64,000 bases of DNA from Intestinibaculum porci. Its GTDB lineage: Bacteria; Bacillota_I; Bacilli_A; Erysipelotrichales; Coprobacillaceae. Where the stretch lies: contig NZ_AP019309.1 of assembly GCF_003925875.1 (NCBI RefSeq), forward strand, positions 868,001 to 932,000. Reading direction: 5' to 3'. The notes below the pieces were generated by a model. The model was not told the origin of the DNA and ran no database searches. It saw only the letters and a list, made by a program, of their open reading frames with translations. The position numbers were made by a program, and so were the translations under genes. Shown here in pieces: positions 1-64,000 of the stretch (the stretch's first letter is position 1; every line of letters begins with the position of its first letter).

Positions 1-473
1 CCAACTTCAAGGATATCTAGGTCATAGAATTTGCTTTCTAAAAGATGATCATTATTACTTTCAGCCATGAGTATTCTGAATTTTCTGATCCATTTACCAG
101 CTGTTTTAGAGCTTGTATTGATGAGATTTCCCATTTCAACGGCACTAATCCCTTTATTCTGAACAAAGAATAGGTAAATGGCTAGAATCAGCTGCCAGAG
201 TGTCAGGTTGCTATTATCAAAAATAGTGCCTGACAACAATGAAAACTGATGACCGCAATCCTTGCACTCAAGGATGTAATTGTTCTTAATACCTGTTGTT
301 CTTTTGATCAAATAATACTCATGGCAATGGCAAAAATCACATTCAAATCCCTCAGGCCATTTGATGTTAAGGAAGAACTTAATCTGAGCATCTGTTGAAC
401 CATATTTTTCTTCCAGCTCAACCAATGAGAGCTTTCTAGGTTTTTCCTTATTCCAAGTACGCTTTTTTGACAT
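1..473 (-). CDS. IS1595-family transposase, 5' part (cut by window edge)
   Basis: Reading leftward from 473, the frame is open to base 1 and encodes 157 residues beginning MSKKRTWNKEKPRK. Residues about 45-75 hold two cysteine pairs (CDFC and CKDC, about 25 residues apart), the N-terminal zinc ribbon of IS1595/ISXO2-type transposases. A helical, probably helix-turn-helix segment follows (ISAVEMGNLINTSSKTAGKWI). The catalytic DDE/DDN domain would lie beyond the window, so activity cannot be judged. An in-frame ATG at 479 is only 2 bases from the AAGAGG ribosome site; the ATG at 473 is 8 bases away and is preferred. No terminal inverted repeat could be identified upstream. Confidence 0.75.
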   Translation of the reverse strand, partial: MSKKRTWNKEKPRKLSLVELEEKYGSTDAQIKFFLNIKWPEGFECDFCHCHEYYLIKRTTGIKNNYILECKDCGHQFSLLSGTIFDNSNLTLWQLILAIYLFFVQNKGISAVEMGNLINTSSKTAGKWIRKFRILMAESNNDHLLESKFYDLDILEV

Positions 474-770
474 ATCCATAACCTCTTTTCTACATTACAT
501 CTATATTATTGCATAACTACAAAATCATGCTTTGAATATAGGCTGATAAAAGGGATTATTTAGGATTTAAAATTAAAAAGTTAAACTTTCCCTGAGAGAA
601 GTTCTCTTTCATATTTAATTATGTTGAAAAATATCATATCTCTATTTATCCAAAGTAGCTCTTTTTACTAGAACAAGTCACAAAAGCACATATCTGATTG
701 GATAGTCGTAAAAGTTTTAAAAAGAAATTATTTTAATCAAATGATCGCTTTGCAAAGCATATTTTAAAAG
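474..770. other. AT-rich intergenic region, no gene seen
   Basis: This stretch separates the transposase start from the rRNA operon. It is AT-rich, has no open frame with a ribosome site, no tRNA and no convincing hairpin terminator. Only from about 771 onward does it match the region upstream of the second rRNA operon, so 474-770 is unique to the first copy and probably contains the left end of the insertion sequence. Confidence 0.4.
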
Positions 771-872
771 AGGATAAAAATGACCTGACATGTAAAAATG
801 AGCGATTATGCGCAATAAAATGCCTGTATACCACATTTTTTAACGAAACATTCAAAAAATCTAAAAAAACAC

Positions 873-901
873 TTTACAAGCAGGAAGGAAAATGGTATAT
901 T
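873..901 (+). promoter_or_regulatory. rRNA operon promoter, copy 1
   Basis: TTTACA (873-878) and TATATT (896-901) are separated by exactly 17 bases and lie about 150 bases before the 16S gene. The same pair occurs at the same distance before the second operon. This is a good sigma-A type promoter; the start of transcription should fall near 908. Confidence 0.8.
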
Positions 902-931
902 TAGTTAGCACTCCGGTAAGGAGCGCATGCA

Positions 932-946
932 GAACATTGAAAACTG
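932..946 (+). promoter_or_regulatory. boxA-like antitermination site in rRNA leader, copy 1
   Basis: GAACATTGAAAACTG resembles the boxA element found in Gram-positive rRNA leaders. A related CCTTGAAAACC occurs at 2631 in the 16S-23S spacer, where a second boxA is expected. Small hairpins surround it (CTCC/GGAG at 911-923, CGGTG/CACCG near 977-993). The role in NusB/NusE-dependent antitermination is inferred from the position and likeness only. Confidence 0.5.
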
Positions 947-1048
947 AAAAGAAACACGTCAAAGAACTCATTTTTGAGCGGTGAACAAAACACCGAAAAC
1001 AAATAGTCAGAAGTAATTTAAAGAGCTTATTCAAAGCTCCATTCATAA

Positions 1049-2575
<1,527 letters not shown>

Positions 2576-2838
2576 TAGGGAGAAATGCGTGTTTCTTTTC
2601 GGTTTTCTCTGCTTTGCAGAGAAGGAAGACCCTTGAAAACCGCATACAATCAAAAGCAAAGAGAAGACTTATTAATTCAAATTAGTAAGACTTCCTGCAA
2701 ACACTATATAAGGATAAGATCAGAGAAACATCAAAGGTCTAGAATCTGGTATAGTGGGCAAAAGCTAAGATAAACAAGAGAAACAGTTAGATCAAGAATA
2801 ACAGTCAGTAAACTCAAGCTTATTCATATCAACTTTCA
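2576..2838 (+). other. 16S-23S internal transcribed spacer without tRNA genes
   Basis: About 263 bases. It has a perfect hairpin (TTCTCTGC/GCAGAGAA, 2605-2623), a boxA-like CCTTGAAAACC at 2631, and a stem of about ten base pairs at 2668-2689 whose loop is the only part of the spacer that differs from the second operon. No tRNA-Ile or tRNA-Ala cloverleaf can be folded from it. Confidence 0.75.
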
Positions 2839-5723
<2,885 letters not shown>

Positions 5724-5762
5724 AGAGAAGAGATTGTGTGCGGTTTTCAGGGGAGATCCTGA

Positions 5763-5874
5763 GATCCGGTAGCGATGGCGTGATGGAGACACCCGTACCC
5801 ATGCCGAACACGGAAGTTAAGCATCACAGCGTCGACGATAGTCAGAAATGGCGACAATAGAACGCTGCCGGTCG
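5763..5874 (+). rRNA. rrf: 5S ribosomal RNA, copy 1
   Basis: The terminal helix is visible: CCGGTAGCG near 5766 pairs with CGCTGCCGG ending at 5871. The conserved CCGAACACGGAAGTTAAGC lies in the middle. It follows the 23S gene by about 40 bases and is followed directly by the operon terminator. Confidence 0.92.
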
Positions 5875-5877
5875 ATA

Positions 5878-5904
5878 GCACCTCAGATGAGGTGCTTTTG
5901 TTTT
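5878..5904 (+). terminator. rRNA operon terminator 1, copy 1
   Basis: Perfect 7-bp stem GCACCTC/GAGGTGC with an AGAT loop, followed by TTTTGTTTT. The same structure ends the second operon. Confidence 0.9.
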
Positions 5905-5931
5905 GCGTGAGATTTATGTCTCACGCTTTTT
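5905..5931 (+). terminator. Second tandem terminator after rRNA copy 1
   Basis: Perfect 8-bp stem GCGTGAGA/TCTCACGC with a TTTATG loop and a five-T tail, directly after the first terminator. It lies outside the repeated unit, so only the first rRNA operon has the double stop. Confidence 0.85.
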
Positions 5932-6017
5932 ATATTGTGTTCATAATTATTGAGTAAGATATTTTTAATCCATGAGATTCACATATTGTCATGTTATGAT
6001 TTTAAAGAGGTGGTTTT

Positions 6018-6602
6018 ATGGCATCAATATATGATCCTTATTATGATGATTTAGTTAAGATTCAACAAAAGGTTCTTGATGATATAGAAGATATTAAACA
6101 GGATATTATGCAAAAGAAAGGTATGAATCCGATCGAACATTGCTTATCACGAATTAAGGATGAAGCAAGCATGAAAGAAAAATGTCTCAGAAAGCATCTG
6201 CCCATTAATAGTGATTCTGCTTTACATAAGATTCAGGATGCCATTGGTGTGCGCATTGTCTGTGCTTTCCTTGATGACGTTTATGATATTAGAGATGCTT
6301 TACTGCATGAAAAGCATTACGATATTATTCGCGAAAAAGACTATATCAAAAATGTCAAACCATCAGGCTATCGCTCTTTACATTTAATTGTCAAAGTTGA
6401 TGGTTACTTTGTGGAATTTCAGCTGAGAACTATTTCTCAGGATACTTGGGCTGCTTTAGAGCATCATATGCGCTATAAAAAGGATATTAAAGGCGACATA
6501 AAGCTTATAGAAAGTGAACTGAAACGCTGCGCGGACGAGCTTGCGGCCACAGATATCTCTATGCAGACAATTAGAAATATGATCATTGAAGAAGGTGAAT
6601 AA
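6018..6602 (+). CDS. Small alarmone synthetase (RelA/SpoT nucleotidyltransferase domain)
   Basis: This 194-residue protein is a stand-alone (p)ppGpp synthetase of the YjbM/YwaC (RelQ/RelP) type. It makes ppGpp or pppGpp by moving pyrophosphate from ATP to GDP or GTP. Synthetase signatures are present in order: DAIGVRIVC near residue 74, KNVKPSGYRSLHLIVKV near 116 and VEFQLRT..DTWAALEH near 132-150. There is no HD hydrolase, TGS or ACT domain, so it should only synthesise. The start at 6018 has AGAGGTGG about 7 bases before it. It sits between two rRNA operons and one base ahead of a response regulator gene, so it is probably co-transcribed with that two-component system. Confidence 0.88.
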   Translation: MASIYDPYYDDLVKIQQKVLDDIEDIKQDIMQKKGMNPIEHCLSRIKDEASMKEKCLRKHLPINSDSALHKIQDAIGVRIVCAFLDDVYDIRDALLHEKHYDIIREKDYIKNVKPSGYRSLHLIVKVDGYFVEFQLRTISQDTWAALEHHMRYKKDIKGDIKLIESELKRCADELAATDISMQTIRNMIIEEGE

Positions 6603-6603
6603 T

Positions 6604-7281
6604 ATGAGATTACTCTTAGCAGAGGATACACAAGATTTAAATAAAGCGATTGCGACGGTATTAAGACATTATAACTATGAAGTGGACTGTGCCTTTGATG
6701 GTGAAGAAGCTTTAACATATTTAAACCGCCAGCATTATGAGGCGGTGATCTTAGATATCATGATGCCGAAAAAAGATGGTATTGCAGTTTTGCAGGATAT
6801 GCGATCTAACGATGATATGACACCAGTGTTATTATTAACCGCAAAAGCAGAAGTGGATGATCGTGTCACTGGCTTAGATGCGGGGGCCGACGATTATTTG
6901 GTTAAACCTTTTGCAATGAAAGAGCTGCTTGCGCGCATTCGCTCACTTACCAGACGTAATGATGATTATGATCGTCGTGATGTCAGTGTTGGCAATGTCA
7001 CTTTAAATGTGGAGAATGAAGAATTATCATCGCTTAATTCCATTCGTTTATCACACAAGGAATGTGAGCTCTTTAAAGAACTAGCGCTTCATAAGAATCC
7101 TTTAGATACCAAGTATCTGTTTGAAAAGATCTGGAAGGGCGAAGAGGTGAGTGAAGATACCATTTGGCTTTATATCTCTTATTTGAAAGGAAAACTGCAG
7201 TCGATCAATGCGAATATTACCATTGCGGGAGAGCGTGGCGGCAGTTTTCAGCTTGTGAACAATGAGCAAGAATGCGATTAA
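6604..7281 (+). CDS. OmpR-family response regulator
   Basis: 225 residues with an N-terminal receiver domain (acidic pair ED near residue 7, phospho-acceptor Asp in ILDIMMP near residue 51, conserved Lys in VKPF near 101) and a C-terminal winged-helix DNA-binding domain. The ATG at 6604 directly follows the stop of the alarmone synthetase and has AAGGTG 8 bases upstream; an upstream in-frame start at 6586 would overlap that gene and is not preferred. The last 20 bases overlap the histidine kinase gene, the normal layout of a partner pair. The target genes are unknown. Confidence 0.92.
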   Translation: MRLLLAEDTQDLNKAIATVLRHYNYEVDCAFDGEEALTYLNRQHYEAVILDIMMPKKDGIAVLQDMRSNDDMTPVLLLTAKAEVDDRVTGLDAGADDYLVKPFAMKELLARIRSLTRRNDDYDRRDVSVGNVTLNVENEELSSLNSIRLSHKECELFKELALHKNPLDTKYLFEKIWKGEEVSEDTIWLYISYLKGKLQSINANITIAGERGGSFQLVNNEQECD

Positions 7282-8500
7282 TAAATTACGCCTGAAATTT
7301 ATTGGTATCTTCATGGGCGTCCTTATTGCGATCATTGGTTTATTCTCTGTATCTATTCATATTATTAACCAGTATAATCGCAATCGCGTGATCAATGCGG
7401 CTTTAAGCTATATCGTAGATCAGAACGGAGAAATCAATAAAAACCCGAAAGCTGGTTCTTTTGATGATTTCTCAACGGAATTCCATTATTCAGCCCGCTA
7501 CTTCTCTGTCACTTACAATAAAGATGGCTCGATTGCTCGTTCCACCACCAGCCATATTGCGGCCGTTTCTCGCAGCCAGGCTTATAATCTTGCCAGAAAA
7601 GCTTTACGCAGCGGTGATGAGACAGGGCACGATGGCGTTTATTATTATAAAGTTGCAAAAGTCGGCAAAAATCAGACTTTGGTTGTTTTTCTTGATTGTA
7701 CGACGCAAATTGAATCAAGCAAAAACCTTACAATAACTATTATTATGGTCACTTTACCAGGTATTTTATTGGTCTTTGTTTGCGCTCTCGCTATTTCGAA
7801 GCGAGCGGTTCGACCAGAAATCGAAAATGCGGAAAGACAGAATCTATTCATTACGAATGCTTCCCATGAATTGAAAACACCGTTAGCGGTTATTCGCGCG
7901 AACATGGAAGTCGAAGAGATGATTAACGGTGAAGATGAGTGGACGAAATCGACGATGAATCAGGTGGAGCGCATGAATGGTCTCATCCAGAATTTAGTGA
8001 TGATCGCCAAAGCGCAGGAACAGGAAAATCGGGAAGGAGACGCAATAATTAATGTCTCGACATTAATTAATGAGTCCATCGATCCTTTTATGTCCCTTGT
8101 GCAAAGTGAAAACAAACAAATCATCAGGACAATTCAAAGTGATGTGATGATGAAAGGTGATGCCTCAAAAGTGCGGCAGCTTTGTTCCTTGTTAGTTGAT
8201 AATGCCGTAAAGTATTGTGATGATCAGGGCACGATCACGGTTGCCTTAAGTGCGTTAAAGAAAGATAAAGTGATTCGATTGGACGTTTCAAATACCTATG
8301 CAGATGGCAAGAATGTCGATTACACCAAATTCTTTGACCGCTTCTATCGCGCTGATCAATCGCATAACATTGATCGTGGCGGTTATGGTATTGGTTTATC
8401 GATTGCAGAAAGTATTGTTCGTCTTTATGGCGGCAGTATTCATGCCTCATGGAAAGAAGGCATCATTACCTTTACCTGCATGATGAAGAGTAAGATTTAA
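7262..8500 (+). CDS. Membrane sensor histidine kinase
   Basis: 412 residues. A transmembrane segment near 14-35, an extracytoplasmic loop to about 158 and a second transmembrane segment (about 159-180) give a classic sensor topology. The DHp domain has the phospho-acceptor His in NASHELKTPL near 198, and the ATP-binding domain has the N box (LLVDNAVKYC), the F box (FFDRFYRAD) and the G2 box (GGYGIGLSIA). It is the partner of the preceding regulator; the genes overlap by 20 bases. The extracytoplasmic domain shows no ligand motif I recognise. Confidence 0.92.
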   Translation: MSKNAINKLRLKFIGIFMGVLIAIIGLFSVSIHIINQYNRNRVINAALSYIVDQNGEINKNPKAGSFDDFSTEFHYSARYFSVTYNKDGSIARSTTSHIAAVSRSQAYNLARKALRSGDETGHDGVYYYKVAKVGKNQTLVVFLDCTTQIESSKNLTITIIMVTLPGILLVFVCALAISKRAVRPEIENAERQNLFITNASHELKTPLAVIRANMEVEEMINGEDEWTKSTMNQVERMNGLIQNLVMIAKAQEQENREGDAIINVSTLINESIDPFMSLVQSENKQIIRTIQSDVMMKGDASKVRQLCSLLVDNAVKYCDDQGTITVALSALKKDKVIRLDVSNTYADGKNVDYTKFFDRFYRADQSHNIDRGGYGIGLSIAESIVRLYGGSIHASWKEGIITFTCMMKSKI

Positions 8501-8515
8501 GGCTTACTCTTTTTT
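8486..8515 (+). terminator. Terminator after the two-component operon
   Basis: Stem AAGAGTAAG/CTTACTCTT with an 8-base loop and a T run. The kinase stop codon lies in the loop, so the operon ends cleanly before the second rRNA promoter. Confidence 0.85.
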
Positions 8516-8662
8516 ACTATATTGTCGACGTATTTAAGCGCCATTGTGACGTTTTATAAAAGGATAAAAATGACCTGACATGTAAAAATGAGCGATTATG
8601 CGCAATAAAATGCCTGTATACCGTATTTTTTAACGAAAGATTCAAAAAATCTCAAAAAACAC

Positions 8663-8691
8663 TTTACAAGCAGGAAGGAAAATGGTATATT
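8663..8691 (+). promoter_or_regulatory. rRNA operon promoter, copy 2
   Basis: TTTACA (8663-8668), a 17-base spacer and TATATT (8686-8691), identical to copy 1. The A/T tract upstream differs from copy 1 at a handful of bases, which could give the two operons slightly different strength. Confidence 0.8.
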
Positions 8692-8721
8692 TAGTTAGCA
8701 CTCCGGTAAGGAGCGCATGCA

Positions 8722-8736
8722 GAACATTGAAAACTG
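8722..8736 (+). promoter_or_regulatory. boxA-like antitermination site, copy 2
   Basis: Identical to the element at 932-946 and in the same place in the rRNA leader. Confidence 0.5.
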
Positions 8737-8838
8737 AAAAGAAACACGTCAAAGAACTCATTTTTGAGCGGTGAACAAAACACCGAAAACAAATAGTCAG
8801 AAGTAATTTAAAGAGCTTATTCAAAGCTCCATTCATAA

Positions 8839-10365
<1,527 letters not shown>

Positions 10366-10628
10366 TAGGGAGAAATGCGTGTTTCTTTTCGGTTTTCTCT
10401 GCTTTGCAGAGAAGGAAGACCCTTGAAAACCGCATACAATCAAAAGCAAAGAGAAGACTTATTAATTAAGATTAGTAAGACTTCCTGCAAACACTATATA
10501 AGGATAAGATCAGAGAAACATCAAAGGTCTAGAATCTGGTATAGTGGGCAAAAGCTAAGATAAACAAGAGAAACAGTTAGATCAAGAATAACAGTCAGTA
10601 AACTCAAGCTTATTCATATCAACTTTCA
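10366..10628 (+). other. 16S-23S spacer, copy 2, without tRNA
   Basis: Same as copy 1 apart from two base changes (A10468, G10470) in the loop of the AT-rich hairpin. No tRNA gene. Confidence 0.75.
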
Positions 10629-13513
<2,885 letters not shown>

Positions 13514-13552
13514 AGAGAAGAGATTGTGTGCGGTTTTCAGGGGAGATCCTGA

Positions 13553-13664
13553 GATCCGGTAGCGATGGCGTGATGGAGACACCCGTACCCATGCCGAACA
13601 CGGAAGTTAAGCATCACAGCGTCGACGATAGTCAGAAATGGCGACAATAGAACGCTGCCGGTCG
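13553..13664 (+). rRNA. rrf: 5S ribosomal RNA, copy 2
   Basis: Identical to copy 1, with the same CCGGTAGCG/CGCTGCCGG terminal helix. Confidence 0.92.
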
Positions 13665-13667
13665 ATA

Positions 13668-13694
13668 GCACCTCAGATGAGGTGCTTTTGTTTT
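13668..13694 (+). terminator. rRNA operon terminator, copy 2
   Basis: The same GCACCTC/GAGGTGC stem and TTTTGTTTT tail as copy 1. The second hairpin that backs up copy 1 is absent here. Confidence 0.9.
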
Positions 13695-13723
13695 GCATCT
13701 ATGTAAGTAAATATAAGTATATA

Positions 13724-13752
13724 TTGATTAAACACTTAAAAAAGCTTATAAT
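13724..13752 (+). promoter_or_regulatory. Promoter of the DeoR-phosphatase operon
   Basis: TTGATT (13724-13729), a 17-base spacer and TATAAT (13747-13752), ending about 18 bases before the start codon. The short leader leaves the promoter itself as the most likely operator region for autoregulation. Confidence 0.7.
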
Positions 13753-13770
13753 AAAGGCGGAAGTGATGAT

Positions 13771-14529
13771 ATGGATCAAAATCAGAGAATTCATAAAATA
13801 AAAGAACTATTAGATGAGAAAGAAGTACTCAAATACCAGGATATTATGAAAATCTTTGGTATTTCCCGTGATACAGCACGACGAGATATTGTGAAAATGG
13901 TTGATTTAGGATTAGGACTGCGGACCCATGGCGGGATTATGATCAAATCCCAGGAACGGATGATTCTTGATTATAAGGAGCGCCAAAAAGAGCATATAAG
14001 TCTCAAAAAAGAAATTGCTCGTAAAGCTTTGAGTTATATCAGTATTCATAAAGTTATCTATTTTGATGTTTCAACGACGATTAATGCATTATGTGATCTG
14101 GTGCCTTCGCATATTATCGGTTATACCAATAGTCTAGCGAATGTGGAAAGTTTAAGCGCGCATTGTGAAACGCATATGATTGGCGGGAAATATAATCCTC
14201 GGGGACGTTTTATGTTTGGTCCTGATGCTTATAAAGCGATTGAAGGCATTACTTTTGATCTTTGTTTTTTAGGAGCTGCCTGTGTGAAAGAAGATGGGAT
14301 CTATTTTCAGGATGAAGATGATGCCTATATGAAACATTTAGTAGCTTCGCGCTCGCACTTTGTGTGTGTGCTTTATGATGACAGCAAATATTTAAAAAAG
14401 GGGACAATTAAAGCTTTAGACTTTCGTGATGTACAAATGATCACAACCAATAAGCAGCCCCCAGAAAAAATCTTTGAAGCGATGAAAGAAGCAGGCTGTC
14501 TGCTTGATTATACAGGAGGAAATGTATGA
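13771..14529 (+). CDS. DeoR-family transcriptional regulator
   Basis: 252 residues. The N-terminal winged helix-turn-helix (YQDIMKIFGISRDTARRDI near 22-42, then RTHGG) is typical of DeoR regulators; the C-terminal DeoRC sensor domain, related to sugar-phosphate isomerases, fills the rest (DVSTT near 99, a G-rich IGGKYNPRG segment). Such proteins usually repress a sugar operon and are released by a sugar phosphate. The gene overlaps the downstream phosphatase by 4 bases (ATGA), so the two are translationally coupled. The ligand cannot be deduced. Confidence 0.88.
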   Translation: MDQNQRIHKIKELLDEKEVLKYQDIMKIFGISRDTARRDIVKMVDLGLGLRTHGGIMIKSQERMILDYKERQKEHISLKKEIARKALSYISIHKVIYFDVSTTINALCDLVPSHIIGYTNSLANVESLSAHCETHMIGGKYNPRGRFMFGPDAYKAIEGITFDLCFLGAACVKEDGIYFQDEDDAYMKHLVASRSHFVCVLYDDSKYLKKGTIKALDFRDVQMITTNKQPPEKIFEAMKEAGCLLDYTGGNV

Positions 14530-15326
14530 AAACAGTAGTATTTAGTGATATTGATGGAACCTTATTACATAGTGATCATCAGATGTCGGTGGCCACGAAA
14601 GAAGCTATTTTGTCGCTGCAGGCAAAGGATATTCCCTTTGTTATTGTCAGTGCCCGCTCTCCATCAGGAATTTATCCGATCTTAAAGAAAAATGATTTTA
14701 CCTGTGCCATTATTGCTTATAGCGGTGGCTTAATTTTGAATGAAGCGCATGAAGTGATTGCTTCGCAGGGGTTTAGCGCCTCACAGGCTAAGGCTATGAT
14801 TGGCTTTATGCACCAGCAAGGCTTTGATTTAACCGCTAATATTTATAGCGGGGATGACTGGATCGTGGAAAAACGTGACGAAAGAGTTTTACGGGAGGAA
14901 CATATTGTCGAAGCGAAAGCGAGAGTGGCCTCATTTAATGAATTAAGCGATGATATGAGCGTCAATAAGATTTTGTGTATGTGTAATCCTGATTATACAA
15001 ATGACATTGAGAAGGCTTTAAAAGAGCGTTTTAAGGATGTTGTTATCAGCAAGAGTTCAGACATCCTCATTGAGATCAATGCTTTAGGTATTACCAAAGC
15101 GCATGCGGTTGAGGTGCTTTGTGATTATTACCATTGTCCAATAGATCAGGCGATTGCTTTTGGTGATAATTATAATGATCTGAGTATGCTGGAAGCTGTT
15201 GGACATCCTTATTTAATGGCGAATGCCCCACAAGCGTTATTAGAAAAGCTGCCAACACATACCTTATCTAATGATGACGATGGTCTTGTTTATGCTTTAA
15301 AACAATTACAGCTTATTGATGGTTAG
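14526..15326 (+). CDS. Cof-type HAD phosphatase
   Basis: 266 residues of the haloacid dehalogenase superfamily, type IIB cap. The nucleophile motif FSDIDGTLL is at residues 6-14, the motif II Ser/Thr in IVSAR near 39, the Lys of motif III in ITKAHAV near 195 and motif IV GDNYNDLSML near 216. These enzymes remove phosphate from sugar phosphates or flavin and pyridoxal nucleotides. The coupling to a DeoR regulator favours a sugar phosphate, but the substrate is not predictable. Confidence 0.88.
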   Translation: MKTVVFSDIDGTLLHSDHQMSVATKEAILSLQAKDIPFVIVSARSPSGIYPILKKNDFTCAIIAYSGGLILNEAHEVIASQGFSASQAKAMIGFMHQQGFDLTANIYSGDDWIVEKRDERVLREEHIVEAKARVASFNELSDDMSVNKILCMCNPDYTNDIEKALKERFKDVVISKSSDILIEINALGITKAHAVEVLCDYYHCPIDQAIAFGDNYNDLSMLEAVGHPYLMANAPQALLEKLPTHTLSNDDDGLVYALKQLQLIDG

Positions 15327-15378
15327 CATACAAGGCTAAAATTTTTATTGGCTGTTGGAAAAACTTGGTTATAAATGT

Positions 15379-15418
15379 GTAGCGCCCCCATGGCTTGCCA
15401 AGGGGAACGCTACTTTTT
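15379..15418 (+). terminator. Terminator after the DeoR-phosphatase operon
   Basis: GTAGCG pairs with CGCTAC, with a CCCC/GGGG inner stem, followed by TTTTT. Confidence 0.8.
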
Positions 15419-15663
15419 AGTAGATAAAATGATGTATAATATGACTAGATTTAAAGGGAATTCTACTACGTTTCCTGCACGAAAGTGTCCAATAGAATGA
15501 TGAACCGTCAGTTTAGCTGCTTGGGCAGACGGTAATGTCATATTTTTCCGAAAATTCCATCGATCAAAAGTTTCTTGTTAAAATCGTTTAAGACATTAAT
15601 AATGTTAATGGCAGGAATCACATGGATATGATCTCATACGCTTTATAAATATAAATATCTATT
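15419..15663 (-). other. Intergenic region with possible decayed coding sequence
   Basis: No gene with a convincing start was found. On the minus strand two adjacent pieces read like protein: a stretch ending at the TGA near 15540-15545 that reads IHVIPAINIINVLNDFNKKL, and a 43-residue frame (15541 down to 15410) starting MTLPSAQAAKLTVHHSIG. They are in different frames and neither has a ribosome site. They may be remains of a lost gene or insertion sequence, or chance. Confidence 0.25.
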
Positions 15664-17379
15664 CTAAGAGCGCAAAACCTTTTCAATAGAGAGTTTACTT
15701 AGGGTGTGATTCATGACAAGGATCGTAATGACATAAGTGATTAAAAGAATAAAGACACTTATGGCGGCTTGATTGTGGGCAATTAAGATGGGAATGGCTA
15801 GTGCTATGATAAACTGTAGAGCGGTACATGCACTTTTCACCTTTAACATAAAACGATGAGGGAGTCCTTCGATCGATAACTTAATGTCATCGATCAGATG
15901 TTTATGATAATACATTAATGTTAATGTGAGGGTGAGGATGAGAATAATGATGGTAAATAATGTCAGTAAACCAATCTTTAACCATTGCGTCATCTGAATA
16001 AGAGAGGCAATTTCCTTTTCATGGGTGAAGAAATTAATCACTTTGTAATGCTTTTGAATGAGACTGCGATCAGTTATAAACTGATCGTAGCTTTTTTCTT
16101 TATAGATATAAGCGACGTATGAGTGAATTGAATATTTCTTATAGAGCTTTTTCAGAAATGTGGGATCAATAGCCAAATAAGGGATATTGTTTTTAAAATA
16201 GGGACTCTTCTTTTGATCATTGAGAATACTGACTAAACCTTTATAGGTATAGTGTTGATGATCTATTTCTAAAGTGATTGATAAATCATCAAGATCAGTT
16301 CCATGTTTCATTAAAGATTGATAAAGCGTATAACTTAAGGCTATTGGTGATTCCTTTTGTGATAAGTAGCGTGCATTTCGTTTACTTAATAGCGGTACCG
16401 CCATGACTTCAAGGTCATCAAGCAAGGCTGAAGTATAATGATAGGCAATCGGTTTTACTTTTGTATTGGCTTGGTAAGTAAAAGGAGATAAGCCTTCATC
16501 AAGATGCTGATTTGTTTTGGTGACCATAAAAGCGAGATCTGATAAATGGTAATAGCTTTCCTGCATTGCAGAAAAGTGATGATCTGCCTGACGCAAAGAG
16601 AATTGCATCAAAGAAAGGCATAAGGTCAGGATGAGTGTTAAGATCAGAAAATCCTTGCGATGCAAGCGTAAATAGTAATGGAAATACAAAGGAAAGAGAT
16701 CATCGGATGTTTCTTGAAAATGACTGATCTCTTCATGAGTACATTTATGACATATGAGCTGATGATCTTTGATTTCATAAAGAGCATCACAAAGCTCATC
16801 GGCCTGCGTAGAATGAGTTGCCATAATAACGGTGAGAGGACTGCTTGCTAACATATGAAAGAGTTCTTCTTCATGTAAACCGTCAAGGGCACTGCTTGGT
16901 TCATCAAGAATAATAACATCGACATTTCTTGCAAGAGCACAGGCGATCGCTAAACGCTGACGCTGGCCGCCAGAAAGGTGCATGATAGGCTCGTCAAGAG
17001 GAATGGTTAAATGCACCTGATGAAGATAAGAGACAATCTCTTCATCATGAGGATGATGACCATTTATAGCTGCATGCATAAGAATATTGCCTTTCACATC
17101 ACTTTGCTCAAAAAGTAAGGGATCCTGCATGACATAGGCAATATGCTGATGGCGAAAAGCAGTACGCGTTTTTTCATTAGCGATGTCAATGACTTCATTG
17201 TTGTAAATATATGTGTAATCATGATCTTCGCTCATCAAAGCAAGACGATAAAGCAAAGAGGATTTCCCGCAGCCGCTGACCCCTTTAATGAGGGTAAACT
17301 GATGGTCAGGAATGATCATTTGTGATTCTTCAAGGATCGTTTTGTCTTCATAGCTAATGGCTAAATGGGCTAGTCTCAT
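15664..17379 (-). CDS. MacB-like ABC transporter, ATPase fused to permease
   Basis: 571 residues. The first ~210 are an ABC ATPase with Walker A GVSGCGKSS (residues 33-41), signature LSGGQRQRL and Walker B VIILDEPSSALD. A first membrane segment follows (about 245-265), then an extracytoplasmic domain of about 200 residues and three more membrane segments at the C-terminus. This is the MacB (type VII) layout used by peptide, lipoprotein and antibiotic efflux mechanotransducers. ATG 17379 has AAGGAAG upstream. It follows the sister gene with a 4-base gap, so the pair may form a heterodimer. The substrate is unknown. Confidence 0.8.
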   Translation of the reverse strand: MRLAHLAISYEDKTILEESQMIIPDHQFTLIKGVSGCGKSSLLYRLALMSEDHDYTYIYNNEVIDIANEKTRTAFRHQHIAYVMQDPLLFEQSDVKGNILMHAAINGHHPHDEEIVSYLHQVHLTIPLDEPIMHLSGGQRQRLAIACALARNVDVIILDEPSSALDGLHEEELFHMLASSPLTVIMATHSTQADELCDALYEIKDHQLICHKCTHEEISHFQETSDDLFPLYFHYYLRLHRKDFLILTLILTLCLSLMQFSLRQADHHFSAMQESYYHLSDLAFMVTKTNQHLDEGLSPFTYQANTKVKPIAYHYTSALLDDLEVMAVPLLSKRNARYLSQKESPIALSYTLYQSLMKHGTDLDDLSITLEIDHQHYTYKGLVSILNDQKKSPYFKNNIPYLAIDPTFLKKLYKKYSIHSYVAYIYKEKSYDQFITDRSLIQKHYKVINFFTHEKEIASLIQMTQWLKIGLLTLFTIIILILTLTLTLMYYHKHLIDDIKLSIEGLPHRFMLKVKSACTALQFIIALAIPILIAHNQAAISVFILLITYVITILVMNHTLSKLSIEKVLRS

Positions 17380-17383
17380 AGGC

Positions 17384-19381
17384 TCACTTCCTTATATAAA
17401 GAGGAAAAAGAAAAGCATTCAAAATAATAATTAGACAGCTTCCTAAGATCGTGAATAGCGTTGGCATAAAAAGAATATGTCTTTGTAAAGAAATCAGTAA
17501 GCAAATAATAAATGTCAAAATGAACACGGATAATAAAAGTGCTAAAGTTTCTTTACCATAGGCCTTTTTAAATAGAGCTTGGCAATGTTTAATACCTAAA
17601 GACGCGAGATAACACTTATGCAGATAACGCTTATGGCGAGTTATATAATTGATCACAACACTTAACAAGAGACACAATAGTAGCAATGCCAAGGTAGCGA
17701 TCCCATAGGCCTGCTGGTAGTTTTTAACCGCTAATGCCGCTTCCTGATGGCTGCTGTATTCACTTAAGATATCAAATCCTTTCTTTTGTAAAGCCTTGAT
17801 CACATCCGGAACAGCGCTTATTTCGTCGACATAAACACTATAAGCACAAGGCCGATAAGGGCGATCATGAAAAGTATGCATAATTTGTTTACGTTTATTT
17901 TTCGCAATATGATTGAAATAAACATGGGAATAGTCTTCACCGACAATATAAAGTGTTCTTCTTTGCGTTCGTGCTTTTTTCTTGACTAAGCTAAAGAAAG
18001 CCTTATCGGGCAAATAAATGACATAACGATCAAGATTATAAATGCCAAATGAGGAGGCTTTAAGAATACCGGTGATCGGCATTGTTAATTTTATATAATC
18101 AACGGTGAGATCATAAGTATAAGCGATGGTCTCACCAACTCCCCCCTGACTGCGTCCATACGTATTATAAATAGGGATCCCTAATGAAAACGTGAGAGAT
18201 TTTCCTAATAGGTCTTTGACTTGGCAATGGAGTGCCTGTGCCATTTTTTTCGCAGTGGCCATACTTAGATATAAACCTTTCTTTTTATTTTCATAGCGAA
18301 TACTGCCTTGATCGCGTAAATCATAATGATAAGTTGAGATGTCCATGCGTGAAAACGTTGTTGCTTTGTTTGCTTGGGAAAGGACAAACGGTTTTGTCTT
18401 TTCGCTTATATGATATGGATGAGTGAGTAAATCACGATACACGCCATCAAGTGGTTCAAAGTTGTCATAACGTGCTTTGATATTTTGCACATGCTTAACT
18501 TTTAAAGAATCTATTTCTTTATTGGATAGAGGTTTTTCAAAACCAGACATGGAATATGTATCCACTTTTCCTTTTAACGTTTCAACGGGTTTATAAGCCA
18601 CTAACTCCCGTGAAGTGAGCTGACTTAAGAGCTTATTTGTGGAAGTGGAAATAAGCTGATTAAAGCCAGAAAAAATGAGAGATATAATAAGCAGCAAAGG
18701 GATGAGAACATGACTAAGATGTTTATACCAGCGACCATGATGATCCATTTTAATGATATATCCTGGCATCTGCTTAAGATCAAGCGGCTTTGTTTTATAA
18801 GAATGATCATAATGAAGGCCTTGATGCTTTATTTCTATTTCCTGATGCGCAATATGCATATGCGTAAAAGCTGGATCAAGTAAATATTCATCATGAGTGA
18901 AGATAATCAGACTGCGTCCGGTTTGCATAATGTTTTTAAAAGCCGAGACATAAAGTGCACTGTAATCCTGATTGAGGGATGCCGTAGGTTCATCTAAGAT
19001 ATAAAGATCCGCCTCACGACTGAGTGTAAGCGCCGAAGCTGCGCGCTGTCTTTCACCGCCTGAGAGACAGGCAGGATAGTCGTTTAAATGTGTCATCAGA
19101 TCAAAATGTTGGAAAAGCGTTGCATCGCTGCCAATCATTTCATACTGCATTTGAAGGGTGAGATCTTCACATAAAAGCGGTTTTTGTTTTTGCGCTGAGA
19201 TCGTGAGTGACGGCGCTGATTCAAGAAAGTCATTATGTGCAGTCAAGGCGTTAAATAGAGTTGTTTTCCCACAGCCGCTTTCACCGGTGATGATTATACA
19301 TTCGCCAGGATGCAGGAATAGGTCAAAAGACTTTATCAGTAAATGATCATCAAAAGCGATCTCTTTAAAGGTGAAATGCAT
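17384..19381 (-). CDS. MacB-like ABC transporter, ATPase fused to permease (first of pair)
   Basis: 665 residues with the same order as its neighbour: ATPase (Walker A GESGCGKTT, signature LSGGERQRA, Walker B LYILDEPTASL), one membrane segment near residue 240, a large extracytoplasmic domain to about 560, then three membrane segments. The frame is open 33 codons further upstream, but an AAGGAGG ribosome site sits 8 bases before the ATG at 19381, which is therefore the start. No MFP (MacA) gene or bacteriocin precursor was found nearby. Confidence 0.8.
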   Translation of the reverse strand: MHFTFKEIAFDDHLLIKSFDLFLHPGECIIITGESGCGKTTLFNALTAHNDFLESAPSLTISAQKQKPLLCEDLTLQMQYEMIGSDATLFQHFDLMTHLNDYPACLSGGERQRAASALTLSREADLYILDEPTASLNQDYSALYVSAFKNIMQTGRSLIIFTHDEYLLDPAFTHMHIAHQEIEIKHQGLHYDHSYKTKPLDLKQMPGYIIKMDHHGRWYKHLSHVLIPLLLIISLIFSGFNQLISTSTNKLLSQLTSRELVAYKPVETLKGKVDTYSMSGFEKPLSNKEIDSLKVKHVQNIKARYDNFEPLDGVYRDLLTHPYHISEKTKPFVLSQANKATTFSRMDISTYHYDLRDQGSIRYENKKKGLYLSMATAKKMAQALHCQVKDLLGKSLTFSLGIPIYNTYGRSQGGVGETIAYTYDLTVDYIKLTMPITGILKASSFGIYNLDRYVIYLPDKAFFSLVKKKARTQRRTLYIVGEDYSHVYFNHIAKNKRKQIMHTFHDRPYRPCAYSVYVDEISAVPDVIKALQKKGFDILSEYSSHQEAALAVKNYQQAYGIATLALLLLCLLLSVVINYITRHKRYLHKCYLASLGIKHCQALFKKAYGKETLALLLSVFILTFIICLLISLQRHILFMPTLFTILGSCLIIILNAFLFPLYIRK

Positions 19382-19452
19382 ATAGAAACCTCCTTTCTTA
19401 CTTTGATTATAGCGGTTACATTTCGACATATCAATAAATTGAAAAAGTGTAC

Positions 19453-19485
19453 AAAAAAACTGTGATATGCGTGATATCACAGTTT
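19453..19485 (-). terminator. Terminator of ptsI
   Basis: A perfect 12-bp stem, AAACTGTGATAT/ATATCACAGTTT, followed on the minus strand by a T run (seven A on the plus strand). It lies directly after the ptsI stop codon. Confidence 0.9.
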
Positions 19486-19495
19486 CTATTCATTA

Positions 19496-21214
19496 TTATT
19501 CAATACCTGTTTCGTCTTTAATGATTTTTACAACATCATCCATTGTACGGCAGGTATCAGCACATTTATTAGCTAAAGCTTTTGATTCTTCATAGCTTAA
19601 TGAGTTGATACGTTTTCTCTGAGCTAAGACAGAAGTTGCAGACATAGAGAATTCATCTAAGCCTAAACCAAGTAAGATTGGTGCTGCTTTGGCTTCGCCA
19701 GCCATTTCACCACACATACCAGTCCATTTGCCTTCTTTATGAGAAGCTTCGATCACGCCACGTACTAAACGTAAGATAGCAGGGTTGAATGGCTGATATA
19801 AGTAGTTAATTGTAGATGACATACGGTCAGCTGCGAAAGTGTACTGAATTAAGTCGTTAGTACCGATTGAGAAGAAGTCTACTTCTTTAGCGAACTGGTC
19901 AGCTAAGACTGCAGATGCAGGAATTTCAACCATGATACCAACTTCAATGTGATCAGAAACTTTTACACCTTCGTTGATTAATTTTTCTTTTTCTTCTAAT
20001 AAGATTGCTTTAGCCTGACGGAATTCATCAAGAGTGGCAATCATTGGGAACATGATATGTAAATCACCGTAAACAGAAGCTCTTAATAAGGCTCTTAACT
20101 GTACACGGAAGATGTCTGGACGCTGTAAGCAGAGACGGATGGCACGCACACCTAAGAATGGGTTCATTTCTTCAGGTAATGGAAGTGAAGGTAACTTCTT
20201 ATCGCCACCGATATCTAATGTACGGACAACAACTGGTCCATCAACGTTTTCTAAGACTTCCTTATAAACTTCGAACTGCTGTTCTTCGGTTGGTAAATCA
20301 TCATTTTCCATGTATAAGAATTCAGTTCTGAATAAGCCGACACCTTCAGCACCGTTCGCTTTAACAGCTTCTAAGTCTTTAGGTGAACCGATGTTAGCTA
20401 CTAATAATACTTTATGACCATCAGTTGATTTACTTTCAGCATTCACTAATTTCTTTAATTCAGCTTTGTAAGCTTCATAATCAGCTTTCTTAGCTTCATA
20501 TTCTTTAATGGTTGCTTCATCAGGGTTAACGATGACATCACCCGCATCGCCATCGATGATGACGAAATCACCATCATTAACTTCCTGCATAACTGCATTT
20601 GTAGCTACCACAGCAGGAATTTCCATTGAACGTGCTAGGATGGCTGAGTGAGAAGTACGACCACCGATGTTTGTCGCGAAACCTTTGACTAAGTTCTTAT
20701 CTAACTGTGAAGTATCAGATGGTGTTAAATCATTAGCGATGATAATAACTTCTTCTTCAATAGCAGTTGGATCAGGTAATTTTTTACCTAATAAATGTGC
20801 TTTCCATCTTGTGGAAACATCCTTGATGTCAGCTGCTCTTTCTTTGAAGTATGCATCATCCATAGATGAGAACATATTGATCATCATTGTAGCTACATCT
20901 TCCAAAGCAGCTGCCGCATTCAATTTTTCATCCTTGATTTTACCTTCGATCTGAGAAGCGAATTCTGGGTCATTTAACATCATTAAATGAGCGTCGAAAA
21001 CGGCTGCTTCTTCAGCTGATAAGTTCTTAGATGCTCTTTCCTTAATCTTATTAATTTCTTTTTCTACTGCAGCTTTATGTTCGTTTAATTTTTTGATTTC
21101 AGCTTCAGTATCTTCAACAGTATCTCTTGATACAGTTAAATCAGGCATTTCTAACTTGTATGCTTTTGCAAGAGCGATACCGCTAGAAGCACCAATACCT
21201 TTAATATTTGTCAT
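19496..21214 (-). CDS. ptsI: Phosphotransferase system enzyme I
   Basis: 572 residues, the normal length. Enzyme I takes phosphate from phosphoenolpyruvate on a histidine and passes it to HPr to drive sugar uptake. The phospho-histidine is H189 in GGRTSHSAI. The C-terminal PEP-binding barrel shows [12 protein letters not shown] and the active-site Cys in [12 protein letters not shown]. No ptsH lies next to it, whereas ptsH-ptsI is the usual pair in Firmicutes; the gene stands alone between a strong terminator and a cre-containing upstream region. Confidence 0.97.
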
Positions 21215-21283
21215 TTTGACCTACCTCCATTTATCTTTATTTTACCTTAATCTTTCTATAAAATAAAGCAAAAATAAGAGTCT

Positions 21284-21299
21284 TTGAAAACGTTTCCTT
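21284..21299 (+). promoter_or_regulatory. Candidate cre (CcpA) site upstream of ptsI
   Basis: TTGAAAACGTTTCCTT fits the catabolite-responsive-element consensus WTGNAANCGNWNNCWW at every fixed position. It is 70 bases before the ptsI start codon, so CcpA could activate or repress ptsI from here. The match is by eye. Confidence 0.55.
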
Positions 21300-21445
21300 T
21301 TATATATCATATTGATAAAGAAATTTTTGCCCAAAAATGGCATAAAAATCTATTTCTATAAGTAATGACGTGAAAAAAATAATTTTCATGGCCGGATGGA
21401 TGACAGTATTTTAAGAAGCGATTATAATGAAATGAGGTGATAAAA

Positions 21446-22099
21446 ATGAAACTTACAAAACGCGGAAAACTTATTTTAGGATTATCATTATTTACATGTG
21501 CCCTCATTGTGAAAGGGATCATCGATCTGTTTACCTTAAGGCAGCGAACAGATTTATTAACCCAGTTATTAGCTATTGCTCAGTATTTTGGTTTTATTGC
21601 GATGATTGTGGTTCCTGATTTAATAGAACGCCGGATGCATTTCCATATTCCTGATCATGTCTATATAAGTGTGGCTTTTTTTGCCTTCCTGGCTTTGATC
21701 TGCGGGAATGGTCTGCATTTCTATCGCTTGTTTCCTTGGTGGGATACGGCGGAACATTTGGTTTCCGGAGTTTCCTTAGGCTTTATCGGCTATTGGTTAG
21801 TTGAAGTGATCAGTGATCATTCCTCTAAACATACCTTTTTAAAAGCCATTGTGGCGATTTTAATGGCCTTAGGCTGTGGCGCCGTCTGGGAAATGTGTGA
21901 ATATACCTCAGATGGGATTCAAGGGACTAACTTCCAGCGCTATATGAAAACCGGTCGCTCGGTTTTAAAGAAAGGGGATCAGCCAAGAATTGGCCGTGAT
22001 GCTCTTTATGATACGATGAAGGATATCTTCGTGGACTTCGGCGGGGCAAGCGCAGGGGTAGTGATTGTCTTAGTCTACAAATATAAAAAAAGTGACTGA
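21446..22099 (+). CDS. Multi-pass membrane protein (YjdF/DUF2238-like)
   Basis: 217 residues with about six hydrophobic helices and a charged C-terminal loop. The segment FPWWDTAEHLVSG, and GAVWEMCEYTSD later, resemble the conserved Asp/His/Glu-bearing helices of the DUF2238/YjdF group of inner-membrane proteins, whose function is not known. A GTG at 21437 is in frame, but GAGG at 21434 fits the ATG at 21446. It is convergent with the following fRMsr gene, with only 5 bases between their stops. Confidence 0.65.
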   Translation: MKLTKRGKLILGLSLFTCALIVKGIIDLFTLRQRTDLLTQLLAIAQYFGFIAMIVVPDLIERRMHFHIPDHVYISVAFFAFLALICGNGLHFYRLFPWWDTAEHLVSGVSLGFIGYWLVEVISDHSSKHTFLKAIVAILMALGCGAVWEMCEYTSDGIQGTNFQRYMKTGRSVLKKGDQPRIGRDALYDTMKDIFVDFGGASAGVVIVLVYKYKKSD

Positions 22100-22104
22100 A
22101 AAAA

Positions 22105-22554
22105 TCAGACACTTTCAATATGCGGCAGTAAGATTTCAACGACGCGTTTTAAATTTTTTTCATCCTGCTCGTTAAAACGATTAAGTAATGGGGAATCAAT
22201 ATCTAAAACCCCTAATACTTTTCCCTCTTTCATTAAGGGAACGACAATTTCACTATTCGTGGCACTATCACAGGCAATATGCGTGGCAAACTGATGTACA
22301 TCATCAACGCGTATTGTCTTTTTTGTCGTAGCCGCATGCGCGCAGACGCCTTTGTTTAAAGGCAAGTGAACACAGGCGACTTTGCCCATAAAGGGTCCTA
22401 ATAATAGTTCATTGTCTTTCATTCGATAAAAGCCAACCCAGTTGACATCTTGTAAGGTCTCATAAAGCAGGGCGGCGGTATTGGCCATATTGGCGATGGT
22501 ATCTGTTTCTCCCTCTAAAAGAGAGAAGAGACTATCAAAAAAGAGACTTTCCAT
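22105..22554 (-). CDS. Free methionine-(R)-sulfoxide reductase (GAF domain)
   Basis: 149 residues forming a single GAF domain of the fRMsr (E. coli MsrC/YebR) family, which reduces free methionine-R-sulfoxide. All three family cysteines are present in order: GKVACVHLP, NKGVCAHAAT and HIACDSATNSEIVVP. The frame extends to a GTG at 22563, but GAGGTG is best spaced for the ATG at 22554. It is divergent from the HD dNTPase gene. Confidence 0.85.
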   Translation of the reverse strand: MESLFFDSLFSLLEGETDTIANMANTAALLYETLQDVNWVGFYRMKDNELLLGPFMGKVACVHLPLNKGVCAHAATTKKTIRVDDVHQFATHIACDSATNSEIVVPLMKEGKVLGVLDIDSPLLNRFNEQDEKNLKRVVEILLPHIESV

Positions 22555-22602
22555 TGCTTTCACCTCTTCATCAGTCTACCATAAAAGGAAGGAGGAAGCT
22601 CT

Positions 22603-23814
22603 ATGAAAGCATTAGAAAATGAATGTATGGATGAACATCATCCCCATTATAAGCAAGCGATCAGTCGCCGCGATGCGCTTTATCAGCGGAAACATGATAT
22701 TCGTTCACCTTTTAGCCGGGACTATTCCCGTTTGATTTTTTCACCTGCTTATCGGCGGATGAAACATAAAACGCAGGTCTTCTTTGCGGTTGATGATGAT
22801 CATGTCTGCACCCGTTCAGAACATGTCAACCTGGTGGATTCCATTTCTTATACGATCGCTAAAGAATTAGGCTTGAATACCGAATTAACCAAAGCGATTG
22901 CGGTTGGTCATGACTTAGGCCATGCGCCCTTTGGGCATGGCGGGGAGAAGATTTTACGTTCTCTCGCCAAAGACTATGGTTTGCCCAGTTTCTGGCATGA
23001 ACGCAATTCTCTCTATTTATGTGATGATTTGGAAGTTTTAGAAGATGATATCCATCATTTACATAATCTTGATTTAACATATGCGGTGCGTGATGGGATC
23101 ATTTCGCACTGCGGGGAAATGCGTCAGCGCTGTATTACTCCACGAAAAGAAGCGATTGATCTCTCTTTGATCGAAAGACCAGGGCAGTATGAACCTTGGA
23201 CTTATGAAGGCTGCGTTGTCAAAATGGCGGATAAGATTGCCTATTTAGCGAGGGATATTGAAGATGCCTTACGGCTTGATGTCATCACTCAGGCACAGGT
23301 TGATGCATTATTAAAAACCTTAAATCAGTTTGGAACACCTTTTTCCGCTATTAATAATGGGGTGATCGTCAATTACTTTATCTTAGATGTTGTCAATCAC
23401 TCATCACCAGAAGGCATTGCCTTAAGTGAAGAAGCTTTTAAGAAGATGCAGCTCATTATGAATTTTAATTATGCCTGCATTTATGAAATCAAACGTGTCA
23501 AAGTCCATACCCAGTATGTACAGCTCATTATGCATTCGCTTTTTGATTTTCTCTATGATTATGGGCAGCGTATGACCTTTGTGGATGATCTTAAAAAGGA
23601 TATGATTCATTATCCCAAATTGATCTCACATTATTTGGCGTGGTTAGAGAAATACGCTTACTTTGGGGAAAAGCGTGAAGCTATTTATGAAAACAAAGTG
23701 GTTTATGATTTCACCTGTGATGAGAAAGCCTTAGCCCAGAGTATTATTGACTATTTAGCCGGGATGACCGATTCCTTTCTCTTAGCCGCTTTTAATGAAT
23801 TACTTTCTTTCTAG
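22603..23814 (+). CDS. dgt: HD-domain dNTP triphosphohydrolase (dGTPase-like)
   Basis: 403 residues. The metal-binding HD motif reads HVNLVDS...AIAVGHDLGHAPFGHGG near 70-107, the classic signature of dNTP triphosphohydrolases (dNTP to nucleoside plus PPPi). The RSPFSRDYSRLIFS..YRRMKHKTQVF segment upstream is also diagnostic. Ribosome site AAGGAGG lies 8 bases before ATG 22603. Family members adjust dNTP pools and some restrict phage; nothing here shows which applies. Confidence 0.88.
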   Translation: MKALENECMDEHHPHYKQAISRRDALYQRKHDIRSPFSRDYSRLIFSPAYRRMKHKTQVFFAVDDDHVCTRSEHVNLVDSISYTIAKELGLNTELTKAIAVGHDLGHAPFGHGGEKILRSLAKDYGLPSFWHERNSLYLCDDLEVLEDDIHHLHNLDLTYAVRDGIISHCGEMRQRCITPRKEAIDLSLIERPGQYEPWTYEGCVVKMADKIAYLARDIEDALRLDVITQAQVDALLKTLNQFGTPFSAINNGVIVNYFILDVVNHSSPEGIALSEEAFKKMQLIMNFNYACIYEIKRVKVHTQYVQLIMHSLFDFLYDYGQRMTFVDDLKKDMIHYPKLISHYLAWLEKYAYFGEKREAIYENKVVYDFTCDEKALAQSIIDYLAGMTDSFLLAAFNELLSF

Positions 23815-23831
23815 TGGAATAGTAGGAATTG

Positions 23832-23840
23832 TGATAAAAT
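23832..23840 (+). promoter_or_regulatory. Extended -10 promoter element of metA
   Basis: TGATAAAAT (TGn plus TAAAAT) 21 bases before the metA start, without a good -35 box. The same nonamer precedes other genes of this window. Confidence 0.45.
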
Positions 23841-23860
23841 AGCCAAGAGAGGTGAGAGCA

Positions 23861-24796
23861 ATGCCAATTAATTTACCAGATGATTTGCCAGCAGCGCAAA
23901 TATTACTTGATGAAAATGTCTTTGTGATGACGCAAAGTCGTGCCACAACCCAGGAAATACGACCATTAAAGTTAATGATTGTCAATCTTATGCCAACCAA
24001 AGAAGTGACCGAGACACAGCTATTAAGACTGCTATCAAATACCCCTTTACAGGTGGAAGTGGATCTGATTCGTACCGCTAGTCATACCCCTTCACATGTC
24101 TCTCCGGAACACTTGCAGAACTTCTATAAAACCTTTAGTGAAGTAAAAGAGAACTATTATGATGGCATGATTATTACCGGGGCACCGGTCGAACGGATGG
24201 CTTTTAGCGATGTCGATTACTGGGATGAACTCTGTGAGATCATGGAATGGGCGAAATGCCATGTCTTTAGTTCCTTCTTTATCTGCTGGGGTGCTCAGGC
24301 GGCACTGCATTACTATTATGGAATTGATAAATACTTATTAAAGCATAAGTTAACCGGTGTTTATAAACATCGCATCAATACCCAGAAGATGAAACGAAAG
24401 ATTTTACGTGGCTTCGATTATGAATTTTATGCACCGCATTCCCGCTATACAACGGTGTTAAAAGAAGATGTCGCGAGTATTCCAAGCTTGGATATCTTAG
24501 CCGAATCCAATGAAGCAGGGGTTTATTTAATCGCTGAAAAAGATGGCTCCCGTTTCTTTGTGACAGGTCATGCGGAATATGATACAGATACCTTAGATAA
24601 AGAGTATCGCCGTGATCTCAATGATCCTAACATTGAGGCTGAAATTCCAAAAAACTATTATCTAGATGATGATCCAACTCAGGAAGTACGGGTAGCTTGG
24701 CGTTCCCATGCTTATTTATTATTTGCCAACTGGCTGAACTATTACGTTTATCAGGAAACACCATACAATCTGGAAGAACTCAAAGATCGCAAATAA
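23861..24796 (+). CDS. metA: Homoserine O-acetyltransferase (MetA type)
   Basis: 311 residues. The enzyme activates homoserine in the first step of methionine synthesis. The catalytic Cys is C142 (FFICWGAQAALH), and the Glu/His of the relay fall in TGHAEYD near 235. Residue 111 is Glu (TGAPVERM): in this family Glu111 gives acetyl-CoA use and Gly111 succinyl-CoA use, so this should be an acetyltransferase despite the common name MetA. A GTG at 23852 is in frame; the AGAGAGGTG site fits the ATG at 23861. Confidence 0.93.
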   Translation: MPINLPDDLPAAQILLDENVFVMTQSRATTQEIRPLKLMIVNLMPTKEVTETQLLRLLSNTPLQVEVDLIRTASHTPSHVSPEHLQNFYKTFSEVKENYYDGMIITGAPVERMAFSDVDYWDELCEIMEWAKCHVFSSFFICWGAQAALHYYYGIDKYLLKHKLTGVYKHRINTQKMKRKILRGFDYEFYAPHSRYTTVLKEDVASIPSLDILAESNEAGVYLIAEKDGSRFFVTGHAEYDTDTLDKEYRRDLNDPNIEAEIPKNYYLDDDPTQEVRVAWRSHAYLLFANWLNYYVYQETPYNLEELKDRK

Positions 24797-24819
24797 AAAG
24801 ATGGACAGTTGTCCATCTT

Positions 24820-24821
<2 letters not shown>
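24796..24821. terminator. Bidirectional terminator between metA and the GH1 gene
   Basis: AAAAGATGGACA pairs with TGTCCATCTTTT around a very small centre. The A and T runs serve both convergent genes; the GH1 stop codon lies in it. Confidence 0.85.
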
Positions 24822-26289
<1,468 letters not shown>

Positions 26290-26419
26290 TTAAATTTTCA
26301 AATTCATTATAGACAAGTTCTTAAAAAGAAGGGCATTCTTTCAATAATTGAAAAAAGTACCATACTTTTCCTTAAAACATCTTTCTTCATGGTGTATGAT
26401 GAAAATGAGGAGGGATTTT

Positions 26420-27394
26420 ATGAAAAAACTGCTCATCAGTCTTTTTTTAATGATTATGTCTATCACGCCTTTGCAGGCTTATATGAATCAGTCAAATAGT
26501 GATGCCAGATTAGCTTCTTTGATTATTAGTTCAGTATCGTTATCACCAAAGTTTATTTCTTCAGTCACGCATTATACAGCGCAAACAAAGCTTGCAAGTA
26601 TCCAGGTGAATGCGTTAGCGGCTTCCTCGAAAGCGACTTTAAGCGGCACCGGGACCTATATTTTAAAGGAAGGAAAAAATACGATACAGGTGATCGTCAA
26701 AGCGGCTAATGGTCAAAGTCAGACTTATACTATTGAGATCAATAAGATTGGGGAAACGTCATCAACAAATGCGCCATCACCAGTGAATGTAACGTATCAT
26801 CATATGACTTATCAGGTGGAAACGGATTTAAGCAAAATCCGTTTTCCTGATCATTTTACCTTATATTCAGTGCATCTTAATAATCAGGAAGTGGTGGCTT
26901 TAAAACATGAAAAAGCGGATTATACAATCGTCTATTTGCTTGATTCGGCGAAAAAAGGCGCTTTCTATGTGGTTAAAGATGGAAAGATCACTGCTCCTTT
27001 TGAGTCTTTAACTGTAAAAGGCGAACTCTATATTCCTTTACCTTTAAAAGAAGAGAAGAAGGATGGTTTTAAACAAACAACCATTACTATTAATCAGCAT
27101 ACGATCAAGGGATATAACTTTGAAAACAAAGCGGATGCTGCTTATAAACTGCTTTATTTATTAGGACCAGATGGAAAAGCGCATTATTATACATATGAGA
27201 CCAGCGAAGGTACGATGCAGTTATATCGCGCCACATCGACAAGTTTATCTTCCCTGAATCCGATTTTATTAATGACAACCTTTGTTTTAGCGATTGCCTT
27301 TATACTACTTTTTATCAAATATCGCAGCTTTAAAGCAATGAGTTTAAAAAAGCTCAAGCGCATGAATTATATTGTCTCTAAAAGAAAACAGTGA
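26420..27394 (+). CDS. Secreted, C-terminally anchored protein with cadherin-like beta-sandwich domain
   Basis: 324 residues: a signal peptide at 1-20 (MKKLLISLFLMIMSITPLQA), a cadherin-like beta-sandwich domain (PF12733 type; LASLIISSVSLSPKF to QSQTYTIEINK, about 30-110), a beta-rich middle region, then a single transmembrane segment near 285-305 and a basic tail. It should be displayed outside the cell and held by the C-terminal helix. The start at 26420 has GAGGAGGG upstream; the open frame 72 bases earlier lacks one. No enzymatic motif was seen. Confidence 0.7.
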   Translation: MKKLLISLFLMIMSITPLQAYMNQSNSDARLASLIISSVSLSPKFISSVTHYTAQTKLASIQVNALAASSKATLSGTGTYILKEGKNTIQVIVKAANGQSQTYTIEINKIGETSSTNAPSPVNVTYHHMTYQVETDLSKIRFPDHFTLYSVHLNNQEVVALKHEKADYTIVYLLDSAKKGAFYVVKDGKITAPFESLTVKGELYIPLPLKEEKKDGFKQTTITINQHTIKGYNFENKADAAYKLLYLLGPDGKAHYYTYETSEGTMQLYRATSTSLSSLNPILLMTTFVLAIAFILLFIKYRSFKAMSLKKLKRMNYIVSKRKQ

Positions 27395-27410
27395 GTTACT
27401 CACTGTTTTC
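27384..27410. terminator. Bidirectional terminator with both stop codons inside
   Basis: GAAAACAGTGAG and CTCACTGTTTTC form a 12-bp stem with a three-base loop. The stop codon of the cadherin-like gene and that of the minus-strand frame both lie in it. Confidence 0.8.
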
Positions 27411-27624
27411 ATCGTTAGTGACCACTTCGCTGCAGGAATTGTGATAGGGGCAATGCGTATCCTGCTGGTCTAATAACATCATGCTGACTTCGTCATGTTC
27501 CTCTTCTTTTAAGGATAACCCTATTGAGGATAAAAAGCAGATCAGCTTTAAAAGAGTCAGGTCCTTTTCTTGATAAAGACGTCGTCCGTTTTTACTATTG
27601 CGCGTGGCGCAGCGTAGGTTTAAT
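27396..27624 (-). pseudogene. MerR-family regulator remnant, N-terminus missing
   Basis: The frame carries the middle of a MerR DNA-binding domain (SKNGRRLYQEKDLTLLKLICFLSSIGLSLKE), a short tail with CPYHNSC and the stop. The expected recognition helix and first wing upstream are absent. The open frame continues to an ATG at 27647 only through the murB terminator hairpin, giving a nonsense start (MKIFVFFLLNL). I read this as a regulator truncated at its 5' end by a deletion that reached the murB terminator; translation of the rest is doubtful. Confidence 0.6.
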
Positions 27625-27658
27625 AAAAAAAAGACAAAGATTTTCAAAAATCTTTGTC
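27625..27658 (-). terminator. Terminator of murB
   Basis: GACAAAGATTT/AAATCTTTGTC stem followed on the minus strand by eight T, immediately after the murB stop codon. Confidence 0.88.
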
Positions 27659-27659
27659 A

Positions 27660-28682
27660 TTAATGCATTTCCAGAACTTCCTGGACGATCTTGATACCAA
27701 ATTGTTTATTCACTTCTGCGATAATATCTTCCCGCGCTTTCGCAAGAGCATGATAGCTCTTAGCGCCCACATTGGTTAAGACGAGCGCATTGCGATCATG
27801 GACCCGCATGCCATACATGGATGCGCCTTTGAGACCAGCCTGGTCAATCAGCCAGCCAGTAGAAATCTTAAAGGTATCATTACCCATTGCAAAACCTTTA
27901 AGGGTGGGATACTTTTCCTGTAAGTGGGCTAACTTCTGCTTGGTGATAATGGCATTTTTGAAGAATGAACCAGAGTTAGGAATATAGTGAGGATCTGGCA
28001 GTTTCCATTTTCGGATTTCAATAACCGTTTCACGAATTAAAGCAGGGGTATAGCTGGTGATGCCTTTTTCATCAAGGCGGGCCTGAACTTGCTTATAAAA
28101 TGGCGGCTGCGGATTGCCTTTCTGTAAACGTAAGGTGACGCTGACAATAATGTAGCGGCCCCAGTCTTTGCCTCTAAAAATCGAAGCGCGATAAGCAAAC
28201 TGACAGTCTTCTTTTGACAAAGTGACAAATGCTCTGGTGTGCATATCATAGGCTTCTAATTCAACAAAACTCTGTGAGATATCCTGCCCGTAAGCACCGA
28301 CATTCTGCACGGGAGCTGCACCGATCGTGCCAGGGATGAGAGACATCGCTTCAATGCCAGTCAGATGCATATCCACACTTTCAGAAATGACTTCATCTAA
28401 GATTTCGCCAGCACCGTAGCGAATGACGATATCATCCGCATTGTCTTCTAATATAGTACGTCCTTTGAGACACATATGCATAACGAGACCATCAAAGCCT
28501 TCATCATCTGCCAAGGTATTGCTGCCACCTCCAATGACAAATGTTTTCAGCTGGTGAGCTGCGGCAAACTGAAAAGCTTCAACAACATCGTCTTTTGTTT
28601 GGATTTCTGCGAAATAGCGTGCTTTCCCGCCAAGACGCATCGTAAGGTAATCTTTTAAACTTTTATTTTCTTCTAACTTCAT
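27660..28682 (-). CDS. murB: UDP-N-acetylenolpyruvoylglucosamine reductase (type I-like)
   Basis: 340 residues. MurB reduces UDP-GlcNAc-enolpyruvate to UDP-MurNAc with FAD and NADPH. FAD-binding motifs are GGGSNTLADDEGFDG near 50, IPGTIGAAPVQNVGAYGQDI near 115 and the catalytic Ser in PNSGSFFKN near 230. Length, the YRASIFR segment and QNVGAYG follow the E. coli type I enzyme rather than the 300-residue type II enzyme (GSVGGA..MNAGAHG) usual in Firmicutes. The terminator follows directly; the gene is monocistronic. Confidence 0.93.
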   Translation of the reverse strand: MKLEENKSLKDYLTMRLGGKARYFAEIQTKDDVVEAFQFAAAHQLKTFVIGGGSNTLADDEGFDGLVMHMCLKGRTILEDNADDIVIRYGAGEILDEVISESVDMHLTGIEAMSLIPGTIGAAPVQNVGAYGQDISQSFVELEAYDMHTRAFVTLSKEDCQFAYRASIFRGKDWGRYIIVSVTLRLQKGNPQPPFYKQVQARLDEKGITSYTPALIRETVIEIRKWKLPDPHYIPNSGSFFKNAIITKQKLAHLQEKYPTLKGFAMGNDTFKISTGWLIDQAGLKGASMYGMRVHDRNALVLTNVGAKSYHALAKAREDIIAEVNKQFGIKIVQEVLEMH

Positions 28683-28744
28683 GCCCCTAATATAACAAAC
28701 TCATATGTCCGTTTCAACTGATTTACACATTATAAAATGTTTTG

Positions 28745-28753
28745 TGGTATGAT
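28745..28753 (+). promoter_or_regulatory. Extended -10 promoter element of plsY
   Basis: TGGTATGAT (TGn plus TATGAT) 20 bases before the plsY start; TTTACA lies 20 bases upstream of the -10, longer than ideal. Confidence 0.4.
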
Positions 28754-28772
28754 GGAAGAAAGGGGAGATTTT

Positions 28773-29378
28773 ATGCAAATACTTATTATATTGATATCAT
28801 ATTTATTAGGGACTATTTTATTTGGTGAGATTGTCACTCAGGTGCTTACCCATCATTCAGCGAGTGAATTAGGAACCTCTGGAAATCCAGGGATGGCCAA
28901 TGTTATGGCGCACTTGGGGATTGTGCCGGGGGTGATCGTCTTATTAGGCGATGTCGGAAAATGTCTCTTAGCGGCTTTATTAAGTGCTCACTTCCTAGGT
29001 GATCAAGGCCTATTACTTGGCGGCCTGGCCGCGACGATCGGTCACGATTTTCCTTTCTGGCGCCATTTTAAAGGCGGCAAAGGCGTCGCTACTACTTGTA
29101 TTCTTATTTTTATGTATGCGCCGCTTTATGGACTCTTTTCCCTAATTATGGGGTTGATCACTGTCATCATAACCCAGTATTTAAGTCTTGGTGGGATTGT
29201 TATTCCCTTATTAATGATTCCTTATGCATTTTACCAGAATGTCAGTGATGGCATTGTCATGATCATCTTTACCTTATTAATGATTTACAAATTTATGCCG
29301 CAGCTTAAACTGATACCGTCGCATCAGGCAGAAAAGACTGATTTAATTGGTGCGATCAAACGAAAAAGACGCAAATAA
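28773..29378 (+). CDS. plsY: Glycerol-3-phosphate acyltransferase PlsY
   Basis: 201 residues, integral membrane protein with about five helices. PlsY moves an acyl group from acyl-phosphate to glycerol-3-phosphate, the first step of phospholipid synthesis. The three family motifs are visible: SGNPGMANVMAHLG near 37 (SGNPGATN in relatives), the lysine-bearing FKGGKGVATT near 98 and a third loop with the terminal helices. ATG 28773 follows AAGGGGAG; an in-frame start 36 bases earlier has no site. The last motif is less well conserved than in B. subtilis. Confidence 0.85.
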   Translation: MQILIILISYLLGTILFGEIVTQVLTHHSASELGTSGNPGMANVMAHLGIVPGVIVLLGDVGKCLLAALLSAHFLGDQGLLLGGLAATIGHDFPFWRHFKGGKGVATTCILIFMYAPLYGLFSLIMGLITVIITQYLSLGGIVIPLLMIPYAFYQNVSDGIVMIIFTLLMIYKFMPQLKLIPSHQAEKTDLIGAIKRKRRK

Positions 29379-29391
29379 ATGCGCCTTTTTT
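29363..29391 (+). terminator. Terminator of plsY
   Basis: AAAAAGACGCA/TGCGCCTTTTTT with one mismatch and a T run; the stop codon lies in the loop. Confidence 0.7.
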
Positions 29392-29397
29392 AGATTA

Positions 29398-29697
29398 TTA
29401 TGATTTTTTTGCAAGGGCTTCATCAAGGACTTTTGCGGCATTGAAGTCTTTGAAATCCTGATCGCTGATTAATAATACTGGGGTATCAGGATCAGCTAAG
29501 TCTTCAAACTTATGTAAAGAGCTTCTCAGCTGCGGTGTGACTAATACTAAGTCCGCCTGATCGATTGAATATTCGACAGCTGTTTCCGCTGCGGCCCAAA
29601 CGACAATTTCTACGCCTTTCTTAGCAGCTTCCTCTTTTAAGGCTGCCGCAAACATATTAGAAGTTACACCTGCTTTGCAGCATAATAATATTTTCAT
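29398..29697 (-). CDS. PTS EIIB component, lactose/cellobiose family (orphan)
   Basis: 99 residues, the size of a free-standing EIIB of the cellobiose type, which passes phosphate from EIIA to the sugar. The phospho-cysteine is in the N-terminal loop KILLCCKAGVTSNM; relatives read CSAGMSTS, so this loop is unusual (double Cys and a Lys). The ordered VLVTPQLRS segment is typical. No EIIA or EIIC is in the window, so it must work with remote partners or in another role. Ribosome site AAAGGAG precedes ATG 29697. Confidence 0.75.
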   Translation of the reverse strand: MKILLCCKAGVTSNMFAAALKEEAAKKGVEIVVWAAAETAVEYSIDQADLVLVTPQLRSSLHKFEDLADPDTPVLLISDQDFKDFNAAKVLDEALAKKS

Positions 29698-29815
29698 CTT
29701 TGATTCTCCTTTCGTTTTTGATGTATCTACTTATATTTTAGCATATGTTTACAAAAATACATTCTTTTTTCGATGTTCTAAAAAAATAATTAGGGAGAGC
29801 TGGTTTGCAAGATCG

Positions 29816-29829
29816 GTTTGATATCAAAC
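29816..29829. promoter_or_regulatory. Perfect palindrome, possible operator
   Basis: GTTTGATATCAAAC is a perfect 14-base palindrome, 30 bases before the -10 box of the XRE gene. A second GTTTG half-site lies at 29803. It may be the binding site of that regulator. Confidence 0.45.
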
Positions 29830-29858
29830 GAAATTGACAAAAACCCTATTATCCCTCA

Positions 29859-29867
29859 TGATATAAT
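29859..29867 (+). promoter_or_regulatory. Extended -10 promoter of the XRE gene
   Basis: TGATATAAT (TGn plus perfect TATAAT). A TTGACA at 29834 is 22 bases away, too far for a normal -35 box, so the extended -10 probably carries the promoter. Confidence 0.6.
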
Positions 29868-29907
29868 AGCTCTAATAGGACAAGGGAAGTTGAAGGAGGA
29901 CATCATT

Positions 29908-30243
29908 GTGTTTTTATTTAAGGATATCGGCCCGATTATGAAACGGGCCAGGAAGAAAAATAAGCTGACCATTCGGGATGTTTCTGAGATTACAGGGTTG
30001 AATGCGGATACCATTTCGGATTTAGAAAACCAACGGACAAACATGAAAATCTTTACTTTACTTGATCACCTTGTCCATCTTTATAAGCTGGATCGCTATG
30101 AAAATCCCGAATTGGCCTTAACGACCTTTCAAATTTTTGAAGGCCTTTCTGATGAAGCGATCGCCGAGATTGTGGCGGTTGTCAAAAAGGATCGTATTCG
30201 TCAGGATGCGAAAGCTTTTGCGGCTCAGGATGTCATCGACTAA
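29908..30243 (+). CDS. XRE-family DNA-binding protein
   Basis: 111 residues starting at a GTG with AGGAGG 8 bases before it. Residues about 11-65 are a Cro/cI-type helix-turn-helix (MKRARKKNKLTIRDVSEITGLNADTISDLEN). The C-terminal 45 residues are helical and may serve dimerisation. A perfect palindrome sits just upstream of its promoter, in line with autoregulation. Targets are unknown. Confidence 0.8.
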   Translation: MFLFKDIGPIMKRARKKNKLTIRDVSEITGLNADTISDLENQRTNMKIFTLLDHLVHLYKLDRYENPELALTTFQIFEGLSDEAIAEIVAVVKKDRIRQDAKAFAAQDVID

Positions 30244-30317
30244 AATTGTCTTTTTTTATCACATTGCTTTTCATTTTCGTATAATCCTATTACAATGGGG
30301 CAAAGGTTGTGATAAAG

Positions 30318-31469
30318 ATGAATATATTAGATGAAATAGAACAATTACAGGAAACACTTATTCAGGATCGTCGCACTTTGCATCAGATGCCGGAAACGAC
30401 CTTTGATTTGGATCAGACGACGGCCTATATTAAAAAACGTTTAATAGAAATGGGGTATACACCTCACGATCTTGGCAATCATGGGATTGTCACGACGATT
30501 GGTACTGGTTCCCCATGTCTGCTTTTACGCAGTGATATGGATGCTTTGCCGATGGCGGAAGAATCCGGCTTAGACTTTGCAGCGCATAACGGCAAGATGC
30601 ATGCCTGCGGTCATGATCTCCATATGACGATGTTACTTGGAGCATGTGCTATTTTCAAACAACTCAAAGAGATTAAAGGCACCATCAAAATCTTATTTCA
30701 GCCAGCGGAGGAAATTGCCTCAGGGGCGAAAGCAATGATCGATGCCGGGGTCTTAGAAAATCCGCATGTCGATGCAGCTTTCGGCATGCATATCAAAGCG
30801 GATCAGCCTACTGGAACGATTGCCTATTGTCCGGGGGTTATGATGCCAAGTTCTGATTTCTTTACAGTGCAGATTCATGGTAAGTCTGTTCATGGTTCAG
30901 CGCCGCATTTAGGCGTGGATCCGATTAGTATTGCGGCGCATACGATCTGTAATCTGGAAATGTTAACGGCGCGAGAAATTGATGCGGCTGAGCGTTTTAC
31001 GATGACCATTGGATCACTGCAAGCTGGCACAACGGGGAATATTATTCCTGATGAGGCGGTATTGAAAGGTTCGATCCGCTGTTTTGATCCAGATGTGCGC
31101 GTCAAAGTATTAGAACGTTTTGAAGAGATCATTACCGATACGGCGCAGATGTACCGCGGTGAAGCACTCGTTAATTTTCCGATGCGGGCGTTAACGGTTA
31201 ATAATAATGAGACTTTAGCGAAAGACTGGCTGCCAGCTTTGCAGTCTATTGCGAAAGTGGATGCCCATTGTCAGCCGCTTTCTATTTCCGAAGACTTTTC
31301 TTATTTTATGGAACATGTACCATCCCTATTTGTTTTAGTAGGGGCACAGGGAGATCGTCCTCCAGTTTCTCTCCACAACAGTCATATTATCTTTGATGAA
31401 GAAGGGATGAAAACCGGCATTGCGGCTTACGTCGCTATTGCCCTTCATTATTTACAAGGGACACATTAA
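30318..31469 (+). CDS. M20-family amidohydrolase (N-acyl-amino-acid hydrolase type)
   Basis: 383 residues. Metal-binding and catalytic motifs are LLRSDMDALPM near 68-78, HACGHDLHMTMLLGA near 98 and the catalytic Glu pair in FQPAEE near 128. A dimerisation lid follows (about 180-290) and the last ligand is His in LHNSHIIFDEEG near 350. Relatives (YxeP, hippurate hydrolase, N-acetyl-diaminopimelate deacetylase) remove acyl groups from amino acids. The substrate is not predictable. The ATG at 30318 is preferred over the upstream in-frame GTG. Confidence 0.85.
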   Translation: MNILDEIEQLQETLIQDRRTLHQMPETTFDLDQTTAYIKKRLIEMGYTPHDLGNHGIVTTIGTGSPCLLLRSDMDALPMAEESGLDFAAHNGKMHACGHDLHMTMLLGACAIFKQLKEIKGTIKILFQPAEEIASGAKAMIDAGVLENPHVDAAFGMHIKADQPTGTIAYCPGVMMPSSDFFTVQIHGKSVHGSAPHLGVDPISIAAHTICNLEMLTAREIDAAERFTMTIGSLQAGTTGNIIPDEAVLKGSIRCFDPDVRVKVLERFEEIITDTAQMYRGEALVNFPMRALTVNNNETLAKDWLPALQSIAKVDAHCQPLSISEDFSYFMEHVPSLFVLVGAQGDRPPVSLHNSHIIFDEEGMKTGIAAYVAIALHYLQGTH

Positions 31470-31492
31470 AAAGCCATCGCAAGATGGCTTTT
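31468..31492. terminator. Bidirectional terminator after the M20 gene
   Basis: AAAAAGCCATC/GATGGCTTTT with a GCAA tetraloop. It serves the M20 gene and the convergent minus-strand operon. Confidence 0.88.
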
Positions 31493-31703
31493 ATGCGTGG
31501 TGATACTTTTGTAATTCTTCCTCAGTAATAGTGCCGACCACTTTGGTGATTTCATCAAGTTCATCAAGGGAACACTGATAAAGAAAGCCTAAACGCATCT
31601 TCGGAAAGCGATAGCGTAAGACCATTTCCACCGTAGTGATTTTGGTCATCTTTAACTGATAGTCCCAGTGATCATCCATGTTTAACAGATCTTTTTCGTT
31701 CAT
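31491..31703 (-). CDS. Small conserved-looking protein, function unknown
   Basis: 70 residues, acidic and mostly helical, with no signal peptide and no motif I recognise. It has AGGAGG 6 bases before its ATG, and that ATG overlaps the LysR stop codon by 4 bases (ATGA), so it is translated with the regulator. The sequence CSLDELDEITKVVGTITEEELQ looks like a real folded segment. Confidence 0.6.
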   Translation of the reverse strand: MNEKDLLNMDDHWDYQLKMTKITTVEMVLRYRFPKMRLGFLYQCSLDELDEITKVVGTITEEELQKYHHA

Positions 31704-32551
31704 AGGTCCTCCTTCAGGTATGTCATAAAGGTTTGTAAAAGCAGCGACTCAGAGCCTTTCTTATAAATAAGCGATAGGGGCAGAGTCATTTCTGGTATGA
31801 GCTTTTTAAACGTATAAGGCGTATAGAAATTCTCTTCTAGCAGATGTTCATAAGATAATATAAGGGTATTGTCTTGCACTAAGGGAAGAATCTCTGATAA
31901 GCCGAGATAAGTCCCTCTTATTGTGGCAAAAAGCTTATGCTTTTGCAAGTAGGCATCACTCAGATCTTCAGGGATATAAAGATCTTGCCCTTTAATATTT
32001 ATATTTGTAAGGGCAACTTTATCACTTAAAGGATGACTTTTGCTTATGATGATACCAAGAGTATCCGCTTTTGTTAAGGGTGAACGCGACAATAGTGGAT
32101 CATCGCTATGGCCATGAATAACGCCGAGATCACATAATCCCAGTACGCAAGCCTGCATAAGATCCGTTTCCCTTTGTTTGCGTAAATGCATACGTACTTG
32201 GGGATACTTCTTTTGAAAACGATAAATGGCTTGCATCAGCGGTGCGCTTTGTCCGTTTTCCACAAAACTGAGATGCAGGTCACCAGATAGCGGCGTCGCC
32301 GGAGAAAGTTCATGCTTTAACTGATCTGATATTTGTAAGATTTCCTGGGCGCGTTTTAAAAAGATCATCCCTTCTTTGGTCAAAGTGATCGCTTTTTTGG
32401 AGCGAACCAGTAAGGGATGTCCGGTTTGTTTTTCTAATTCCTGCATTTGTCTTGATAAGGTTGGCTGGGTAATGCCTAAATGCGCTGCAGCTTTAGAAAA
32501 ACTTTGATATTCATAGACGGCTACAAAATATTGAAAGGTTTTTAAGTCCAT
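31700..32551 (-). CDS. LysR-family transcriptional regulator
   Basis: 283 residues. Residues 1-60 hold the LysR helix-turn-helix (FSKAAAHLGITQPTLSRQMQELEKQTG), the rest the two-lobed effector domain starting near 88 (GDLHLSFVENG). The frame opens 7 codons earlier, but GGAAGTG is properly spaced for ATG 32551. It forms a two-gene unit with the small downstream protein. No divergent target gene adjoins; the upstream neighbour is the NlpC/P60 gene about 290 bases away. Confidence 0.88.
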   Translation of the reverse strand: MDLKTFQYFVAVYEYQSFSKAAAHLGITQPTLSRQMQELEKQTGHPLLVRSKKAITLTKEGMIFLKRAQEILQISDQLKHELSPATPLSGDLHLSFVENGQSAPLMQAIYRFQKKYPQVRMHLRKQRETDLMQACVLGLCDLGVIHGHSDDPLLSRSPLTKADTLGIIISKSHPLSDKVALTNINIKGQDLYIPEDLSDAYLQKHKLFATIRGTYLGLSEILPLVQDNTLILSYEHLLEENFYTPYTFKKLIPEMTLPLSLIYKKGSESLLLQTFMTYLKEDL

Positions 32552-32694
32552 TTTCTTCACTTCCTTACTCATTTAATGCTTTCTATGTATAATTATATCA
32601 AAATATAGAGAATAAGCATAAAAATATTGATGGTTTCTAGTAATAGGAAATGACATTTATTATTATCATAACAGGTATAAGGGCTTACATTATG

Positions 32695-32728
32695 AACTTT
32701 AAGTGAAACTTAAATGACCTTTAAAAAG
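32695..32728 (+). promoter_or_regulatory. Triple direct repeat upstream of the NlpC/P60 gene
   Basis: AACTTTAAGTGA, AACTTAAATGA and CCTTTAAAAAG follow head to tail at a period of 11-12 bases, close to one helical turn, 34-67 bases before the -35 box. This is the layout of OmpR/PhoB-type regulator sites on genes they activate. Confidence 0.45.
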
Positions 32729-32739
32729 ACGAAAATGGG

Positions 32740-32755
32740 TTAGGAAATATCCTAA
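32740..32755. promoter_or_regulatory. Inverted repeat next to the NlpC/P60 promoter
   Basis: TTAGGA-AATA-TCCTAA, a perfect 6-bp inverted repeat 6 bases before the -35 box; possible operator. Confidence 0.4.
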
Positions 32756-32761
32756 GGTTTA

Positions 32762-32791
32762 TTGACTTTATGTCCATTTACAGGGTATTAT
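32762..32791 (+). promoter_or_regulatory. Promoter of the NlpC/P60 gene
   Basis: TTGACT (32762-32767) and TATTAT (32786-32791), 18 bases apart, with a leader of about 40 bases to the start codon. Confidence 0.65.
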
Positions 32792-32838
32792 TATCGAGTA
32801 AGATTTACGATTATACATTTAAAGGAGGAGGGATTCTT

Positions 32839-34563
32839 GTGAGACAAGGAAGATTCCTTAAATATATTTTATCACTCGCCCTGATTACCCCGTTTGCGTA
32901 TCAGGCACAATCACAAAATGTTAATGCTGCTTCAGCGTTCGCAGGGAAAGAAGACACTTACTATAAACTTTGTTCCTCAAAGAAATTAAGTAAGTCAAAA
33001 CAGCAGACCTGCCAGGAATTCAATACTTACTTAAAGGGGAGAAGTAAGGATTTGAAATCGCAGATTGCCTCAACGAAGAAATCAGTACAAAGTACAAAAT
33101 CTTCTATTACGACAATGCAGAAGAAGATCACTTCACTCAATAGTCAGATCAACACCACAAAGAAAAGAATTGCCTATGTGAAGGTTTCTATTGCGAACAC
33201 GGAAAAAGCCTTAAACAAAAAAGAAAGTACCTTAAAAAATAGAATTTATGCGGCGCAGGCGACAACGAACTCAAATAGTTACGTCTCTTACTTATTTGGC
33301 GCTGATTCATTCTCGGATTTCTTCTCAAGAGTATCAACAGTTGGGGATATTACTTCTTATGAAAATGATTTAATGGATCAGATTAATAAGACCAAAGCCA
33401 ACTTAAAAACACAGAAACAGACGTTAACAGCGACGCAGGCTAATTTAACGAGCGCGCGTCGTCAGTCAAAAGTGATTTTAAGTCAGTACAATGAAAAATT
33501 AAAAGAACAGGAAGCAACGTTACGTAAGTCAACAGGTGACTTAGGTAATAACGAAGAATCCATCCAGCAGATCGCTAAGAACTTAGCGGATATGAAAGAA
33601 GCGGAACGGAAAGCTGCCGTTGCCGCTGCAAAGATTGCGGCGCAGAAGAAAGCTTTAGCAGAAGCCAAAGAGAAAGCAGAAGCCGAAGCGCGTGAAAAGG
33701 CACGCATTGCGGCACAGCGTCAGGCTGCAGCCGAAGCTGCTGCTAAGAAGGCTCAGGAAGAAGCTGAAGAAAAGCGCAGAGCTGCCGAAGAAGCATCGGC
33801 TGCAAAAAAGGCGGCTGCGGAAGCGGCTGCAAAGAAAGCCCAGGCCGAAGCGGCAGCAAAGAAGAAAGCTGCTCAGCAGGCTGCCAGCGCGGCGCAAAAT
33901 GCGAGTGCTTCATCAAACGCCTCTTCTAATGCGCAGGGTAATGATGATGATAATTCATCAAGCTCAAATAGCGCCAGCACTTCTAATTCCAGTGCGTCAA
34001 GTGCTAACAGTTCAGCATCTGATGACAATGATTCATCAAGTTCGAATGCGGCTGCCTCAAGTAACAGCTCATCTAATAGTTCCAATAGTTCTTCAGATGA
34101 CACTTCAAGCAAAAGTCAATCAAGCACTTCAAGTTCATCAAGCACATCAGATGACAGCGCATCAGCTAAGGTGACAAATGCCAGCGTATCTGGTGATGAT
34201 ATTGCCTTAAAAGCTTTATCAAAACGTGGTGCTCCTTATGTTTGGGGAGCGAGCGGACCATCGACATTTGACTGTTCTGGTTTAGTATGGTGGGCTCACG
34301 CTCAGTGCGGTATTAACTTTGGCCGTACCGATACACGTGGTCTCTCATCAATGGGATCAACAGTCAGCTATGGTAACTTACAGCCAGGTGATGTCCTGAT
34401 CTTCTCTTCAAATGGATCTTATAGCGGCATTCACCATACGGGTATTTATATTGGTAACGGCATGATGGTACATGCACCACATAGCGGGGCAACTGTTTCT
34501 GTTGTCACAGTCAGCAGTGGTTACTATAGAAATCAGTTCTATACAGCACGTCGTTTATATTAA
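32839..34563 (+). CDS. Secreted peptidoglycan hydrolase, coiled coil plus NlpC/P60 (PcsB/CwlO-like)
   Basis: 574 residues from a GTG with AAGGAGGAGGG 8 bases upstream. Order: signal peptide (about 1-33), a PcsB/CwlO-type coiled coil (about 50-250, with a YVSYLFGADSFSDFFSR hinge), an Ala/Lys/Glu-rich helix (about 250-350), a Ser/Asn/Asp-rich linker (about 355-445) and a C-terminal NlpC/P60 endopeptidase domain with catalytic Cys in FDCSGLVWW and His in HHTGIYIGNG. Such enzymes cut stem peptides during division and are usually switched on by FtsEX through the coiled coil. Regulated by a well-marked upstream region. Confidence 0.92.
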   Translation: MRQGRFLKYILSLALITPFAYQAQSQNVNAASAFAGKEDTYYKLCSSKKLSKSKQQTCQEFNTYLKGRSKDLKSQIASTKKSVQSTKSSITTMQKKITSLNSQINTTKKRIAYVKVSIANTEKALNKKESTLKNRIYAAQATTNSNSYVSYLFGADSFSDFFSRVSTVGDITSYENDLMDQINKTKANLKTQKQTLTATQANLTSARRQSKVILSQYNEKLKEQEATLRKSTGDLGNNEESIQQIAKNLADMKEAERKAAVAAAKIAAQKKALAEAKEKAEAEAREKARIAAQRQAAAEAAAKKAQEEAEEKRRAAEEASAAKKAAAEAAAKKAQAEAAAKKKAAQQAASAAQNASASSNASSNAQGNDDDNSSSSNSASTSNSSASSANSSASDDNDSSSSNAAASSNSSSNSSNSSSDDTSSKSQSSTSSSSSTSDDSASAKVTNASVSGDDIALKALSKRGAPYVWGASGPSTFDCSGLVWWAHAQCGINFGRTDTRGLSSMGSTVSYGNLQPGDVLIFSSNGSYSGIHHTGIYIGNGMMVHAPHSGATVSVVTVSSGYYRNQFYTARRLY

Positions 34564-34567
34564 GATG

Positions 34568-34592
34568 AAAAGCGGGTGACCCCCGCTTTTTT
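34568..34592 (+). terminator. Terminator of the NlpC/P60 gene
   Basis: AAAAGCGGG/CCCGCTTTT stem with a TGACC loop and a T run. Confidence 0.9.
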
Positions 34593-34597
34593 GTATA

Positions 34598-34696
34598 GAA
34601 ACTTTGCAAGAAACATGGGATCAAAATATGCTTTCGTGCCAACTGTTTGAGAATAATGAAAGCGAGGGCAAAGTTTCCGAAAGGATGACTCCTTTC
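34598..34696 (+). ncRNA. Candidate structured RNA, class unknown
   Basis: The intergenic stretch between the terminator and the ROK gene folds into perfect helices: a 10-bp stem GAAACTTTGC (34598-34607)/GCAAAGTTTC (34668-34677) enclosing a 6-bp stem GCTTTC/GAAAGC (34630-34635/34658-34663), and directly after it GAAAGGA-TGAC-TCCTTTC (34679-34696). No open frame or terminator-like T run explains them. It could be a leader element of the ROK gene or a small RNA; it fits no riboswitch consensus that I know. Confidence 0.35.
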
Positions 34697-34818
34697 AGGA
34701 TGATGATAACTTATCTGCGAATTATGTGATTTGAAAAATCGCATATAAAAAGGAAAAATACGGATTTAAAATGTTTTTATGCAAAAATGGAAATATATTC
34801 AAGCGGCTTAAGTGATCG

Positions 34819-34827
34819 TGATAAAAT
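34819..34827 (+). promoter_or_regulatory. Extended -10 promoter element of the ROK gene
   Basis: TGATAAAAT 26 bases before the start codon. If this is the only promoter, the structured RNA upstream would not be part of the mRNA leader. Confidence 0.45.
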
Positions 34828-34853
34828 AAATGCGTGGAAAAGGAGAGAGAAAA

Positions 34854-35747
34854 ATGCATTATTTCGTATTAGATATTGGCGGCAGTTCTATTAAATATGC
34901 CTTAATGGATGAGCAGGCACAGTTTTTAGATCAGGGAAAGGTGCCTACCCCAGTGACCAGCTTAGAAGATTTATATCAGACGATTGAAGACTTAATGAAA
35001 GGTTACGACGATGTGGCTGGCGTAGGCATTTCCATGCCTGGAATCATTGACCCCGAAAAAGGCTATGCTTATACGTCAGGGGCTTTAGGTTATTATAATG
35101 ATACCTATTTTGCGAGAGACTTAAGTGCACGTTTAGGGGTTCCTGTGACAATTGGCAATGATGCTAAATGCGCTGCAAATGCGGAAATTGGTTTTGGTGT
35201 TTTAAAAGATGTTGATGATGCGGCGGTCATTATCTTAGGCACCGGGATTGGCGGCTGCCTGGTGAAAGATCATAAAGTGCATACCGGCAAACATTTCTCG
35301 GCGGGTGAAGTGTCTGGAATGATCACTTCTTATGAACATGCCGATGATGCCAATTATAGCTGGTGTATGCGTAATGGGATTATTGGTTTACTTAGTCGAG
35401 TACAGGAACATTTGCATACGGATACCAAGTATACGGGAGAAGAAATTTTTGCGATGGCTCATGAGGGCAATCAGGATGTCTTAGCGGCGATTAATGAATT
35501 CAGCCGGGAAGTAGCCATTCAGTTAATGAATATTAATACATTGTTTGACTGTGAAAAGATTGCCATTGGCGGCGGCATTTCAGCACAGTCGCTCTTAATG
35601 GAAGATATTAATAAGAATTATCAAGATCTTTATGCCTACCATCATAGTGTCGGCATGCCCGTTCGGATGACCGAAATCGTCCCTTGTGCCTATCGTAATG
35701 ATGCCAATTTACTTGGCGCTCTTTACCAGCATTTATCTAAACAATAA
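34854..35747 (+). CDS. ROK-family sugar kinase
   Basis: 297 residues. The phosphate-1 loop is VLDIGGSSIKYALM at the N-terminus, the catalytic Asp lies in TIGNDAKCAANAE near 105 and the phosphate-2 loop in VIILGTGIGGCL near 132. The zinc-binding CxCGxxGC found in most ROK proteins is missing; its place is taken by HADDANYSWCMRNG. There is no N-terminal helix-turn-helix, so it is a kinase and not a repressor. The missing zinc motif recalls the beta-glucoside kinase branch, but the sugar is open. ATG 34854 follows AGGAGAG. Confidence 0.85.
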   Translation: MHYFVLDIGGSSIKYALMDEQAQFLDQGKVPTPVTSLEDLYQTIEDLMKGYDDVAGVGISMPGIIDPEKGYAYTSGALGYYNDTYFARDLSARLGVPVTIGNDAKCAANAEIGFGVLKDVDDAAVIILGTGIGGCLVKDHKVHTGKHFSAGEVSGMITSYEHADDANYSWCMRNGIIGLLSRVQEHLHTDTKYTGEEIFAMAHEGNQDVLAAINEFSREVAIQLMNINTLFDCEKIAIGGGISAQSLLMEDINKNYQDLYAYHHSVGMPVRMTEIVPCAYRNDANLLGALYQHLSKQ

Positions 35748-35752
35748 GAAAA

Positions 35753-35778
35753 AGGCGAGCATTTATTGATGTTCGCCT
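35753..35778. terminator. Bidirectional terminator between ROK gene and small NlpC gene
   Basis: AGGCGAGCAT/ATGTTCGCCT with a TTATTG loop and one G-T pair. A runs on the left give the minus strand a T tract; on the plus strand ATTTT follows. Confidence 0.8.
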
Positions 35779-36268
35779 ATTTTGCGACGCGGACAACGCG
35801 GGCTAAACGGGTTTTCCAGTAACCTGATAATCTGACCACCTGAACGCGGCGGCCATGACCTGGGGCATGGACCATTTTGCCAGCCCCAACATAAATGCCG
35901 GCGTGAGAAATACGGCTGCCGCTGCAGCGGAATAAGACAATATCGCCGGATTTCATTTTTCTTTTGGAAACGCGATGACCAACACTGCTTAATGAACGGG
36001 TCGTGCGGGAACCAATCTTATAGCCTGACTGGTAATATGACCAGTTCACTAAACCAGAGCAGTCAAAGCTGCGCTGTTTTTTATTTTTAATCTGTCCCAT
36101 GGAATGCGCGGCGCCAGAAACATAACGGGAACCTACGCGGGATAAGGCTTTCTTCGCAATTCGATTACCGGCCGCATTGGAATCAGTGGTGGCTGGTAAG
36201 ATTAAACCGACAGCCATAATAGTAACGAAAATGAATTTTATAGTGATATTTCTTATATATTTTAACAT
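35777..36268 (-). CDS. Small secreted NlpC/P60 endopeptidase
   Basis: 163 residues: a signal peptide (about 1-32, ending LPATTDSNAA), then a minimal NlpC/P60 domain with catalytic Cys in FDCSGLVNW, His in SHAGIYVGAGKMVHAPG and the closing HGRR segment. It is close in domain sequence to the larger hydrolase at 32839-34563 but has no coiled coil or linker and is very basic (pI well above neutral), so it may stick to the wall by charge. Its stop codon lies in the terminator stem. Confidence 0.88.
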   Translation of the reverse strand: MLKYIRNITIKFIFVTIMAVGLILPATTDSNAAGNRIAKKALSRVGSRYVSGAAHSMGQIKNKKQRSFDCSGLVNWSYYQSGYKIGSRTTRSLSSVGHRVSKRKMKSGDIVLFRCSGSRISHAGIYVGAGKMVHAPGHGRRVQVVRLSGYWKTRLARVVRVAK

Positions 36269-36401
36269 TCTTTAAATCTGTATCCTCTCTTTGTGATGGT
36301 CTTAGAATACCGGAGGATACGCCATTTGTCAACAAAATATTAAGAAAAAATTAAGAATATTGTAAGAAAGTCGTAAGAAATATGAAAGAAATTCATAAGA
36401 T

Positions 36402-37016
36402 TTACTTAATAATGACACCTAACAGGCCAACTAAATCAATAGCTTGCCATTCACTGATGAGAGCGCCTTTTAAATCCATTGGGGAAATACGTAAAGCTGC
36501 TAACTGACAAGTTGATAAGTCAATGCCTTTTAAGGCGGTATGATCAATTTCACTGCCAGTGAGATCACATTCTAAAAAATGCGTATCTTTTAACGTGCAG
36601 TCTGTAAGAAAGCTTTCTTTCATTTGACTCTGCTCATGCTTAACTGATTTCATCGTATCTTTATAAAAACTGCTATAATGCATCAGACACTGCTGGAAGG
36701 TGGTGACTTCGATCAGACTTTCGTCAATATGTAAGCCTAACATCTTACAGTTAATAAACTGGACATGGCGAAAGAGGGTTTCGCGAAAAGTCGTATTCGA
36801 TAAGTCACAATGGTCAAAGACAACATCGACAAAATAACAGTGATCATAGGTACTGTCTGTTAAAGCCATATCTTTGATGACACAGTTTTTCATGTCGATT
36901 TGAAAAACAGTAAGGCCACTATAGTCATCCTCTTTGAACATTTGATGAACATACGTTTCTTCATCATGAAAGAGCTGTGTATTGATTTCTAAGTTGTTTT
37001 CATTTATTGTTTTCAT
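36402..37016 (-). CDS. Pentapeptide-repeat protein
   Basis: 204 residues. From about residue 40 the chain shows repeats of the A(D/N)LXX type (CYFVDVVFDHCDLSNTTFRE, CTLKDTHFLECDLTGSEIDH), which form a right-handed quadrilateral beta-helix. Several of the repeats carry Cys in the first position. Relatives include Qnr and McbG, which mimic DNA and protect gyrase, but many have no known role; the irregular middle part argues against a Qnr. The ATG at 37016 is favoured; two in-frame starts lie upstream. Confidence 0.75.
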   Translation of the reverse strand: MKTINENNLEINTQLFHDEETYVHQMFKEDDYSGLTVFQIDMKNCVIKDMALTDSTYDHCYFVDVVFDHCDLSNTTFRETLFRHVQFINCKMLGLHIDESLIEVTTFQQCLMHYSSFYKDTMKSVKHEQSQMKESFLTDCTLKDTHFLECDLTGSEIDHTALKGIDLSTCQLAALRISPMDLKGALISEWQAIDLVGLLGVIIK

Positions 37017-37095
37017 ATTATCACCCATTTCATTGTACAAAAGGGAAGAGGAAAGGACAATCCTTATCAAAACCCTTCTCCATAGCGTACAAGTA

Positions 37096-37104
37096 TGTTA
37101 GAAT
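37096..37104 (+). promoter_or_regulatory. Extended -10 promoter element of the tetrapyrrole operon
   Basis: TGTTAGAAT (TGn plus TAGAAT) 28 bases before the first gene. No clear -35 box. Confidence 0.4.
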
Positions 37105-37132
37105 GGAAAACGCCTAAGGAAGGAGGAGAACG

Positions 37133-37759
37133 ATGGCTTATTTTCCCATGTTTATCAATTTAGAAAACGTCCCTGTTTTAATTGTCGGCGGCGGGACAAC
37201 GGCTTTGCGTAAAGCGGAGAAACTCTCTTATTTTAAGCCTCGCTTACATGTTATTGCATTATCTTATCAGCCGGCGATGCTTTCTTTTTTAAATAAGCAT
37301 CATTATTCTTATGAAGAAAGAGCTTTTGAAAAAGAGGACTTAGAAGGGATGCAGATGGTCATTGCGGCGACCAATGACGCGAGCGTCAATGCAAGCATCG
37401 CTTTTCTCGCCAAGGCTAAGCATATTCCGATTAATAGCGTGGATGATTTAGATCACTGCAGTTTTCTTTTTCCTTCCTTATATACCAATGAAGATATTGT
37501 CTGTGGGATTTCCTCTGGCGGACATTCGCCAGTCATCAGTCAGGAGATCAGAAAAATCTTAGAAGCGCAGGTGCCTGATGATTTCGGTATCATCAATGCC
37601 CGGTTAGGTAAGCTGAGAGAGAATGTGAAAAAGAAAGGAACAATGGCCTCGAGAAAAGCTTTTTACCATCAGGTGATCGATTTACTGTTAGAGGAGCCAG
37701 AGATGAGCGAGGAAGCTTTAGCTGACTATTGTGAGAGGTATTTTCAAAATGAAGATTAG
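37133..37759 (+). CDS. sirC: Precorrin-2 dehydrogenase / sirohydrochlorin ferrochelatase-type protein
   Basis: 208 residues, first gene of a four-gene operon. It is the stand-alone form of the CysG N-terminal part: an NAD-binding Rossmann motif VLIVGGGTTALRKAEKL near 14-30, the NSVDDLDHCSFLFPS segment that contains the catalytic Asp, and ISSGGHSPVISQEIRK. It oxidises precorrin-2 to sirohydrochlorin; whether it also inserts iron cannot be seen. Ribosome site AGGAGGAG precedes ATG 37133. Its end overlaps hemC by 11 bases. Confidence 0.88.
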   Translation: MAYFPMFINLENVPVLIVGGGTTALRKAEKLSYFKPRLHVIALSYQPAMLSFLNKHHYSYEERAFEKEDLEGMQMVIAATNDASVNASIAFLAKAKHIPINSVDDLDHCSFLFPSLYTNEDIVCGISSGGHSPVISQEIRKILEAQVPDDFGIINARLGKLRENVKKKGTMASRKAFYHQVIDLLLEEPEMSEEALADYCERYFQNED

Positions 37760-38591
37760 AGTGGGAGCTCGCGGCTCACAGTTATCAATCGCCCAGATGG
37801 ATATTGTTTTACAGGCTTTAAAGCAGAAACGACCAGACCTGACTTTTGAAAAAGTCATTATGAAAACCAAAGGGGATCTGATTCTCAATCGTTCCTTAAA
37901 AGAGATCGGGGGAAAGGGACTCTTTGTGGGAGAATTTGAAGAGGCCCTTAAAGAAGGCATCATTGATATTGCCATTCATAGCGGAAAAGACTTACCAGCT
38001 TTATCCTCCTCATATTTTGCATTCAGCGTGATGAAACGCGGCGTCCCTTATGATGTTCTTATAAAAAATAAAGATCAGGTGCAGGTGATTGGCACCTCTA
38101 GTCCCCGCCGGGAAGTGCTATTACATAAACTGATGCCAAATGCTCAGGTGAAGATGCTTAGAGGGAACATCAATACCCGTATTGAGAAATTAAGAAGCGG
38201 GGAATATGATGCCATTATTCTTGCCCAGGCTGGCTTAGAGAGGCTGCAGCCTTCCTTAGCAGGACTAGAAGTGGTGCCATTAGATCCAGAAGTCTTTGTG
38301 CCCGCTTCCTGTCAGGGTATTCTGACGATTGAATATCTTAAGGATTCACCTTTTCAGGAGATCTTCTCATGTATCCATGATGAAGAAACTTATCAGGCTT
38401 TTATGTTAGAAAGACAGGTTATGCAGGGCTTACAGGCTTCCTGTCACGACGCTGTAGGGGCTTATAGCACAATGGAAAAAGGAGAACGCATGATCCGCAG
38501 TTTCTATCATCAGAGTCCCATCTATTATGAAAAAGCCGATCAATTACCATTACTCATTCAAAAATTAAAGGAGCATGCCCATGGAGACTAA
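37749..38591 (+). CDS. hemC: Hydroxymethylbilane synthase
   Basis: 280 residues, about 30 shorter than most HemC. It joins four porphobilinogen units to hydroxymethylbilane. Seen are RVGARGSQLSIAQ at the start, KGLFVGEFEEAL near 55, the catalytic Asp in HSGKDLPA near 80 (relatives have HSLKD or HSMKD), TSSPRR near 113 and the dipyrromethane-cofactor Cys in QASCHDAVGAY near 235 (relatives GGCxxPxGAY). The cofactor loop has lost the usual Gly-Gly and Pro. The gene overlaps both neighbours. Confidence 0.88.
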   Translation: MKIRVGARGSQLSIAQMDIVLQALKQKRPDLTFEKVIMKTKGDLILNRSLKEIGGKGLFVGEFEEALKEGIIDIAIHSGKDLPALSSSYFAFSVMKRGVPYDVLIKNKDQVQVIGTSSPRREVLLHKLMPNAQVKMLRGNINTRIEKLRSGEYDAIILAQAGLERLQPSLAGLEVVPLDPEVFVPASCQGILTIEYLKDSPFQEIFSCIHDEETYQAFMLERQVMQGLQASCHDAVGAYSTMEKGERMIRSFYHQSPIYYEKADQLPLLIQKLKEHAHGD

Positions 38592-40071
38592 AGGATTTGT
38601 CTATATTGCCGGCAGCGGTCCGGGTAATAAAGATTATATTACGGTAAAGGCTTATGAAGTCTTACAAAATTGTGACTGCGTCATTTATGATGCATTGATC
38701 GATCAGGAGTTACTGTCCCATACGAAAGTGGGCTGTGAAAAGATTTATGTCGGCAAGATGGCCGGTAAGCATTACGCTTCGCAGGATGAAATCAATGACT
38801 TGATCATCCAAAAAGCACATACGCATCAAGTTGTTTTACGCCTTAAAGGCGGTGATCCTTTCGTTTTTGGCCGCGGCGGCGAAGAAGCTGAGGCCTTAAT
38901 CAAAGCAGGGATTGATTTTGAACTCATTCCTGGTGTGACAAGCGCTGTGGCGGTGCCGGAAATGGCGGGAATTCCCGTGACGCATCGTGGCGTCAGCCGA
39001 CAGGTGAGCATCATTACCGGTCATGTCAAAGAAGGCACAATTGATCAGCATGTTAACTTTCAGGCGTTAGCGCAAAGCAGCGGGACGCTGGTGTTCTTAA
39101 TGGGGTTACATGCTTTACCAATCATTGTATCTTCCTTATTAAGCGCGGGGCAAGAAGCCTCTACGCCATGTGCGATTATTTCAAATGGCACCAAAGAAAG
39201 TGAACATGTCTTAAGAGCTTCCTTAGGGGATATTGAAGAAAAAGCCAAAAGCGATCCTTTATGTGTTACCCCGGCAATTATTGTCGTCGGTGAAACATCG
39301 CGTTATGATTTTCGCTCTCAGGCGCAAAGACCGCTTTCGCACACTAGTGTCAGCATCGTCGGAACGATTGATTTCAATACCCGGATGGGGACGCTCGTCA
39401 AACGCTATGGAGCACACTGTCATTCTTATCCGATTGTGAAGATTCAGCCGGTGCATCAGGAAACTTTAGAAGAAAAGATCGCCCATTTACAAGATTATAC
39501 GATGTTAGTCTTTACCAGCCGGAATACGATCCGTCTCTTCTTTGAAACCTTTTATGAAAAAGGCTATGATCTGCGTTTATTATCATCTTTGAAAATAGCG
39601 GTCATTGGTGAAGCGACAGCGATGTATCTCAAAGATTATCATTTTCATGCGGATTACATCCCCGATGTGTATACCTCACAGGCTTTAGGGGAGTTATTAA
39701 CCAAAGTGACAACAACGCAGGATCGCTTATTAATTCCTCGCGCTTTAAAGGGCAATGATGTCTTAAGCACTATTTTAAGTGCGGCCCATCGTTCATTTGA
39801 TGAATTCGCTTTATATGATACAGTGATTGATTTCCCGCATCCGGGCCTTTGTGAAGATGACTACCTGATTTTTGCCAGCTCGCAGGGTTTAAAAGGCTAT
39901 TTTGAAGCTGGCGGTCAGGTCAGTAGCCATACGCAGGTGATCTGTATCGGTCCTTATACCGCAAAGATGGCAACCCGTTATCCGATTAACCATTGGATCT
40001 TAGCGCAGGAAGCCTCACGGCAAGGGATTCTTGCCACATTATTAGAAGGAGTACAACATGCAAAGATTTAG
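38581..40071 (+). CDS. Uroporphyrinogen-III C-methyltransferase fused to uroporphyrinogen-III synthase
   Basis: 496 residues. Residues 1-245 are a SUMT (CobA/CysG-C) domain: GSGPGNKDYITVKAYEVL, LRLKGGDPFVFGRGGEEAE and VTSAVAVPEMAGIPVTHRG. Residues about 255-496 are a HemD-type synthase (LVFTSRNTIRLFFE near 312). The single protein closes hydroxymethylbilane to uroporphyrinogen III and methylates it to precorrin-2. An ATG at 38575 is too close to the AGGAG; the ATG at 38581 is well spaced. CobA-HemD fusions are common in Clostridia and relatives. Confidence 0.92.
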   Translation: METKGFVYIAGSGPGNKDYITVKAYEVLQNCDCVIYDALIDQELLSHTKVGCEKIYVGKMAGKHYASQDEINDLIIQKAHTHQVVLRLKGGDPFVFGRGGEEAEALIKAGIDFELIPGVTSAVAVPEMAGIPVTHRGVSRQVSIITGHVKEGTIDQHVNFQALAQSSGTLVFLMGLHALPIIVSSLLSAGQEASTPCAIISNGTKESEHVLRASLGDIEEKAKSDPLCVTPAIIVVGETSRYDFRSQAQRPLSHTSVSIVGTIDFNTRMGTLVKRYGAHCHSYPIVKIQPVHQETLEEKIAHLQDYTMLVFTSRNTIRLFFETFYEKGYDLRLLSSLKIAVIGEATAMYLKDYHFHADYIPDVYTSQALGELLTKVTTTQDRLLIPRALKGNDVLSTILSAAHRSFDEFALYDTVIDFPHPGLCEDDYLIFASSQGLKGYFEAGGQVSSHTQVICIGPYTAKMATRYPINHWILAQEASRQGILATLLEGVQHAKI

Positions 40072-41032
40072 AAGATTAAGACAAAATCAGGCATTACGTG
40101 ATCTCGTCGCCGAAACACGATTAGACCTGCGAGACCTCATTTATCCATTATTTGTCATTGAAGGCACACATATCAAACAGCCGGTTGATTCCATGCCTGG
40201 CGTTTATCGTTACAGTATTGATGAACTTGATCCCCTCCTTAAAGAGATTGATGAAAGCGGGATTTCCGGCATTCTTATTTTCGGGGTGCCCAAAGTAAAA
40301 GATGCGGTGGGCAGTGAAGCCTATCATGATCATGGCATTGTCCAGGAAGCGATTCGTTATATCAAAAGCAAGTATCCCCGTTTATTAATTGTGGCGGATA
40401 TTTGTTTATGTGAATATACCAGTCATGGGCATTGTGGCCTTATTAATAAAGAGCGCATTATCTTAAATGATGAAACACTGCCTTTACTAGCGAAAATGGC
40501 CAACACGGTTGTCGATGCCGGAGCTGATCTCGTCGCCCCGTCCGATATGATGGATGGGGATGTTGCTAGCATCCGCGCGTACTTAGATGCTCATGGTCAT
40601 AAAAGTACCCCCATTATGGGCTATAGTGCGAAATATGCATCTGGCTATTTCTCGCCGTTTCGTTATGCGGCGAATTCTGCACCAGAATTTGGTGATCGTA
40701 AAAGTTATCAGATGGATCCTCGAAACGGCCAGGAAGGCTTACGTGAAATTCAGAATGATATCGACATGGGCGCAGATATCGTCATGGTGAAACCAGGTTT
40801 AGCTTACCTCGATGTCTTAAAAGAAGCTTCTTTGACTTTTAATAAACCATTAGCTGTGTATAACGTCTCAGGAGAATATGCGATGGTCAAAGCGGCAGCG
40901 CAAAATGGCTGGATTGATGAAAAGCGCATCGTTTTAGAAAATATGTATGCCTTTAAGCGTGCCGGGGCTTCGATTATTATTACTTATCATGCCTTAGATG
41001 TTGCAAAATGGCTTAAGGAAGGAAACTGTTAG
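40058..41032 (+). CDS. hemB: Porphobilinogen synthase
   Basis: 324 residues. HemB condenses two 5-aminolevulinate molecules. The zinc ligands sit in CLCEYTSHGHCG near 118-129, the two Schiff-base lysines in MGYSAKYASGYFSPFR near 190 and VMVKPGLAYLD near 247. It overlaps the fusion gene by 14 bases and has AGAAGGAG upstream. It is the last gene of the unit; hemL, which commonly follows in Clostridia, is missing here. Confidence 0.95.
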   Translation: MQRFRRLRQNQALRDLVAETRLDLRDLIYPLFVIEGTHIKQPVDSMPGVYRYSIDELDPLLKEIDESGISGILIFGVPKVKDAVGSEAYHDHGIVQEAIRYIKSKYPRLLIVADICLCEYTSHGHCGLINKERIILNDETLPLLAKMANTVVDAGADLVAPSDMMDGDVASIRAYLDAHGHKSTPIMGYSAKYASGYFSPFRYAANSAPEFGDRKSYQMDPRNGQEGLREIQNDIDMGADIVMVKPGLAYLDVLKEASLTFNKPLAVYNVSGEYAMVKAAAQNGWIDEKRIVLENMYAFKRAGASIIITYHALDVAKWLKEGNC

Positions 41033-41050
41033 GAGAAATCCTCTTTTTCC
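41031..41050 (+). terminator. Weak terminator after hemB
   Basis: A short AGGA-GAAA-TCCT hairpin followed by CTTTTT. Flanking AAGGAAGG and CCTTCTT can extend it. Weak, since the stem is only four to five pairs before the extension. Confidence 0.45.
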
Positions 41051-41066
41051 TTCTTTTCTTTTGCGG

Positions 41067-41072
41067 TATAAT
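41067..41072 (+). promoter_or_regulatory. -10 box upstream of the ChrA-type pair
   Basis: Perfect TATAAT 20 bases before the first transporter gene; no convincing -35 box at 17 bases. Confidence 0.4.
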
Positions 41073-41091
41073 AAGCCCCGGAGTGAAATAT

Positions 41092-41658
41092 ATGAAAAAA
41101 GGAAAAGCTTTATATTGGGAACTCTTCTTATCCACTTTTTACCTATCCGCTTTCACCTTTGGCGGCGGTTATGTCATCGTTTCGATGATGAAAGAAAAAT
41201 TCTGCGATCAGTTACATTATATTGATGAAAAAGAAATGTTGGATTTGGTGGCAATCGCGCAAAGCGCCCCCGGGGCGATCGCGGTCAATGGTGCCATCGT
41301 TTTAGGCTATAAAATGGCAGGTATTCCTGGCATTCTCGTTTGTGTGCTGGGAACCGTTATTCCGCCTTTTGCGATCATCTATGTCATTTCGATGTTTTAT
41401 CATGCCTTTATCACCAATAAAATCATCGCCGCCTTATTATTAGGCATGCGAGCGGGGGTCGGCGCCCTCATTGCCAGTGTTGTCTATGATATGGGTAAAG
41501 GGGTTATTCAGGATACCCCGATCAAATCGATTATGATTATGGCAGCAACTTTTATTCTCAACGAATTCCTAAAAGTTAATATTGCCTGGATTGTCTTAGG
41601 CTGTATGATTATCGCCTTATTAGAAACTTTTGTCTTTACAAAGAAGGTGCCATCATGA
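41092..41658 (+). CDS. ChrA-family transporter, half 1
   Basis: 188 residues with about five or six membrane helices. The N-terminal FTFGGGYVIVSMMKEKF and SAPGAIAVNGAIVLG motifs are those of the CHR (chromate transporter) family in its short, single-domain form, which works as a pair of two homologous halves. Substrates of the short forms in gut bacteria are mostly untested. A GTG at 41083 is in frame; GGAG at 41080 fits ATG 41092. Its end overlaps the second half by 4 bases. Confidence 0.85.
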   Translation: MKKGKALYWELFLSTFYLSAFTFGGGYVIVSMMKEKFCDQLHYIDEKEMLDLVAIAQSAPGAIAVNGAIVLGYKMAGIPGILVCVLGTVIPPFAIIYVISMFYHAFITNKIIAALLLGMRAGVGALIASVVYDMGKGVIQDTPIKSIMIMAATFILNEFLKVNIAWIVLGCMIIALLETFVFTKKVPS

Positions 41659-42233
41659 GTGTCTACTTACAGTTAATTTTCTCATTCTTACAGATTGGTC
41701 TCTTTAGCTTTGGCGGGGGTTATGCGTCGATGCCGCTTATTATTGAACAGGCGGTCACCAAACATCACTGGATTTCCTTATCAACATTTACTGATTTGTT
41801 TACGATCTCCCAGATGACGCCAGGGCCGATTGCCATTAACGGTTCGACCTTTATAGGCGAAGCAGTCAAAGGGTTTCCGGGCGCTATTGTGGCGACGATT
41901 GCCTGCATCTTCCCAGCTGTTGTGATCTGCAGTGTGCTGGCTTATATTTATGTCAAATACAAACAGATTGACTGGATGCAGAATATTTTATCGTATTTAC
42001 GCCCCGCAGTGGTGGCGATGATCGCTATCAGCGGGATTTCGATCTTCATCGCTTCTTTCTTCAATGATTCCAAAATCGCGATCTCGGCGATTCGTTATCA
42101 TGCGATTGTTGTTTTCTTTATTTGTTTAATCTTATTACGAAAATTCAAAATGAATCCTGTTCTCGTCATGTTCCTCGCCGGCGTGAGTGAAGTGGTGTTT
42201 ACAGTGATTACGAAAGGATCATTATGCAATTAA
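41655..42233 (+). CDS. ChrA-family transporter, half 2
   Basis: 192 residues, homologous to the first half: FSFGGGYASMPLIIEQAV near 17 and MTPGPIAINGSTFIG near 55. The GGGY and PG(P/A)IA(I/V)NG motifs occur once in each half, as expected for a hetero-pair with opposite membrane orientation. Translation is coupled to the first half by an ATGA overlap, and the end overlaps the next gene by 10 bases. Confidence 0.85.
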   Translation: MSVYLQLIFSFLQIGLFSFGGGYASMPLIIEQAVTKHHWISLSTFTDLFTISQMTPGPIAINGSTFIGEAVKGFPGAIVATIACIFPAVVICSVLAYIYVKYKQIDWMQNILSYLRPAVVAMIAISGISIFIASFFNDSKIAISAIRYHAIVVFFICLILLRKFKMNPVLVMFLAGVSEVVFTVITKGSLCN

Positions 42234-43018
42234 CATTACTTGGCACCGGCAATGCCTTAGCAACACATATTTATAATACCTGTTTTGTTTTATCGGATGG
42301 TGAGAGTCATGTCTTAGTCGATGGCGGGGGTGGTAACGGCCTCTTTACCCAGTTAGAAAAAGCTGGTTTATCGATCTTAGAGATCCATCATATTATTATG
42401 ACGCATAAACATACCGATCATTTCTTTGGCGTGATCTGGGCATTGCGCGCTATTTCCCAGCAGATGAATGCCGGCGCTTATGAAGGCGATGCTTATTTTT
42501 ACGGTCATGACGAAGTCATTACGTTATTAGAAAAGATGGCTCAGGAGTTTTTACCTCAAGCCATCGTCAAAAATATTCATCAGCGGATTCATCTGATCAC
42601 TGTACATGATGGAGAAATCAGACCGATTATCAACCGGGAGTTTGTTTTCTTCGATATTCATTCGACGAAAGCAAAACAGTATGGCTTTCGCGTCACTTTA
42701 GATGATGGGTATTTAACCTGTTTAGGGGATGAACCTTATTGTGAAGAAGAAAGAGAATATGTCAGCTATGCCAAATGGCTGCTTTGTGAAGCCTTCTGTT
42801 TAAAAAGTGAAGCAGATCTTTTCCATCCTTATGAAAAACATCATTCGACCGTCTATGATGCAGCTAAGCTCGCAGAAGATTTACATGTGCGTCACTTGGT
42901 GCTTTATCATAGTGAAGAAGGACGTTTAAACAAGTTAGAGCGTTATCTTCAGGAAGCGCAATCCGTTTATAGCGGTGATCTGCATATTCCTCATGATTTA
43001 GAAAAGATTGACCTTTAA
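42224..43018 (+). CDS. MBL-fold metallo-hydrolase
   Basis: 264 residues with the metal motif MTHKHTDHFFG near 61-71 (HxHxDH) and the N-terminal LTLLGTGNA strand typical of RNase Z-like and phosphodiesterase-like members. Later His in LVLYHSEEGR closes the site. The glycine-rich VDGGGGNG loop is family-like. It is translated with the ChrA pair (10-base overlap), which may mean a joint role, but its substrate is unknown. The gene overlaps the convergent ATPase gene by 4 bases. Confidence 0.8.
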   Translation: MQLTLLGTGNALATHIYNTCFVLSDGESHVLVDGGGGNGLFTQLEKAGLSILEIHHIIMTHKHTDHFFGVIWALRAISQQMNAGAYEGDAYFYGHDEVITLLEKMAQEFLPQAIVKNIHQRIHLITVHDGEIRPIINREFVFFDIHSTKAKQYGFRVTLDDGYLTCLGDEPYCEEEREYVSYAKWLLCEAFCLKSEADLFHPYEKHHSTVYDAAKLAEDLHVRHLVLYHSEEGRLNKLERYLQEAQSVYSGDLHIPHDLEKIDL

Positions 43019-43028
43019 AGGTCAATCT
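43005..43028. repeat. Palindrome holding both stop codons of convergent genes
   Basis: AGATTGACC-TTTAAA-GGTCAATCT is a perfect 24-base palindrome. On each strand it encodes Ile-Asp-Leu-stop, so the two proteins share their last three residues. On the minus strand a TTTTC run follows, so it may also end transcription of the ATPase gene. Confidence 0.75.
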
Positions 43029-43752
43029 CGGCATGATAGATAATTTCATGAAGAACTTCTTCTTCCTGATGAGAAAGCGGCGAGGGATGATCATGATATT
43101 CACTTGGTTTCCCCAGTAAACTTAACTGTCCATCTTTAAACCCAAAGACCTGATCAGTAAAGTTCATAATATCATGAGCATGACTCGTTAACATAATAAC
43201 GGTACGATTTTTAGAGGTATTGAGTTCATAAAGCAAATGAACGAGATCCTCTTTTTCATTTTCATTTAAATCAGCGGTAGGATTATCAATGATGATAATT
43301 TTCGTATCAATCGCCAAGAAGCTCGCTAGTATCATCTTGCGCTGTTCATAGAGTGAAAGAGAGCGCGGATCTTTACGGAAATCTTCTGGTTTAATACCAA
43401 CAAAAGTAAGCGCATCAGAGGCTTTGCGATGGGTATTAGAAAGCGTATAATTAAAAGTGAACAGGGAGTTCATGACATTGAAGAGGACATTCATGTCAAG
43501 CATCTGTTCTTCTGGATATTCTAGTAATAAGCCAATATCTTTGGCCGCAAAAGCGAGATGTTCGATATCGTCATGAAAGAAGTCTTCTAAATGCTTAGCA
43601 GAAAAAGAACGTTCAATCTGTTTGAGAAGGACATCTCGTCCGCTGCCGTTCGCCCCGCATAAACAGATATACTGGGTATAATCTTTCTGATCATTTATTA
43701 ATGGATTTAAAATGGAATCATCGGTATAATAATGGGGATGTTTCACTAACAT
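43015..43752 (-). CDS. Degenerate EcfA-like ABC ATPase
   Basis: 245 residues with the fold order of an energy-coupling-factor ATPase, including the Q-loop-like LLLEYPEEQML. The catalytic residues are changed: Walker A reads GANGSGRDVLL (Lys to Arg, Ser/Thr to Asp), the signature is SLSLYEQRK in place of LSGGQ, and Walker B ends IIIIDNPTAD with Asn for the catalytic Glu. The H-loop His is present (LTSHAHD). Hydrolysis is unlikely; a structural or regulatory role or decay is possible. No partner EcfT or S component is nearby. Ribosome site AGAAGGTG. Confidence 0.7.
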   Translation of the reverse strand: MLVKHPHYYTDDSILNPLINDQKDYTQYICLCGANGSGRDVLLKQIERSFSAKHLEDFFHDDIEHLAFAAKDIGLLLEYPEEQMLDMNVLFNVMNSLFTFNYTLSNTHRKASDALTFVGIKPEDFRKDPRSLSLYEQRKMILASFLAIDTKIIIIDNPTADLNENEKEDLVHLLYELNTSKNRTVIMLTSHAHDIMNFTDQVFGFKDGQLSLLGKPSEYHDHPSPLSHQEEEVLHEIIYHAEIDL

Positions 43753-43836
43753 AGCAGCACCTTCTCTCTTTTTTGTTTATTGTAGAAGTGTTCACTATTT
43801 TTCTCAAGATATATTATAATTTTTATGGGAGTTTGT

Positions 43837-44343
43837 ATGAAGAAGTTATTACTAGTCGCGCTTTTTGTCTTAGCAATGTTTTTTACGATCCTTAATAATG
43901 TCCAAAAACCCGAAGTCAGCGATGTGAAAACCTATACGATTACACAGGTCTATGGGGAAAAAGCAGACTTTCTGCGACAGGCGCAGAAGATTTCTAAAAA
44001 AGTCTCGGAAAAAAGCGATGGCAGTATTGATGTGACCTTAAGTGCGCACCAGCAGAAAGCCTGGCACAAAGCCTATCGCTCCAATCTCTACGCCCTGCGC
44101 TCACTTATTTTAAAAGAAAATCCCAGCAATCAGTTTCAAATGAGTGCTGATTATACCAAGCTGACGATTAAAGTTCAAAATGAATCGATCAGCACTTTAG
44201 CATTGTATATGCCCCAAATTATTATGTGCTGTGAAGTATTACAAACGTTAGAGGAGACGTCCTGGCAAGTTGATGCCACGATCGTCACTTCGCGCGTGAT
44301 TCATAAACATTTCCCTGGTGATCTGCCAGGAGACTATTTGTAG
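43837..44343 (+). CDS. Hypothetical membrane-anchored protein
   Basis: 168 residues. An N-terminal hydrophobic segment (MKKLLLVALFVLAMFFTIL) is a signal peptide or anchor; the remainder is polar, with charged helices and three Cys, two of them adjacent (IIMCCEVLQ). A TATAAT box lies 17 bases before the start and GGGAG serves as ribosome site. Family not recognised. It is followed after 10 bases by the RibD-type gene, with which it may form an operon. Confidence 0.6.
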   Translation: MKKLLLVALFVLAMFFTILNNVQKPEVSDVKTYTITQVYGEKADFLRQAQKISKKVSEKSDGSIDVTLSAHQQKAWHKAYRSNLYALRSLILKENPSNQFQMSADYTKLTIKVQNESISTLALYMPQIIMCCEVLQTLEETSWQVDATIVTSRVIHKHFPGDLPGDYL

Positions 44344-44353
44344 GAGGAGAAAA

Positions 44354-45073
44354 ATGGATCGACCTTATGTGTTTTGTCATATGTTAACAAGTGTGGATGG
44401 AAAGGTAGATGGTCCTTATAAAAATCAGGAACATGTTCAGGAAGCAATGCAGTTTTATGATCAGGTGTCTTTTACGCGTAAAGGCCCCTACAAAATGCAG
44501 GGCTGGTTAACCGGCAAAGGAACCACGCAGGAAAAATTCACCCATTATGCCAAGCCGCCGCTGCGTCATTTAGTGAAAGTGCCTGCTGGTGATTATATTA
44601 TTCATACCCATCGGGCAATGTATTATATTGCCCTTGATCCGCGTGGTCAGATGGGTTGGCAGGCCAATTATATCGTGCATCATCAGGTTGCTTACGTGAT
44701 TGAAGTGCTAAGCGAACAAGCCACTGATGCGTATAAAGATTTCTTACGTCAGAAACACATTCCTTATATTATTTGTGGGCATCAGAGTATTGATTATCAG
44801 GTCATGCTGGAAAAGCTGAAAAATGATTTTGGCATCAAAAGCCTGATGCTAGCGGGCGGACCGGTGCTAAACTGGGCTTTTATTCAGGCTGGTTTATGCG
44901 ATGAACTCTCCATTGTCATCGCGCCGGGGGCCGATGGTTCAGCTATCAGTCAAAGCGGTTTTGTCAATAAACAGGCATCCTCGCATCCGGTCGCTTTCGA
45001 TCTCATTGAAGCGAAATCCTGTGGCGGGAATACCGTCTGGCTGCGCTATAAAGTAGAGAAGGGGGAAGCTTAA
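44354..45073 (+). CDS. RibD C-terminal/dihydrofolate-reductase-like reductase
   Basis: 239 residues. It begins YVFCHMLTSVDGKVDG and has LMLAGGPVLNWAFIQAGLCDEL near 170, the strand-loop-helix that binds NADPH in the RibD C-terminal domain family. There is no deaminase domain and no other riboflavin gene nearby, so it is probably a free-standing oxidoreductase of unknown substrate. AGGAGG precedes ATG 44354; the next gene starts one base after its stop. Confidence 0.8.
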   Translation: MDRPYVFCHMLTSVDGKVDGPYKNQEHVQEAMQFYDQVSFTRKGPYKMQGWLTGKGTTQEKFTHYAKPPLRHLVKVPAGDYIIHTHRAMYYIALDPRGQMGWQANYIVHHQVAYVIEVLSEQATDAYKDFLRQKHIPYIICGHQSIDYQVMLEKLKNDFGIKSLMLAGGPVLNWAFIQAGLCDELSIVIAPGADGSAISQSGFVNKQASSHPVAFDLIEAKSCGGNTVWLRYKVEKGEA

Positions 45074-45074
45074 A

Positions 45075-46577
45075 ATGCGTATGGCGATGCGCCGCGGCTT
45101 CGTTGTCGGGCTAGGCTTTATTATTCAAATTTTATTTTATGTCTTTATTATGATCTTTTTTGCGGATCATTTTCCGGTCATTAACGTTGTCTATCGAATC
45201 TTAGGATTATTAATTGTCTTATCCATTATCAAAAACAGCCGCTCTCTTGATGTCTCGCTGCCATGGATTATGGTGATCCTGATTGAACCGATTTTAGGGA
45301 CCTTATTATACTTATCGCTGGGTAATATGTTATTTACCTCGCGGACTTTACGGCGTTTGCGTCAGTCTACGCAAAACGCTCAGAAGTATTATCTCCAGGA
45401 TCCTAAAACGAAAGAAGAAGTGGAAGACTTAGGCTTCTCGCAGATGCGTTATCTTTATGATCATAATCATTTTCCGGTTTATAAAAACAATCAGGTCACT
45501 TATTATCCTTTAGGCGATGAAGGCTTCCCAGCCATCGTCGAAGAACTCAAAAAAGCCGAAAAGTTTATCTTTATTGAATATTTTATTATTAATCACGGCG
45601 AGGTTTGGGATACGATCTTAGAGATTCTCAAAAAGAAAGTCAAAGCGGGGGTTGAAGTGCGCTTAATGTATGATGATATTGGCTGTATCTCCATGTTAGA
45701 CAAGCATTTCCCTAAAGAAATGGAAGCCTTAGGCATCAAATGCGTTGTCTTTAACCATTTGAATCCTTTAGCTGGGGTGATCATGAATAACCGTGACCAT
45801 CGGAAGATTCTGGTCATCGATGGCAAAGTAGCCTTTACCGGCGGGATGAACTTAGCTGATGAATATATTAATGTCCATTCGCCTTATGGACACTGGAAAG
45901 ATAATGCCATTAGGATCAAAGGCTCAGCCGTCTGGTCGTTCACCTTATTTTTCTTGACGAGCTGGAATGCTTTCCGCGCGGAAGATGGCGACTTCACCAA
46001 ATTCAAAGTCGATCCTGTCACTTATGAGGAAGAAGGCTATATCATCCCGTACTGTGATGCCCCATTAGATGACGAAGATGTCGGCGCCGATGTCTATATG
46101 AACATCCTTAATCAGGCGAAGGATTATGTTTATATTATGACCCCTTATCTGATTATCGATGAAGAAATGATCCGTTCCTTAGTCTTAGCAGCGAAACGTG
46201 GTGTCGATGTTCGGCTTATTGTGCCGGGCATTCCTGACAAGAAGATCGTCTATACTGTTACCCAGTCTTATTTTAAAATCTTAATCGATAATCATATTAA
46301 GATTTACACCTATACGCCAGGTTTCGTCCATGCGAAAGTCTTTGTCTCGGACGATCATATCGCCACGGTCGGTACGATTAATATGGATTATCGTTCCCTT
46401 GTGCATCATTTTGAATGTGGTCTTTTCATGCGTGATACCAAAGAAGTGATGAAAGTCAAAAAAGACTGCCTCGATACTTTGTCAAAGAGTCATTTGGTCA
46501 CCGAAAAAGAAGCGCAAGATGGTCTGTTTAAAGACTTGCTGGAGGCGGTTTTACGCTTGATCGCACCAATGCTTTAG
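45075..46577 (+). CDS. cls: Cardiolipin synthase (phospholipase D family)
   Basis: 500 residues. Two N-terminal membrane helices (about 5-30 and 38-80) precede two HKD motifs: HRKILVIDGKVAFTGGMN near 240 and HAKVFVSDDHIATVGTIN near 415. The enzyme links two phosphatidylglycerols into cardiolipin at the membrane. Length is normal. It starts one base after the RibD-type gene (GGGGGAAG ribosome site) and ends 8 bases before the kinase gene, so the four genes from 43837 to 47776 are likely co-transcribed. Confidence 0.93.
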   Translation: MRMAMRRGFVVGLGFIIQILFYVFIMIFFADHFPVINVVYRILGLLIVLSIIKNSRSLDVSLPWIMVILIEPILGTLLYLSLGNMLFTSRTLRRLRQSTQNAQKYYLQDPKTKEEVEDLGFSQMRYLYDHNHFPVYKNNQVTYYPLGDEGFPAIVEELKKAEKFIFIEYFIINHGEVWDTILEILKKKVKAGVEVRLMYDDIGCISMLDKHFPKEMEALGIKCVVFNHLNPLAGVIMNNRDHRKILVIDGKVAFTGGMNLADEYINVHSPYGHWKDNAIRIKGSAVWSFTLFFLTSWNAFRAEDGDFTKFKVDPVTYEEEGYIIPYCDAPLDDEDVGADVYMNILNQAKDYVYIMTPYLIIDEEMIRSLVLAAKRGVDVRLIVPGIPDKKIVYTVTQSYFKILIDNHIKIYTYTPGFVHAKVFVSDDHIATVGTINMDYRSLVHHFECGLFMRDTKEVMKVKKDCLDTLSKSHLVTEKEAQDGLFKDLLEAVLRLIAPML

Positions 46578-46585
46578 GAGGAGTT

Positions 46586-47776
46586 ATGAAAGTATTATCA
46601 TTTGGATCTTATAATATTGATGAATCATATGAAGTAGAACACTTTGTCCGTCCCGGGGAAACCCTCAAAGCCCTCAAAGCTTCCCGCCACTTAGGCGGGA
46701 AGGGGTTCAATCAGACGATGGCCCTACACAAAGCCGGGGTGACTGTTTTACCCGCTGGGGCAATTGGCGAAGATGGTCAGATCTTTCTTGAAGCGATGAA
46801 AGATTTAGATCTCTCATTGTTAAAAAAGATATCTGGTCCCACCGGTCATGCCTTTATCCAGCTGTGTCAAGGCGAAAACAGTATCATTATTAATCCTGGA
46901 GCCAATAACAGCATTACAGAAGATCAGATTCATCGCGCCATTGCAACATGCTTTCCGGGCGATTATCTGCTTATTCAAAATGAGATTAACAACTTAGCAC
47001 CGCTTATTCATGAAGCTCATTTACGGCGCATGAAAGTTGTTTTCAATGCGGCGCCGATGCATGAGGATGTCTTATCCTTGCCATTAGCGGACGTTGATCT
47101 CCTGATTGTCAATGAAACCGAAGCGAGCATGCTGGTCGATACTTCCGATCATCTGATTGAAGCGCTGCAGAAACGCTTCCCCCATAAGGAAATCTTACTC
47201 ACTTTAGGTGAAGAGGGCAGTGTTTATCTCTTTGAAGATGTCATGATCAAACAAAAGAGCATGCCTACTCAGGTGGTTGATACAACCGGCGCGGGCGATA
47301 CTTATATCGGTTTCTTCCTGGCCGCTCTCATCAATGGAGTGGACATCAAGGAAGCGATGAAGCAGGCAAGCTACGCGTCTAGTATCGCAATCAGCCGTTT
47401 CGGGGCGGCCGAAAGCATTCCTTCCATTAAGGAAGTGCATACGGCCATGGTGAAAGATCAGCTTCATCATTTGCCGATATTTGCCGGGCAGACAATTACT
47501 TATAAGAAAGGGCGTTTTCATCAGGACTTACCGGTCTTTGATGAAGCTACTAAAGCTTATGTTTATGCCTTTTATCAAAGCGGCTTATTAAAGTGGTATG
47601 ATGAAGACAATGCATCATTAATTAAAAAAGACATAACTTCACTTGATCTGCTGGAAACAGTGAAACTGCTGGCGTATTATATCCGCCAAGGCAGCCTTAA
47701 AAAGGATCTTTTCGCCCAGGCCATTCAAGATGGCACTATTAAAGCTTTAGATGATCATTTACATACATTTTTGTAG
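46586..47776 (+). CDS. PfkB-family sugar kinase with extra C-terminal domain
   Basis: 396 residues. Residues 1-300 are a ribokinase-like kinase: GGKGFNQTMALHKAG near 38, the NPGANNSI strand and the catalytic DTTGAGDTYIGFFLAAL near 232-248 (base Asp in GAGD). Ribokinases end near 300-310; here about 90 more residues follow (FDEATKAYVYAFYQSGLLKW to the end), helical and resembling the DUF6508 domain (LLAYYIRQGSLKKDLFAQAIQDGTI). The substrate is likely ribose or a nucleoside, but no transport genes are linked. AGGAGG precedes ATG 46586. Confidence 0.85.
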   Translation: MKVLSFGSYNIDESYEVEHFVRPGETLKALKASRHLGGKGFNQTMALHKAGVTVLPAGAIGEDGQIFLEAMKDLDLSLLKKISGPTGHAFIQLCQGENSIIINPGANNSITEDQIHRAIATCFPGDYLLIQNEINNLAPLIHEAHLRRMKVVFNAAPMHEDVLSLPLADVDLLIVNETEASMLVDTSDHLIEALQKRFPHKEILLTLGEEGSVYLFEDVMIKQKSMPTQVVDTTGAGDTYIGFFLAALINGVDIKEAMKQASYASSIAISRFGAAESIPSIKEVHTAMVKDQLHHLPIFAGQTITYKKGRFHQDLPVFDEATKAYVYAFYQSGLLKWYDEDNASLIKKDITSLDLLETVKLLAYYIRQGSLKKDLFAQAIQDGTIKALDDHLHTFL

Positions 47777-47800
47777 GACTGCATGAAGGCAGTCCTATTT
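47774..47800 (+). terminator. Terminator after the kinase gene
   Basis: TAGGACTGC/GCAGTCCTA stem with an ATGAAG loop and a short T stretch. Confidence 0.7.
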
Positions 47801-47832
47801 GCGTGAAAACTATTTTTTTCATGCCTTTTCTA

Positions 47833-47841
47833 TGATACAAT
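47833..47841 (+). promoter_or_regulatory. Extended -10 promoter element of the MFS gene
   Basis: TGATACAAT 48 bases before the start codon. Confidence 0.4.
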
Positions 47842-47888
47842 AGCCCTCATGTGTGTAAATGAAATAGTGAGAAAGGTTGAAAATATGT

Positions 47889-49070
47889 ATGAAGAAACTA
47901 CAAATGAAATATAATCTCCTGCATCTGTTTTACTGGATTACTTATTGCTGCGTATATGGCTTTGTGGCAATATTCCTGCATTATAAAGGGTTATCTAATA
48001 CCCAGATCGGGATTGTAACTGGTTTAGGGGCAGCCATTACCATTATTACCTCGCCCTATATTGCTTCGCTGATTGGGAAAATCAAAGGCATGACAACTAA
48101 AAAACTCGTCACCTTAACGTTTATCGGGCAGTTCATCCTCTATGCCCTGATGTCATTTTTACCATTGCCAGCGCCCATTTTAATTATCCTTTATATTGCT
48201 CTGATCTCTTTAATGGCTGCCGATGTGCCTGTTTTAAGTCAGATCTGTATGGATTATCTCAAAGATGGGGAATATTTGAACTTCGGGTTATCGCGCGGGA
48301 TTGGTTCTCTTTCTTATGCCTCTGGGGCCGCCGTTATGGGGATCTTAGTTGATGTCCTCAATCCTTTAAGCATCGTCGCCGTGCATGTCATTTCTGGGAT
48401 TGGTGTTTTAATTATGTTAGCGTCGCTGCCAGATGTCAAAGTCAAAGAAGAAAGCACAGCTACACAAAAAATCTCGATGTTAACGTTTATGAAAACATAT
48501 AAGAAATATACCCTGATGTTAATTGCCTTTATGTTTCCGGTAGCCGCCGCTACGGGTTTAGGGACTTATCTGATTAATATCGTGACGCATTTAGGCGGCA
48601 GCTCTTCCTTATTTGGGATTGCGACTTTCTTATCAGCGGGGTCCGAATTACCCTTTATGGCTATTACCCATAAACTTTTGAAAAGATTCAAACCGGTTCA
48701 GTTATTAATGGTTGCGAGCTTCTTTTATGTCGTGCGTAACTTAACAATCTGCTTGGCGCCTAACCTCGTGATTCTGATTATCGGTTTATTATTCCAGGGG
48801 ATCAGTTATGGTATCTTTACGGCGGTTATTACCATTTACGCTAATGATTATGTGAAAAGTGAACATGGTATGATGGCGCAAACACTTTTAGCGGTCATCG
48901 TCACCGGTATTGGGTCAACGATTGTCAACTTTGTCGGCGGTCGTCTCCAGGATACCTTTGGGTTAAGCAGTATGCTTATTTTTATGGCTGTGATGACCTT
49001 GATTGGTTTTGTCATGATGCTCGCTATCTATTTAAAAGGTGATCATAATGAAGCCAAACTGAATGGCTAA
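47889..49070 (+). CDS. MFS transporter (LacY/nucleoside-permease-like)
   Basis: 393 residues with twelve hydrophobic segments in two halves. The first half begins YWITYCCVYGFVAIFLHYKGLSNTQIGIVTG, the layout of the MFS_1-like family (LacY, NupG-type symporters). The loop between helices 2 and 3 (IGKIKGMTTKK) stands for motif A. The short loops and lack of extra domains suggest a sugar or nucleoside:H+ symporter. An in-frame TTG at 47877 abuts the AGAAAGG site; ATG 47889 is preferred. Confidence 0.85.
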   Translation: MKKLQMKYNLLHLFYWITYCCVYGFVAIFLHYKGLSNTQIGIVTGLGAAITIITSPYIASLIGKIKGMTTKKLVTLTFIGQFILYALMSFLPLPAPILIILYIALISLMAADVPVLSQICMDYLKDGEYLNFGLSRGIGSLSYASGAAVMGILVDVLNPLSIVAVHVISGIGVLIMLASLPDVKVKEESTATQKISMLTFMKTYKKYTLMLIAFMFPVAAATGLGTYLINIVTHLGGSSSLFGIATFLSAGSELPFMAITHKLLKRFKPVQLLMVASFFYVVRNLTICLAPNLVILIIGLLFQGISYGIFTAVITIYANDYVKSEHGMMAQTLLAVIVTGIGSTIVNFVGGRLQDTFGLSSMLIFMAVMTLIGFVMMLAIYLKGDHNEAKLNG

Positions 49071-49090
49071 CCTCCTCACGGAGGTTTTTT
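49069..49090 (+). terminator. Terminator of the MFS gene
   Basis: AACCTCC-TCAC-GGAGGTT followed by TTTT. Confidence 0.9.
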
Positions 49091-49130
49091 CTTTTTTGAA
49101 AAGAGTTTATAATGGAATAGAGGTGATTGT

Positions 49131-49619
49131 ATGTCGACATTACGACAAGAAGCTTATCAGGCTTATTTACTTTACGATCTCGCTGTTCACGGCTGGCAGC
49201 TCTCCGATATCTTAGAGAAGATTACCATAGAGCATGGCACCATCAAAGGGGCACATTTACCTTCTTATGATGAATTTATCGCGGATATTTATACCCATCA
49301 GCCATCTTTGATGCGTCAGTTATTACAGTGGCCGTCTAAAGTGGATGCCTATATGCGTGATGTGACTCAAGATGCGCAGGAAGATTTGGGCATCGTTGCC
49401 ATTGACTTTGCGGCTGAGTGTTTTAAAGAAGTGCCATTAGAAGATTTCTCCTGGTGCTTAGAGCATGACGCCATGACCCAGTTATTACGTGATGCCACGC
49501 CGGAGTTAGAAGACGATATCGCGCAATTTATGTTTATCATTGAACGGGATTATGCCTTTGATAAATCAGATGCCTTGATTGCGGCGGATCGTATTAAAAG
49601 AGCTTATCATCCAAGTTAG
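49131..49619 (+). CDS. Hypothetical acidic protein
   Basis: 162 residues, acidic and helical, rich in Asp and Glu, no signal peptide or membrane segment. AGAGGTG lies 6 bases before ATG 49131. The sequence VDAYMRDVTQDAQEDLG and the paired acidic helices look like a real cytoplasmic protein, but I do not recognise a family. It is a single gene between two terminators. Confidence 0.65.
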   Translation: MSTLRQEAYQAYLLYDLAVHGWQLSDILEKITIEHGTIKGAHLPSYDEFIADIYTHQPSLMRQLLQWPSKVDAYMRDVTQDAQEDLGIVAIDFAAECFKEVPLEDFSWCLEHDAMTQLLRDATPELEDDIAQFMFIIERDYAFDKSDALIAADRIKRAYHPS

Positions 49620-49635
49620 GATGAAAGCTCTTTTA
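49597..49635 (+). terminator. Terminator containing the stop codon of the hypothetical gene
   Basis: AAGAGCTTATCATCC pairs with GGATGAAAGCTCTT (one bulge), ending in TTTT. Confidence 0.75.
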
Positions 49636-49713
49636 TTGTTTGTCACATTTATTCTTGTAAACAATAAAAAGCAATAAATAAAATCCCTATAAAATACGAT
49701 AAAACAATAAAAA
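49631..49713 (+). promoter_or_regulatory. Repeated AAACAATAAAA motif, possible DeoR operator
   Basis: The 11-mer AAACAATAAAA occurs at 49659-49669 and 49702-49712, and inverted (TTTTATTGTTT) at 49631-49641. The nearer copy ends 6 bases before the -35 box of the aldolase-GRE operon. DeoR-family repressors often bind several such copies and loop the DNA. The region is AT-rich, which weakens the argument. Confidence 0.4.
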
Positions 49714-49717
49714 TAAA

Positions 49718-49746
49718 TTGAGAAGAAGAAAAGATCCGATTACAAT
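49718..49746 (+). promoter_or_regulatory. Promoter of the aldolase-GRE operon
   Basis: TTGAGA (49718-49723), a 17-base spacer and TACAAT (49741-49746), 30 bases before the first start codon. Confidence 0.65.
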
Positions 49747-49776
49747 GAAGGTGTCAAAAGAAGGAGAGATACAATT

Positions 49777-50469
49777 ATGGAATTTATTTTAGATACAATT
49801 AACTTAGAGGAAATCAGAGATGGCGTTGATCACATGCCAATCGTCGGGATTACCAGCAACCCATCTATCGTGAAAAAAACCAGTCCAAAGGATTTCTTTG
49901 GACATATGCGTCAGGTACGTGAAATCATTGGGATGTCGCGCTGCTTACATGTTCAGATCGTGGCTACCAAAGCGGAAGATATGATCGCTGAAGCGCATAC
50001 CATTTTTAAAGAAATTGATGACCAGGTTTATATTAAAGTGCCTACTTCATATGAAGGTGTGAAGGCGATGAAAGCTTTAAAAGCTGAAGGCGCGAACGTG
50101 ACCGCTACAGCGGTCTATACCACCATGCAGGCTTATATGGCGTTAGAAGCTGGCGCTGATTACTTAGCCCCTTACTTTAACCGTATCGCTAACTTAGGCG
50201 GTGATCCCGTCGCTTTAATTAGCAACGTCGCGAAACGGATTGAAGAAGGACATTATGACTGTAAAATCTTAGCCGCTTCCTTCCATGCTTTATCACAGGT
50301 TGAAGAGGCGTTGAATGCTGGCTCTCAGGCAGTCACTGCTCCTTATGGTATTTTAAAAACTGTTTTCGCCAATCCGAATATCGACAAGGCTGTCAATGAC
50401 TTTAATAGTGACTGGTATGATGTCTATGGTCAGGATACAAGCATCTGCGATTTAGCCAAGGAGCAGTAA
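49777..50469 (+). CDS. fsa: Fructose-6-phosphate aldolase (small transaldolase family)
   Basis: 230 residues, the size of FSA/TalC. The Schiff-base Lys is K87 in VYIKVPTSYEG; NPSIVKK near 28 and APYFNRIANLGGDP near 136 are typical. The enzyme splits fructose-6-phosphate-type ketoses into a C3 donor (dihydroxyacetone or hydroxyacetone) and glyceraldehyde-3-phosphate. It heads an operon with a DeoR regulator and a glycyl radical enzyme, the association seen for talC-pflD and fsaA-ybiW in E. coli. AAGGAGAG precedes the ATG. Confidence 0.9.
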   Translation: MEFILDTINLEEIRDGVDHMPIVGITSNPSIVKKTSPKDFFGHMRQVREIIGMSRCLHVQIVATKAEDMIAEAHTIFKEIDDQVYIKVPTSYEGVKAMKALKAEGANVTATAVYTTMQAYMALEAGADYLAPYFNRIANLGGDPVALISNVAKRIEEGHYDCKILAASFHALSQVEEALNAGSQAVTAPYGILKTVFANPNIDKAVNDFNSDWYDVYGQDTSICDLAKEQ

Positions 50470-51231
50470 ATGTTAGCGGGGGAAAGACACCGTAAGATTG
50501 TCGAACGCGTCAATAGTGAAGGCATAGTGATCGTCAAAGACTTAGCTAAAGCTTATGGTGTGACGGAAGACTGTATTCGTAAAGATCTCAAAATCTTAGA
50601 AAATAAAGGATTATTAACCCGAATCCATGGCGGAGCTACGACCAATCGGGAGAATGTCCATGCTTATCATGCGAAAGATCGTCGTGAAGTGCATGTGGAA
50701 GAAAAGGAGCGCATTGCGGCGAAAGCGATGACGCTCTTACATGACGATCTGATGATCTTTCTCGATATCTCAACGAGTTCCTATGCTATTGCCCAAAGAA
50801 TTGTTCAGCAGCATCTTCGTCTCACCATCGTCACCAATATGGTCGCTATTTTGGAATTGCTCAAGGATGTGCCTTTTGTGACACTCATCTTCATTGGCGG
50901 GATGATCAATCATACCAATGATGGCTTTACCGGGTCATTAACGATTGATACCTTAAAAAAGTATCGCTTTGATCTTGCTTTTGTCGGTGTCGTTGGCGTC
51001 GATATCGCTAATAATCAGGTGATGACTTATGATATGGATGATGGCCTGACGAAAAAACAAATTATGCTTTCATCAGCGGCTTCTTATATGCTTTGTGAAC
51101 ATGAAAAGTTTCACCAGGCTGGGCATTTCATTTATGCGACGATCGATGATTTTACCGGTTTGATTACCGATACATTACTAAGCAGTCAAGTAGAAAAAGC
51201 CCTGATTGCGAAAGATATTGATATTGTGTAA
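50470..51231 (+). CDS. DeoR-family regulator of the aldolase-GRE operon
   Basis: 253 residues. N-terminal helix-turn-helix VKDLAKAYGVTEDCIRKDLKILE near 20-42 followed by RIHGGA, then the DeoRC sensor with DISTSSYA near 99. The start codon directly follows the aldolase stop, with AAGGAG inside the aldolase tail, so the regulator is translated with the genes it probably controls. A sugar phosphate of the pathway is the expected inducer. The sensor reads IGGMINHTNDGFTG, the normal anion-binding loop. Confidence 0.88.
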   Translation: MLAGERHRKIVERVNSEGIVIVKDLAKAYGVTEDCIRKDLKILENKGLLTRIHGGATTNRENVHAYHAKDRREVHVEEKERIAAKAMTLLHDDLMIFLDISTSSYAIAQRIVQQHLRLTIVTNMVAILELLKDVPFVTLIFIGGMINHTNDGFTGSLTIDTLKKYRFDLAFVGVVGVDIANNQVMTYDMDDGLTKKQIMLSSAASYMLCEHEKFHQAGHFIYATIDDFTGLITDTLLSSQVEKALIAKDIDIV

Positions 51232-51244
51232 AGGAGGAAAGATG

Positions 51245-53569
51245 ATGCAGACACCAAGAATTCAGCATTTAAAAGCGCGGATGTTTGAAGAAAAACGTTA
51301 TGCCTCGATTGAACAGGCGCGCATTATTACCAAAGTCTATCAGGCTCATGAAGGTGACTCGATTCCCAAGAAAAGAGCCTTAGCCCTGAAAGCTTCCCTA
51401 GAAAAAATAGAAATTGGTTTTGATCGGGAAGAACTGATCGTCGGCAATCGCACCAAAGGTGTGCGCGCTGGCGTTGTCTTTCCGGAAAGCGGCAGTGCCT
51501 GGGTCAATCGGGAATTTGAAACGCTGCCTAGCCGCCTACAGGATCGTTTTGCCATTCGCGAAGAAGATATCCAGGAATTTCGCGAAAAGATTTATCCTTA
51601 CTGGCGTCATCGCTCTTTAGAAGATGCCATTTATGGCAGATATGGCGATGAGATCGCTTCTATCGCTAAAGTCGTTAAAATCAATCAGAAGGATCATGCC
51701 CAGGGCCATATCTGTCCGGATGTCGCATTGTGGCTTAGTAAGGGACCAGCAGGATTAAAAGAAGAGGCCCAAAAGCATCTTGCCACATGTGATGAAGCAC
51801 ATCGTGAATTTTATGAATGCATGATCATCACTTTAGAAGGAGCGATGACATTCATGCGTCGTTACCATGACATGATCATGGCAAGCAATCCTGATGAAAC
51901 CCTCAAGAAAGTAGCGAACAACTGCTTACACTTATCGCAACGGCCCGCTGAAAGCTTCCATGAAGCCTTACAGTCACTCTGGTTTCTCTTCGTGATTTTA
52001 CAGATGGAATCCAATGCCTCTTCCTTTTCACCAGGGCGTGCAGATCGTTATCTTTATCCTTATTACCAGCATGATCTTAATAAAGGCTTACTCACAAAAG
52101 AGCAGGCTTTGGAACTGATTGAATGTCTCTATCTGAAATTTAATCAGATTGTCTATATGCGTAACCAGAATTCGGCCAAATATTTTGCGGGTTTCCCAAT
52201 TGGCTTTAATATTGCCGTCGGCGGCGTTGATGAAAACGGTCAGGATACCTATAATGCTCTTTCTTTATTATTCTTAGATGCGCAGTATGACTTAGGCTTG
52301 CCGCAGCCTAACTTATCCGTTCGCCTCAATAAACATTCTTCCTCAACGCTCATGCAAAGAGCCATTGAAGTTGTGGCGAAAGGCAGCGGTATGCCGCAGT
52401 TCTTCAATGATGAAGCAGTCATGAAAACAATGGTGGAAGAATTAGGCGTGGATCCCCAGGATGCCTATGATTATGCTATTGCCGGCTGTGTCGAATTAAC
52501 GACCCAGGGCAATAACTTGGGCTGGAGCGATGCGGCGATGTTCAACTTTAATAAAGCCTTAGAATTAACCCTCAATCATGGAATCGATTTATTAACGGGC
52601 GAAAAAATGGGTCCTGATTATGGCGGCTTAGATACATATGCAAGCTATAAAGATTTAGAGCATGCTTTTGCGCAAATGATTGATTACTATATTATCCAAA
52701 TGATGAAAGCCGAAGAAGTCGTCGAAGCCGCCCATCAGAAATATTTACCGACCGCTTTTCTCAGCTGCGTGATCAATGACTGCATGGACAAAGGCATCGA
52801 TGTCACAGCCGGCGGTGCAAAATATAATTTAGCCGGCATCCAGATGATTCAGGTGGCTAACTTAGCAGATAGCTTAGCCGTTTTAAAGGATTTAGTCTAT
52901 GACAAAAAGAAGATTGCTCCTCAAGAGATGTTAACCGCATTACAGGCAAACTTTGAAGGCTACGAGATCATTCATACCATGGTTGAACATAAAGTGCCTA
53001 AATATGGCAATGATGTAGCCTGGGTGGATAACTTAGGGGAACAGTGGTGCCATTATTTTAGAGAAAAACTAAGAGCCTATCGTAATCCGCGTGGCGGTCT
53101 CTATCATACTGGGATGTATACAGTCTCTGCCCATGTCCCAATGGGAGAAAATGTCGGGGCATCCCCTGATGGCCGTAAAGCGCGTGAGCCATTAGCAGAT
53201 GGCGGGTTATCTGCGGTCTATGGCCGTGATTTAAAAGGGCCAACCGCTTTATTAAAATCCGTATCTCGGATGGACAACAATCTGACGACCAATGGCGGGT
53301 TACTTAACATGAAATTTTTACCATCATTTTTTGCAACCCAAGCAGGGCGTGACAATTTTGAACGATTCCTGCGCGTCTTTGTCGACTTAGAGATTCCCCA
53401 TATTCAGTTCAATGTCGTCAATCGCGAAGATCTGCTGGATGCGAAAATCCATCCTGAACGTCATCGTTCCTTAACGATTCGCGTTGCTGGCTACACCGCT
53501 TATTTCGTGGAATTAGCGGGTAAGCTGCAGGATGAAATCATTGCCCGCACAAGTTATGACCACATCTAA
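51245..53569 (+). CDS. Glycyl radical enzyme, GCVE (dehydratase/lyase) class
   Basis: 774 residues. The thiyl-radical Cys is C415 in AIAGCVEL with the acid/base Glu at 417, the pattern of glycyl radical dehydratases and lyases, not the Cys-Cys of pyruvate formate-lyase. The radical Gly is G749 in TIRVAGYTAYFVEL. It belongs near E. coli PflD/YbiW. With a fructose-6-phosphate aldolase and a DeoR regulator in the operon, a sugar-phosphate substrate is likely, for example a 1,5-anhydrohexitol-6-phosphate opened to 1-deoxyfructose-6-phosphate. Of two adjacent ATGs, the one at 51245 is 7 bases from GGAGG. It is anaerobic and oxygen-sensitive by nature. Confidence 0.9.
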   Translation: MQTPRIQHLKARMFEEKRYASIEQARIITKVYQAHEGDSIPKKRALALKASLEKIEIGFDREELIVGNRTKGVRAGVVFPESGSAWVNREFETLPSRLQDRFAIREEDIQEFREKIYPYWRHRSLEDAIYGRYGDEIASIAKVVKINQKDHAQGHICPDVALWLSKGPAGLKEEAQKHLATCDEAHREFYECMIITLEGAMTFMRRYHDMIMASNPDETLKKVANNCLHLSQRPAESFHEALQSLWFLFVILQMESNASSFSPGRADRYLYPYYQHDLNKGLLTKEQALELIECLYLKFNQIVYMRNQNSAKYFAGFPIGFNIAVGGVDENGQDTYNALSLLFLDAQYDLGLPQPNLSVRLNKHSSSTLMQRAIEVVAKGSGMPQFFNDEAVMKTMVEELGVDPQDAYDYAIAGCVELTTQGNNLGWSDAAMFNFNKALELTLNHGIDLLTGEKMGPDYGGLDTYASYKDLEHAFAQMIDYYIIQMMKAEEVVEAAHQKYLPTAFLSCVINDCMDKGIDVTAGGAKYNLAGIQMIQVANLADSLAVLKDLVYDKKKIAPQEMLTALQANFEGYEIIHTMVEHKVPKYGNDVAWVDNLGEQWCHYFREKLRAYRNPRGGLYHTGMYTVSAHVPMGENVGASPDGRKAREPLADGGLSAVYGRDLKGPTALLKSVSRMDNNLTTNGGLLNMKFLPSFFATQAGRDNFERFLRVFVDLEIPHIQFNVVNREDLLDAKIHPERHRSLTIRVAGYTAYFVELAGKLQDEIIARTSYDHI

Positions 53570-54437
53570 AGCTTTAGTCTTTGATATTAAGCGTTTCGCC
53601 ATCCACGATGGCGAAGGGCTGCGGACCACCATCTTTTTAAAAGGCTGCCCGCTGCGCTGTCGCTGGTGTCAAAATCCGGAAGGACTCGACGTGCAAAGAG
53701 CGCCGATGTACATGTCTTCCCGCTGTATTCACTGTCAGCTTTGCGCCCGTTTTATTCAGTATCAGGATCGGCCTCTTCTAGAAGAAGGGGAGGCGATGGA
53801 TCTGGCAATTGCTGATTGCCCAGCTGAAGCGCTCCGTTATGATAGCACCTATTATAGTGTTGAAGAACTGATTGAAAAAATCAAAGAGGATGCCCCTTTT
53901 TATAAGTATGGGGGCGGGGTGACGTTTTCTGGCGGGGAACCGTTATTGCAGTGGCGGGTTTTAGTCTCCTTGTTAAAAGAATGTCAGAAAGCGGGCATTC
54001 ATACCGCCATCGAAAGCAGTCTCTATAGCACGCATCTGCAGGATGTCATGCCACACTTAGACTTTATCTATTGTGATCTTAAGCTTTATGACGCGCAAAA
54101 ACATCTGCAAGCTACTGGCGTTGATCATGCGCTCATCTTAGAAAACATCAAAACGTTACTTCATTCCCCCATGCGTGAACGTATGATTGTGCGCACGCCA
54201 TTAATACCTGGCTATACCGCTACAGATGAGAATATTGCGGCGATCGCTCAGTTTCTCGTTAATGAATATCCTGATGTCACTTATGAACTTCTCAATTATA
54301 ACCCTTTAGCGAGCGCAAAATATGAATGGACATCTTTCACTTATGGCTTAGATCCAAAGACCAAAGCTTTGAATCAGGAAGAAATGGAACATTTTCGTCT
54401 TATTGCCCGTAAACAAGGCCTCAAAAATGTTTTATAA
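53556..54437 (+). CDS. Glycyl radical enzyme activase (radical SAM)
   Basis: 293 residues. The radical-SAM cluster motif is CPLRCRWC near 30-37, preceded by the activase hallmark FDIKRFAIHDGEGLRT. A ferredoxin-like insert follows with CIHCQLC near 55-61 and DCP near 86, enough for a single extra 4Fe-4S cluster, while most activases of dehydratase-type enzymes carry eight Cys for two. The SAM-binding GGGVTFSGGEPLLQ is intact. The gene overlaps the enzyme gene; an in-frame ATG at 53532 is also possible. It abstracts H from G749 of the partner. Confidence 0.92.
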   Translation: MTTSKALVFDIKRFAIHDGEGLRTTIFLKGCPLRCRWCQNPEGLDVQRAPMYMSSRCIHCQLCARFIQYQDRPLLEEGEAMDLAIADCPAEALRYDSTYYSVEELIEKIKEDAPFYKYGGGVTFSGGEPLLQWRVLVSLLKECQKAGIHTAIESSLYSTHLQDVMPHLDFIYCDLKLYDAQKHLQATGVDHALILENIKTLLHSPMRERMIVRTPLIPGYTATDENIAAIAQFLVNEYPDVTYELLNYNPLASAKYEWTSFTYGLDPKTKALNQEEMEHFRLIARKQGLKNVL

Positions 54438-54457
54438 TGAGGAGCGAGGTGAGAAAA

Positions 54458-54883
54458 ATGAAAATGCCGCCAAGAGAAAAAATTCCCGAAGCCTATAGCG
54501 CGATCATCGATGGTCGCGTAGAGATGCATGAAAATCATGCGTTAGTCACATCAAGTGATCACCAGAAAGTGTATTTAGTGCGCTGGCAGGGAAATACTTA
54601 TAATGCCAATGATAATGCGACTTACTGGCAGGGGTATCCTGGTTATCCAGTGATTGCCGTCCTCCTGATGCAGGGCAAACTGCCCTATAACGAAGATGTT
54701 GCAAGATACTTTCAGGGCGTCAACTGGCATCGTCTCAATAAGAAAAAGAAACGTGACTATGCCGCCGCGTTAGCGGACGTCTTATTAGACGTTGCGCATC
54801 CTGAGGGCATCTATGAAGAGATAGATAAGGTGTATACCCATTTATCATTATTAGATTTAACGCTAACCCGGAAAAAGTTATAA
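54458..54883 (+). CDS. Small protein at the end of the GRE operon, function unknown
   Basis: 141 residues, rich in Tyr, Trp and Asn, without signal peptide or membrane helix. It starts 20 bases after the activase stop, with GAGGTG 6 bases before ATG 54458 (an ATG at 54437 is in frame but has no site). The body reads YLVRWQGNTYNANDNATYW and GYPVIAVLLMQGKLPYNEDV. I do not recognise a family. Operon position suggests a link to the pathway, but it may be a neighbour by chance. Confidence 0.65.
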   Translation: MKMPPREKIPEAYSAIIDGRVEMHENHALVTSSDHQKVYLVRWQGNTYNANDNATYWQGYPGYPVIAVLLMQGKLPYNEDVARYFQGVNWHRLNKKKKRDYAAALADVLLDVAHPEGIYEEIDKVYTHLSLLDLTLTRKKL

Positions 54884-54889
54884 TCATTG

Positions 54890-54919
54890 AGAGCTTTCGT
54901 GTTTTAGAAAGCTCTTTTT
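54890..54919 (+). terminator. Terminator of the aldolase-GRE operon
   Basis: AGAGCTTTC/GAAAGCTCT stem followed by TTTTT. Confidence 0.9.
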
Positions 54920-54923
54920 GTAT

Positions 54924-54955
54924 AAAAAAGATCAGATCCTATAAATGATCTGATC
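54924..54955 (-). terminator. Terminator of glnS
   Basis: GATCAGATC/GATCTGATC stem; on the minus strand it is followed by a six-T run. Confidence 0.88.
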
Positions 54956-54965
54956 TCACAATATT

Positions 54966-56633
54966 TTATTTCTTTGGTAATTTGAAAGAACTCTTCATAG
55001 AGGCAATTCTATTGAAAATAGGTGTATCTTCAGTAGAGTCTTTTGGATCAATATTGAAGAAACCTTTGCGGACAAACTGGAAGGCATCACCCGGTTTGTA
55101 GTCTTTGATGTTTTCTTCAATATAGGCATTGTCAATGACCGTTAAGGAATTTGGATTAATATTGACACTGCCGTCTTCGTTATAAACACCTTTTTCTTCA
55201 TCTACTAACTGTTCATATAAACGCACAGTCACCTTCTTAGAATGATGGGCTGCCACCCAGTGGATCGTCCCTTTGACCTTGCGGGCATTAAAGCCACTGC
55301 CGCTCTTGGTTTCTGGATCATAAGTCCCATGAATAACGGTAACATTACCATTTTCATCGGTTTCATAACCTGTACAAGTAACGAAGTAAGCATTCATTAA
55401 ACGGACTTCATTACCGACAAAGAAACGATAGTACTTCTTTGGTGGGTTCACCATGAAGTCATCTCTTTCGATATAGAGTTCTTTTTCGAAAGGAATCTTA
55501 CGTGATCCTAAGGCTTCATTTTCCACGTTATTAGGTGCATCTAAGTATTCGACCTGTCCTTCAGGATAGTTATCAATGACTAATTTAATGGGATCTAAGA
55601 CTGCCATTAAACGCGGTGCTTTTGGTTTTAAGTCATCTCGAATGCAGTATTCCAGCATCGCATAATCAGCTGAAGACTGTGATTTTGTCACACTGGTCAT
55701 ATCCATGAACATCTTTAAAGATTCTGGTGTGAAACCACGACGACGTAGCGCCGCAATAGTGACTAAACGTGGATCATCCCAGCCATCCACGATGCGCTCT
55801 TCAACGAGTTTCTTAATATAACGTTTACCAGTTACAACGTTGGTCAGATAAAGTTTTGAGAACTCAATCTGTTTTGGTGGGTTAGGGAATTCAGTTTCCG
55901 TAACGACCCAGTTATATAATGGACGATGATCTTCAAATTCCAGTGTACAAATCGAATGTGTGACACCTTCAATTGCATCTTCAATCGGATGCGCAAAGTC
56001 GTACATTGGGTAAATACACCATTTGTCACCCGTATTATGATGAGTGACATGCGCGACACGATAGATGATTGGATCACGCATATTAATATTTGGTGAAGCC
56101 ATATCAATTTTTGCACGTAAAACTTTTTCCCCATCTTTGAACTCATCATTTTTCATCCGTTCAAATAAGTCTAAGTTTTCTTCGATGCTGCGATCACGAT
56201 ATGGTGAATTCTTACCAGGTTCCGTTAATGTGCCGCGGTATTCACGAATTTCATCAGCTGTTAAATCATCCACATAAGCTTTGCCTTTTTTGATTAACTT
56301 AACGGCTAATTCATACATCTGATCAAAATAGTTAGAAGCATACCGGACGCCGCCGACATATTTAGCACCTAACCATTCGACATCTTTAATGATGGATTCC
56401 ACATATTCTGTATTTTCTTTTTTTGCATTTGTATCATCAAAACGTAAGTGGAAGTCTCCGCCGTATTCTTTTGCCAGCCCGTAGTTCAACAGGATACTCT
56501 TGGCATGACCAATATGGAGATAGCCATTTGGTTCCGGCGGGAATCTTGTCACGACTTTCTTATAAGTACCATTGGCAAGGTCTTCGTCGATGATCTTTTC
56601 AATAAAATTTTTACTTTTAACTTCAGTATCCAT
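54966..56633 (-). CDS. glnS: Glutaminyl-tRNA synthetase
   Basis: 555 residues, the length of the bacterial enzyme. The class I motif HIGH is seen in [13 protein letters not shown] near 33-45 and the GlnRS-specific RFDDTN segment near 63. The KMSKS loop reads [11 protein letters not shown] in the place of E. coli VMSKRKLN. The C-terminal beta-barrel anticodon-binding domain follows. A direct GlnRS is not universal in Firmicutes, many of which charge tRNA-Gln through GatCAB. The gene is single, ended by a strong hairpin. Confidence 0.95.
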
Positions 56634-56734
56634 TTTATATTTCCCCCTATCAATAATATACGATTTATTTTACCAAATTCTCGACCCTACGTCTATAAAT
56701 ATTGGGTGAACTCAAGGCAAATGAGATTATTCAC

Positions 56735-56763
56735 TTGCGCTAGGCTATGAGTTATGATAAAAT
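56735..56763 (+). promoter_or_regulatory. Promoter of the fluoride exporter
   Basis: TTGCGC (56735-56740), a 17-base spacer and TAAAAT (56758-56763) with a TGn extension. It places the transcript start just before the riboswitch. Confidence 0.65.
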
Positions 56764-56770
56764 GCGAACA

Positions 56771-56829
56771 ACGGGAATGAAGTTTCCCTGGCGTATGCCG
56801 AACTGCTAGTGAGCTAATGACTTCTATTT
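56771..56829 (+). promoter_or_regulatory. Fluoride riboswitch (crcB motif) aptamer
   Basis: The parts of the fluoride aptamer occur in order: GGGAATGAAGTTTCCC (P1 with the AUGA core), CCGAACTGC after it, then GCTAATGACTTCTA, which matches the consensus GCUGAUGACUUCUA-like 3' strand. AAGT pairs with ACTT and GGG with CCC as in the known structure. The gene behind it is a CLC-type transporter, the second most common class under this riboswitch after crcB. Assignment is by eye from the consensus. Confidence 0.88.
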
Positions 56830-56853
56830 TAAGGGAGTCATTAGCATTTTTTT
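56813..56853 (+). terminator. Riboswitch-controlled terminator
   Basis: GCTAATGACT pairs perfectly with AGTCATTAGC, followed by a seven-T run. Its 5' arm is the 3' strand of the aptamer, so fluoride binding and termination exclude each other: the gene should be ON with fluoride. Confidence 0.88.
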
Positions 56854-56872
56854 CGTTTAAGGGGGAAATATG

Positions 56873-58093
56873 ATGAAAAAATTAGGAGCAGAATATCGCT
56901 CATTAATAATCCTTTCAGGAGTAGCGATCATTATGGGGATCTTAGTAGGGGCAATGGATGCTTTATTCGCATCTGTTTTATTACTTGTCTCCCATCTTCG
57001 TGATCAATACTTGTATTTTGTCTTACCAGGGTTACCGTTTATTGGCATGTTCATTGTCTGGTACTACACCAATTTTGGAAAAGAAAGCATTCAGGGGATG
57101 AGTCTGATTTTTGAAACCGGCCATGGAATGCGTGAAGCTTTGCCTCTGCGGATGATTCCGATGGTCATGGTGGGCACGTGGTTATCCCATCTCTTTGGTG
57201 CGAGTGTCGGCCGTGAAGGCGTCGCCGTGCAAATTGGCGGCACCTTATCTTATGAACTAGGGAAACGTTTGCCGTTAAAAGAAAACAAACGCATCTTTTT
57301 AATGATGGGAATGGCTGCCGGTTTTGGCGGCGTCTTTCGGACACCCTTTGCCGGCACTTTATTTGCCTTAGAAGTCTTAGCGCCAGGAACCATCGCTTAT
57401 GAAGCGCTATTGCCAAGTTTAGTAGCTGCTTTATGTGCTAGTGCTACGTCTGGTATATTAGGTTTAAAAGGTTTTACCTACGCTTTAAAAGGAAGTGTTT
57501 CTTTAGACCTCAATACCTTGATCACCTTAGTGATCGCGGGCATTCTCTTTGGCCTGATTGGCGCGCTTTTCGCTTATGGGGAAAAACAGGCCAAAGGTTT
57601 CTTTCAAAGGAAGATCGAAAATCCTTACAAGCGGATTGCTTTTTTAGGCGTCATTATTATGGCTTTTATGTATTTGACCAATGGCCGTTACAGCGGCCTG
57701 GGTTCGAATCTGATTACGATGAGTTTTGATGGCCATACCATCTATGTCTGGGATTTTATCGTTAAGTTAGCGTTAACGCTTTTATCGTTAGCGGCGGGCT
57801 ATCAGGGCGGGGAAGTGACACCATTATTTTCTATTGGGGCCACGGCTGGCTTTGTCTTATCACTCTTTTTACCCATGCCGGCTGTCTTATTATCAGCGTT
57901 AGGCTACGCGGCGGTCTTTGGCGGGGCGACCAATACGCTATTAGCGCCGATTCTCATTGGCGGGGAAGTCTTTGGTTTTAGCCATTTGCCTTATTTCCTG
58001 ATTGTCTGCGTCCTTGCTTTTGTCGTGAACCATAACTTATCCATTTATACCAAACAAAAAACACGATCAGTGCTTGACGAACCGTGTGCATAA
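56873..58093 (+). CDS. CLC-type fluoride/proton antiporter
   Basis: 406 residues with about ten to twelve membrane helices. CLC motifs are GASVGREGVAVQIGG near 104, GGVFRTPFAGTLFALE near 140 and YQGGEVTPLFSIGA near 307. The selectivity region lacks the GSGIP of chloride-type CLCs, and the riboswitch marks it as a CLC-F that expels fluoride from the cytoplasm. Of the two ATGs at 56870 and 56873 the second is 7 bases from GGGGG. Its last 27 bases overlap the convergent VanZ-like gene. Confidence 0.9.
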   Translation: MKKLGAEYRSLIILSGVAIIMGILVGAMDALFASVLLLVSHLRDQYLYFVLPGLPFIGMFIVWYYTNFGKESIQGMSLIFETGHGMREALPLRMIPMVMVGTWLSHLFGASVGREGVAVQIGGTLSYELGKRLPLKENKRIFLMMGMAAGFGGVFRTPFAGTLFALEVLAPGTIAYEALLPSLVAALCASATSGILGLKGFTYALKGSVSLDLNTLITLVIAGILFGLIGALFAYGEKQAKGFFQRKIENPYKRIAFLGVIIMAFMYLTNGRYSGLGSNLITMSFDGHTIYVWDFIVKLALTLLSLAAGYQGGEVTPLFSIGATAGFVLSLFLPMPAVLLSALGYAAVFGGATNTLLAPILIGGEVFGFSHLPYFLIVCVLAFVVNHNLSIYTKQKTRSVLDEPCA

Positions 58094-58525
58094 GACACCG
58101 ATGGCGGTGCCTAAGGTATTGGCAATTAAGTCATCCATTTGGCCATAGCCAAGGGAGAAAACAACCTGGGTGATTTCAATGCCTAAAGAAACAAGGAAGC
58201 CGATGAATATAATTTCACGGCTTTTTCTTTTGGTTAATAGAGCAAGAAAGAAACCTAAAGGTATGAATAAAGCCATATTCTCAAAGTAATAAATGAGGTT
58301 ATCGGGGAGGACAGATAATGTTGAAAATGGCATCAGATCAATCTGGATCGGCCGAGGCGTGCGCGAAAAGATGGTGATATAGCTTAAGACAAACAAGTAG
58401 AAGTAGAAAAGAAAGAAACGAATGGTTTTCTTCCTAGTGATAAAAGAGATGATTAAGGCAAAAAGCAGACCGAAGGGGACTGCTTTTTGTAAAATAGGTA
58501 ACGTTAACTGTAAGATGCGAATCAT
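58067..58525 (-). CDS. VanZ-like membrane protein
   Basis: 152 residues with four or five membrane helices. NMALFIPLGFFLALL near 83 and SLGIEITQVVFSLGYGQMDDLIANTLGTAIG near 113-143 are the two conserved parts of VanZ-family proteins, which include a teicoplanin resistance factor and many without known role. Its ATG overlaps the stop of the adenosine-deaminase-like gene (ATGA), so it is made together with that protein. The end overlaps the fluoride exporter gene by 27 bases, tail to tail. Confidence 0.85.
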   Translation of the reverse strand: MIRILQLTLPILQKAVPFGLLFALIISFITRKKTIRFFLFYFYLFVLSYITIFSRTPRPIQIDLMPFSTLSVLPDNLIYYFENMALFIPLGFFLALLTKRKSREIIFIGFLVSLGIEITQVVFSLGYGQMDDLIANTLGTAIGVLCTRFVKH

Positions 58526-61026
58526 GAGTGATGATGTTTCCTTTTCTGCTCTTCGGGATGAGAAAGGGCGCGATAATAGGTGTTGGCATAGTGCAGCATC
58601 GAATCGGCATGATCCCCATCATAAAAGAACGTAATATAACCTTGCAAAGATTTTGCTTTATCTTTAAGAATACGACAGTGATAATCGATAAAGGTACGGG
58701 ATTTATAGGATGAGTTTTTCGCATCCTGAATTAAGTTCGAAGCGGCGCTGTTGCCATCAAAGGCAATAATAATCGACTGGCGACGCTTAAAGATTTCATA
58801 GGTGAAACTTTTATAGACCCCTAATGGTGAACTTTCAATGGAGACGCGCATCTTCACATTTTGATGTTTGAGTTTCTGCGCTTCACTCGCTGTTAATAAA
58901 CTTGGCACAAAGCAGAAGATATCAAAACCTTGGGCATGTTCTAACACGTATTTTTCATAGCCCGTAAGCTTCGGGCCGATGACGAAGAAGACTTTACTTG
59001 GATCTGCCCGTTTGATCAGATCATCAAGTAAGGCTGTTTCGGGAGCGCGTAAGCGGGTGTTGTGAGTAATGTTGTTAAAAGAGCCGCCAACAACAATAAG
59101 GGGAATCTTATGCGTTGGCAGGGGCGTAATCTGGTCCTTGAAAAGTGTATAAGGATCGAGATGACGTTTCGAGACGCTTAAAGGAATATCCTTTGCGGAT
59201 AAGGCTATTTGCTTATTGTAGTAATCAGCGATGGCGATATCTTTTGGCATCGCCGCCATTTTCTCTTCAAAGGCATTGAGTGAATAAGCAATGATCTGAT
59301 CTTCGACCTGGCGCATCTTTAACTGATCGTCAAAGGTGAGGTCTAACATCCGCTCTAAAGAGAGCTGTTCATCGATTGAATTGGTGCCATATAAGGCGCC
59401 GCCATCGGTGCCTTGAACGCAGGCAATGCCTTCATTTAAATACTGTTTTAAAGGATGGTACTTCAGATTGCTGAGGTTATTTAAACGGACATTGGACGTG
59501 ATCTGAAATTCCAGGATGACATGATGCGCTTTGATCTTTTCTAGAAGCTTTTGCCCTTTCTGGGTTTTGAGGGAAGGGGTATAAAGACCATGACCAATGC
59601 GCATATGCGGGAATGTGTCACCTTCCGCTAAAGCATCTTCAACGCATTCGATGCTGTTTAAGACATTATCAGGCAATGAATCGTTTTCCCCGGCATGAAT
59701 CCGGATGACAAAGGAAGGAATATCTTTGGTGAGTTTGACAACCGCTTTAATGACATCCTTTAATTCTTTGATATCATTAAGCTCTTCACCGACAAAATCA
59801 CATCCAGCTACATAAGGATCTTTCGCAATCGCATTTAAGACATTGAGGTTTTCTAAGAAGTAGTTATCATGATCGACAGCATCTTTCACAATCGTTAAGG
59901 GAATGCGGCGCATCGCCGCTAAAAAGCGTAAAGTGACACCGGTTTCCTGAGTGATCGCGGGCATGACTTCATGAATATCCTGCAACACCTGAGCCGCCTC
60001 ACTTTTCTTGACTAAAGCCGTATCCGAGATTTCTGCGTAAGTGACCCCCACCGCCTGATAGCTGCGGGCCACCCATAAAAGCTCATTCTGATAAAGATTC
60101 ATATGAGCATAATAGGGATTATGGCTATCTTTCAATATTTGTGCTAAAGCTTTGACGATATCCTGATCAGGAATGTTGCGGTAGTCCTGCAGTTTACGAT
60201 AGTCGTCAATCAAATACTTTTTCTCACTGACAATGCCTTTCGTAAAGACGTAGCGATAAAGGTACACTTTTTCTAAGTTGGTAAAGACAGCCTGCCCATC
60301 TTTCATGACCGCTAAAGATGTACGAATTTTCGCGATGTTCTCGGCGGCATCGTCTAAGTTACCAAGAATCAGCTCAGCAAAGTTAATAAAGGTATGATCA
60401 TCGATGCGGCGATCTAAGTATTTTCCGGTTAATGGGGAATCACGATAGTCTTTCGCAACCTTTTGACGATCCATTTCTAACTGTCTCTTTTGGCTTGCAG
60501 ATAATGACAAATTGAGCTTTTTAATATAATAATAGGGATAGCGAATCTGATGGAAAATGCCTAAGGCAATAAGTAAATCTGGGGATAAATTCGCATTACG
60601 ATGGGTGTGGAGATCAGAATGGAACTTCACTTCTTCACGGATATACGTTTTGACTAAAGTTTTGAATTCATCTAAATCATAGTCTTTGGTCTGACTCATT
60701 AGCGTTTTCGCGATGGCTGGAATCGAGGCTTTCTGATCGATTTGCCCATCGGGATAAATATTCGCGACTTTGGTATTGCCTAAACGAAAGATATACACCT
60801 GCTGATTATGACCATCAATATAGCAGGGAATCTGTCCTTCAATCATCTTATAGCCATTTTTTTCATACGTAATGGGTAAGTGGCAAAGATGCGCTAAATT
60901 GGTGATCAGATTTCCTGTCGTATGGTGCGGGGTTCGTAAGACGTACCTGAGTGTTTTTCCTTCTTTATACAAAGTGATAATGATATCTTTTTCTGAATCA
61001 AGATAGAATTGTCCAAAATAGTCCAT
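58522..61026 (-). CDS. Large adenosine-deaminase-like protein with C-terminal Rossmann-like domain
   Basis: 834 residues, more than twice a normal adenosine deaminase. Order: an unrecognised N-terminal domain (1-130), an amidohydrolase barrel of the ADA type (about 133-600, with a helical insert near 150-300), and a C-terminal alpha/beta domain (about 640-800; PLIVVGGSF, IFCFVPSL, IIIAFDGNSAAS) that recalls SLOG/DprA-type nucleotide-binding folds. Metal ligands are present: H140 and H142 (DLHTH), H444 and acid E447 (IHAGE), H479 (GHG), D541. The second Asp of the ADA DD pair is G542. AAAGGAG precedes the ATG. Substrate unknown; a purine nucleotide or derivative is the natural guess. Confidence 0.75.
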   Translation of the reverse strand: MDYFGQFYLDSEKDIIITLYKEGKTLRYVLRTPHHTTGNLITNLAHLCHLPITYEKNGYKMIEGQIPCYIDGHNQQVYIFRLGNTKVANIYPDGQIDQKASIPAIAKTLMSQTKDYDLDEFKTLVKTYIREEVKFHSDLHTHRNANLSPDLLIALGIFHQIRYPYYYIKKLNLSLSASQKRQLEMDRQKVAKDYRDSPLTGKYLDRRIDDHTFINFAELILGNLDDAAENIAKIRTSLAVMKDGQAVFTNLEKVYLYRYVFTKGIVSEKKYLIDDYRKLQDYRNIPDQDIVKALAQILKDSHNPYYAHMNLYQNELLWVARSYQAVGVTYAEISDTALVKKSEAAQVLQDIHEVMPAITQETGVTLRFLAAMRRIPLTIVKDAVDHDNYFLENLNVLNAIAKDPYVAGCDFVGEELNDIKELKDVIKAVVKLTKDIPSFVIRIHAGENDSLPDNVLNSIECVEDALAEGDTFPHMRIGHGLYTPSLKTQKGQKLLEKIKAHHVILEFQITSNVRLNNLSNLKYHPLKQYLNEGIACVQGTDGGALYGTNSIDEQLSLERMLDLTFDDQLKMRQVEDQIIAYSLNAFEEKMAAMPKDIAIADYYNKQIALSAKDIPLSVSKRHLDPYTLFKDQITPLPTHKIPLIVVGGSFNNITHNTRLRAPETALLDDLIKRADPSKVFFVIGPKLTGYEKYVLEHAQGFDIFCFVPSLLTASEAQKLKHQNVKMRVSIESSPLGVYKSFTYEIFKRRQSIIIAFDGNSAASNLIQDAKNSSYKSRTFIDYHCRILKDKAKSLQGYITFFYDGDHADSMLHYANTYYRALSHPEEQKRKHHHS

Positions 61027-61048
61027 AAGCTGTGCTCCTTTTGGGAGG

Positions 61049-61057
61049 ATTATAGCA
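61049..61057 (-). promoter_or_regulatory. Extended -10 promoter inside the upstream gene's end
   Basis: On the minus strand TGCTATAAT (TGn plus perfect TATAAT) lies 23 bases before the adenosine-deaminase-like gene and overlaps the stop codon of the hydrolase gene. It may give the downstream two genes their own transcript. Confidence 0.5.
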
Positions 61058-62036
61058 TATTTAAGCGTTCACTCCTAGTGCTTCCCTTGATCGTGCTTTC
61101 AATCTGTTCGAAAGCCTCTTTCGCTTCGGGAATCGGTAAGAACGGATAGTTATGAATGAGATGATGACCAGTGATCAGTCTGGCATTTACATGGGCAGCT
61201 TTAAGCTTGCGATAGAAGCGGACAATATCTGGATAAAGCAGTTCATTGGTGCCGCCAAAGAGAGTCACATCACTTAAGCAGGTGTAATTGCCAAAGTAAG
61301 GAGATACCTTATAGGCATACAGCGACTTTGTACCTGCCCACATCGTACCTAAACGTTTAATGCCATAGGAAGAGAGCAGCGGATCAATTTTTTCTAGTTG
61401 ACCGCCATCACGACTCATCGTGAGATCTAACCATGGCGAAATAAGAATCAATCGATCAGGCTGCAGATCAGAGCCTAACGATTCGCAAAAACCAGTCGCT
61501 AAAGCGCCGCCGGCACCTGCACCAATGATCGTTAAAGGAAGAGTGCGATCGATCGAAGCGTAGAGTTTTTCTAATAAATCATAGGCTTCTTCATGGGTGG
61601 CGGTGGGGACTAACGGATACATGGGAACATAGACGCAGGCATCGAGATCTTTCGCTAAACGATCGACAAAACGCCATTCATAAAAGGAGATCGGCTGGAT
61701 AAAACCACCGCTATGTAAATAGATAATGTGGTATTTTGGGTGTTTCGATGCCCGTACGACAAATAACTGCTGACTGGCAAAAGTCGTTTCATCGACATGG
61801 GAAAGCATATAGTGAGAAAGTTTATATTTCTTTTTATTTTCGATGGACTGTTCATAAAGAAAGCGCTCAAACGCTTCAGGATGAGTGTATGCATCTTTCT
61901 TGCTCGTGATTTTAATGACTTCTTCGACGGCTTTTGAAGTCATCGTATGGTGAAAACATTTTTTATATAAATAACGGATTCCTCTCAGTGTCAGCAGGGA
62001 TGCTGTCATTAAGGATACGAATTGTACTTTTTTCAT
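61050..62036 (-). CDS. Alpha/beta-hydrolase of the HSL/acetyl-hydrolase family, nucleophile missing
   Basis: 328 residues with an N-terminal membrane anchor (about 1-22). The oxyanion motif HGGG appears as HSGGF near 107. The nucleophile elbow, GDSAGG in the family, reads GAGAGG near 173, so Ser is Gly and the preceding Asp is Ala. The acid position GxxD reads GGTNELLYPD; the terminal His is kept in HNYPF. It is predicted inactive as an esterase. It precedes the adenosine-deaminase-like gene by 23 bases on the same strand. An in-frame GTG lies at 62045; AAAGGG fits ATG 62036. Confidence 0.8.
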   Translation of the reverse strand: MKKVQFVSLMTASLLTLRGIRYLYKKCFHHTMTSKAVEEVIKITSKKDAYTHPEAFERFLYEQSIENKKKYKLSHYMLSHVDETTFASQQLFVVRASKHPKYHIIYLHSGGFIQPISFYEWRFVDRLAKDLDACVYVPMYPLVPTATHEEAYDLLEKLYASIDRTLPLTIIGAGAGGALATGFCESLGSDLQPDRLILISPWLDLTMSRDGGQLEKIDPLLSSYGIKRLGTMWAGTKSLYAYKVSPYFGNYTCLSDVTLFGGTNELLYPDIVRFYRKLKAAHVNARLITGHHLIHNYPFLPIPEAKEAFEQIESTIKGSTRSERLNML

Positions 62037-62149
62037 AAAAAACACGCCCTTTCTTTTAAGCCTTGCTTAAATTGCCTCATAGTTTAGCACGCTCTTTACA
62101 AAAGTCAAATTCACATTTGTCACAAAATGGAAAAACAGTTTACAAAACA

Positions 62150-62193
62150 GGCGGTCTAACGCTCGTGACTTCAGTCATGAGATAAAGACCGCC
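62150..62193 (-). repeat. Right-end double hairpin of the IscB element
   Basis: The 9-bp inner hairpin CTCGTGACT/AGTCATGAG is enclosed by a perfect 8-bp outer stem GGCGGTCT/AGACCGCC. It begins 10 bases after the iscB stop codon and may also work as a terminator or stabilise the transcript. Confidence 0.8.
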
Positions 62194-62202
62194 GATAGCA
62201 TC

Positions 62203-63684
62203 CTAGACATATACCAGTCCGGCATTTTCTCTGATGATCGTGCATTTGGCAGCAGGAAAATTTCTTTTCTCGCATCCGACAGCGCGGTAATAGCGACCGC
62301 CGGTAAGCTGACTCTGCAGCACATATCGCTCGCCATCAAAAAGAAATACAGCACCCGGCATGAGCCTGTCTGCATCGTTATAATAGCGCGTTGATTTTGT
62401 CACCGTCAGCCGCGAAACCTGATCAGGGTATTTCTGTCTGAACTCCTCAAGTGAATCGCCTTTCTGTTCAAATCGCTTATGCCTGTTCCGGCAGACAATT
62501 CTTCCATCAAGACGATACGTCCTTTCACGCTGATTGTTTATGTTTGCCCTGCTGTGTCGGCAAAACTGCACGATTTCAAATGTGCGGGGGAGTCTTCGGA
62601 CAGGTGTAATGCCTGATCCGATGCATGCGATGCAGAGTGCATCGATGTCATGATCCTTTGGAAGTCCTAAATCATCTCTCAACGTCTGTGTTTCCACGCC
62701 AGTGCAGAAATGCGCATGATCTTCCCCGTATGTCTCTGTCATCCATTGCCAGATATATGGAATAGCCTGATTCAGAACGGAAAGTGAGCCGTATTTCTTC
62801 ATGACGCCTTTCATGTCAGATCTTAGCTCTCCTTTATGTATTCGCGCATGGCATTTCATGCAGACGCCGAGAATATTTTCCGGCAGGTCGCTTCCGCCCC
62901 GAGAGCGAGGGATGATGTGATGATAGTGTTCTATCGGAGCACCGCACATTGGGCATACGCCATTCTGTCTTATGTATACGTACTCATGCGAGTTTTTATA
63001 GCCTTTCATGCGTCCGTTCTGGAAGTCAGTGCCGTAGCACTTTCCGTTATCCATCTGCATGAAGGCAAACTTATTGGCTTCAATCGTCCAGTCAGTCACG
63101 GGAAGAATAGCACTTATACGGCAAATCAGATTTTCGTGTGTCTGCACAAGCTGATTCGCAGTTGGCGTAAGCCATTTCTCGGGGCGTTTCCTGTAGCTGA
63201 ACTTAGCCGTCGTATTGACAATATCCTTCACCATAACAGGTTTCTTATATCCGGGCAGCATTCGCCCGTCTGGAAATTCTGTCGTCGTTCCGTTTGCTTT
63301 GGCACGGCGTTTTCTTCTCAGGCGTTCGCCTCTTCGGCTTGCCTGACGATGCGATTTTCTCGCTTCCATGTTCTTCGGTACGTCTCTGTTTCTGGATGCG
63401 GTATGTGATCTGTACACGCATTTCCCTTCAGGCGTCACAACTGCAGCGCCTATGTTTGTACGACCCGGATCAATGCCACCGAAAAGCGGCTGCGTGTTCT
63501 TGGATCCGTCGTACTTCAGCTGAATGACGAAAGGGACATGCGATACAATTCTCGCCTTTCCCTTATTGAGAAGACGCTTCACATGTCCGCGTCTTCTGGT
63601 AGGCATCAGCGGATCTCCGTCCGCAGACAGAACATAAATATAATCTGTTTCAGACAGTTCCTGCTCAAGTTTTGTCTTAGGCAT
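62203..63684 (-). CDS. iscB: IscB RNA-guided nuclease (OMEGA system)
   Basis: 493 residues. The order is the full IscB architecture: PLMP domain (GDPLMPTRRRGHVKRLLNKG, 23-42), RuvC-I with D72 (GGIDPGRTNIG), Arg-rich bridge helix (about 108-130), RuvC-II with E202 (TIEANKF), HNH domain with zinc Cys 244/247 and 275/278 and catalytic His (YHHIIPRSRGG, 254-264), RuvC-III with D348 (DHDIDAL) and a C-terminal domain that should bind the TAM. All catalytic residues are intact. The frame extends to 63759, but GGGGGG is 9 bases before ATG 63684. Confidence 0.93.
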   Translation of the reverse strand: MPKTKLEQELSETDYIYVLSADGDPLMPTRRRGHVKRLLNKGKARIVSHVPFVIQLKYDGSKNTQPLFGGIDPGRTNIGAAVVTPEGKCVYRSHTASRNRDVPKNMEARKSHRQASRRGERLRRKRRAKANGTTTEFPDGRMLPGYKKPVMVKDIVNTTAKFSYRKRPEKWLTPTANQLVQTHENLICRISAILPVTDWTIEANKFAFMQMDNGKCYGTDFQNGRMKGYKNSHEYVYIRQNGVCPMCGAPIEHYHHIIPRSRGGSDLPENILGVCMKCHARIHKGELRSDMKGVMKKYGSLSVLNQAIPYIWQWMTETYGEDHAHFCTGVETQTLRDDLGLPKDHDIDALCIACIGSGITPVRRLPRTFEIVQFCRHSRANINNQRERTYRLDGRIVCRNRHKRFEQKGDSLEEFRQKYPDQVSRLTVTKSTRYYNDADRLMPGAVFLFDGERYVLQSQLTGGRYYRAVGCEKRNFPAAKCTIIRENAGLVYV

Positions 63685-63921
63685 ATCATGATGCCCCCCT
63701 TCATAAGATTCCGGTGCCGTCGCCTGTAAGGCACTAACATCCGGCAATAATGTTTCCATAGTCTGGGTGCGTCTTTAGGGTTCGGGAGCCTTGGAATCAG
63801 CCCCGGTCCTTGCATCTCCGGAGGAATGCGACGCATCCATATGACTCTGCTCAATTAATCATTTCCATCATCGCTCACTCTTTCAAGCTCGCGACTTTAG
63901 TCGTGAGAAATCGACTCGAAA
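63685..63921 (-). ncRNA. Probable omega-RNA region of the IscB element
   Basis: IscB omega-RNAs are encoded just upstream of the iscB start and run from the left element end into the gene. This 237-base noncoding stretch has the right place and length, holds the left-end hairpin, further GC-rich stems (GGATGCGTCGCATTCC, GGAGATGC...) and a GGGGGG segment directly before the start codon. The exact ends and fold are not derived here. Confidence 0.65.
63888..63907 (-). repeat. Left-end hairpin of the IscB element
   Basis: CTCGCGACT-TT-AGTCGTGAG with one G-T pair; 9 bp. It differs from the right-end hairpin at only three bases. Confidence 0.8.
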
Positions 63922-63931
63922 GTAAACTGCT

Positions 63932-64000
63932 TTAATAAATAGAACCTTTTAATTCGTCTTCATTGGCATTATCCATGCGACTGTTTTTTAAGTTTGTCAG
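63932..64000 (-). CDS. C-terminal end of a gene leaving the window
   Basis: On the minus strand the last 22 codons of a frame are seen, reading LTNLKNSRMDNANEDELKGS then IY and TAA. The polar, acidic composition suits a protein C-terminus. The IscB element begins 10 bases after this stop codon. The family cannot be named from so little. Confidence 0.4.
   Translation of the reverse strand: MTNLKNSRMDNANEDELKGSIY

What the first reader, a model, noticed from the sequence alone, without database searches (positions are those of the whole stretch)
58067..62036. Three-gene operon: inactive-looking hydrolase, giant adenosine-deaminase-like protein, VanZ-like membrane protein
The three genes lie on one strand with a 23-base gap and a 4-base overlap. 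The 834-residue middle protein joins an unknown N-terminal domain, an ADA-type barrel and a Rossmann-like C-terminal domain that recalls SLOG nucleotide sensors. A large deaminase coupled to a membrane protein and a nucleotide-binding domain resembles the logic of nucleotide-based phage defence (RADAR has a large deaminase, RdrB, with optional membrane partners), though no RdrA-like ATPase is present. An IscB element adjoins it. It may be an uncharacterised nucleotide-metabolism or defence unit.
Basis: partly seen in the sequence, partly recalled or inferred. Interest (0 to 1): 0.75.

Follow-up and report, generated by a model that had tools for sequence, protein, structure and literature searches.

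The report
Adenosine deaminase fused to nucleotide-sensing domain
A gut bacterium carries a large, widely shared but unstudied protein that joins an adenosine-deaminase-type enzyme to a SLOG-type nucleotide-binding domain, which suggests a deaminase switched by a small-molecule signal; the two neighbouring genes appear to be local neighbours, not partners.

Summary
The 834-residue protein is a three-domain fusion: a conserved N-terminal domain (1-125, no family match), a complete ADA barrel (about 126-589), and a C-terminal domain (632-803) that, folded alone (pLDDT 93), matches only SLOG-superfamily structures in the best 50 (Moco carrier, DprA, TRPM, PpnN, LOG). Metal and catalytic residues are invariant in 60 homologues. 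The two adenosine-recognising aspartates of canonical ADA are replaced (Asp19 by Asn144/Ser, Asp296 by Gly542); the CRISPR effector Cad1, which deaminates ATP, has lost the same two. The gene is patchy in rumen/gut Bacillota, has moved between classes, and has no conserved neighbour. The hydrolase (nucleophile lost) and VanZ accompany it only in the window's genus; IscB is absent from the congener's locus. It is not RdrB, not a type III CRISPR effector, and was not found in phages or plasmids. Best reading: a self-contained, SLOG-gated deaminase of a phosphorylated adenine nucleotide, more likely for nucleotide control than phage defence, though defence is not excluded. No paper found describes an ADA-SLOG fusion, but a key SLOG survey was not in the library. 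New variant of a known kind.

The parts
58522..61026 (-). 834-aa ADA-SLOG fusion protein (the core of the finding)
60652..61026 (-). N-terminal domain, residues 1-125, mostly beta, conserved, no family match
   Evidence: mean majority identity 0.80 in 60 homologues; no Pfam match alone; predicted secondary structure
59260..60651 (-). ADA barrel, residues about 126-589, with a helical insertion (about 165-300); metal/catalytic residues H140, H142, H444, E447, H479, D541
   Evidence: VIA Z 25.2 to P. vivax ADA over 314 residues; residues invariant in 60 of 60; aligned with canonical ADAs
58618..59133 (-). C-terminal SLOG-superfamily (Rossmann-like) domain, residues 632-803
   Evidence: model pLDDT 93; the top 50 VIA rows are SLOG-superfamily structures, Z 10.9-13.1
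61050..62036 (-). Upstream alpha/beta hydrolase with a lost nucleophile (GAGAG); genus-level neighbour
58067..58525 (-). Downstream VanZ-like membrane protein, 4-base overlap; genus-level neighbour
61035..61038 (-). Ribosome-binding site GGAG of the ADA-SLOG gene in the 23-base gap
   Evidence: direct reading

Best explanation
The 834-residue protein works alone as a ligand-gated nucleotide deaminase. The ADA barrel binds a metal ion and hydrolytically deaminates an adenine nucleotide, most likely a 5'-phosphorylated one (ATP, AMP or a relative) and not free adenosine. The C-terminal SLOG domain, which lacks the catalytic motif of LOG nucleosidases, binds a nucleotide-derived ligand and turns the barrel on or off, as CARF does in Cad1. 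Its role is more likely control of the adenylate/inosinate pool under some signal than dedicated phage defence. The hydrolase and VanZ are not needed. Shown: the gene, its conservation and domain composition (by prediction), retained catalytic residues, loss of both adenosine-recognition aspartates, patchy distribution and transfer between classes, no fixed partner. Inferred: phosphorylated substrate, ligand binding, allosteric gating, physiological role.
For: ADA fold Z 25.2 with H140, H142, H444, E447, H479, D541 invariant. Asp19 replaced by Asn144 (56 of 60; Ser in 4) and Asp296 by Gly542 (60 of 60); these residues bind adenosine in mouse ADA, and ATP-specific TaqCad1 has replaced the same two (PMC12669630). 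C-terminal fold is SLOG; a distant 783-aa homologue aligns with it (hhalign E 4e-5) and has a sub-threshold LSDAT_prok/SLOG match (E 0.0011). No PGGxGTxxE motif in 60 sequences, hence sensor rather than LOG enzyme. The three domains stay together in the 60 aligned homologues. No conserved neighbour across about 70 loci. Strong conservation, 49-75% identity.
Against: No biochemical evidence of activity, substrate or ligand. Asp296 to Gly differs from Cad1's Asn, and loss of Asp296 greatly weakens mouse ADA, so catalysis could be weak or aimed at another base. The domain-level call is from predicted structures; sequence HMMs do not see SLOG in the window protein itself. Patchy presence (7 of 395 genomes of the window's class at the cut-off, 6 of them full-length; 21 of 100 in one rumen family) is unusual for housekeeping control.
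Confidence: 0.45

Rival explanations
1. Anti-phage effector: infection produces a nucleotide signal (for example an ADP-ribose derivative or alarmone) that binds SLOG and triggers massive ATP-to-ITP deamination and growth arrest, as in Cad1 or RADAR.
For: Sensor-plus-deaminase architecture parallels CARF-ADA Cad1; both adenosine-recognising Asp are lost as in Cad1; patchy, transferred between Erysipelotrichales and Oribacterium (100% SH-aLRT); PADLOC's best match is CARF_ADA, on the barrel only; a TIR protein lies beside one copy and a Card1-like nuclease two genes from another; TIR_2 genes in 11 of 20 carrier vs 8 of 32 non-carrier genomes of one family.
Against: Immediate neighbours are mostly ordinary metabolic genes, no defence island and no signal-making partner; the window genome has no TIR_2 match and no Cas10 above cut-off; none in phage, plasmid or viral collections; the proteins are well conserved, whereas RADAR proteins diverge strongly (PMC9994260). 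The TIR excess (p 0.04) is uncorrected for relatedness and genome size.
Confidence: 0.25
2. Unregulated salvage enzyme: an AMP- or N6-substituted-AMP-type deaminase whose extra domains only build the oligomer; it replaces the missing canonical adenosine deaminase.
For: In 8 of 9 carrier genomes searched it is the only PF00962 protein; Oribacterium copies follow a YfbR 5'-nucleotidase gene; strong conservation.
Against: SLOG domain is strongly conserved with invariant loop residues, more than a spacer needs; Asp296 is Gly; how common canonical ADA is in related genomes without the fusion was not counted, so replacement is not shown.
Confidence: 0.17
3. Bifunctional enzyme: ADA deaminates AMP to IMP and a LOG-like C-terminal domain cleaves the product to hypoxanthine and ribose 5-phosphate.
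For: The C-terminal fold includes LOG and PpnN among its matches.
Against: The LOG motif PGGxGTxxE is absent from all 60.
Confidence: 0.05
4. Three-gene unit: pseudo-hydrolase, deaminase and VanZ act together, with VanZ as membrane partner.
For: Tight packing with a 4-base overlap; same order in the congener L014.
Against: The trio is absent at the homologues outside the genus; the hydrolase has no close homologue in other relatives.
Confidence: 0.05

Closest known systems
Cad1 / CAAD (CARF-adenosine deaminase, type III CRISPR effector)
   Same: ADA barrel joined to a Rossmann-type nucleotide-sensing domain in one chain; zinc-site residues kept; Asp19 and Asp296 of canonical ADA both replaced; best PADLOC match; fold Z 20.8-22.6
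   Different: Sensor is SLOG at the C-terminus, not CARF at the N-terminus; extra N-terminal domain and helical insertion; 834 not about 600 aa; Gly (not Asn) at 296; no type III CRISPR association
RdrB of RADAR
   Same: Large ADA with N-terminal extension and an insertion dividing the catalytic core; HxH, H, E, H active-site order
   Different: No match to RdrB models; fold Z 20.6 (rank 49); no insertion 3; has a SLOG domain; no RdrA seen beside it
Canonical adenosine deaminase (Add, ADA1) and ADAL/MAPDA
   Same: Barrel, metal ligands and catalytic Glu/His; closest folds (Z about 23-25)
   Different: Asp19 and Asp296 of canonical ADA replaced; two extra domains; more than twice the length
SLOG superfamily: Moco carrier protein, DprA, TRPM N-terminal domain, PpnN, LOG, ThsA C-terminal domain
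   Same: Fold of the C-terminal domain (Z 10.9-13.1 for those listed; ThsA was not among the rows)
   Different: Not detectable by sequence HMM in the window protein; lacks the LOG catalytic motif; effector attached is ADA, not SIR2 or a channel

Membership tests
Adenosine deaminase superfamily (PF00962) | Profile match above curated cut-off | tested here: met
   51.7 vs 27 bits; all 60 homologues match
Adenosine deaminase superfamily (PF00962) | Metal ligands HxH, H, D and catalytic Glu, His | tested here: met
   Invariant in 60 of 60, aligned with canonical ADAs
Adenosine deaminase proper (TIGR01430 equivalog) | Equivalog score cut-off | tested here: not met
   41.6 vs 216.55 bits
Adenosine deaminase proper (TIGR01430 equivalog) | Asp19 and Asp296 (adenosine recognition) | tested here: not met
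   Asn144/Ser and Gly542
RADAR RdrB | Match to RdrB profile NF041744 (cut-off 800 bits) | tested here: not met
   No match at E up to 1 in the NCBIfam scan; none in the genome (none of its control genomes rang either)
RADAR RdrB | Insertion 3 after the last catalytic His | tested here: not met
   Only about 62 residues from H479 to D541, little more than canonical ADAs
RADAR RdrB | RdrA ATPase partner | tested here: inconclusive
   No conserved partner of any kind next to the copies; RdrA not searched genome-wide
RADAR RdrB | Fold of RdrB | tested here: inconclusive
   8hr7_B Z 20.6, rmsd 4.7, 353 aligned, below plain ADA; the barrel alone could explain it
Cad1 (CARF-ADA) | N-terminal CARF domain | tested here: not met
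   Profile match covers the barrel only; N-terminus has no Pfam match and is mostly beta
Cad1 (CARF-ADA) | Association with type III CRISPR | tested here: not met
   Cas10 above cut-off in 2 of 31 carrier genomes, not in the window genome
SLOG superfamily (C-terminal domain) | Rossmann-like SLOG fold | tested here: met
   All 50 listed VIA rows are SLOG-superfamily chains, Z 10.9-13.1
SLOG superfamily (C-terminal domain) | Sequence-profile match | tested here: inconclusive
   None for the window protein; sub-threshold LSDAT_prok match in distant homologue L108
LOG phosphoribohydrolase | PGGxGTxxE motif | tested here: not met
   0 of 60
Ligand-gated nucleotide deaminase | Ligand binding and regulated deamination | not testable with these tools
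   Needs biochemistry
VanZ glycopeptide-resistance protein | NCBIfam exception-model cut-off | tested here: not met
   32-43 bits vs 250-375; only the broad PF04892 is met
Alpha/beta hydrolase (HSL type) | Nucleophile serine GxSxG | tested here: not met
   GAGAG in window and congener

The most novel reading that the evidence does not exclude
A new single-protein immune or stress effector class: a nucleotide second messenger binds the SLOG domain and switches on ATP-to-ITP (or related) deamination, giving a CRISPR-independent counterpart of Cad1 that is widespread in gut and rumen Bacillota.
Probability: 0.22. Interest if true: 0.8.

Novelty: new variant of a known kind. Interest (0 to 1): 0.52.

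Why it matters
Two recently described antiviral enzymes (RdrB, Cad1) act by deaminating ATP. A third large ADA lineage, fused to a SLOG domain of the kind that senses signalling nucleotides in ThsA and TRPM channels, suggests that sensor-gated nucleotide deamination is more general. It is one gene, present in many rumen and gut bacteria, and can be tested directly by expression, nucleotide assays and phage challenge in laboratory strains.

Tried and rejected
RADAR membership: no RdrB profile match. Cad1 membership: no CARF, no type III link. Operon as unit: trio only in the genus. LOG enzyme activity of the C-terminal domain: motif missing; hhalign of the domain against the genome's own LOG gave nothing (E 0.13), so the SLOG call rests on structure and on the distant homologue. 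Thoeris-like TIR partner: window genome has no TIR_2; the carrier/non-carrier difference is weak and confounded. Mobile origin: no phage, plasmid or viral-contig relative. IscB as part: the element is absent from the congener's locus. Thirteen loci that first seemed to lack the ADA frame were an ORF-calling artefact of high G+C. Sequence search of the PDB with the C-terminal profile alone found nothing. Searches were input errors of mine. ThsA and other SLOG chains not listed by VIA are not excluded.

Full report
WHAT IS THERE. The three frames lie on the minus strand exactly as described: hydrolase 61050-62036 (or 62045 from a GTG), 834-aa protein 58522-61026, VanZ-like protein 58067-58525, with a 23-base gap and a 4-base overlap. 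The gap carries GGAG at 61035-61038 ahead of the ADA start. The window lies in a 3.2-Mb single-contig genome whose nearest relative with the gene is an uncultured Erysipelotrichaceae bacterium, RUG246.

DOMAINS. Sequence profiles see only the second half of the ADA barrel (PF00962, residues 322-564, E 9e-14). The full-length AlphaFold2 model from 60 homologues (pLDDT 85.5) shows a mostly beta N-terminal domain (1-125), an ADA barrel and a C-terminal alpha/beta domain. The barrel matches P. vivax ADA with Z 25.2 over 314 residues; Cad1 structures give 20.8-22.6 and RdrB (8hr7_B) 20.6 with rmsd 4.7. The C-terminal domain folded alone reaches pLDDT 93. Foldseek's best probabilities are DprA, TRPM4 and the Moco carrier protein, though with E-values only of 2e-3 or weaker; all 50 VIA rows, Z 10.9-13.1, are members of the SLOG superfamily (Moco carrier, DprA, TRPM2/3/4/5/8, PpnN, LOG, YgdH). 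A distant 783-aa homologue, L108, has the same ADA plus C-terminal layout, aligns to the window's C-terminal profile (E 4e-5), and its C-terminus has a sub-threshold LSDAT_prok (SLOG in TRPM, prokaryote) match, E 0.0011.

ACTIVE SITE. H140, H142, H444, E447, H479 and D541 are invariant in 60 of 60 sequences and line up with canonical ADAs from related genomes. Two substitutions are fixed: the position of mouse Asp19 is Asn (56) or Ser (4), and the position of Asp296 is Gly (60 of 60). In mouse ADA, Asp19 bonds the ribose hydroxyls and Asp296 is needed for substrate binding and catalysis; TaqCad1, which deaminates ATP but hardly adenosine, has Gly and Asn there (PMC12669630). From this I infer a substrate other than free adenosine, probably a 5'-phosphorylated adenine nucleotide. 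This is inference, not demonstration. The SLOG domain lacks the PGGxGTxxE motif of LOG enzymes in all 60 sequences but has invariant loop residues (S649, G684, E691, E731, Y738, K739, S740, G758, N764, Q767, N771), as expected of a binding rather than a LOG-type catalytic site.

DISTRIBUTION. One scan of genome contigs returned 66 loci, nearly all from rumen or gut Erysipelotrichaceae, Lachnospiraceae, Oscillospiraceae and unnamed Clostridia. In random draws: 7 of 395 genomes of the window's class had a match at the cut-off, 6 of them full-length; 10 of 291 in the class of a clostridial carrier, of which 7 are full-length members and 1 the distant form; 21 of 100 in one rumen family, one of these a contig-end fragment. 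No full-length relative appears among 72,556 plasmids or 50,697 phages, and none in viral contigs. A quick maximum-likelihood tree groups the window and congener with Sharpea and with three Oribacterium (Lachnospiraceae) at 100% SH-aLRT, within a set mixing classes, so the gene has crossed class borders (the careful search did not finish and the outgroup branch is very long). Clostridial copies reach 58-67% G+C, far from the window gene, so residence in each lineage is mostly old.

NEIGHBOURHOOD. Across about 70 loci no neighbour is conserved beyond genus-like groups. The trio hydrolase-ADA-VanZ is found in the window and in the congener RUG246 (L014), in both near the 555-aa glutaminyl-tRNA-synthetase-like gene (glnS; named by eye). 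The hydrolase has a 55%-identical counterpart only in the congener; other relatives give 24-27%. Five Oribacterium-type genomes share a YfbR 5'-nucleotidase gene upstream. Of 89 near neighbours scanned with PADLOC, hits were few and mostly generic (E1-E2 type, mads_3), with one Card1-like CARF nuclease (L068). One copy (L045) lies beside a TIR/beta-propeller protein. IscB is not at the congener's locus, so its adjacency is most simply a later insertion in the window's lineage.

FUNCTION. Best explanation: a self-contained nucleotide deaminase gated by a ligand bound to SLOG. It works like Cad1 in layout (sensor plus deaminase) but is not Cad1: no CARF, sensor on the other end, and Cas10 above cut-off in only 2 of 31 carrier genomes. 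It resembles RdrB in having an N-terminal extension and an insertion in the core (RdrB insertions: PMC9994260) but is not RdrB: no profile match, no insertion 3, no RdrA seen next to it. Defence is kept as the main rival (0.25). For it: architecture, patchiness, gene transfer, and a weak excess of TIR_2 genes in carriers (11 of 20 vs 8 of 32, Fisher p 0.04, uncorrected). Against it: ordinary neighbours, absence from mobile elements searched, strong conservation, and no TIR_2 match or above-cut-off Cas10 in the window genome itself. In 8 of 9 carrier genomes it is the only PF00962 protein, which fits a metabolic role but is also expected if canonical ADA is simply rare in these groups.

NOVELTY. 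ADA fused to CARF is known; ADA joined to SLOG was not found in the papers searched. The 2015 SLOG survey by Burroughs and colleagues is not in the library, so prior mention cannot be excluded. I rate it a new variant of a known kind.

Noticed in passing
window 56764-56833 (+) and 56870-58093 (+): A fluoride riboswitch (RF01734) precedes a 407-aa ClC-family gene, consistent with a fluoride exporter; its 3' end overlaps the VanZ 3' end by 27 bases, and the gene is missing between VanZ and glnS in the congener L014.
   Followed up: partly
window 62203-63759 (-): IscB RNA-guided nuclease gene 157 bases upstream of the hydrolase; absent from the congener's locus. No Rfam match at gathering threshold in 50000-64000 other than the riboswitch.
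   Followed up: partly
window 61050-62036 (-) and L014 6910-7905: An alpha/beta-hydrolase homologue that has lost its nucleophile serine (GAGAG) is kept in both species of the genus, so a non-catalytic role may be under selection.
   Followed up: partly
L108 8226-10577: Distant 783-aa ADA-SLOG homologue with a shorter N-terminus and TDGK in place of TDGG: evidence of a wider, older family.
   Followed up: partly
L139 (window genome C1 near 2116770): The genome's LOG protein appears fused to an N-terminal DUF1810-like domain (by eye).
   Followed up: no
L068 11634-12803; L045 4842-7823: A Card1-like CARF nuclease lies two genes from one ADA-SLOG copy, and a TIR/beta-propeller protein lies beside another; single cases each.
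   Followed up: partly
L019 8001-10505: ADA-SLOG gene split by an apparent frameshift near residue 176-194: a decaying copy or a sequencing error.
   Followed up: no

What the first reader, a model, noticed from the sequence alone, without database searches (positions are those of the whole stretch)
62150..63921. Complete IscB OMEGA element with both end hairpins and no TnpA
The IscB protein keeps all RuvC (D72, E202, D348) and HNH residues, has an upstream noncoding region of omega-RNA size and lies between two nearly identical hairpins typical of IS200/IS605 ends. The element lacks the Y1 transposase, so it depends on one in trans, or the nuclease has been kept for another purpose. Natural IscB proteins from this bacterial class are rarely characterised, and 493 residues is compact.
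Basis: partly seen in the sequence, partly recalled or inferred. Interest (0 to 1): 0.75.

Follow-up and report, generated by a model that had tools for sequence, protein, structure and literature searches.

The report
IscB RNA-guided mobile element, transposase elsewhere
This is an intact but otherwise ordinary mobile element that carries IscB, a small RNA-guided DNA cutter related to the ancestor of Cas9, with its guide RNA and both transposon ends, and it probably moves with the help of a transposase encoded elsewhere in the same genome.

Summary
Window 62144-63915 (1,772 bp) is a complete IscB OMEGA element. IscB (493 aa, 62203-63684, minus strand) lies in the OgeuIscB/OrufIscB clade, and its nuclease residues are invariant in a five-sequence alignment. 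A covariance model built only from other organisms' iscB leaders matches the window once, just upstream of iscB (E 3.4e-5), and nowhere else in the genome, so the omega-RNA is real although no Rfam family matches. End hairpins, cleavage sites (TTTAC left, TCGAC right) and borders are supported by joined flanks: a 13-bp terminator hairpin here and a continuous thioredoxin-like frame in the 67%-identical congeneric element. The borders predict the target-adjacent motif GTAAA/ATAAA, matching the NTAAA published for OrufIscB. There is no TnpA in the element, but the same end hairpin sits on a TnpA-TnpB insertion sequence 1.15 Mb away, and in other genera beside TnpAs of that lineage: a good trans mobiliser. 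A 46-bp one-hairpin derivative also exists. Lack of TnpA and 493 aa are normal for this clade. New member of a known kind; modest interest. Activity is untested.

The parts
62144..63915 (-). Whole IscB OMEGA element, 1,772 bp, between left flank ..CAGTTTAC and right flank TCGAAAG..
   Evidence: Borders by comparison with the same-genus element and the 46-bp derivative; joined flanks form a 13-bp stem-loop
62139..62143 (+). TTTAC: inferred TnpA left cleavage/target site (host side); read on the minus strand it is GTAAA, the inferred target-adjacent motif for IscB
   Evidence: TTTAT/TTTAC at the same place in the same-genus element and the 46-bp derivative; OrufIscB motif NTAAA
62150..62193 (+). 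TnpA-side left end: outer stem GGCGGTCT (62150-62157) / AGACCGCC (62186-62193) around hairpin 62162-62181
   Evidence: Read directly; outer stem changes in pairs: GGTGGTCT/AGACCACC (L121) and GGCAATCT/AGATTGCC (L185)
62203..63684 (-). iscB, 493 aa, RNA-guided endonuclease (PLMP, RuvC I-III, HNH)
   Evidence: NCBIfam guided_IscB 203.6 bits, cut-off 175; Pfam RRXRR and HNH; solved IscBs; tree
63749..63858 (-). omega-RNA core matched by covariance model R1
   Evidence: 32.1 bits, E 3.4e-5, the only match in the window and genome
63700..63915 (-). omega-RNA scaffold as far as it can be drawn: 5' end GTCGATT at 63915; 3' end not determined
   Evidence: Leader alignment and helices P1, P2, P3 and a pseudoknot with paired changes
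63888..63907 (+). TnpA-side right-end hairpin, also the first hairpin of the omega-RNA
63911..63915 (+). TCGAC: inferred TnpA right cleavage site
   Evidence: TTGAC at nearly the same distance from the hairpin in L121 and in the 46-bp derivative
63916..63931 (-). Native guide (host sequence), AGCAGTTTACTTTCGA in RNA sense; length assumed about 16 nt
   Evidence: Position next to the scaffold 5' end; guide plus NTAAA has no other site with 2 or fewer mismatches in the genome

Best explanation
A non-autonomous IS200/IS605-type IscB OMEGA element of the OgeuIscB/OrufIscB clade. Shown by sequence: intact nuclease, conserved omega-RNA, two end hairpins with cleavage sites, borders. Inferred: transcription that enters from the host gene upstream makes an RNA whose first ~16 nt are host sequence, followed by the omega-RNA scaffold. 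IscB with this RNA recognises the empty site (guide next to GTAAA) left when the element is excised, or on a sister chromosome, and cuts it, so that repair from an occupied copy restores the element. At the occupied locus the guide is followed by GTCGA, not NTAAA, so it is not cut. Movement as single-stranded DNA is catalysed in trans, most likely by the TnpA of the TnpA-TnpB insertion sequence at G000:C1:2083594-2085739, which bears the same end hairpin.
For: IscB identity. Omega-RNA: a model from 4 other organisms' leaders hits the window only here and the genome only here, and 5 of 41 held-out loci, each just upstream of iscB. Paired changes, by hand-picked helices: P2 AGTC/GACT, AGCC/GGCT, AGAC/GTCT, AGAT/ATCT, AGGC/GCCT. 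Borders. Purifying selection against the same-genus copy: dN 0.226, dS about 1.75 (saturated). Trans TnpA: identical 22-nt hairpin; in 3 of 8 relatives' hairpin loci a TnpA is present and in all 3 its best match is this TnpA (58, 63, 53%; next best 36-40%). Absence of TnpA is usual: none in 21 related iscB loci by tblastn with the 7 own TnpAs.
Against: No expression or activity data. Only one full copy in the genome and no sequenced empty site of this locus: the same-genus genome (82% complete) gave no match to either flanking gene. The L039 insertion sequence sits at TTGAC while the iscB element sits at TTTAC, and its right hairpin differs in sequence, so TnpA compatibility is not proved. Rfam has no match, and 36 of 41 held-out loci gave no model hit at E 1 or less.
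Confidence: 0.85

Rival explanations
1. The element is now immobile: a relic whose nuclease is kept by the host for another task such as defence or gene regulation.
For: Single full copy; nuclease under purifying selection; a 46-bp deletion derivative shows that copies decay.
Against: Both ends are intact and match a resident TnpA system. The guide plus motif has no exact match in IMG/VR (0) and no other close site in the genome. Different insertion sites in two species show movement since they parted.
Confidence: 0.1
2. One of the other six full TnpAs, or a TnpA brought by plasmid or phage, mobilises the element, and the hairpin shared with L039 reflects only shared ancestry of ends.
For: Seven full TnpAs in the genome. 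IS200/IS605 TnpAs recognise hairpin shape and a few bases (recalled), and another TnpA locus here has an upstream hairpin with a similar loop.
Against: Only the L039 element carries this hairpin among the TnpA loci of this genome; the hairpin and this TnpA lineage go together in three other genera.
Confidence: 0.25
3. The upstream region is only a leader or attenuator, not a guide RNA.
For: Rfam has no match, HEARO included.
Against: Covariance match and paired changes with leaders of the OgeuIscB clade, a clade whose tested members are RNA-guided.
Confidence: 0.03

Closest known systems
OrufIscB (human gut metagenome; PDB 9nvu is an engineered form)
   Same: Same clade, 492 vs 493 aa; 51% identity to the printed REC-swap chain. 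Published motif NTAAA fits the GTAAA/ATAAA inferred here from element borders alone.
   Different: Different host lineage; I did not compare its omega-RNA or element ends; no activity shown here.
OgeuIscB (PDB 7xht, 7utn, 8csz, 11hr)
   Same: Full-length match, E about 1e-116, same domain order and nuclease residues.
   Different: 44% identity; a different subclade of the tree.
iscB of uncultured Erysipelotrichaceae RUG246 (L121/L059, G001)
   Same: 67% identity, same kind of ends, omega-RNA model hit, same genus by the tool's grouping.
   Different: Inserted at a different site, inside a thioredoxin-like gene.
IS200/IS605 TnpA-TnpB elements (L039 here)
   Same: Same left-end hairpin (22 of 22) and the same layout of outer stem plus inner hairpin.
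   Different: Carries its own TnpA and a TnpB-like gene instead of iscB; sits at TTGAC; different right hairpin.

Membership tests
IscB nuclease family | PLMP motif, split RuvC with inserted HNH, bridge helix, about 400-600 aa | tested here: met
   NCBIfam guided_IscB over cut-off; Pfam RRXRR and HNH; alignment with solved IscBs
IscB nuclease family | Falls inside the IscB clade | tested here: met
   100/100 with OgeuIscB and OrufIscB against other IscBs, 41 rows; no Cas9 outgroup was used
IscB nuclease family | RNA-guided cleavage of double-stranded DNA | not testable with these tools
   Needs protein and RNA
OMEGA system | Structured omega-RNA directly upstream of iscB with the guide at its 5' end | tested here: met
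   Model R1, built without the window or its genus, hits 63858-63749; paired changes. That the guide is used is inferred.
OMEGA system | Match to Rfam HEARO (RF02033, number seen) | tested here: not met
   No HEARO match in the window at gathering threshold nor at E 10 over 62000-64000; in one survey 65% of HEARO/IscB leaders match, so this does not define the family
IS200/IS605-type element | Subterminal hairpins at both ends, short cleavage sites, no target duplication | tested here: met
   Hairpins; TTTAC left, TCGAC right; joined flanks without duplication
IS200/IS605-type element | Own Y1 TnpA (autonomy) | tested here: not met
   None in the element; 7 full TnpAs elsewhere in the genome. 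Filed as non-autonomous.
OgeuIscB/OrufIscB clade | Recognition of an NTAAA-type motif (OrufIscB) | tested here: inconclusive
   Inferred from borders of three elements: GTAAA, ATAAA, GTAAA; no binding or cleavage test

The most novel reading that the evidence does not exclude
The insertion works as a switch: the element split the terminator of a co-directional host gene, so host transcription now runs into the guide, omega-RNA and iscB; on excision the terminator closes again, shuts off expression, and is itself the exact site that the RNA already made would cut. An IscB element would thus hitchhike on a TnpA-TnpB element's transposase and tie nuclease expression to its own presence.
Probability: 0.1. 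Interest if true: 0.55.

Novelty: new member of a known kind. Interest (0 to 1): 0.35.

Why it matters
It is a complete, well-bordered natural relative of OrufIscB with a predicted guide, target and target-adjacent motif, in a single-contig genome that also holds the likely trans transposase. That makes the question of how TnpA-less IscB elements move directly testable with defined parts. It also illustrates that element borders alone can predict an IscB target-adjacent motif.

Tried and rejected
Rfam search for HEARO gave no match; replaced by a covariance model from relatives. The first MAFFT leader alignments put helices out of register, so R1 was built from four leaders with P2 and P4 only; P1, P3 and the pseudoknot were read by hand, which is weaker than a blind test. 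In that table the L121 P1 entry was mistyped by one base and is discarded; the sequence printed in the same call shows a 5-bp P1. A check of the pseudoknot (own loop-tail pairing 5.25 bases vs 3.84 for crossed pairs in 8 diverse leaders) supports it moderately; one of the 8 (L124) paired only 3.

Joined-hairpin energy alone is not selective: about 5% of 5,000 random joins are as stable. Stem length is better (13 bp or more in 8 of 20,000 random joins), but neighbouring borders within a few bases do as well or slightly better, and the test was chosen after seeing the sequence. Insertion into terminators is not a rule: of three elements of this kind, one splits a terminator, one lies in a coding region and one at a stop codon.

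Empty-site search in the same-genus genome failed: neither flank matched there. Two protein scans with close queries found no relatives (genome contigs; viral contigs); a wider alignment did. Promoter scan: 4 found against 2.6 expected, uninformative. No structure was predicted, since sequence matches to solved IscBs made it unnecessary.

Full report
What is there. The window is G000:C1:868001-932000 of a single-contig 3.21-Mb genome. The reading frame at 62203-63684 (minus) encodes 493 aa that pass NCBI's guided_IscB cut-off (203.6 vs 175 bits) and match solved IscBs over nearly the whole length (OgeuIscB E about 1e-116; the OrufIscB REC-swap chain E 6e-134 in two stretches). In a 41-row tree it joins the clade of OgeuIscB and OrufIscB with 100/100 support, next to the 67%-identical protein of the rumen Erysipelotrichaceae RUG246. 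The RuvC and HNH residues are invariant across the five aligned sequences. Against the RUG246 gene, dN is 0.226 and dS about 1.75, which is saturated, so the protein is under purifying selection.

Guide RNA. Rfam gives nothing. I built a covariance model from four iscB leaders of other organisms (L122, L127, L134, L091), with no sequence from the window or its genus. In the 64-kb window it hits once, 63858-63749 minus, 32.1 bits, E 3.4e-5; in the whole genome it hits only there. Of 41 held-out loci searched, 5 (L121, L116, L087, L126, L125) hit, the last at E 0.11, each just upstream of iscB; 36 gave nothing at E 1 or less, among them the paralogue L042 and all twelve other own-genome paralogues. 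Hand-read helices change in pairs: P2 is AGTC/GACT here and AGCC/GGCT, AGAC/GTCT, AGAT/ATCT, AGGC/GCCT elsewhere; the pseudoknot is TTCC/GGAA here and TGCC/GGCG, CGTC/GACG elsewhere.

Ends and borders. The two 20-nt palindromes belong to a set of only four such sites in the genome (with 22 nt and up to 3 mismatches again four, reversed control 0): the two ends here, a solo site at 1,871,755, and one at 2,085,703. The solo site is a 46-bp derivative with the outer left part, one hairpin and the outer right part, TTTAC|...TTGAC|. In the RUG246 element (G001) the borders are TTTAT|...TTGAC|, and joining the flanks gives one continuous thioredoxin-like frame; thioredoxins of some relatives align across that junction, e.g. 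in G053 (residues 5-95 of the joined protein, no stop) and G050 (5-101, with 2 TAA counted in the matched stretch), while most matches end before it. For the window element the borders are CAGTTTAC|62144...63915|TCGAAAG; joined, they form a 13-bp stem with a TTCG loop and a T run just after the upstream gene's stop, that is, an intrinsic terminator. Random joins reach 13 bp in 8 of 20,000. The outer stem of the left end changes in pairs among GGCGGTCT/AGACCGCC, GGTGGTCT/AGACCACC and GGCAATCT/AGATTGCC.

Target motif. Seen from iscB, the base run after the element's 3' end is GTAAA here, ATAAA in RUG246 and GTAAA in the 46-bp derivative. OrufIscB is reported to need NTAAA and to be 492 aa (PMC13180657, passages seen). 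The guide plus NTAAA has no other site with 2 or fewer mismatches in the genome (the locus itself shows up with 2 mismatches, both in the motif; one other place has 3; reversed control 1) and no exact match in IMG/VR. This fits targeting of the empty donor site and gives no sign of a defence role.

Mobilisation. The element has no TnpA. Seven full and two partial Y1 TnpA matches lie elsewhere in the genome. The one at 2085217-2085576 heads a TnpA-TnpB insertion sequence (2083594-2085739) whose left hairpin is the same 22 bases as the iscB element's. Of 98 searched genomes (own included) 7 hold the hairpin with at most 1 mismatch, at 13 places. Of 8 such loci in relatives that I inspected, 3 contain a TnpA, and in all three the best match is this L039 TnpA (58, 63 and 53% identity, the other own TnpAs 40% or less); one holds the RUG246 iscB; four hold neither within the held stretch; two further places in relatives were not fetched. 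None of 21 related iscB loci has a TnpA by tblastn with the seven own TnpAs, and a survey found that HEARO/IscB genes are only sparsely near TnpA (PMC9755519, passages seen). So mobilisation in trans by this TnpA lineage is the best reading, though unproved; the two elements sit at different target words (TTTAC vs TTGAC).

Expression. The guide lies outside the element, so transcription must enter from the host. The upstream 468-aa gene is on the same strand and stops 17 nt before the element. Mechanical frames suggest a co-directional upstream gene in most other loci of this clade too, but these are unverified frames.

Novelty. A new member of the OgeuIscB/OrufIscB clade in an Erysipelotrichaceae-like genome (family inferred from the record title of its same-genus relative). 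A full-text search for IscB with Erysipelotrichaceae listed two papers, of which I saw only the listing and abstract starts; a search for OrufIscB listed one. I found no report of this element, but subscription papers are not held.

Noticed in passing
L043-L051 (G000:C1 around 1684333, 609483, 687979, 2171721, 2908566, 1104070, 794495, 1354208, 2278909): Nine copies of another iscB family (458-468 aa, GTCAACTACCCGCGAC.. 5' end). In 9 of 9 the 3' flank begins ATGA (8 of 9 ATGAA), and at least four (L044, L049, L050, L051) sit exactly at what looks like a gene's start codon, so a start-codon-like motif may steer them.
   Followed up: partly
L052, L053, L054 (G000:C1 around 2367304, 2624924, 3142566): Three copies of a third iscB family (441 aa) with ends AGGACTAATTG.. 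and ..TTTAATAAGGAG, unlike the ends of the other families here.
   Followed up: no
L042:3897-5603 minus (G000:C1:1693896-1695602): A second OgeuIscB-clade iscB, 568 aa with a longer C-terminus, 34% identical to the window's; its leader is not hit by model R1.
   Followed up: partly
L041:8528-11441 (G000:C1:934528-937441): An insertion sequence of about 2.1 kb with a 637-aa transposase is flanked by a 397-bp exact direct repeat that includes the start of a HAD phosphatase gene: an unusually long target duplication.
   Followed up: partly
window 1049-13663: Two complete 16S-23S-5S rRNA operons in tandem, 7,790 bp apart.
   Followed up: partly
window 56764-58093: Fluoride riboswitch directly upstream of a chloride-channel-type gene (gene type recalled from its sequence), the expected fluoride exporter arrangement.
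   Followed up: no
G000:C1:1871737-1871782 (L040:3738-3783): 46-bp one-hairpin derivative of the iscB element, inserted so that the motif GTAAA overlaps the stop codon of a thioredoxin-like gene.
   Followed up: yes
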